Shown here: positions 1 to 27,257 of the stretch, in pieces
Position numbering within the stretch: position 1 is the stretch's first letter
Layout of the letters: each line of letters opens with the position of its first letter
Virus record (IMG/VR): IMGVR_UViG_3300020176_000074
Coordinates: 1 to 27,257 of that record
Direction: 5' to 3' (one strand)
Source of the DNA: a virus
Length of the DNA: 27,257 bases
Made by a program: the position numbers and the translations under genes
The notes under the pieces: model-generated
Told to the model about the DNA's origin: nothing
Seen by the model: only the letters and a program-made list of their open reading frames with translations
The model's database searches: none

Positions 1-112
1 AGGTCATTTTTACGTGCGGGAGTTTCAAGGTAGGGGGGGGTCAAATAACCCTCAATGCAAGTATTTACTAAGTCTTGACCGGCCAGAGATTGGTGAAAAA
101 AAAGGAATTGTT

Positions 113-652
113 ATGGGATCACGTGGGCCAATGCCACGGCCAAATAATTTGCATGTGCTTTATGGCAATCCGAGCAAAAAGCCCCGAGGATCGCTTCTGG
201 ATGAGTTCCGTCCTGAGGTGGAGTCACCGGAATTTCCGTCTTGGCTATGGACTGATGCAAAAAAAGAGTGGGATCGAATCACGCCTGAGTTGGCGCGCTA
301 TGGGCTTGTGTCCAATCTGGACCGCGCGGCACTCGTTCTGTACTGCCAAGCCTGGGCCGAGTATGTTTGGCTAAAAAAGCTGCTTAAGAAAATGCGGATG
401 GAAGCAGAAGCAGGACGAAAAGCGGCTGCGGCGGAGGGCAAAGAGTGGATCGGTGACGATGGGTTTAAGGTCACCACACCAAGCGGCGGATTCTCATACT
501 CGCCTTATGGCGTGGCCGCCAAACGAGCCGGAGATGAAGTAGCGAAGTATCTGCAGGCCTTTGGACTTTCTCCTTCTTCACGCGGGCGCGTCACGACTGG
601 CACCAGTCCGCAAGGCGAATTGCCCATAGATGATGATCCGGAGTGGAACTGA
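113..652 (+). CDS. terS: Terminase small subunit, P27 family
   Basis: Small packaging subunit that recognises phage DNA and loads the large terminase. The N-terminus MGSRGPMPRPNNLHVLYGNP with the following KKP is typical of the P27 (Terminase_4) family, and the 179-residue length fits. The open frame extends upstream to position 14, but ATG 113 is chosen because AAGGAA lies about 6 bases upstream and the family motif starts exactly there. The stop overlaps the next gene start (TGATG at 650-654), so the two subunits are translationally coupled. Family assignment is by recognisable motif and gene order; the DNA target (cos or pac) is not visible. Confidence 0.9.
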   Translation: MGSRGPMPRPNNLHVLYGNPSKKPRGSLLDEFRPEVESPEFPSWLWTDAKKEWDRITPELARYGLVSNLDRAALVLYCQAWAEYVWLKKLLKKMRMEAEAGRKAAAAEGKEWIGDDGFKVTTPSGGFSYSPYGVAAKRAGDEVAKYLQAFGLSPSSRGRVTTGTSPQGELPIDDDPEWN

Positions 653-2388
653 TGTCTGACGGCAAGAAAATGAGTTTTGCCGAGATTGCCACGCAGTATG
701 CGCGTGATGTCGTCGATGGCAAAATCATTTCCTGCAAGTGGCATAGACTGGCGTGCAAACGCCATCTTGACGATCTGGCCAAGGCTGCGGCCGGTGACTG
801 GCCTTATGTTTTCAATCCCGAAATCACTAACGCCAAAGGCAAGGCGTACTTTCCGGCGGAGCGGATCTGCAAGTTCGCGGAGCGGATGCCGCACACGAAA
901 GGAGAATGGGCGGCTCTTGGCCAGCGGATCAAGCTAGAGCCGTGGCAGATATTTGTTTTGGCTTGCCTGTTTGGGTGGGTAAATAAATCCACAGGCAAGC
1001 GCAGGTTTCGCGTGGCAGACATTATCGTCCCGCGGAAAAATGCAAAAAGTACGATCGCAGCGGTGATTGGTAACTACATGCTTGTGGCGGATGGCGAGTT
1101 TGGTGCCGAGGTGTATTCCGGTGCCACGTCAAAAGATCAGGCAAACGAGGTGTTCCGTCCAGCCAAGTTGATGGCCAGAGACGCCATGATGTCGCGCGAA
1201 AAGTCGTTTGTGGAGGTATTCGGGGTCACGATCAATGTTTCAAACATGAGCGTGATTGCGAACAACTCCAAGTTTGAGCCGGTGATCGGCAAGCCTGGTG
1301 ACGGCGCGTCGCCATCTTGCGCGATCGTGGACGAGTACCACGAGCACCAGACCTCCGACCTGTACGACACGATGCAGACCGGCATGGGTGCACGGTCTCA
1401 GCCGATGTTGCTGATGATCACCACTGCCGGTTCTGACATTTCAGGGCCATGCTATCTGCATCAGGTCGAGCTGCAAAAGATCCTGGAAGGCGTGATCGAA
1501 AACGATCAGCGGTTTGGGATCGTGTTTACAGCCGATGAGGATGATGACTGGACGAGTGAAATTGCGCTGAAAAAAGCCAACCCGAATTACGGCGTGTCAG
1601 TGGACGCTGAGTTTTTAAAGTTGCAGCAAGAAAACGCAAAGGCAGATCCGCGCAAGCAAAACATTTTCAAGACCAAGCACCTGAATATCTGGGTGGCGGC
1701 GGCATCGCCCTGGCTGAATCTGCTGAACTTGCAGCGGGCCGGCGACCCGCAACTCAAGCTTGACTCTTACGCGTGGGACGGCTGCGTGGTCGGCCTCGAT
1801 CTGGCCAGCAAACAGGATATCGCAAGTGCCGTGTATGTGATGTGGCGAGACCTCGAGGATGGCAGGCATTACTACGCGGTGAGCAAAAACTACGTCCCAG
1901 AGGCGGTCCTTGAAAAGCCAGAGAACGCGCACTACGCGGCCTGGAACCATGCAGGGCACCTGATTGCTACGCCTGGAAACATGATCAATCTTGAGCAGAT
2001 CCAGGAGGATGTGATTGAGTCCGCGCACCTGGTGCCGATCCGCGAAGTGGCCAAGGATCCTTGGGGAGGCCACCAGTTGGGCGCCAATCTGGCGGAAGAG
2101 GGCTTTACGGTGGTGGATATTCCTCAGCAGGTCAGGTATCTGTCCGATCCGATGAAGGAAATCAACGCGCTGGTCGATGCGGGGCGGTTCCACCATGATG
2201 CAAATCCTGCGTATGTGTGGATGCTGTCAAACGTGGAAGTCAAAGAGGACAGGAACGATAACGTTTTCCCGAGGAAAACGCGCAAGCAAAACAAGATCGA
2301 TGCAGCAGTTGGCACGATCGTCGCGATGAACCGAGCCCTGGCTGCCTCAACTGAAGACCAGGCGATTGCAGAAATGATCATCCTATGA
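652..2388 (+). CDS. terL: Terminase large subunit
   Basis: ATPase/nuclease motor that cuts concatemers and pumps DNA into the prohead. The 578 residues contain a variant Walker A, PRKNAKST, near residues 127-134, and a Walker B, CAIVDE, ending near 228. The C-terminal part has VGLDLASKQD, which fits the first acidic motif of the RNase H-like nuclease. This is the Terminase_1 type found in HK97-like phages. ATG 652 is chosen over the in-frame start at 643 because it overlaps the small-subunit stop (TGATG). The portal gene begins inside the last codons (ATGAGC at 2385), so terS, terL and portal form one tight operon. Confidence 0.95.
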   Translation: MSDGKKMSFAEIATQYARDVVDGKIISCKWHRLACKRHLDDLAKAAAGDWPYVFNPEITNAKGKAYFPAERICKFAERMPHTKGEWAALGQRIKLEPWQIFVLACLFGWVNKSTGKRRFRVADIIVPRKNAKSTIAAVIGNYMLVADGEFGAEVYSGATSKDQANEVFRPAKLMARDAMMSREKSFVEVFGVTINVSNMSVIANNSKFEPVIGKPGDGASPSCAIVDEYHEHQTSDLYDTMQTGMGARSQPMLLMITTAGSDISGPCYLHQVELQKILEGVIENDQRFGIVFTADEDDDWTSEIALKKANPNYGVSVDAEFLKLQQENAKADPRKQNIFKTKHLNIWVAAASPWLNLLNLQRAGDPQLKLDSYAWDGCVVGLDLASKQDIASAVYVMWRDLEDGRHYYAVSKNYVPEAVLEKPENAHYAAWNHAGHLIATPGNMINLEQIQEDVIESAHLVPIREVAKDPWGGHQLGANLAEEGFTVVDIPQQVRYLSDPMKEINALVDAGRFHHDANPAYVWMLSNVEVKEDRNDNVFPRKTRKQNKIDAAVGTIVAMNRALAASTEDQAIAEMIIL

Positions 2389-3782
2389 GCACAATGACAA
2401 ACAACTGGTATAACGCCGAGCGCGTGAGTCAGCCAGGCAGCGTCATTCTTAATCAATGGATGGCCTCCAGGCAGAGCGCCCGTCAAGGTCCTAAAGCTGC
2501 CGTGGAGGCAACCCCGGTGTCTGAAATTCTTCCAGGCACGGAGATGTATAACATTTTGACAGGTGGCGGGATGGATGGCGGCGCTGGTGTGGCCGTCACG
2601 GAACAATCCGCAATGGCTGTGGGCGCCGTGTATGCCTGTATTGGCCTGATTGGTGGCGCGATGGCCTCCATCCCGCTGCATTTTTATCGTCGGAAAAATG
2701 GGTCCAGAACCCGGATTGACCATCGTCTTTGGTGGTTTTTCAACGAATCGCCATGGGCAAACTGGACTGCTTCATCGGCGTGGATGTTTACCGTGCAGTC
2801 TATCGGATTGCTTGGAGACAGTTTTTGGGAAATCAAACGCAAAAACAGATTTACCCTTTCGGTCGAGAGTATTGAGGGCTTTGAGCCGCATCATCCAAAC
2901 CGCGTTTACGTGGACATGCACAACGACGGGTCTTTGTTCTACCTGGTGCAGGATCGCACAACTGGCACCATTCGCACGGTAGAAGCCGAGGATATGCTGC
3001 ATTTCACGGGGGTTGGGTTTGATGGCAAACGCAGCCTTTCACCGCTGCGAGCTGCATTGCGCAGCGCTGCAGGCATTGCGATTGCCGCAGATCAGCATGC
3101 AGGATCTTTTTTTAAAAATGGCGCGCGCCCGGATTTCGTCATCACGATGCCAGGCAAAGCGGACGAAGGACAGATCAATGCACTGAGAAACAGTTGGTCT
3201 CAGCGCTATCAGGGAGCGCTTCGCGCCCACTTGCCAGCTGTGTTGACCGGCGGCATGGAGGTGCAAGAGCTCACGATGAGCGCAGAGGATGCGCAGCTAA
3301 TTGCGACCAGAAACTTTCAAGTCAAAGACGTTGCGCGCATCTACGGCGTGCCGCCTCACATGATCGGGGACACCGAAAAAACCACCAGTTTTGGCAGTGG
3401 CATTGAAAGCATGTCAATTGGTTTTGTGCGGTACACGCTGCGCCGCTACATGGACGCATTTCAACAGGAAATTAACCGTAAGCTCTGGCCACGCAACGCC
3501 ACGATTTTTGGCGAATTCAATGCGGATGCGCTGCAGGACGGCGATAGCAAGGCGCAGTCGGAGTACTTTGGCAAAGCGCTGGGCGGACCGGGCAGTCAAG
3601 GCTGGATGACCATCAATGAAGTACGTCGCTTAAAAAACCTGCCGCCCATTCCGGGCGGGGACGAAGTTGTGCGTGCCTCACAAACCCAATCGGATCGACC
3701 CGATGGCAACCTTGATCGACAAAACGACGAAAACAGCTCCGAGTCAGAGCCGAATTCTGACGACGACCCTGACGGAGAATGA
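2385..3782 (+). CDS. Portal protein, HK97 type
   Basis: Dodecameric portal at the unique head vertex through which DNA enters and exits. The 465-residue product has the family hallmarks: an early AVGAVYACIGLIGGAMASIP helix, the central LHFTGVGFDGKRSLSPL segment, then KNGARPDFVI, and VARIYGVPPHMIGD near residue 325. The C-terminus is a low-complexity acidic, Ser/Asn/Asp-rich tail, usual for this family. ATG 2385 overlaps the large terminase stop. The prohead protease starts 2 bases after the stop. Confidence 0.95.
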   Translation: MSTMTNNWYNAERVSQPGSVILNQWMASRQSARQGPKAAVEATPVSEILPGTEMYNILTGGGMDGGAGVAVTEQSAMAVGAVYACIGLIGGAMASIPLHFYRRKNGSRTRIDHRLWWFFNESPWANWTASSAWMFTVQSIGLLGDSFWEIKRKNRFTLSVESIEGFEPHHPNRVYVDMHNDGSLFYLVQDRTTGTIRTVEAEDMLHFTGVGFDGKRSLSPLRAALRSAAGIAIAADQHAGSFFKNGARPDFVITMPGKADEGQINALRNSWSQRYQGALRAHLPAVLTGGMEVQELTMSAEDAQLIATRNFQVKDVARIYGVPPHMIGDTEKTTSFGSGIESMSIGFVRYTLRRYMDAFQQEINRKLWPRNATIFGEFNADALQDGDSKAQSEYFGKALGGPGSQGWMTINEVRRLKNLPPIPGGDEVVRASQTQSDRPDGNLDRQNDENSSESEPNSDDDPDGE

Positions 3783-3783
3783 T

Positions 3784-4572
3784 ATGCACCCCATGCTGAA
3801 ACTGCTTGCGAACAACAAGCATCGCGGACGATTCAAGTCTGAAATTAAACCAGGCTCAAATGAGGCCACCATCTATCTCTATGACATGATTGTGGACTCA
3901 GAGGTGGAGGCAGAGTACTGGGGTGGAGTCAGCCCGCAAGCCTTTATCAAGGCCCTAAACCAAATCACGGCATCGACGATTCATTTGCGCGTCAATAGCC
4001 CCGGCGGATCGGTTTTTGCCGCCCGAGCCATGGAGCAGGCGATTCGCGAGCACTCTGCCAAGGTGGTGGCTCATATTGATGGTTTGGCGGCCAGCGCTGC
4101 AAGCTTTCTCGTGATGGCTGCCGATCATATTGAAATGGCGCCAGGTAGTTTTATGATGATCCACAAAGCCTGGACATTTGCCTATGGCAATTCTGATGAT
4201 TTGCTCAAAACGTCTGAAATGCTGGATCAGATTGATGGCTCTCTGGTGTCGACTTACTCGTCGGCCACAGGCCAGTCTGAGGAAAGTATCCGGTCCTGGA
4301 TGACAGACGAAACTTGGTTCGATGCCGACAGAGCGGTTGAACTCGGTTTTGCTCACTCAGTTTATGAGCAGGACGCACAGAATCAACAGAGTGGCAGCCA
4401 AAACAAAGCGGACTGGGACCTGAGCGCGTATGCGCACGCACCGCAGTCGGTGGCGACCCCTTCTGATGAAACTCCTGCACCGCTTAACGCACCTGAAAAC
4501 CTCTCTTCTCCTTCCTTAATAGACCGAGAAGCCTTGGCCAGAGCCGCCAAGGTTGCCCTAGTTTCTGCCTGA
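3784..4572 (+). CDS. ClpP-like prohead maturation protease (S14)
   Basis: Serine protease expected to process the capsid and scaffold during head maturation. The ClpP fold is recognisable: oxyanion segment NSPGG near residue 71, nucleophile Ser104 in GLAASAAS, and catalytic His127 in MMIHKAW. The length is 262 residues with a polar Pro/Ser-rich C-terminus from about 200 onward, which could act as scaffold, though that is inference. The frame is open further upstream, but ATG 3784 is chosen because ACGGAGAATGAT provides a GGAG site and the portal stops at 3782. It sits between portal and capsid, the standard position. A strong intrinsic terminator follows before the capsid gene. Confidence 0.93.
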   Translation: MHPMLKLLANNKHRGRFKSEIKPGSNEATIYLYDMIVDSEVEAEYWGGVSPQAFIKALNQITASTIHLRVNSPGGSVFAARAMEQAIREHSAKVVAHIDGLAASAASFLVMAADHIEMAPGSFMMIHKAWTFAYGNSDDLLKTSEMLDQIDGSLVSTYSSATGQSEESIRSWMTDETWFDADRAVELGFAHSVYEQDAQNQQSGSQNKADWDLSAYAHAPQSVATPSDETPAPLNAPENLSSPSLIDREALARAAKVALVSA

Positions 4573-4596
4573 CGCTCACGCGCCAAGCATCAATCA

Positions 4597-4622
4597 GCCG
4601 CCATCTTGGCGGCCTTTTTTTT
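4597..4622 (+). terminator. Intrinsic terminator between protease and capsid genes
   Basis: A 7-bp perfect GC-rich stem (GCCGCCA pairing with TGGCGGC) with a 3-base TCT loop is followed by C and eight T residues. The T run abuts the capsid Shine-Dalgarno (GGAG at 4623-4626). It lies inside the late operon, so it may reduce rather than end transcription, or reset it for a capsid promoter that I cannot identify. Confidence 0.75.
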
Positions 4623-4634
4623 GGAGTCATCCTC

Positions 4635-5915
4635 ATGAACAGCACGAAAGCCTTGCGTGAGCGCCGCGATCAATTAGCGCACACTTTGCACAACCTTGTA
4701 GACAAGGAAAAAACCCCGGAATGGAAACCAGAGCACCAGTCGCAGTATGACTCGGCGATGGCTGAAATCTCCAACATTGATGAGCAGCTCAAGCGTCATA
4801 CAAATGCCATGGCTGCGATCGCTGCCGATGCCGCAGATCGCGGCCTCATTCAGGACGCCGATCGTGACCGCTTTACGCGCACACCTGGTGCGCATAAAGA
4901 GGAAACACAGGCACTTCGTGCTTATCTGACTGGTGGCCTGTCCAATTTGCAGCCCGAGCAACTCAACCAAATGCGTGCGCGCCAAGCCGGCGACATTCGC
5001 AACGTGATGAGCATGCCTCAGGCCGCCATGAGTGCAGGCACCCCTGCTGAGGGCGGCTACACAGTGGCCACTGAGTACTACCGCCAAATGACCGAGGCCA
5101 TGAAAGCCTTTGGTGGGATCCGCACAGTTGCTACGGTCATCCAGACTGGTAACGGCGCTCCGATGAACTTCCCAGCAGCGGACGCGACAAGTGAAGAGGG
5201 CGAACAGGTCGGTGAAAACGCCGCTGTGGCGCTTGGCGAAACCGCGTTCAGCAATCTGGACTTGGCTGTCTACAAGTACTCATCCAAGAAAATCGCCTTG
5301 CCGTTTGAGCTGATTCAGGACTCCATGTTTGACCTGGAAGCCTATATCCAGAATCTGTTGAGCTTGCGCCTTGGTCGAATCACTTCCAAGCGCTTCACGA
5401 CGGGTACGGGTAGCAGCCAGCCTAATGGCATCGTAACGGCCTCAACGGCTGGCAAAGTCGGCGCAACGGGTCAAACCGCCACAATCACCTATGATGACCT
5501 GGTTGATCTTGAGCATTCTGTGGACCCGGCTTACCGCAGTGGCGCAGGCGTGGCATTCATGATGCACGACAGCACACTCAAGGCGCTGCGCAAAATCAAG
5601 GACACGGAAGGCCGTCCAATTTTTGTACCAGGTTACGAGCAGGGCAACCCCGGCGGCGCACCCGACCGCTTGCTCGGTCGCCGAATCGTGATTTCGCAGG
5701 AAATGCCTGTGATGGCTGCTAATGCAAAATCGGTGCTCTTCGGTGATTTCAGCCGCTACTTCATCCGCGAAGTCATGGACATGACGCTTTTCCGTATGGC
5801 TGATTCTAACTTCATCCTGAATGGCCAGATTGGTTTCGTGGCGTTTAACCGCCAGGGCGGCAATCTGATCGATGTGGGTGGCGCAGTCAAGCACTACGCC
5901 AATTCCGCAACTTAA
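4635..5915 (+). CDS. Major capsid protein, HK97 family
   Basis: Main shell protein of the head. The 426-residue product starts with a charged coiled-coil delta/scaffold domain (about residues 1-75, RERRDQLAHTL and EISNIDEQLKRH), expected to be removed by the upstream protease. The HK97 core follows: GGYTVATEYYRQ near 140, the EEGEQVGENAA segment, SSKKIALPFELIQDS, and a C-terminal FGDFSRYFIREVMDMTLFR. ATG 4635 follows GGAG at 4623-4626 with 8-base spacing. A perfect 9-bp hairpin lies directly after the stop. Confidence 0.95.
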   Translation: MNSTKALRERRDQLAHTLHNLVDKEKTPEWKPEHQSQYDSAMAEISNIDEQLKRHTNAMAAIAADAADRGLIQDADRDRFTRTPGAHKEETQALRAYLTGGLSNLQPEQLNQMRARQAGDIRNVMSMPQAAMSAGTPAEGGYTVATEYYRQMTEAMKAFGGIRTVATVIQTGNGAPMNFPAADATSEEGEQVGENAAVALGETAFSNLDLAVYKYSSKKIALPFELIQDSMFDLEAYIQNLLSLRLGRITSKRFTTGTGSSQPNGIVTASTAGKVGATGQTATITYDDLVDLEHSVDPAYRSGAGVAFMMHDSTLKALRKIKDTEGRPIFVPGYEQGNPGGAPDRLLGRRIVISQEMPVMAANAKSVLFGDFSRYFIREVMDMTLFRMADSNFILNGQIGFVAFNRQGGNLIDVGGAVKHYANSAT

Positions 5916-5925
5916 AAAAGGGAGA

Positions 5926-5949
5926 CTGGGCCGGGTTTAACCGGCCCAG
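5926..5949 (+). promoter_or_regulatory. 9-bp perfect mRNA hairpin between GGGAG and ATG
   Basis: CTGGGCCGG pairs perfectly with CCGGCCCAG around a GTTTAA loop. There is no T run, so it is not a normal terminator. It ends one base before ATG 5950, while the only good Shine-Dalgarno (GGGAG, 5920-5924) is on its 5' side. Folding would bring that site close to the start codon. It could alternatively protect the capsid mRNA from 3' decay. Confidence 0.6.
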
Positions 5950-6207
5950 ATGAGATCGATGAAAGGGCGAATTCTTATTGACGTCCCTGCGCACAAGTTC
6001 AAATGTGGGCAGTATCTGGATTTGCCAGATGAGTTGGGCTCGCAGCTGGCGGCTCAAGGCGTGTTTGATGTGAAAGCACAAGGCGTCATAGCAGAACAGC
6101 AACAAAAACAGCAGCCTCAACCAGAGGCAGAAAATATGCTCGACGAGGATGCGCAAGAACAACCTGTTGCGGCACACTCGCCGAAAAACGCAAAGCAGGC
6201 GAAGTGA
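5950..6207 (+). CDS. Small hypothetical protein between capsid and connector
   Basis: 85 residues. The N-terminal half, MRSMKGRILIDVPAHKFKCG and onward to about residue 40, looks folded (beta-strand then QYLDLPDELGSQLAAQGVFDV helix). The rest is Gln/Glu-rich, probably disordered, with a basic end (KNAKQAK). Small proteins at this position, between the HK97-type capsid and the gp6-like connector, are common in phages and of unknown role. The start is either ATG 5950, directly after the hairpin, or ATG 5959; the first is kept because the upstream GGGAG could reach it if the hairpin folds. I do not recognise a family. Confidence 0.7.
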   Translation: MRSMKGRILIDVPAHKFKCGQYLDLPDELGSQLAAQGVFDVKAQGVIAEQQQKQQPQPEAENMLDEDAQEQPVAAHSPKNAKQAK

Positions 6208-6212
6208 CTTAA

Positions 6213-6755
6213 ATGACCATGCTGACTGTCACGCTCCCTACTCCCGCAGCGGTCACTCTGGCTGAGGCAAAGCTGCATATGCGGGTTGAGGTTAATGATG
6301 AGGACACCTTGATCACCAATCTGATCTCTGTCGCCACATCAATGGCCGAGCATGAGCTTGGGAGAGCGCTTGTCACGCAGTCGATGAAAGTCAATCTTGA
6401 TCGGTTTCCTCGAGGGCCGATTGAACTCTTCATGCCTCCTGTTGTGAGCATTACAAGCATTCAGTACGAAGACGAGAACGGGGCAACACAAACCTTAGAT
6501 CCAATAAATTATCAGCTGGTCAAAGACTTCCATCGCCCTCGGATAGCCGCTTCAACCTGGCCGGTTGGCTCAGATGTCGAAGTGATTTACCAGGCGGGCT
6601 TTGGTGCGATCGCTGATGTGCCCGCGCCAATTAAACAATGGATTTTGGTGCACGTCTCATCGATGTACGAAAACCGTGAATCCATTGGCAAACCTTTGGC
6701 AACTTTGCCGTATTTGAGCGCCCTGATTGACCGATATGTAGTTCCTGTCGTTTGA
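6213..6755 (+). CDS. Head-tail connector (HK97 gp6-like)
   Basis: Ring protein expected to dock below the portal. The 180-residue sequence has the family pattern: VTLAEAKLHMRVEVNDEDTL near residue 15, then helices LITNLISVATSMAEHELGRAL, a central FPRGPIELFMPPVVSITSI strand set, and a C-terminal helix APIKQWILVHVSSMYENRES. It lies just after the capsid region and before a head-tail joining protein, the normal order. The second Met at 6219 is an alternative start. Confidence 0.85.
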   Translation: MTMLTVTLPTPAAVTLAEAKLHMRVEVNDEDTLITNLISVATSMAEHELGRALVTQSMKVNLDRFPRGPIELFMPPVVSITSIQYEDENGATQTLDPINYQLVKDFHRPRIAASTWPVGSDVEVIYQAGFGAIADVPAPIKQWILVHVSSMYENRESIGKPLATLPYLSALIDRYVVPVV

Positions 6756-6791
6756 AGCCGATATTCCGATGAATTTATTTGAGATGTGAAC

Positions 6792-7145
6792 ATGGGCGCA
6801 GGAGACCTTAACAGACGTGTGACCATCCAGAGAAAATCGGACGGTGATGGAGCGTTTGGCCAAGCAACCGGCGACTGGGTGAATGTTGCATCGGTAAGAG
6901 CAAATATCAGGCCAATAGGTGGCAGGGAGAAGCTCCGGGCGATGGCCTATGAGTCGACGTTGACGCACTCGGTGAAGGTTCGTTATCGCACGGATCTGCT
7001 GCCCGCAATCGAAGCAGACGGCTGGAGAATTCTTTACGGATCAAGAGTATTTGATATCACTGCACCTATGGATCTGGATGACGCAAGGCGTTACATCGTT
7101 TTTGAATGCATCGAGACAGGGGTAGAGCATGGCAGCGCTAGTTGA
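6792..7145 (+). CDS. Head-tail joining protein (SPP1 gp16 / HK97 gp7-like)
   Basis: Adaptor or stopper at the head-tail junction. The 117-residue product begins MGAGDLNRRVTIQRK, the signature opening of the Phage_H_T_join family, followed by DWVNVASVRANIRPI and a beta-rich remainder ending FECIETGVEHG. ATG 6792 is preferred to the in-frame GTG at 6786 because the family motif starts with Met-Gly-Ala-Gly. The next gene starts inside its last codons (7129), giving a 17-base overlap. Confidence 0.87.
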   Translation: MGAGDLNRRVTIQRKSDGDGAFGQATGDWVNVASVRANIRPIGGREKLRAMAYESTLTHSVKVRYRTDLLPAIEADGWRILYGSRVFDITAPMDLDDARRYIVFECIETGVEHGSAS

Positions 7146-7635
7146 GACCAAAGGGCTCGATGAGATCAACAAATTTTTCCAGAATTTACCTGCCAAATTA
7201 GAGGGTCGCATTGTTCGAGGAGGCTTGAAAGTTGGGGCGATTTCAATTGCTGAAAAAGCCCGGCTCAAAGCTCCTAGCAAATCCGGCGCGCTGAAATCCG
7301 GCATCAGGGTGACCTCCAGCGTCAAAAAGGGGGTAGCAACGGCCACGATACATGCGGGCGATAACAAATCTTGGTACGCACACATTATTGAATTTGGTTC
7401 GGGGAGTCACTATTCAGGGACTTTGAAAAGGTCAAAAAGAAAGCCTTACAAAATTAAGCCTAAACGAAAGTCTTCTTTGGTGATTAACGGTCGGCGTGTG
7501 GCTTCAGTCATTCACCCAGGCGTGAAACCGAGAAAGTTTATGCGAGACGCTTTTGACCGAGGATATGAGGAAGCAATTCAATCTGCGGCCAAGTACATGA
7601 GGTCGCGGATTGCAAGAGAGAACTTGAAAAGATGA
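7129..7635 (+). CDS. HK97 gp10-like minor tail / head-tail protein
   Basis: The 168-residue protein matches the HK97-gp10 family in pattern: KLEGRIVRGGLKVGAISIAEKAR helix, LKAPSKSGALKSGIRVTSS, the glycine-rich WYAHIIEFGSGSH, and the C-terminal PRKFMRDAFDRGYEEAIQ helix. These proteins act at tail completion or head-tail joining. Strongly basic. It overlaps the preceding adaptor (17 bases) and the following tail terminator (ATGATTG near 7632), so it is translated as part of a coupled block. Confidence 0.88.
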   Translation: MAALVETKGLDEINKFFQNLPAKLEGRIVRGGLKVGAISIAEKARLKAPSKSGALKSGIRVTSSVKKGVATATIHAGDNKSWYAHIIEFGSGSHYSGTLKRSKRKPYKIKPKRKSSLVINGRRVASVIHPGVKPRKFMRDAFDRGYEEAIQSAAKYMRSRIARENLKR

Positions 7636-8027
7636 TTGCTGAACAAATTGTCTACCGAATGCTGGATGTACCAGGACTTAACGCACTGGTTTCAGACAGG
7701 ATTTTTTCCAGTAGTGCCAAACAAAATGCCAAGCCGCCATACCTTGTGTTTGAGGTGCTTGAGGATGTGTCGTACCCGAATTTGAATATTCAAGAGCCGG
7801 TCAGGCACGATGCGCACGTCAGGATTTATGCGCTTGATTTGGGACAGGTCAAGATTGGGCAAATAAACGAGGCGATAAAAAGCGAGCTTAATTTCAAGTT
7901 CTACATCGTGGTTGATGGGAAAACAGTCATTGAGTCCAGATTGAAATCTGTCAACCCGATGGAAAAGGATCACGAGACTGGCATTTTCATCCAAGCCACT
8001 GACTACATCTTGCGGTACTACGAGTAG
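7632..8027 (+). CDS. Tail terminator / completion protein (DUF3168)
   Basis: 131 residues. The order EQIVYRMLDVPGLNALVSDRIF near the N-terminus, PPYLVFEVLEDV, HDAHVRIYALDLGQVKIGQI, and a closing ATDYILRYYE is the DUF3168 tail completion pattern (lambda gpU/SPP1 gp17 class). It is expected to cap the tail tube and bind the head connector. It overlaps the upstream gene by 4 bases and is followed by two hairpins before the tail tube gene. Confidence 0.87.
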   Translation: MIAEQIVYRMLDVPGLNALVSDRIFSSSAKQNAKPPYLVFEVLEDVSYPNLNIQEPVRHDAHVRIYALDLGQVKIGQINEAIKSELNFKFYIVVDGKTVIESRLKSVNPMEKDHETGIFIQATDYILRYYE

Positions 8028-8043
8028 CAGTTCCGTAATGAAA

Positions 8044-8059
8044 GCCAGATTGATCTGGC
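8044..8059 (+). other. Small perfect RNA hairpin upstream of terminator
   Basis: GCCAGA-TTGA-TCTGGC, a 6-bp perfect stem with a 4-base loop, 17 bases after the tail terminator stop and just before the intrinsic terminator. No T tract of its own. Possibly an RNA processing or stability element. Confidence 0.45.
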
Positions 8060-8068
8060 AATTTAACG

Positions 8069-8090
8069 CCCGCACCCTGTGGGTTTTTTT
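8069..8090 (+). terminator. Intrinsic terminator before tail tube gene
   Basis: A 5-bp stem (CCCGC with GTGGG, one G-U pair) and ACCCT loop are followed immediately by seven T residues. As with the terminator before the capsid gene, it precedes a highly expressed structural gene inside the late operon. Confidence 0.65.
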
Positions 8091-8111
8091 ATTTTCTGAA
8101 AGGAAAAAGCG

Positions 8112-8573
8112 ATGACTGTACGTACCTCCGCAGGCAGTACCCTGAAAATCTCCGCAAGTGCACCTGCCACTTTTAACGCTGCGGGCTATTCCGCTCTGGT
8201 CTATACCTCAGTAGGGGAAATCACCGACCTGGGCGAGTTTGGTCGTGAATTCACTCTGGTCACACACAACCCGGTCGGGTCGCGTGGCACACAGAAGTTC
8301 AAAGGATCCTTCAATGAGGGAACGATGAACTTGTCACTTGGCCTAGACACTGATGACGCAGGGCAAGTCCTCATGAAAGCCGGGTCGCTGTCTGACACGG
8401 CTTACAGCTTTGAGGTTACGACCCAAAACGGCGACAGCTACTACTTCCAGGCGATGGTGATGAGCTTCAAAGTTGGCGTTGGATCGGTTGATTCGATCAC
8501 GACAGCAACTTGCACGCTCGAGATCACGACCTCTGCTGGCGGTATCGGCGTTGTTGAAGACCTAGCAGCTTAA
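8112..8573 (+). CDS. Major tail tube protein
   Basis: Subunit of the long tail tube. The 153-residue beta-rich protein has the pattern of siphophage tube proteins: SAGSTLKISASAPATFNAAGY, then VGEITDLGEFGREFTLVTH, then RGTQKFKGSFNEGTMNLSL, and a Ser/Thr-rich closing strand ATCTLEITTSAGGIG. A good ribosome site (AAAGGA) precedes ATG 8112. It is followed by the G/GT chaperone pair, the order found in lambda-like tails. Confidence 0.9.
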   Translation: MTVRTSAGSTLKISASAPATFNAAGYSALVYTSVGEITDLGEFGREFTLVTHNPVGSRGTQKFKGSFNEGTMNLSLGLDTDDAGQVLMKAGSLSDTAYSFEVTTQNGDSYYFQAMVMSFKVGVGSVDSITTATCTLEITTSAGGIGVVEDLAA

Positions 8574-8684
8574 TCAATGCCAATCACGGCAAAACGTGCA
8601 CCGAGTCGGCGCTTGTCTCATCCTTCGCGGGGTGAGCAGGCGCCGGCCACGGGCAATCCAACCCTCCCGCGAAAGGAAGAAATC

Positions 8685-9089
8685 ATGTTTGACATTGCAA
8701 ACCTCGGCGTTAACCCCACTTCAATCATCGAACTTGAAAACCCTGACGGCGAAGCGCTGACAAATGATGTCGGCGAGGCGATCAGCATCACAATTTACGG
8801 CCCAGGCAGCAAACAGTACCAGGTGGCTTCGGGCATCCGAAACCGCGCCATTTTGGATTATGTCCGCAAGGGCGGCAAGAAAATGAAAGACAACGAGCAG
8901 CGTGAGCTCGATGCTGAGTTCCTTGCGACTTGCACAGTTTCATTCAATGGCTTTGTGTACAAGGACCTGACTGGGCATGAGATGTTCAAGGCCGCCTACA
9001 TGGATACAGCAATTGGATTTATTGCTGACCAAGTCAATAAAGCGGTGAGTGACTGGTCAAATTTTACGAAGGGATCAAGCAAGACTTGA
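8685..9089 (+). CDS. Tail assembly chaperone (lambda gpG-like)
   Basis: 134-residue chaperone that coats the tape measure before tube polymerisation. Recognised by position (between tube and tape measure), size, and the segment IELENPDGEALTNDVGEAISITIYGPGS typical of this class. The frame is open back to 8577, but ATG 8685 is chosen because GGAAG precedes it and the upstream residues look like untranslated sequence. The gene carries an in-frame A_AAT_TTT heptamer at 9059-9065, eight codons before the stop, giving a route to the longer GT-type product. 8574-8684 is a GC-rich leader in which I see no feature. Confidence 0.85.
   Translation: MFDIANLGVNPTSIIELENPDGEALTNDVGEAISITIYGPGSKQYQVASGIRNRAILDYVRKGGKKMKDNEQRELDAEFLATCTVSFNGFVYKDLTGHEMFKAAYMDTAIGFIADQVNKAVSDWSNFTKGSSKT
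9059..9065 (+). promoter_or_regulatory. -1 ribosomal frameshift site A_AAT_TTT
   Basis: The heptamer fits X_XXY_YYZ exactly in the reading frame of the gene starting at 8685 (codons AAT at 9060-9062, TTT at 9063-9065). A -1 slip continues as YEGIKQDLILYARQLGWF without a stop into the next frame, ending at 9541. This is the lambda G/GT strategy. Confidence 0.75.
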
Positions 9090-9541
9090 TCCTTTACGCC
9101 AGGCAGTTGGGGTGGTTTCACGCGACCCCGACTGCTCAGAATCCACACAAGAAAATTTCTAATCAAGAAAAGCCGCGAAGCAGACTTGAAAAAATCATCG
9201 ACAACGGCGGCACGCCTTTGATGCCTGACATTGGCGATGGTAGTTACCTGGTTGAGTACTGGAATGATCTTGGGTTGTTTATGGAAGGGCAAATGGGGCC
9301 AGTGGCACTATCTGCTCAAGAGATTCAATCCTGGCAGAGTGGGGCGCAGTTGAGTTTGAATGCCTGGGAGTTCAGGGTGGTGATGCAAATGTCCAGAGCG
9401 TATTTAAGTGAGTTGCGGGCGGGTGCAGAGCCTGAATGCCCTCCACCCTACGGCAATCCGGCGAACGAGTTTGATCGCGCCACGGTTTCAAAAAAAATCG
9501 GCAATGCATTTAAGTCTCTATTGATGACGAGGAAGTCGTAA
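9065..9541 (+). CDS. T-part of tail assembly chaperone, made by -1 frameshift (gpGT-like)
   Basis: This frame has no convincing start of its own: the first usable codon is a TTG at 9086 without a Shine-Dalgarno, inside the upstream stop. Read instead from the slippery site, it adds about 158 residues to the 127 encoded before the slip, giving a fusion of about 285. The added part is mainly helical (LILYARQLGWFHATPT, then LSLNAWEFRVVMQMSRAYLSELRAG). The stop overlaps the tape measure start (TAATG, 9539-9543). The role, recruiting tube subunits to the tape measure, is known for lambda gpGT and inferred here. Confidence 0.75.
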   Translation, partial: YEGIKQDLILYARQLGWFHATPTAQNPHKKISNQEKPRSRLEKIIDNGGTPLMPDIGDGSYLVEYWNDLGLFMEGQMGPVALSAQEIQSWQSGAQLSLNAWEFRVVMQMSRAYLSELRAGAEPECPPPYGNPANEFDRATVSKKIGNAFKSLLMTRKS

Positions 9542-12500
9542 TGTCTACCAAAGTCGGTCTGCTGACCATCGAGATGGCAGCTAATATCGCTCGTCTTGAG
9601 ACCGATATGCGCCGCGCGCGCAATACTGTTGACAATACGATGCGCAGCATTTCGCGCAGTGCAAGCATGGCGATGTCGTCCATTCAAGGTTTGATTGGCG
9701 TCATGTCAGTGCGTGAACTGGCTCAGATCTCGGATCAATTCAAAACGATTAATGCCACGCTTGCCTTGGCGACAAGATCTGCCGAGGCCGGTGCTGTTGC
9801 ATATGAGCAGGTGCTGGACATTGCCATGCGAAGCGGGCAGGCGATTGAAGGAGTGGCGGTGACCTATCGAAGGTTTGCTGAAAACTCAAGGGATCTTGGA
9901 ATCACGCAGGATCAGGTTGCAAAAGCCACCGAAACCGTAGCCCAAGCGCTTGCTTTGTCCGGGGGAAGTTACCAGAGTACGCAGGCCGCACTGGTGCAGT
10001 TTAGTCAGGCTCTTGCTTCTGGGACGCTGCGCGGTGCCGAACTTAACTCAGTGCTTGAGCAGGCTCCTAGGCTTGCCCGTTTGATTGCGGACGGCATGAA
10101 TGTATCGGTGGGTTCGCTACGCAGCCTTGCTGAAAAAGGAAAAATCACTTCTGATGTGATTATTAAAGCGCTTGAGGACCAAGCCAGCACAATCGAGCGA
10201 GAGTTCGGTCAGCTACCAATGACATTCGCTCGTGCTGTAAACAATTTTCAGACTGCGGTGACTGATCTCGTTGGAAATGTAGAAAAGAATTTAGGAATAT
10301 TTGGAGCGTTAGCGGGTGTAATTAATTTAATTGCACAGAACTTGTCATTGCTGGTGAACGTAGCGATCGCCGCAGCTATTACTGCCATGGGGCGGTTCAC
10401 GGTGACAGTTGTCTCGTTAATATCCACCAAAATCGCTCTGGCCGCGAGTATGGGTGCTGCCACAGCCGCGACCATTACCTTTAACCGAGCCTTGGCAGTT
10501 CTGGGCGGACCTGCAGGTGCAGTCATTACTGCCGCCAGTGCGGCCTACGCGTTTCGAAGTGAGCTCGGGCTGGTCTCCAAAGAGTACGCTAAAGCAATCA
10601 CGGCCACGGATGAGTTCAACGAAGGCATTAAAGCTACGGGTGGCTTCTGGTCTGCGCTGGTCATGCTCGGCTGGACAAACCCATTCTCGTCGCTTGAAGA
10701 GCAGGTGAGCAAGTACCGAGCTGAGGTTGAAAAGTTAAAAGACGAAAAATCAAAACTTAATACAGTTCAGCAGGCGTTTCTAAACACTGCAGAAAAACTC
10801 GAAACGGCTCAGGGTCGCTTGTCGTATTTTGAAGCACTGTTGGCCAAACAGACGCGAGCAAGCAACCAGGCGCGCCAAGATGCAGCGACAGGAACGGACA
10901 CGCATACCGCGGCTTACACCGCGATGATTGCATCTGCGGATGAATTAGTTGCAAAGATGCATGAGGAGTTTTCGCTTATTGGGTTGACCAACGAAGAGCG
11001 CGCTGTATCTATTGCTATGCGCAAGTTAGAGGAGCTTGGAATTCGCTCCGGTACCGAAGCATTTGAAAAATATCTCAAAGAGATTATCGAGATACAGCGT
11101 CGCATACGCGTTAAGAAGGAATGGGTTCAGCTTGCAGATGACTCCGCAAAAGCTGCCAAGCGTGAGTCTGAAGAATACGACCGCCTTATTACGACGCTAA
11201 AAGAAAAAATTGCAACGATTGAAATGGAAAACCAAACATTTGGTTTGACTAATCGCGAGCGAGAGCGCTCGATTTTTTTGCGTGAATTGGAAAACGTCAA
11301 GATTCAGGACCGCAATGCTTTGCTTGAAAAGTATGACGAAGCCACATTAATTAAAGAGGCTAATGATCTAAGAGAAAAAAGCACCAAAGAACGGCTTGAG
11401 AAGGAAAAGGATTATGCCAAAGAAGTAGAAAAAATTAATGATCAAATTGGGCAGTCATTAGCAGATGCGCTGATGGATGGTGGAAGGAGTGCGAAAGACT
11501 TCTTGATCAGCATGTTTAGAACAATGGTCTTGCGGCCATTGCTACAGCCAATTATCTCTGGCGTTGCTGGTGCGATTGGACTCGGGACAGCAGGCGCCGC
11601 ATTAGCTGGGAATAGTGGAGCAGCCGGAGCAAGTGGGGCGGGCGGAACCATGCTTAGCATGGCAGGTGGTATCAAGTCTGCATATGATGTTGTGATGGGA
11701 GGATTTGCATCTGTCGGATCATCATTTACCAACATGGGTGTCAAGCTAGGTTCACAGTTTATTTCTGATTTCGGTTATGGGTTTGGCAGCGGATTTACAT
11801 CTGGATCAGGGGTCACTGCAAACGCAGGCGCCATGTTTGGAGCAGCTGCAAATGCTGCGGCCGGTATTGCAGGGGGCATTGCTCTTGGAAATTTAATTTC
11901 TGGCGATAAAAAACTTTTTGGCAGTCAATATGCAACCACTGCGACTGGAGCAGTTGCAGGAGCCGTGATCGGCTCGGTAGTTCCTGTCATAGGCACTGCA
12001 ATTGGAGCAGTGCTTGGCGGTGCTTTAGGCGGTGTAATCAACGCTGCTTTTGGATCAAGCCCAAAAGAATATACGGATTCAGGAATTTCCGGCACGCTTT
12101 CAGCCATGACAGCAGATGTTCAGGAATATTCCAAATGGAAAAAGGCGGGCGGTTGGTTTACAAGCACTAAGCGCGGCACGGAATTCACCGCGCTCAATTC
12201 AGAGTTGCAAAAGACGCTTGATGCATCGCTTCGTGGCATTGGAGGATCGATTGAATTCTTTGCAAAGTCCCTTGGCCAACCAACCGATGCAATTAATAGC
12301 TTTTCTCAAGACATCAACCTCAGCTTTAAAGATTTATCTGAGCAAGAGATCCAGAAAAAGATCCAAGATGCCGTATCTGGTTTTGAAACTGGGTTGATTA
12401 ATTCAGTATTTCCGACATTGAACACATTTTCCTATGTTGGGGAAACCATCGGGGTTACCTTAAAACGCCTGTCTGACAGACTGATTGCTGTGAATAATGT

Positions 12501-13191
12501 TTTTGGTGCGCTTGGGCTCAAGCTTAATGAGCTCAGCTTGACCGGGGCAAATGCAGCAAACACACTGGTTGAGCTTACTGGAGGCATTGAGGCCTTTACT
12601 CAAAAAGCAGATTTTTATTATCAGAATTTTTATTCTGTGCAAGAGAGGTTGAATAAAAACACCGACAAACTGAAAGAGGTGTTTGCACAACTTGGCATGG
12701 CTTTGCCTACTACCAGAGAGGGTTTTAGAACAATATTTGAGCTGTTTCAGCAGGCGGGCAGCCCCGAGCTTGTCGCTGCGATGCTTAACGTTTCAAGTGC
12801 TTTTTCAGATTACATCAGCGTTGTTGAGCAGGCAGAGGCACAAACAGTCGAGTTGATGATTGCTAGGATGCAAGAAGGCGCAGCGATTGAAAACGGTTTA
12901 TTCCAGTCGCTTGGAGAAGTTGCTGAGCTACGCAAGCGAGAACTAAGTGCGCTAAATGAATCAAATCGTGCACTCCAGCAGCGGGTATTGGGCTTGAAGA
13001 TGCGAAAAATTCATATTCATTGGCTGTTGAAGCAACGACACAGGCATTTGATGAGCTTAAACAGGCAATTTCAGTTGAGCTTCAAAACGCACTTGATTCG
13101 CTTACAAAAGATTTTGATGCCTTTACGGATAGCATTGCTCAGCAGCAGCAAGCGCTTGAGGCGGCCAAGCAAGTCGCAAGTCAAAACCTGA
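9541..13191 (+). CDS. Tape measure protein, N-terminal part (frame broken near 12989-12996)
   Basis: Sets tail length and is ejected with the DNA. The first 200 residues are the lambda-type tape measure domain (SVRELAQISDQFKTINATLA through LRGAELNSVLEQAPRLARLIADGM). Hydrophobic segments near 260-345 and Gly/Ala-rich repeats near 650-840 follow, with the LISMFRTMVLRPLLQPI motif typical of lambda gpH relatives. From about residue 1152 onward the sequence becomes unusually basic (LLKQRHRHL, KRLRRPSK) and unlike the family, because the true frame continues at 12996 in the next reading frame. Length as read is 1216 residues, of which the last 64 or so are probably not native. Starts at ATG 9541, overlapping the chaperone stop. 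Confidence 0.9.
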   Translation: MSTKVGLLTIEMAANIARLETDMRRARNTVDNTMRSISRSASMAMSSIQGLIGVMSVRELAQISDQFKTINATLALATRSAEAGAVAYEQVLDIAMRSGQAIEGVAVTYRRFAENSRDLGITQDQVAKATETVAQALALSGGSYQSTQAALVQFSQALASGTLRGAELNSVLEQAPRLARLIADGMNVSVGSLRSLAEKGKITSDVIIKALEDQASTIEREFGQLPMTFARAVNNFQTAVTDLVGNVEKNLGIFGALAGVINLIAQNLSLLVNVAIAAAITAMGRFTVTVVSLISTKIALAASMGAATAATITFNRALAVLGGPAGAVITAASAAYAFRSELGLVSKEYAKAITATDEFNEGIKATGGFWSALVMLGWTNPFSSLEEQVSKYRAEVEKLKDEKSKLNTVQQAFLNTAEKLETAQGRLSYFEALLAKQTRASNQARQDAATGTDTHTAAYTAMIASADELVAKMHEEFSLIGLTNEERAVSIAMRKLEELGIRSGTEAFEKYLKEIIEIQRRIRVKKEWVQLADDSAKAAKRESEEYDRLITTLKEKIATIEMENQTFGLTNRERERSIFLRELENVKIQDRNALLEKYDEATLIKEANDLREKSTKERLEKEKDYAKEVEKINDQIGQSLADALMDGGRSAKDFLISMFRTMVLRPLLQPIISGVAGAIGLGTAGAALAGNSGAAGASGAGGTMLSMAGGIKSAYDVVMGGFASVGSSFTNMGVKLGSQFISDFGYGFGSGFTSGSGVTANAGAMFGAAANAAAGIAGGIALGNLISGDKKLFGSQYATTATGAVAGAVIGSVVPVIGTAIGAVLGGALGGVINAAFGSSPKEYTDSGISGTLSAMTADVQEYSKWKKAGGWFTSTKRGTEFTALNSELQKTLDASLRGIGGSIEFFAKSLGQPTDAINSFSQDINLSFKDLSEQEIQKKIQDAVSGFETGLINSVFPTLNTFSYVGETIGVTLKRLSDRLIAVNNVFGALGLKLNELSLTGANAANTLVELTGGIEAFTQKADFYYQNFYSVQERLNKNTDKLKEVFAQLGMALPTTREGFRTIFELFQQAGSPELVAAMLNVSSAFSDYISVVEQAEAQTVELMIARMQEGAAIENGLFQSLGEVAELRKRELSALNESNRALQQRVLGLKMRKIHIHWLLKQRHRHLMSLNRQFQLSFKTHLIRLQKILMPLRIALLSSSKRLRRPSKSQVKT

Positions 13192-14414
13192 GCGGGCTGA
13201 AAAGCTTATTTGATTTTATTGGCGATCAGATTGCTGAACTGACAGGATCGACCGCTCAAACTGTTGCCTCCGGGGTGGCGTTTATTCAAAACGCTCTTTT
13301 CGTTGCAAAGGCAAGCGGTTATCTGCCTGAACAAAAAGATTTGGCTTCTGCGGTTACTGCAGCAAAGGGCGGCCTGAGTTCTGAGAACTTTGTTAACGCT
13401 TTTGAAATGCGCCGCGCCAACCTGTTGTTGGCCAATGATCTTTTTGCACTTAAGGAAATTGCCAGTGAGCAAATGACCGATGCAGAAAGACAAATTGAAA
13501 TAGCTGAGCAGCAATTGTCTTCGCTCCAAGAACGATTGGAACAAGCTCGGATTCAGTACGAAAACAGCACCAATGCAACAAATGCCTATTACGACGCCCA
13601 ACTGGTTGCTGCACAGCAGCAAATCAACGTATTAAACGGGATCAATACATCGGTCTTGAGCGTTTCAGCAGCTACAAATAATCTCGCAATGATGATGGAC
13701 CAGCAGCGACAGGCAACTGTTTCACTTGCTCAGGCAAATGCAGATGCGCTGGTTGCAGCAAAAGAGGCAGCATCCCGACGTGAGGCTGAGTTGTCATTGG
13801 CCAAAGCCGCTGCGGAAGAGAAAGCTCGGGCAGCGAGCGAAGCTGCTGTTGTGGCAGCTAACGCAGCAATTGAGCGCGCAAGAATTGAAGAGGCAGCAAG
13901 AAATGCTGCAGCTGCTGCCGAGGCAGAACGGCAAAGACAGGCTTCGGCAGCAGCTGCACAAGCTTCAGCAGAGGCTGCAAAAGTTGCTGAAATGAACTAT
14001 CTTCGAGGACAAAATCCATTCAGCAAAGCATGGAATAGAGCTGTCCAGCAAAAGTACCCAGATCTGTACTACGAAGTCCGCCTTGCGTATGCTTCCGAAA
14101 ACTATGACTGGGCGTCTGGTGGTGGCGCAGCAACTGGTGGATATGTATCGCCAGGCATGATGCTGGTTGGTGAGGAAGGTCCGGAGCTTGTGAATTTCCG
14201 CTCACCTGGCATGGTGTACACCTCAGCGCAAACCCAAAGTCTGCTTGGAGGTAATGGCGGAAATGAGCTTGCTGCAGAATTGAGATCGTTGAGAGAAGAT
14301 CAAAGAGCTCAGTCCAAGGCGATGGTCGCATTGCAGCTCAGAATGACAAAGGTCATCGAGCAATGGGAAGGGGACGGCTTGCCAGCCGAGCGATATGAAG
14401 GGGCACCAGCATGA
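13020..14414 (+). CDS. Tape measure protein, C-terminal part (after frame break)
   Basis: This frame is open from 12960; the nominal TTG start at 13020 has no ribosome site. Reading back through 12996 gives GLEDAKNSYSLAVEATTQAF, which joins naturally onto ALNESNRALQQRVL of the upstream frame. It contains long Ala/Glu coiled coils (about residues 140-325) and the conserved tape measure terminus TGGYVSPGMMLVGEEGPELV with FRSPGMVYTSAQT. So 9541-14414 is best read as one gene of about 1,624 codons with a 1-base deletion, either a real mutation or a sequencing error. Stop overlaps the next start (ATGA at 14411). Confidence 0.85.
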   Translation: MAVEATTQAFDELKQAISVELQNALDSLTKDFDAFTDSIAQQQQALEAAKQVASQNLSGLKSLFDFIGDQIAELTGSTAQTVASGVAFIQNALFVAKASGYLPEQKDLASAVTAAKGGLSSENFVNAFEMRRANLLLANDLFALKEIASEQMTDAERQIEIAEQQLSSLQERLEQARIQYENSTNATNAYYDAQLVAAQQQINVLNGINTSVLSVSAATNNLAMMMDQQRQATVSLAQANADALVAAKEAASRREAELSLAKAAAEEKARAASEAAVVAANAAIERARIEEAARNAAAAAEAERQRQASAAAAQASAEAAKVAEMNYLRGQNPFSKAWNRAVQQKYPDLYYEVRLAYASENYDWASGGGAATGGYVSPGMMLVGEEGPELVNFRSPGMVYTSAQTQSLLGGNGGNELAAELRSLREDQRAQSKAMVALQLRMTKVIEQWEGDGLPAERYEGAPA

Positions 14415-15358
14415 GTGCTGACCAAAATGCCCTTGTAATCGTTCAGCCCATTGTCATCACAGATGCGATGCTTGCTGGAGCGTCTCCTGCCAGCAATATA
14501 TCGGAAGATGACTATCCGGTATGGGTCGGTGGCGTGTCCGCGACAACATATGCATTGGGTGATCGGGTCATAATGATTGCGACCCACAAAATTTATGAAA
14601 GCCTTCAAAATTCAAATACAAATAACGATCCTCGCACATCTCCAACCTGGTGGATTGAGGTCGGACCTACAAATAAATGGGCTGTATTTGATAACTCGGT
14701 CAGCGCACAGACTTCAAATCCCTATTTGATTGAGTACTGGCTGACTCCAGGTAGAGCGATTGGTTCAATTGGGCTTTTAAATCTTACTGATGCATACGAA
14801 ATTGACATCACGATGTATAGCCCTTCGACAGGAAGCCCAGGAATCGTTTATTCAAAATCAATTGACCTTGGATTGACTGAGACAGCATCTGACTGGTGGA
14901 GCTGGTTCTTTGCATTCAGAAACCGTCCGACTCAGACTGTTGAGTCTGACTTGCCAGCCTACCAAGATTGCGTTGTCAAGGTGCAAATTGTAGGTGGCGT
15001 CGATCTTGCCATCGGAGTCTTGCTAATTGGTCAGCGCAGAGAGTTTGGCATCGGAATTAAATACGGTGCCCGTGTTGGCATTCAGGATTACTCCAGAATC
15101 GAGACAAACGATTTTGGCGATACCGTCTTGATCCAAAGAGCCTTTGCGAAGCGGGTTAGTTTTGAATTGATGATTAATGCTAATGAAGTTGATTTATTTC
15201 AAAACTTTCTTGCAAGCATTAGAGCCAAGCCATGTCTTTACATCGCAAATAAAAACTATGAAGCAACAGTTTTGTTTGGGTTTTATAAAAGTTTTGAAAT
15301 TTTGATTAATTATCCTGATCACGCCGACTGTGACATGGAAATCGCAAGCCTTACTTGA
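14411..15358 (+). CDS. Distal tail / baseplate-region protein with carbohydrate-binding-like segment
   Basis: 315 residues directly after the tape measure, the position of distal tail hub proteins. Residues about 35-85 (VWVGGVSATTYALGDRVIM, KIYESLQNSNTNNDP, TWWIEVGP) follow the pattern of CBM5/12-like carbohydrate-binding modules common at phage tail tips. The rest is beta-rich with aromatic clusters (DWWSWFFAFRNRP) and a C-terminal half, GRQRREFG-like to the end, resembling tail hub domains. Sugar binding at the host surface is plausible but inferred. ATG 14411 overlaps the tape measure stop. Confidence 0.75.
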   Translation: MSADQNALVIVQPIVITDAMLAGASPASNISEDDYPVWVGGVSATTYALGDRVIMIATHKIYESLQNSNTNNDPRTSPTWWIEVGPTNKWAVFDNSVSAQTSNPYLIEYWLTPGRAIGSIGLLNLTDAYEIDITMYSPSTGSPGIVYSKSIDLGLTETASDWWSWFFAFRNRPTQTVESDLPAYQDCVVKVQIVGGVDLAIGVLLIGQRREFGIGIKYGARVGIQDYSRIETNDFGDTVLIQRAFAKRVSFELMINANEVDLFQNFLASIRAKPCLYIANKNYEATVLFGFYKSFEILINYPDHADCDMEIASLT

Positions 15359-15366
15359 GGTAGAAA

Positions 15367-15819
15367 ATGGCTATTACACCACTGCCGCCAGCACCACTTC
15401 CAAGCGACACGCCGCAAGATTTTAACGAAAAGGCATTTGCGGTTGTAAGCGCTTTAAATGAATTTGTTACTGAGACTAATTTACTAGCGCTGAGTGTCTC
15501 GGATCTTGAAAATTCCGCTAATGAAAGCGCAGCACTTGCCGCCACAAAAGCATCAGAAGCAGTGCTGGAGGCTTTATCAGCCCAGTCGCACGCATCTGCT
15601 GCGGATGCATCTGCAGTTTCTGCAGCAGATAGCGCAATCGAGGCTTTGTCATATCAACAGGGTGCGCAAGATATTGCTGATTACGTCGCATCCATTGGAT
15701 CTTACAAGTTGCCAATATTAAAAAATAACGGTGCCACATCAATTGTGACCGTTCTTGGCTCCACTTTGCCGGTCGTAAATCGAGCCGGATTTACTGTTGA
15801 CGTTTCATTAACTACGTGA
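15367..15819 (+). CDS. Tail fibre-like protein, Ala/Ser-rich helical stalk
   Basis: 150 residues. The N-terminus MAITPLPPAPLPSDTPQDFN resembles tail-fibre attachment segments seen ahead of fibre repeats. The middle (about 35-100) is an Ala/Ser-rich heptad-like helix typical of trimeric fibre coiled coils. A short beta segment closes it (NGATSIVTVLGSTLPVVNRAG). It directly precedes the DGR variable protein, and a plausible role is to anchor that protein to the tail tip. Good ribosome site (TTGAGG). Confidence 0.7.
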   Translation: MAITPLPPAPLPSDTPQDFNEKAFAVVSALNEFVTETNLLALSVSDLENSANESAALAATKASEAVLEALSAQSHASAADASAVSAADSAIEALSYQQGAQDIADYVASIGSYKLPILKNNGATSIVTVLGSTLPVVNRAGFTVDVSLTT

Positions 15820-15826
15820 GGTTTTC

Positions 15827-16876
15827 ATGGCCGGTAAATATCCAGTCGTACTAAATGGTTCTGTCTTGCAAGAGCTTCAACCTGAAGATCATTTAATCGG
15901 CGACATAATGCTGACAGGATTATTTAAAAAATCGCTTCCTCGGACTCGTCTTTTTTATTCTCCGTCTGTAAATGCAATTTCTACATCACAGCAATTTTAT
16001 GTTGAAGTAGGAGGAAGCCTTCTCAACATTGCTGCAAATACAAGTGTTGTTATGCCCGCACTTGTCTCTGGCGGAGATTACGCAATTTATGCCTGCTCAG
16101 ATGGTTCTTTGAGGGCCGATCTTAACTGGTCATATCCAACGGGGTACACAAGTTTAAATAGCCGCTTTATCGGCTGCGGTCATTATGCTCCAGGAGGTAA
16201 TGCTGCAGCGCAGTCCGGGGGTAATACTACCCCCGCATTTAACGCATATAGTTTTTTTGATTTGACGTATAGGCCAAGTAGAAAAGATTGGCGCGGCATG
16301 ACGACAGACCCTGGTGACGGGTTTTGTGTAGCTATTTATTTACTAAATACAAATCCTGACGTTAATGGAGCCTCAAAATATAACGTCGCAATTGCAGATG
16401 GCGCATCTCCGCCAAAAATTCCATTGGTGTTCGGTGGAAATGGCTCTAGCAACTATGCAAACTTTAACTGGTGGAATGCAAGTGAAGCCTTGGCAGCGCA
16501 AGGCTTGCGGATGCCAACATACGGCGAGTTCTCTTCCTTTGCCTATGGCACGACCGAGGCCTCGTCCATAGGAACAGATCAGGGCAGCACTATTTTAAAT
16601 GCTGCATACACATCAAAGTGCGGGGTAATCCAATCATCTGGAGTCATGTGGGTGTGGGGTAATGAGTTTGGGGGCGGTACCGCAGCAGCTAGTTGGGTAG
16701 CAAATACTGACGGAAGAGGATCAACTTATCAACTTGAGAACGCCGTGCTTTTGGGTGGCAACTGGGGCAATGCGTCGGACGCCGGTTCGCGCGCCTCGAT
16801 CTGGAACAGCCCGCCCACGAGCTCGGGTGGCAGCGTCGGGGCTCGCGGCGTCTGTGACCTCCTGATTCTTGATTAA
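15827..16876 (+). CDS. DGR target: variable tail-tip protein with C-type-lectin (FGE-sulfatase-like) fold
   Basis: 349-residue receptor-binding candidate whose C-terminus is rewritten by the DGR. The N-terminal 150 residues look like a fibre/attachment region. The C-terminal part has the CLec/formylglycine-enzyme-like signature: NWWNASEALAAQGLRMPTYG near 220, GVMWVWGNEFGGG near 275, then VLLGGNWGNASDAGSRAS and GARGVCD at the end. The last 44 residues (306-349) hold the variable repeat; residues 314, 319, 325, 328, 329, 332, 334, 336 and 337 differ from the template. The Trp, Gly and Arg framework is fixed while Asn-rich template codons vary, as in Mtd and TvpA proteins. GTGAGG precedes ATG 15827. 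Confidence 0.93.
   Translation: MAGKYPVVLNGSVLQELQPEDHLIGDIMLTGLFKKSLPRTRLFYSPSVNAISTSQQFYVEVGGSLLNIAANTSVVMPALVSGGDYAIYACSDGSLRADLNWSYPTGYTSLNSRFIGCGHYAPGGNAAAQSGGNTTPAFNAYSFFDLTYRPSRKDWRGMTTDPGDGFCVAIYLLNTNPDVNGASKYNVAIADGASPPKIPLVFGGNGSSNYANFNWWNASEALAAQGLRMPTYGEFSSFAYGTTEASSIGTDQGSTILNAAYTSKCGVIQSSGVMWVWGNEFGGGTAAASWVANTDGRGSTYQLENAVLLGGNWGNASDAGSRASIWNSPPTSSGGSVGARGVCDLLILD
16741..16857 (+). repeat. DGR variable repeat (VR)
   Basis: 117 bp at the 3' end of the variable gene, matching 17294-17410 with 10 mismatches and no gaps. Mismatches (VR positions): A to G at 16767, 16809, 16821, 16826, 16827, 16833, 16835; A to T at 16800; T to G at 16781; T to C at 16811. So 8 of the template's 21 adenines are changed against 2 of its 96 other bases. 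Confidence 0.95.
16836..16857 (+). promoter_or_regulatory. Initiation of mutagenic homing (IMH) region
   Basis: The last 22 bp of VR are identical to TR, GC-rich, and free of adenine for 21 bases. In Bordetella BPP-1 such a block at the VR 3' end is where cDNA integration starts. Identity stops exactly at 16857 (VR continues CCT, TR continues GGA). Confidence 0.7.
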
Positions 16877-16892
16877 GGCGGCGACAGCCGCC
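16877..16892. promoter_or_regulatory. DGR target-site hairpin/cruciform with GACA loop
   Basis: GGCGGC-GACA-GCCGCC, a perfect 6-bp stem with a tetraloop fitting the GRNA rule described for DGR target recognition hairpins downstream of VR in Bordetella phage. It starts 19 bases past the VR end and directly after the stop codon of the variable gene. No such structure follows TR. No T tract, so a terminator is unlikely. Confidence 0.7.
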
Positions 16893-16909
16893 GATTGATT
16901 TAACCGTAT

Positions 16910-17290
16910 ATGGAACCTGAAAAAGAAGTTTTGCAAAGTTATGAGCAGATGAAAGTCGTTGATAAGTATGAAACGGTTATTGCCTACTTGTATCCAATTG
17001 CTCAAAATATTCCGAGGAGGCATGGCGTTGCAAAGGCAATGTTTACAGAATGTCTTTTAGAGCAAGTAAAAAATATTGTAGAAGCGGGGAAGTCTGGCCA
17101 GATTTCACGTCTCTACATCGCAGATGCGGGTCTTTCGCAACTGCGATATTGGCTGCGGTTTTTGTTAAGCAAGCAAGTTCGTGGAATTACACCGCACCAA
17201 GTCGAGACAGCACAAGTGCTTATTGCCGAGGTGGGGCGATTGCTGGGGGCTTGGATAGCAAAACAAAAACGCAGAGGGCAACATGGATAA
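16910..17290 (+). CDS. avd: DGR accessory variability determinant (Avd), four-helix bundle
   Basis: 126 residues, nearly the size of BPP-1 Avd (128). All-helical and basic: QMKVVDKYETVIAYLYPIAQ, RRHGVAKAMFTECLLEQVKN, ISRLYIADAGLSQLRYWLRF, and HQVETAQVLIAEVGRLLGAW with a KQKRR tail. Avd forms a positively charged pentamer that binds the reverse transcriptase and the TR RNA and is needed for mutagenic homing. Placed between VR and TR as in Bordetella phage. The start at ATG 16910 has no clear Shine-Dalgarno; ATG 16949 is an alternative. Its stop overlaps an ATG at 17283 that opens a frame through TR. Confidence 0.9.
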   Translation: MEPEKEVLQSYEQMKVVDKYETVIAYLYPIAQNIPRRHGVAKAMFTECLLEQVKNIVEAGKSGQISRLYIADAGLSQLRYWLRFLLSKQVRGITPHQVETAQVLIAEVGRLLGAWIAKQKRRGQHG

Positions 17291-17293
17291 ATT

Positions 17294-17410
17294 CGCCGTG
17301 CTTTTGGGTGGCAACTGGGACAATGCGTCGGACTCCGGTTCGCGCGCCTCGAACTGGAACAACTCGCCCACGAACTCGAATGGCAACATCGGGGCTCGCG
17401 GCGTCTGTGA
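17294..17410 (+). repeat. DGR template repeat (TR)
   Basis: 117-bp copy of VR carrying eight AAC/AAT codons where VR has largely been changed. Adenines sit at codon positions that mostly give replacements when mutated. The sequence ends in the same adenine-poor block as VR. It begins 3 bases after the avd stop and is the RNA template for the error-prone cDNA. Confidence 0.95.
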
Positions 17411-17577
17411 GGACAAGGAATTAGTATTTTTAGTGCTCTGCTGCCGCCACGGCGCAGTGGGCCGACCTACTTCCATGTGGTCAGCCATGTTGTCCTGCTT
17501 CGGCAAACACCTTTGGGGGTCTGGTATAGCGCTTAGTAACCACCGTGTTGTGGTGAACAGCGCGGCCAGCTTTTGAT
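17411..17577 (+). ncRNA. Spacer of DGR template RNA, between TR and reverse transcriptase
   Basis: 167 bases with no recognised gene. In BPP-1 the corresponding spacer RNA binds Avd/RT and supplies the primer for cDNA synthesis. Here it holds potential stems, for example CTG-C-T-GCCG/CGGC-G-CAG at 17438-17457 and ACCAC/GTGGT near 17540-17555. The extent of the functional RNA is inferred. Confidence 0.55.
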
Positions 17578-18564
17578 ATGGTCAAAAGATGTTCAGATTT
17601 AATTTCAAAAGTAGCCGATAAAAATAATCTCATTTCCGCTTACGCAAAAGCATCGAATGGTAAACGACAGACTTGGGGTTATCTTGAGTTCAAAGAGTAT
17701 GCGGCAAAAAATCTGCTAGAAATGCGCGAGCAATTGTTAGATGGAAATTGGAGCCAAGGAGTATATCGGCAGTTTATGGTTTACGAACCAAAGCCTCGAC
17801 TTATTTCAGCTTTAGACTTTAAGGATCGGGTGGCTCAGCACGCTCTTGTGAATATTATTGGGCCAATCTTTGAGTCCACTCTTTTGCCTTATACATTTGC
17901 CTGTAGACGAGGCATGGGAACTCACGCGGGAGTTCGGCACGTTCAGGCCGCAATGCGTAAAACGCAAAGCACGCATTTTTTAAAAACAGACTACAGCCGT
18001 TTCTTTCCATCCATTGATCGAATGCGCCTTCATCAGCTTATTGAACGCAAGATCAAATGTAAAAAAACTTTAGAAATTATTAAGGCTATGGTCCCAAATA
18101 CTGGCCATGGTCTGCCTATCGGAAGTTTGACGAGTCAATTGTTTGCAAACGTATATGGCGGAGTTATAGACAGGTTTATTCATTTTGAACTTGGAGCTCG
18201 TCACTGGGCTAGGTATATGGATGACATTGTCATCTTGTCTTCAAACCCATATGAATTACGAGAATGGTTTGAGAGCATTGAGCAAACAAGCAAAGAAAGG
18301 CTTGGCTTGGGTATAAGCAAGTGGCAAATGTCATCCGTTACGCGAGGAGTAAATTTTTTAGGCTATCGAATTTGGCCTCGCCATAAGTTGCTTAGAAAAA
18401 GTTCAGTTACTAGCGCGAAAAGAAAAATAAAACGATTTATAGCGACAGATGATCGTGAATCACTTGGTCGATTTTTGACCGCATGGCGTGGGCATGCAAG
18501 CCACGCAGACACTTGCCATCTTTTTAATTATTTGGAGAATACGTATGCAATTCAATGTCATTAA
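17578..18564 (+). CDS. DGR reverse transcriptase
   Basis: 328-residue reverse transcriptase lacking other domains. Visible motifs: PKPRLISALDFKDRVAQHAL (RT2) with Arg74; FLKTDYSRFFPSID (motif A, Asp138); LPIGSLTSQLFANVY (motif B); ARYMDDIVIL (YMDD, Asp215/Asp216); GVNFLGYRI. The IGxxxSQ form of motif B, in place of the usual QGxxxSP, marks the DGR class. Ile181 and Arg74 fall at the same numbers as the BPP-1 residues tied to adenine infidelity. It reads the TR RNA and makes mutated cDNA with Avd. ATG 17578 follows TGA 17574-17576 and lacks a clear ribosome site. The codon use is more AT-rich than the head genes. Confidence 0.95.
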   Translation: MVKRCSDLISKVADKNNLISAYAKASNGKRQTWGYLEFKEYAAKNLLEMREQLLDGNWSQGVYRQFMVYEPKPRLISALDFKDRVAQHALVNIIGPIFESTLLPYTFACRRGMGTHAGVRHVQAAMRKTQSTHFLKTDYSRFFPSIDRMRLHQLIERKIKCKKTLEIIKAMVPNTGHGLPIGSLTSQLFANVYGGVIDRFIHFELGARHWARYMDDIVILSSNPYELREWFESIEQTSKERLGLGISKWQMSSVTRGVNFLGYRIWPRHKLLRKSSVTSAKRKIKRFIATDDRESLGRFLTAWRGHASHADTCHLFNYLENTYAIQCH

Positions 18565-18793
18565 TACTCGCGAAGATCTTGATTTGTTAATTGGTTCGGC
18601 TGAGCATCAAAAATTTATGTTGTATTTAAAGGGCTCAATGTCACAAAAGAGAGATGTCCAAGAGTACCCAGTTGGCTATGGATCTCCCGGCTACGAAGGG
18701 CCATTATTGACGCCAATTTGGCAGGATTTCGAAGATCTTTCAGTTATTGAGCGATTTAACTTTGCCCCAAGTGATTTTGATTTGATTTTTTAA
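18545..18793 (+). CDS. Small acidic protein overlapping the end of the DGR reverse transcriptase
   Basis: 82 residues starting at ATG 18545 inside the last 20 bases of the reverse transcriptase gene, with GGAG at 18534-18537 (7-base spacing). An upstream in-frame ATG at 18488 lacks such support. The sequence is acidic and aromatic with TREDLDLLIGSAEHQKFMLYLKG (helix), a Tyr/Gly/Pro turn (VGYGSPGYEGPLL), then IWQDFEDLSVIERFNF. I recognise no family. By position it could be a chaperone for the variable tail protein or an extra DGR factor; both are guesses. 18794-18903 after it is T-rich without a convincing terminator. Confidence 0.75.
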   Translation: MQFNVINTREDLDLLIGSAEHQKFMLYLKGSMSQKRDVQEYPVGYGSPGYEGPLLTPIWQDFEDLSVIERFNFAPSDFDLIF

Positions 18794-18903
18794 TTACTGC
18801 TCAAAGGATACTTGCGCCATTTTTAAGTTGCTTTTTGTGAGCTTAGCGGGCGTTTAATTTTTTTCGATACAGCTCGTTTATTTTTCACGGAGATATAGAA
18901 AGA

Positions 18904-19218
18904 ATGGACAAAGACCCAACTTCATATTCCTTACTCACATATGCCTGGGTATTTCTATTGTCCATTCTGGGGGGGGTGGTGAACTTCATGCGCAAATTGC
19001 ACGATGGTCATGTTCGGGCCTTCAACATCATCGAGTTCGTGGGAGAGCTTGTAACTTCTGCTTTTGCGGGAATTATTACGTTTTGGCTTTGTGAACACGC
19101 TCAATTTGCACCGCTCATTACGGCAGCACTCGTCGGTGTGTCGGGCCATGCAGGCAGTCGAGCGATCTTTATGCTTGAGGAATTTCTAAAAAGTAAGTTT
19201 CCGGGGGCAAAGCTATGA
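18904..19218 (+). CDS. Holin (LydA-like)
   Basis: 104 residues with about three membrane segments: YAWVFLLSILGGVVNF (about 13-28), IEFVGELVTSAFAGIITFWL (about 42-61), and FAPLITAALVGVSGHAG (about 67-83), then a charged tail. This fits the LydA/phage holin pattern and releases endolysin at a set time. Its stop overlaps the endolysin start (ATGA at 19215). A run of eight G at 18969-18976 lies inside the first membrane segment. Confidence 0.82.
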   Translation: MDKDPTSYSLLTYAWVFLLSILGGVVNFMRKLHDGHVRAFNIIEFVGELVTSAFAGIITFWLCEHAQFAPLITAALVGVSGHAGSRAIFMLEEFLKSKFPGAKL

Positions 19219-19724
19219 AGTTTGACATAGCGTTTGACCGGCTCATCAAGCACGAGGGTGGTTACTCGGACGACCCTAGGGACTTGGGCAACTGGACAGG
19301 CGGCGCGGTCGGTGTCGGCGAACTGAAAGGTACTAAGTTCGGTATCGCTGCGCACTCATATCCATACCTGGACATCAAGAACCTAACCTTGGTTCAGGCC
19401 AAAGAGATATATCGGCGAGACTTTTGGGACATCTTAGGCGATGCCCATCCAGCAATCAAGTTCCAACTGTTCGACGCTGCGGTGAATCACGGACGTGGCA
19501 ACTCAATTCGGTTCTTGCAGCGCGCGGTGCGCGTCGCCGATGATGGCCGATGGGGGCAGGTTTCCCAGTCCGCACTAATGGCGATGGATCACAACGACGT
19601 TTTGCTGCGATTCGTGGCGTACCGTCTGAAGTTTTGGGCGGCGCTTAAGACCTTTGATACGTACGGCCGTGGTTGGACCAACCGCGGCGGCGACAACCTG
19701 CTGTTCGCGGCCGAGGACAACTGA
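19215..19724 (+). CDS. Endolysin, GH108-type N-acetylmuramidase
   Basis: 169-residue cell-wall hydrolase. The N-terminal IKHEGGYSDDPRDLGNWTGG carries the catalytic glutamate (Glu14) of the GH108 family (E-GGY-DP-D pattern), followed by TKFGIAA and YRRDFWDIL. The C-terminal part RFLQRAVRVADDGRWGQVS fits the associated peptidoglycan-binding helix bundle (PG_binding_3). No signal peptide is visible, so export needs the holin. The insertion GAVGVGELKG between the motif and TKFGI is a little longer than usual. Confidence 0.9.
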   Translation: MKFDIAFDRLIKHEGGYSDDPRDLGNWTGGAVGVGELKGTKFGIAAHSYPYLDIKNLTLVQAKEIYRRDFWDILGDAHPAIKFQLFDAAVNHGRGNSIRFLQRAVRVADDGRWGQVSQSALMAMDHNDVLLRFVAYRLKFWAALKTFDTYGRGWTNRGGDNLLFAAEDN

Positions 19725-19725
19725 C

Positions 19726-20106
19726 ATGAACTGGTTTTCGCTATTAACAAACAAGTACGTCATCCAGGGGGCGGCTGCACTCGCGCTCATTCTGGCTGCC
19801 TGGGGCTACGGCATTTGGCAATACCACTCAGGGTATGACGATGCAGAACGGGCTCGCTCAATGGCCGATCTGGTAGCCTACGTGGACGAATCCCACCGGC
19901 TTTCGATCCTGGCCAACGAACTCGAAACCCGCATCGCCGAACTGCGTGATGTTCAACCTAAGATTATCGAGAGGTACAACCGTGTCGTTATTGAGAAGCC
20001 TTTGCCTGTTGACTGCCGCCTTGATTCTGACCGGTTGCAGCACATTACCCGCGCCATCGAGGCCGCCAATTCCGGCAAACCTAGCGAGCCCTTGCCCAAA
20101 AATTGA
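19726..20106 (+). CDS. Rz-like inner-membrane spanin
   Basis: 126 residues: an N-terminal membrane anchor (about 9-27, KYVIQGAAALALILAAWGYG), then a charged coiled-coil periplasmic region (RARSMADLVAYVDESHRLSI, ELETRIAELRDV). ATG 19726 starts one base after the endolysin stop. The frame is open further upstream within the endolysin gene, but that part is a shadow. With the nested Rz1 it would span the periplasm and break the outer membrane. Confidence 0.85.
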   Translation: MNWFSLLTNKYVIQGAAALALILAAWGYGIWQYHSGYDDAERARSMADLVAYVDESHRLSILANELETRIAELRDVQPKIIERYNRVVIEKPLPVDCRLDSDRLQHITRAIEAANSGKPSEPLPKN

Positions 20107-20215
20107 TCCTTTTGTTTCGCAGTATTGGGACGATTTAGCAACAGCCTATATCAATCTCGCTGGTCAGTATGGGATATGCAGCGCAAAGCACGATGGGTTA
20201 GTTAAAGTATGGTGA
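19982..20215 (+). CDS. Rz1-like outer-membrane lipoprotein spanin, nested in Rz
   Basis: 77 residues in the +1 frame inside Rz and continuing 109 bases past it. The sequence VSLLRSLCLLTAALILTGC is a lipoprotein signal with lipobox ILTGC, then a Pro-rich stretch (STLPAPSRPPIP) as in Rz1. GTG 19982 is chosen because GAGG (19971-19974) precedes it by 7 bases; upstream in-frame ATG 19949 would give a longer, less usual leader. The overlapping Rz/Rz1 arrangement is diagnostic of spanins. Confidence 0.85.
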   Translation: MSLLRSLCLLTAALILTGCSTLPAPSRPPIPANLASPCPKIDPFVSQYWDDLATAYINLAGQYGICSAKHDGLVKVW

Positions 20216-20349
20216 AATGTGGGTTATCGGACAAACTCAAATCCTTGTAAATCAATAGCTTGCAAATATTGAGTTTGTAATTTTATAACCCAAATCTAAA
20301 CAATTTAATCATTTAAAATCAACTGGTTATGTTGTTACTGACCGCCTCA

Positions 20350-20394
20350 CTCCTAAGAAGGGAGTCGGACGTTCGATTCGTCTCGGCGGCGCCA
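20350..20394 (+). other. attP: attP core: 3' half of tRNA-Arg(CCU) from the anticodon loop
   Basis: Every segment has exact tRNA length: loop CTCCTAA (20350-20356, anticodon CCT), stem GAAGG, 5-base variable loop GAGTC, T-stem GGACG, T-loop TTCGATT, T-stem CGTCT, acceptor CGGCGGC, discriminator G, CCA. The T-stem pairs fully (one G-U). The loop is identical to that of E. coli argW. No 5' half is present upstream, so this is a phage-carried fragment that would restore the host gene on integration, not a functional tRNA gene. Confidence 0.8.
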
Positions 20395-20455
20395 CCAGCC
20401 TAGCTCTCAAGGCAGTAGTTTTTCAATTTGTACTATATATCTATGCGTGTACTAT

Positions 20456-20488
20456 TGAAAATGTAATTTTTTGGAGCTAATGTATACT
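20456..20488 (+). promoter_or_regulatory. Possible promoter for the cargo operon
   Basis: TTGAAA (20456-20461) followed by TAATGT (16-base spacing) or TATACT (20483-20488, 21-base spacing). Neither pairing is ideal. It lies 40-70 bases upstream of ATG 20528. Confidence 0.3.
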
Positions 20489-20527
20489 TTTAAGGCTGCA
20501 AAATAACTGTCAGGTGGTGGTGCTAAC

Positions 20528-20737
20528 ATGAAATCTGAAAAAAAAATCACTTCAAAACTGAATACGTCTAAAGAATTTGTAGCTACCGAAAGCCTTGAAG
20601 ATCTCTACAAGCGCTATTTCACTTCAAGCGAGAATCGATCCGCTAATACAGCCTTTGAGCAAGTTTCTTTATTTGACTATTCAACACATGTATCTTCGTC
20701 ATCATCTACTCCAATAGATACAACTCATCATGCCTAG
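20528..20737 (+). CDS. Small unknown protein paired with the SDH-type protease
   Basis: 69 residues. It starts Lys-rich (KSEKKITSKL), has one likely helix (ESLEDLYKRYF), and ends in a Ser/Thr-rich tail with no sign of a stable fold. AGGTGG precedes ATG 20528. It overlaps the next gene by 8 bases, so the two are probably co-translated and may act together. No family recognised. The AT-rich base use differs from the structural genes and supports recent acquisition. Confidence 0.65.
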   Translation: MKSEKKITSKLNTSKEFVATESLEDLYKRYFTSSENRSANTAFEQVSLFDYSTHVSSSSSTPIDTTHHA

Positions 20738-21626
20738 TTGGAGTGATGTCTTAGAAGAAATGCATGCGGTACAACCGCATCCGACTGATACTGTTCGTCG
20801 TAAATATCTCGCTAATTTGCATCGTCATACCAAGCGAAATGTCATTGCCTATTACTCAGGCTGGTTGTCGTCTAAGCCGAATCAAGCTTTGATTGTTAAT
20901 GACGAAGATAAAAACGCTTTCATGGCGGCGATTCATAAGCTGGACCGAAGTAAAGGTTTAGATTTACTTCTTCATACTCCGGGTGGAGACCTTGCTGCCG
21001 CGGAGTCGTTGGTTGATTATTTGCGTCGAATGTTTGGTACTGATATTCGAGCGATTGTCCCGCAATTGGCGATGTCTGCCGGAACTATGATTGCGTGCTC
21101 ATGCAAAGAAATTGTTATGGGAAAGCAATCTAATCTTGGGCCAATTGATCCACAATTTAATGGTTTGCCGGCGAATGGTGTCATCGCTGAGTTCAAGCAA
21201 GCTATTGATGAGGTTAAAAAAGATCCATCAAAAGCCATTATTTGGCAAGCGATCATTGGCAAATACCATCCGACTTTTCTCGGAACGTGTCAAAAAGCGA
21301 TTGAATGGGCTCAAACAATTGTAAATACTTGGTTGACTACAGGAATGCTGAATGGTGTCCATAATTCTAGTGAAATTGCAAAAAATATAGTCGAAGGGCT
21401 GTCAAGCCATGATGCAACTTATAACCATGCAAGACACATTCATATTGAAGAGCTTGAAGGTTTAGGGTTAAAAATTACTCGTCTAGAAGACGATCCAAAA
21501 CTACAAGATTTAGTTCTCACAGTTCATCATGCATTCATGCATACGTTTTCAATGACTAGGGCTATAAAAATCGTTGAAAATCACATGGGTGTCGGCGTAG
21601 TACGCTTTGTAAGCCCAAACTCTTAA
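20730..21626 (+). CDS. SDH-type serine proteinase (ClpP/crotonase fold), probable lysogenic cargo
   Basis: 298 residues. The pattern LLLHTPGGDLAAAESLVDYL (about 79-98), then PQLAMSAGTMIACSC with nucleophile Ser116, and NLGPIDPQF with Asp140 fits the serine dehydrogenase proteinase (SDH_sah) family of ClpP-like membrane-associated peptidases. No membrane segment is visible here. It is AT-rich, lies between the attachment core and the integrase, and is convergent with the integrase, the two stops being adjacent (TAATTA, 21624-21629). Substrate unknown; a role in lysogen fitness or phage exclusion is only inferred from position. Confidence 0.85.
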   Translation: MPSWSDVLEEMHAVQPHPTDTVRRKYLANLHRHTKRNVIAYYSGWLSSKPNQALIVNDEDKNAFMAAIHKLDRSKGLDLLLHTPGGDLAAAESLVDYLRRMFGTDIRAIVPQLAMSAGTMIACSCKEIVMGKQSNLGPIDPQFNGLPANGVIAEFKQAIDEVKKDPSKAIIWQAIIGKYHPTFLGTCQKAIEWAQTIVNTWLTTGMLNGVHNSSEIAKNIVEGLSSHDATYNHARHIHIEELEGLGLKITRLEDDPKLQDLVLTVHHAFMHTFSMTRAIKIVENHMGVGVVRFVSPNS

Positions 21627-22718
21627 TTAGATCCCACCCAACGGCCTAACCCGCTCAGGCTTTCTCCGATAGATAGCATCCGTTGTTCTTGAATCGGCGT
21701 GAGATAACAGCGCCCTGGCTTGCTCAAGCGATGCAGCATCACTGGCGCATTTAGCCCGTAGGTCATGCTCGGTAAATCGCTCAGTCACTTTAGTCTCGGT
21801 CAAGACCCTATTCATAAAGCGCTGCCACATAGAGTCCCATCCATGTGAGGTACCAGTCGCCTCATTTATATATGGTTCTCCCTTTGAGTTGCAGAATAGG
21901 TACTGAGATAACCTAGGCCTTGCCGCCTTGGCCATGTCGATAGCCGTGATTAGGTCTGGCGTCATCTCGTAAACGGTACGTTTGCCGGTGGAATCCCGAG
22001 TCTTGTGGCGTTGAATATGGATACCATCTGGCTTGATGTCGGCCATGGTCAAGCGCAACAAGTCAGAGCGTGCCATACCAGTCATTAGCTTGATCCTCAT
22101 GTACGCCTGGATCATCAGCACACTTCCTTTCTTGCGAGGGGAGTCGAGATTCAAACACTCTAATATTTCCCAATCCTCGATGTACCTATCGCGTGGCTTT
22201 TCGCCGGTCAGACGCAACTCATTTTTAAAGGGGTGCCGGTCAAGGTAACCCCACTCAACCGCCTTGGTGAAAGCATGGGATAAAACCTTGACCTCGCAAT
22301 GTGCGATTGCGATACCGCCAGTCGTGCGACCACTGTTCGTAGTTTTCTTTTGCCGGCGGCGATCCACGTACTTGTATATATGCTGAGGTTTGATTGATCC
22401 GAGTGGCATTGCACCAAATACAGAGGTCAACTGTTTGATGTAAAGCAAATTTGCCGTTTGTGTTTTTGGTGCTTTGGCAGGCACAACCTCAAGCGCGTAG
22501 CGTTCAAGAAGTTGGGCGATATTGTTGGCCTTGTCGTTCGCATCGATGCGTGCCGACCAGACACGGTACGCCTCTGGTAGAGTCTTGCCCAGTCGGTAAA
22601 GTTTTTTACCATCCCAAAACATTTCAAGACCCGGGGGGACTTGATAGTAATAGGCCCCGTGGGAGTGCCGCCATCTGGACGGTAACCCTACGTTTTCTGG
22701 GCTGCGTTTACGAGGCAT
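21627..22718 (-). CDS. int: Tyrosine recombinase integrase
   Basis: 363-residue phage integrase. N-terminal arm-binding and core-binding regions (residues 1-170) are followed by the catalytic domain with Arg217 (TGMARSDLLRL), Lys239 (HKT), His318 and Arg321 (EHDLRAK), His340 (LLSHADSRTTDAIY) and nucleophile Tyr350. ATG 22718 is chosen: its first base overlaps the upstream stop (TAATG) and GGAG lies 9 bases upstream; a TTG at 22733 would add five residues. It would recombine the tRNA-Arg half-site with the host tRNA gene. The 1.2 kb between core and int is longer than usual. Confidence 0.95.
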   Translation of the reverse strand: MPRKRSPENVGLPSRWRHSHGAYYYQVPPGLEMFWDGKKLYRLGKTLPEAYRVWSARIDANDKANNIAQLLERYALEVVPAKAPKTQTANLLYIKQLTSVFGAMPLGSIKPQHIYKYVDRRRQKKTTNSGRTTGGIAIAHCEVKVLSHAFTKAVEWGYLDRHPFKNELRLTGEKPRDRYIEDWEILECLNLDSPRKKGSVLMIQAYMRIKLMTGMARSDLLRLTMADIKPDGIHIQRHKTRDSTGKRTVYEMTPDLITAIDMAKAARPRLSQYLFCNSKGEPYINEATGTSHGWDSMWQRFMNRVLTETKVTERFTEHDLRAKCASDAASLEQARALLSHADSRTTDAIYRRKPERVRPLGGI

Positions 22719-22924
22719 TAAATAGCGCTCCAATCAGGCTCGTGTTCTTTTAGTTTAGATCCAACTTCACCGCCAAGCACGCGCTCAACATGAGACTTCA
22801 GGACGGCGACAGTTCCATCCGGACGGACTCGATGCTCAATTCCCATGAATCTAAGCACTTTAACCTGAGCATCGCGCCGGGTTTTATTTGTTAAAACTGC
22901 AAGTTCAGATTGATCCAATATCAT
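22718..22924 (-). CDS. DUF4224 Xis-like protein
   Basis: 68 residues. LDQSELAVLTNKTRRDAQVK and VLRFMGIEHRVRPDGTVAVL are the DUF4224 pattern, a short helix-turn-helix-like module almost always found just upstream of phage integrases. Probably directs excision or regulates int; that is inference from position. Overlaps int by one base and is itself overlapped by the upstream gene (ATGA), so translation is coupled. Confidence 0.8.
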   Translation of the reverse strand: MILDQSELAVLTNKTRRDAQVKVLRFMGIEHRVRPDGTVAVLKSHVERVLGGEVGSKLKEHEPDWSAI

Positions 22925-23109
22925 GATAATTTGTACCTATCTCTACATGGCGCGCATGCCCCGTTAATAAGGCGTAGCATCCATTCGCCACACAAGTCGC
23001 ACTCGCCTTCCTCGCCTTTTTCAAGCTTGGCTTTGTCTCGAATGCCCCTTATCTTTGAATTCAGCAATTTTTCTAAATAGTCGTTGGTTCGATCAATATC
23101 GTCCGCCAT
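22921..23109 (-). CDS. TraR/DksA-type C4 zinc-finger protein
   Basis: 62 residues: MADDIDRTNDYLEKLLNSKI, a helical N-terminus with the ADD-DR motif, then CDLCGEWMLRLINGACAPCRD with four cysteines in CxxC-(n)-CxxC order. This fits phage TraR-like zinc fingers, which bind RNA polymerase and alter promoter use. The frame is open to 23187, but ATG 23109 has GGAG at a suitable distance and starts with the family motif. The upstream extension overlaps a separate 34-aa ORF in another frame. Confidence 0.8.
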   Translation of the reverse strand: MADDIDRTNDYLEKLLNSKIRGIRDKAKLEKGEEGECDLCGEWMLRLINGACAPCRDRYKLS

Positions 23110-23110
23110 T

Positions 23111-23215
23111 TCAATCTCCACTCTTAATTGCAATCCAAACAAGAATCCAAACCAACAGCGCCAACAGCCCAAAGCCGGAGAAAACAACTAGAACGGCGAT
23201 TAAGAGGGCGGTCAT
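23111..23215 (-). CDS. 34-aa single-pass membrane peptide
   Basis: Short ORF, in frame from ATG at 23215-23213 to TGA at 23113-23111. Nearly the whole product is one hydrophobic helix (TALLIAVLVVFSGFGLLALL, then VWILVWIAI) with a KSGD tail. AGGG lies 7 bases upstream and the gene fills the gap between ssb and the zinc-finger gene exactly (9 bases after the ssb stop, 1 base before the next ATG). Function unknown. Confidence 0.6.
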   Translation of the reverse strand: MTALLIAVLVVFSGFGLLALLVWILVWIAIKSGD

Positions 23216-23224
23216 AGGCTTTCC

Positions 23225-23680
23225 CTAGAATGGAATATCGTCGTCCGCATGAGACTGGTTTGCAGGCCGAGGATCAGAATTTGGATTGCCAGTCGCGCTT
23301 CTTGGTGGCGCTGAGGGCGCAGATCCCTGAGCGGGTCTGTCAAGGCTGTCAGGTCTGCCGCTGAGCATCCTGAGACTTTCCGCACGAATCTCCGTGGTGT
23401 AGCGCTCGATGCCTTCTTTGTCCGTCCACTTCTTAGTGGCAATTTTGCCTTGGAAAAAGGCGAGTGACCCTTTCCTCAGGTACTCGCCGCAGATCTCGGC
23501 CAAGCGCCCATAGGCTACGATCCTGTGCCACTCTGTGGCTTCTTTCATCTGTCCGCTTGCCTTGTCTTTCCATTTGTCTGTGGTGGCCACACTGAAGGTG
23601 GTCACTGGATCGCCATTTGGCATGTAGCGAACATCAGGGTCTTTGCCAAGATGCCCGATGATTTGTGCCTGGTTAAGCAT
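23225..23680 (-). CDS. ssb: Single-stranded DNA-binding protein
   Basis: 151 residues. N-terminal OB fold (MLNQAQIIGHLGKDPDVRYM, TTFSVATTDKWKDK, EWHRIVAYGRLAEICGEYL, GSLAFFQGKI) to about residue 110, then a Pro/Ser/Asn-rich linker and the acidic tip DDDIPF that docks SSB partners. Phage replication/recombination role. Within the minus-strand early operon. Confidence 0.95.
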   Translation of the reverse strand: MLNQAQIIGHLGKDPDVRYMPNGDPVTTFSVATTDKWKDKASGQMKEATEWHRIVAYGRLAEICGEYLRKGSLAFFQGKIATKKWTDKEGIERYTTEIRAESLRMLSGRPDSLDRPAQGSAPSAPPRSATGNPNSDPRPANQSHADDDIPF

Positions 23681-23719
23681 GTCAGTATTCCTCTTTAATG
23701 AAATTCACGGCCGGGCGAA

Positions 23720-24061
23720 TCATCGTGCTTCGCTTTTATCCAAGCGCTGCGCTGCTAGCTCGTCGGTGTACATTTCGGGGTAGCGCAGCGAGAGCTTGTA
23801 GAGATTTTGATCTGCCGCCTGAGACATGGTGACGCCAAGTGTTTCGCACGCCAGGGCGCAAAACCAGAGCAGATCGCCAATTTCTTCAACCGCATTGATC
23901 TTGTCTAAAGGCTTGCCGTAAATCGTGTGACGCTTGATGCAGTCAGCAAACTCACCGGCTTCGCCAGCGAGGCCAAGCGCAGCATGATTCAGGTCATATG
24001 CGGGGCCTACGCGTTTAGCGGAGCGCATCGCGGCTACTTGAAATTTATCAATGTCGTTCAT
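23720..24061 (-). CDS. MazG-like nucleotide pyrophosphohydrolase
   Basis: 113 residues. GLAGEAGEFADCIKRH and NAVEEIGDLLWFCALACETL carry the ExxE(12-28)ExxD metal-binding pattern of the all-alpha NTP pyrophosphatase superfamily. Phage versions are thought to adjust nucleotide pools or (p)ppGpp-like signals. Its start overlaps the upstream gene stop (ATGA, 24058-24061). Confidence 0.85.
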   Translation of the reverse strand: MNDIDKFQVAAMRSAKRVGPAYDLNHAALGLAGEAGEFADCIKRHTIYGKPLDKINAVEEIGDLLWFCALACETLGVTMSQAADQNLYKLSLRYPEMYTDELAAQRLDKSEAR

Positions 24062-24276
24062 TTCGTTAACGCCTTTATCATGGCATCTGCAAAGATGCGC
24101 CGGTATTCCGCTTGTGCATTTGCCAACTGAAGGATTTTTTCTTTTGCCGTTGCTATGCAGCCAAACTGATCTTCAGGCAAAGGGCCAGCCAGCTCAGTTG
24201 CCCACTCATCACTCAGGTCAATTGGCGGCATGATATTTGCCATAAAGTAAGCGCGCAGGTATACGAATTCAGGCAT
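24058..24276 (-). CDS. Small unknown early protein
   Basis: 72 residues as read from ATG 24276; a second start at 24243 (MANIMPPIDLSDEWATEL) gives 61 residues and less overlap with the upstream gene. Neither has a clear ribosome site. The C-terminal half is helical (ATAKEKILQLANAQAEYRRI). No family recognised. Coupled to the MazG-like gene by ATGA. Confidence 0.55.
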   Translation of the reverse strand: MPEFVYLRAYFMANIMPPIDLSDEWATELAGPLPEDQFGCIATAKEKILQLANAQAEYRRIFADAMIKALTK

Positions 24277-24494
24277 GGAGTGGTTTGAATTTTCGGCTCA
24301 CTCAAAATCTCTTCCGCTAGATGCTTTGGCTTCACTTTCTTGCATTCCGGCACAGGAATGCCGCGCGCGAAATATCTGCACAAAACAGTAAATGTCATAG
24401 CAGGATCCACCTTAAGCATGCGAAAGGCATAATCCCCAAACTCATCAGATTGCGAATATGCGCTATTGATTTTCGCGTTAAATTCCTTTGTCAA
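24213..24494 (-). CDS. Small unknown early protein, TTG start
   Basis: 93 residues starting at TTG 24494, supported by AGGAG seven bases upstream and by overlap with the upstream stop (TTGA). The first 70 residues look like a real helical protein (FGDYAFRMLKVDPAMTFTVL, VKPKHLAEEIL). The last 25 (IQTTPCLNSYTCALTLWQIS) overlap the next gene and look less protein-like, so the gene may be frameshifted near its end. No family recognised. Confidence 0.55.
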   Translation of the reverse strand: MTKEFNAKINSAYSQSDEFGDYAFRMLKVDPAMTFTVLCRYFARGIPVPECKKVKPKHLAEEILSEPKIQTTPCLNSYTCALTLWQISCRQLT

Positions 24495-24739
24495 GGATTC
24501 TCTCCTCTTGCCTTACTGATCGCGGCACGGGCTTTTGCAAAAGTGTCAGGCCTGCCAAGCGTTTCAGTAATTTCCATAAGGACCTCCAGCAGATCAGGCG
24601 CAGCTTCCATTAAGTGAGCGTCCGATTCATTTGGCTCATCTGTAAATGTGCAAACCGATTTGCCATTGGAAGCAATGATTTCTCCGCAATAACCATCAGC
24701 GTAGACGTAGCGCCACGGCCCTGGTGTATGCGTAATCAT
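24491..24739 (-). CDS. Conserved-type small phage early protein (HTPGPW)
   Basis: 82 residues. The layout HTPGPWRYVYADG, GEIIASNGKSVC, then NESDAHLMEAAPDLLEVLME is a very common pattern among small phage early proteins of unknown function, which supports it as a real gene. Overlaps both neighbours by 4 bases in ATGA/TTGA fashion. Confidence 0.75.
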   Translation of the reverse strand: MITHTPGPWRYVYADGYCGEIIASNGKSVCTFTDEPNESDAHLMEAAPDLLEVLMEITETLGRPDTFAKARAAISKARGENP

Positions 24740-25071
24740 TCTTCGATCTCCACTGGATATGCCTTGCCGCCAATGCGGGTGCGAAATTCAGCCGTGTAAT
24801 CAGCCAATTGTTTAGTTGAAAAATAATCTGCATTGGTTTGGTTTCTATAAAAATTCACCCATACGGTTTGCTTTTTGGATGCCATGAAAAGGTCGTTATT
24901 TCTTCCGACATTTGATGTTCCGTCTGGCTTTGCGTGCCACAAACCAACATCTAATAAGATTAAAACTGGATAAGTAAGCTCAGGGACATGAGCAATAAAC
25001 TTCGCTTCACGTCCACCACGAGTAACAATTGGCTCGCCACGCTTGGCGGCTTCCAAGTCAAATGCTTTCAT
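24736..25071 (-). CDS. Small phage early protein (MKAFDLEAAKRGEP type)
   Basis: 111 residues. The opening MKAFDLEAAKRGEPIVTRGG with GREAKFIAHV is the start of a frequent family of phage hypothetical proteins; the rest is beta-rich (VLILLDVGLWHAKPDG) and the end is polar. Role unknown. Overlaps the AlpA-type gene upstream by 4 bases. Confidence 0.75.
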   Translation of the reverse strand: MKAFDLEAAKRGEPIVTRGGREAKFIAHVPELTYPVLILLDVGLWHAKPDGTSNVGRNNDLFMASKKQTVWVNFYRNQTNADYFSTKQLADYTAEFRTRIGGKAYPVEIEE

Positions 25072-25262
25072 TTTTTGCCCCTTGAAAGTTCAATTCTCTT
25101 ATCAAGCCAATCATCGACCTCGCTTTCGATCCAGCCAACGGATCTTTCACCGAGTTTGATTGGCGTGGGGAAGCCGTCTTCTGCTATTTTTCTGTAAATG
25201 GATGCCCGTCCACAACCGGTCTTTGCAATAACGGCTGGTAATTTCAAGATTTTGTGTTTCAT
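25068..25262 (-). CDS. AlpA-family transcriptional regulator
   Basis: 64-residue winged-helix/MerR-like DNA-binding protein. KLPAVIAKTGCGRASIYRKI contains the helix-turn-helix, followed by GFPTPIKLGERSVGWIESEV, the AlpA/Phage_AlpA signature. Family members activate or repress prophage excision and early genes. It lies in the middle of the early operon rather than next to int. Confidence 0.9.
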   Translation of the reverse strand: MKHKILKLPAVIAKTGCGRASIYRKIAEDGFPTPIKLGERSVGWIESEVDDWLDKRIELSRGKK

Positions 25263-25313
25263 GTTTTCCTTCCCAATTTTTCAGTCATTAACCCCAGCTC
25301 TAATAAAACGCCA

Positions 25314-25517
25314 TCATTCAAAATCCAGTCCGCCTAAAAAATCTCCAAATCCAAGCTCAGATCCTTCCGTTGCAGCGCTGACCTCGACTGGTATGCTGCT
25401 CGGTTCATCCGCTATCAACGGAGCGGGTTTTTGATCTGTGGATCTTGAGCGGGCGCCAGACCAGACCTGGCTGATGACGCTGAATGCGCTTTTAGTGATA
25501 TCGAATAGACTGCTCAT
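25314..25517 (-). CDS. Small unknown early protein
   Basis: 67 residues. One N-terminal amphipathic helix (SSLFDITKSAFSVISQVWSG), a Pro/Ser-rich middle, and an acidic Phe/Gly-rich end (GFGDFLGGLDFE). ATG 25517 overlaps the upstream stop. No family recognised. Confidence 0.6.
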   Translation of the reverse strand: MSSLFDITKSAFSVISQVWSGARSRSTDQKPAPLIADEPSSIPVEVSAATEGSELGFGDFLGGLDFE

Positions 25518-25981
25518 GTGCTTCTCCTCGCGGGGTTAAAAATCAGGGGTGATGGCAAAGCGGCCCCAGTGCGGGTCGCCTCAGCTTTTCTCATGGCGGA
25601 CAAAGTCATACGTGCCAGGTGGAGCTTGGTGACGTCCAGGCGCGGGAATATCTGATCCATGGTGATGACTGCTACCTCGATCGATGCGAGCTCGTAATCC
25701 TGTAGAGGCAGTCCCGCATCAATCTTGTCTGTCACCTGATTCATGGTTGCTGCGCCACCTCGAATAAGATTGGCCTCATGCATAAAGCGCAGGTCTTTAT
25801 CAATCGCAATCTGGACCACATTCATCAACGTGCCAAGGGACTCAAATGCATTCATATCCGGCGCGTAGCGCAGCGTCGCAAGAGCTGTGTGCGCATGCAT
25901 GGCCAACTCCTGATGCAGTCCTTGAGTGACTGGTATCCGGATCAGGCGCGGGCGGTACTTCTTAGTTCGCGCGCGTGGCAT
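25514..25981 (-). CDS. Unknown early phage protein, 155 aa
   Basis: A basic N-terminus (RARTKKYRPRLIRIPVTQGL) is followed by a helical body (LGTLMNVVQIAIDKDLRFMH, YELASIEVAVITMDQIFPRL, LHLARMTLSAMRKAEA). The layout resembles a group of hypothetical proteins in phages of Betaproteobacteria that I recall but cannot confirm here. Overlaps the kinase gene by 20 bases. Confidence 0.7.
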   Translation of the reverse strand: MPRARTKKYRPRLIRIPVTQGLHQELAMHAHTALATLRYAPDMNAFESLGTLMNVVQIAIDKDLRFMHEANLIRGGAATMNQVTDKIDAGLPLQDYELASIEVAVITMDQIFPRLDVTKLHLARMTLSAMRKAEATRTGAALPSPLIFNPARRST

Positions 25982-26597
25982 GATCGAGCCCGTAGGCGTT
26001 TAAAACGTTTTCAACCAGGTTTCCGAGACTGCGGTTGTTGTTGATCGACCTGTCAGCCTCGATCCTTTCCTGTTCTGACTCAGACTGGTGATCAGCGTGG
26101 ACCGCGTCAGCAGAATCTCGACGGATCCTCCAGATCGACCCGCCCATGGTGCGTATAAATTCAGCTTCATTCAAAAACCGCACGTCGGTCACCGCGATTT
26201 TTCTTGCACCTGTGCGGAGGTGGCCTTCTATGCGCTCGTGCAAGCGATCACGCCAGTAAGTGTTGGAGTCACAGTCTCTGCGAAACTCAGTGCCCCACCA
26301 TCGCATAATTTGCCGTGGTGAGCGAGGCGAGTAAGGGTCTTCTGAGAGGGCCACCATTCGAAGCACAAAACGATTGTCTTTACACTTGCTGATGGCGAGG
26401 GATGATGTGACTGACTCTTTGGTGTAACGGTTCACCAACGCGTCGATGCCTACGCCAAATGCCTCGGAGATTTCCTCTCGCAAAGCATCCGCGAACGCAA
26501 CAGGGATGTGCCCATACGCATCTTGGAGGATGCTGGCAACTGTGTCCTTGCCCGCGCCGGCTCGGCCCACGAGACCGATAATTGAAAAGTTGTTCAT
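25962..26597 (-). CDS. Deoxynucleoside monophosphate kinase
   Basis: 211 residues. The P-loop GRAGAGKDT at about 11-19, then VAFADALREEI, RQIMRWWGTEFRR and IAVTDVRFLNEAEFI match phage dNMP kinases. It phosphorylates dNMPs to feed phage DNA synthesis. Fits with SSB and the MazG-like enzyme in the same operon as a nucleotide/replication group. Confidence 0.9.
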   Translation of the reverse strand: MNNFSIIGLVGRAGAGKDTVASILQDAYGHIPVAFADALREEISEAFGVGIDALVNRYTKESVTSSLAISKCKDNRFVLRMVALSEDPYSPRSPRQIMRWWGTEFRRDCDSNTYWRDRLHERIEGHLRTGARKIAVTDVRFLNEAEFIRTMGGSIWRIRRDSADAVHADHQSESEQERIEADRSINNNRSLGNLVENVLNAYGLDHATRAN

Positions 26598-26608
26598 GAG
26601 TTGTCTGC

Positions 26609-26815
26609 TTAGTCGTCAAAATCGCCAGCGATGGCGCGTTTAAAGTCATACCGGGGCTTGGGCCTTGGCTTGTTCGCTTCGATCGTCTCAGCGACGTTTT
26701 TGAGAGCGATGGCCAGAGCGGGGAAGGCCAGTGCTGCGTCCAGATCGCCCGTGCATTTGCATGTCTTAAATGCCTCTTTGAGTCTGTCGAGGCTTGCTTC
26801 TGGTCTTACAGGCAT
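26609..26815 (-). CDS. Small unknown early protein, first gene of the minus operon in view
   Basis: 68 residues with two helices (SLDRLKEAFKTCKCTGDLDA, PALAIALKNVAETIEANKP) and a basic/acidic tail. AAGGGG lies 6 bases upstream of ATG 26815. No family recognised. It starts 82 bases from a divergent plus-strand gene, so promoters for both directions should lie in 26816-26897; I see no strong boxes. Confidence 0.65.
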   Translation of the reverse strand: MPVRPEASLDRLKEAFKTCKCTGDLDAALAFPALAIALKNVAETIEANKPRPKPRYDFKRAIAGDFDD

Positions 26816-26897
26816 GGCAACCCCTTTATTTCAAGGATGAGAATTGCTGTAAATAGGCATAAACTGAATTCCCCTAATAAAACTTGAGGAGTTCTTC

Positions 26898-27179
26898 ATG
26901 TCGATTAGCAAAGAACAAAAGAAATTTGATGAATGGGTGGTGCGTGAGTTAAATAACTCACAAAATCCGCGACACATGGTTGAGGCTTTATCGCGCGTCG
27001 GGGATACTGTGTTTGGGGCGTCTTTAGCCGCAAAGGCAGCATTTGAGAAAGACACCAAACCAGAGCACGTCTTAAAGATCCTCGAATTGGCTCTTGCTGA
27101 ACGCGACAAGATGCTTCTCGAGGAACGGAGGCATAAAGACGCCTTAGAAGCGGCAGTAGCTCGTAAAACCAAGTCGTAA
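26898..27179 (+). CDS. Small helical protein divergent from the early operon
   Basis: 93 residues, highly charged and all helical: KEQKKFDEWVVRELNNSQNP, HMVEALSRVGDTVFGASLAA, HVLKILELALAERDKMLLEE, ending in a basic KTKS tail. GAGGAG precedes ATG 26898 by 6 bases. The divergent position suggests a regulatory link, but no DNA-binding motif is evident. No family recognised. Confidence 0.65.
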   Translation: MSISKEQKKFDEWVVRELNNSQNPRHMVEALSRVGDTVFGASLAAKAAFEKDTKPEHVLKILELALAERDKMLLEERRHKDALEAAVARKTKS

Positions 27180-27257
27180 ATCATTTCAGCGCTTTGCCTT
27201 TTTTTCTTTACAACAATGAACTTCTGAGCTTGACCAAGAGGTCATGCACTCAGGTAT

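Follow-up and report, generated by a model that had tools for sequence, protein, structure and literature searches.

Genome context and composition of the cassette

Is the locus at positions 15,827 to 18,564 a complete diversity-generating retroelement (DGR), which protein does it diversify, and is a cassette of this type at work in nature? The window, namely the whole stretch of DNA analyzed here, comprises the 27,257 bp of an IMG/VR virus record and has a gene set of the temperate siphophage type, in which the cassette is surrounded by the following genes.

Upstream: genes for terminase, portal, protease, HK97-type capsid, head-tail connectors, tail terminator, major tail protein and tape measure
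Downstream: holin, endolysin and spanin
Opposite strand: tyrosine integrase

The closest named capsids, those of the Vibrio phage Marilyn-type and Burkholderia KS9 phages, showed approximately 53-55% identity to that of the window, and no close DNA relative of the first 12 kb was found among 50,697 phage records. The tape measure gene was split near 13000-13190 into two overlapping frames (9541-13191 and 13020-14414), which reflects either a frameshift or a sequence error. The cassette itself comprises the features listed below.

15827-16876, + strand: mtd, the target gene, encoding an Mtd homologue of 349 aa with a C-type-lectin fold and the VR at its C terminus
16741-16857, + strand: VR, 117 nt, 91% identical to TR
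16853-16872, + strand: IMH-equivalent block TGTGACCTCCTGATTCTTGA, identical to BPP-1 at 19 of 20 positions and at the same place in the alignment
16877-16892, + strand: DNA hairpin/cruciform GGCGGC-GACA-GCCGCC, 19 nt 3' of VR
16910-17290, + strand: avd, accessory variability determinant, 126 aa (bAvd PF22296, 2e-30)
17294-17410, + strand: TR, 117 nt
17435-17570, + strand: structured DGR RNA (spacer, Sp; Rfam RF03022, 101.7 bits)
17578-18564, + strand: DGR reverse transcriptase (RT), 328 aa (PF00078)
18545-18793, + strand: Bbp4-like gene, 82 aa, overlapping the 3' end of the RT gene, 56% to BPP-1 Bbp4

This element is a complete and intact DGR of the BPP-1 type, a kind already well studied. The initial annotation had claimed a complete DGR with all parts in order, and each of the defining parts of the BPP-1 type was indeed present and intact, including the VR at the 3' end of the target gene and the IMH block after VR; the structured RNA and the Bbp4-like gene are two parts beyond those listed earlier. 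We put the probability that a BPP-1-type DGR in a temperate siphophage-type genome diversifies Mtd by mutagenic homing at roughly 93%. The full tropism-switching cassette of BPP-1, a podovirus, is placed here in a phage body of the siphophage type with a long tape measure, a tail terminator and a major tail protein. The two elements have in common the gene order mtd-avd-TR-brt followed by bbp4, the Mtd target, Avd, the RT (60% identity to BPP-1 brt), the IMH, the GRNA hairpin and the spacer RNA (BPP-1, AY029185). On the other hand, the TR/VR homology in the window ends at the start of the IMH and spans 117 bp (134 bp in BPP-1), and the spacer bears a longer hairpin, common to the contig L003 and close relatives, which is also the sole difference from the Rfam RF03022 Phage_DGR RNA. 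These differences from BPP-1 leave the kind of the element unchanged. The DGRs of the Vibrio VP58.5/VHML type resemble that of the window in the RT (34-39% identity) and in A-specific TR/VR pairs but possess another target protein and another small gene after the RT gene (phrog_5714/2432).

The target protein

The target protein was matched by PF21916 mtd_2nd (7e-17) and phrog_11262 (9e-108), and it was 47-48% identical to BPP-1 Mtd (E-value of 9.5e-90 against PDB 1yu4). A CLec fold had been assigned to the 349-aa protein with structure prediction proposed as a check; the predicted model matched the crystal structures of Mtd in Foldseek with an E-value of 1e-32 and a TM-score of 0.81, the confidence of the model being moderate (mean pLDDT of 67). 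The gene order, in which the tape measure gene is followed by two more genes and then by mtd, is the reason that we call this Mtd homologue a tail-tip protein, and its position at the tail tip is probable on the same ground.

In BPP-1, Mtd is the receptor-binding protein, and the DGR changes which bacteria the phage attaches to. By homology and fold, the Mtd of the window would likewise act as a receptor-binding tip, of which diversification would change the host range. We consider it unlikely that the DGR is active on a protein with no part in setting host range, for example one that binds a non-receptor surface or just strengthens adsorption. Approximately the first 43 residues are unlike those of BPP-1 Mtd, so the protein would be mounted differently, but residues 43-349 are clearly Mtd, a protein established as the receptor-binding protein in BPP-1. 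We regard the divergent N terminus as in keeping with mounting on a different tail.

Mtd-type tail proteins like that of the window also occur in Synechococcus phage S-CBS3 and Marinomonas phage P12026, in which neither RT nor TR was found next to the corresponding gene. Among the contigs, Mtd genes with no RT or TR nearby were observed in L042, L048, L054, L088, L089, L090, L094, L099, L006 and L007, and most of the RT is missing in L047, which is close to BPP-1. We rejected Gallionellales as a host lead: the MAG L087 has Mtd at 70%, but this genome matches the window capsid just weakly.

The VR/TR pair, the IMH and the hairpin

The 117-bp VR/TR pair, 553 bp apart, stands as initially annotated. 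Ten differences separate the two repeats, and eight of them fall on TR adenines (21 adenines among 117 sites; hypergeometric p = 1.1e-5), in agreement with the concentration at template adenines noted before. The other two lie at template T, with T>G at 16781 and T>C at 16811. The fraction of changed TR adenines (8/21) is slightly below the family mean. Downstream of the IMH, the GRNA-loop hairpin read from the sequence was borne out: the loop GACA fits GRNA, and none of 200 shuffles folded as well as the DNA hairpin (-8.8 kcal/mol). BPP-1 requires a hairpin after VR, and the published examples have stems of 7-10 bp (PMC3240598), compared with 6 bp in the window. We count this short stem, the two changes at sites other than adenine and the proportion of changed adenines against the main reading.

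An ATG-initiated open reading frame of 97 aa (17283-17576) crosses TR in the frame of VR and is likely fortuitous. An inverted match of 16/17 nt was observed between TR (17363-17379) and 19031-19047; as the latter lies inside the holin gene and the match ends at 17 nt, we took it as chance rather than an accessory target.

avd, spacer RNA, reverse transcriptase and the proposed mechanism

The assignment of avd between the hairpin and TR was confirmed by PF22296 and by an NF033474 match above the cutoff, and the protein also matched PDB 4dwl (2e-49) and 8ub7_B. The RT, to which the motifs IGxxxSQ and YMDD had been attributed, carries PIGSLTSQ and YMDD in its translation and matched phrog_1423 (6e-109) as well as the solved BPP-1 RT (PDB 8ub7_A, 1.2e-135).

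The spacer aligned with RF03022 over the full length of the model (1-127/127) at a score well above the cutoff of 50 bits (E-value of 4e-17). In 46 relatives, 20 of the 26 consensus pairs were changed on both sides with the pairing kept, and the GGTCAGC core was almost invariant. Taken by itself, the RNA of the window spacer gave no significant z-score for its minimum free energy (-0.46), and the structure is evident only through covariation and the Rfam match. A17483 in this core aligns with the priming adenine of BPP-1. The spacer recruits RT-Avd, and an adenine within it primes cDNA synthesis (PMC12875486).

By analogy with BPP-1, from which cDNA priming, complex formation and the chemistry of retrohoming are carried over, the avd-TR-spacer transcript would fold through the spacer, bind the RT-Avd complex and prime cDNA synthesis into TR, and the RT would miscopy the template adenines. 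The mutated cDNA would then replace VR, its 3' end being guided by the IMH and the hairpin. TR would remain intact while VR is rewritten repeatedly, and the phage progeny would thereby carry Mtd with differing receptor-binding surfaces.

Activity of the cassette type in nature

We used approximately 100 relatives to examine the natural activity of this cassette type. The nearest one is the contig L003 (88% in Mtd and 81% in RT), which possesses its own TR and VR; the synonymous sites between the window and L003 were saturated, and dN/dS was not well computable. The TRs of the two differ at 10 sites with no A in either, and each VR agrees with its own TR at all 10, indicating that VR was rewritten from TR in each lineage. 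The initial annotation proposed comparing VR among reads or related isolates, where identity throughout would have refuted its claim. Where two distinct contigs share the same RT and TR at 100% identity, the VRs differed at 15 (L032/L035), 20 (L055/L056) and 14 (L052/L053) sites, and the VRs of L149/L150 were likewise diverged with RT identity of 99.9% and a single TR difference, which answers that test for the relatives. Across 55 distinct Mtd cassettes, the share of TR positions changed in VR was 49% for A, 0.05% for C, 0.3% for G and 2% for T, and the order mtd-avd-TR-RT was kept in dozens of loci. Both comparisons, that of the window with L003 and that of relatives with the same TR and different VRs, argue for a one-way transfer from TR to VR. 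Because VR tracks TR and VRs diverge under identical RT and TR, we regard this cassette type, on sequence comparison, as active in nature. The cassette of the window phage itself is probably active at present as well. The inventory of parts, the target fold, the adenine-specific differences, the tracking of TR by VR and the VR divergence among relatives are all read from the sequences themselves.

In a decayed cassette, the last rewriting of VR would lie far back, and the repeat, frozen since then, would be gathering ordinary mutations. Such decay might explain the two non-adenine changes in VR and the below-average number of changed adenines, and this family does lose DGRs, as shown by several Mtd loci that lack an RT despite room downstream. 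Nevertheless, we consider decay improbable, as RT, Avd, the RNA, the IMH and the hairpin are all intact in the window, VR tracks TR, and T>G at non-adenine sites is common in relatives with freshly diverged VRs and need not mean age. The view that VR and TR are a plain duplication, held similar by recombination and not subject to mutagenic homing, has a negligible probability and is contradicted by the adenine specificity (p of 1e-5 here; 49% versus at most 2% in the family), together with the directionality and the RT, Avd and RNA adjoining the repeats, although 117-bp direct repeats of 91% identity are able to recombine and TR itself appears overwritten by a diversified copy in L113 and L122.

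The TRs of the latter two contigs are poor in adenine (7 A in L122, 3679-3797; 14 A in L113, 730-846). The median adenine share of TR was 22%, corresponding to approximately 26 A, and the TR of the window with 21 A is mildly low. It is possible that the L122 and L113 TRs were diversified themselves, either by VR copied back or by TR being struck by its own cDNA.

T>G changes at non-adenine sites

When the non-adenine VR/TR events were counted once per TR cluster with the repeat edges left out, T>G made up 21 of 36 events in the BPP-1-type cassettes and 14 of 21 in the VHML-type ones. T sites changed more than C/G sites in both groups (p of 1e-9 and 3e-6, respectively), whereas G/T accounts for 9% of the ordinary substitutions in the RT gene. 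The carriers of T>G include the window (at the T>G site given above), L046, L084, L087, L109, L111 and others. In later contigs with previously unseen TRs, T>G comprised 7 of 10 non-adenine events; no such excess was seen in a third group, the gut phage DGRs (1/8).

As some of the T>G changes are synonymous (GGT>GGG, CGT>CGG and GTT>GTG), selection on the protein is not the whole cause, and a recurrent TCC>GCC site contributes to the count. In vivo, misincorporation of dC is the commonest error of the BPP-1 RT at A (PMC12875486), and T>G would therefore fit dC placed opposite U. Judging from these counts, T>G is possibly a second mutagenic channel besides adenine, with the DGR RT perhaps misreading template U (to G) at approximately 1-2%, beside A at approximately 50%. 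Some residual probability stays with selection, shared descent or sequence error in the metagenome contigs as the source of the excess. Our literature search found no mention of T-to-G together with DGR and template repeat, and an earlier mention may exist.

The Bbp4-like gene as a companion of mtd

A profile built from 89 relatives detected the Bbp4-like gene in 110 of 124 BPP-1-type RT loci with room downstream. Of 21 Mtd loci that lack an RT, 13 also carry this gene, frequently as the one that immediately follows mtd, and it was found in none of the 119 loci that represent DGRs from two further RT groups and have no Mtd. The reverse search from Bbp4 yielded 80 viral loci, 70 of which had more than 1.5 kb upstream, and Mtd was found upstream in 68 of these 70; RT was detected in 52 of the 68 loci and not in the other 16. 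These co-occurrence counts take in near-identical contigs. One of the two loci without Mtd, L344, has a Bordetella-type RT and Bbp4, but unrelated sequence takes the place of the upstream part of the cassette, with the switch at the spacer (~3480); this locus represents either a rearranged element or a chimeric assembly.

The family had no match in Pfam or NCBIfam and no significant match in PHROG. The profile found no sequence match in PDB, and Foldseek and VIA gave no relative of the predicted model, neither of which rules out any fold. No literature mention of bbp4 together with Bordetella phage was found, an earlier mention being possible, and this companion gene appears to be undescribed. 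Overall, we lean toward the view that the Bbp4-like proteins (~80 aa) are an undescribed family dedicated to Mtd, which stays with Mtd where the DGR has been lost and is missing from DGRs that diversify other proteins. Judged by position alone, the family most likely acts as a chaperone for the assembly of Mtd or as its adaptor. For the best-studied DGR, this offers a testable lead that Mtd seems to be accompanied by a partner protein of its own, Bbp4 in BPP-1. Some members of the family carry an additional domain at the C terminus, phrog_6034, to which no function is assigned, and a relative of this domain in Curvibacter phage P26059A sits after a tail fibre gene.
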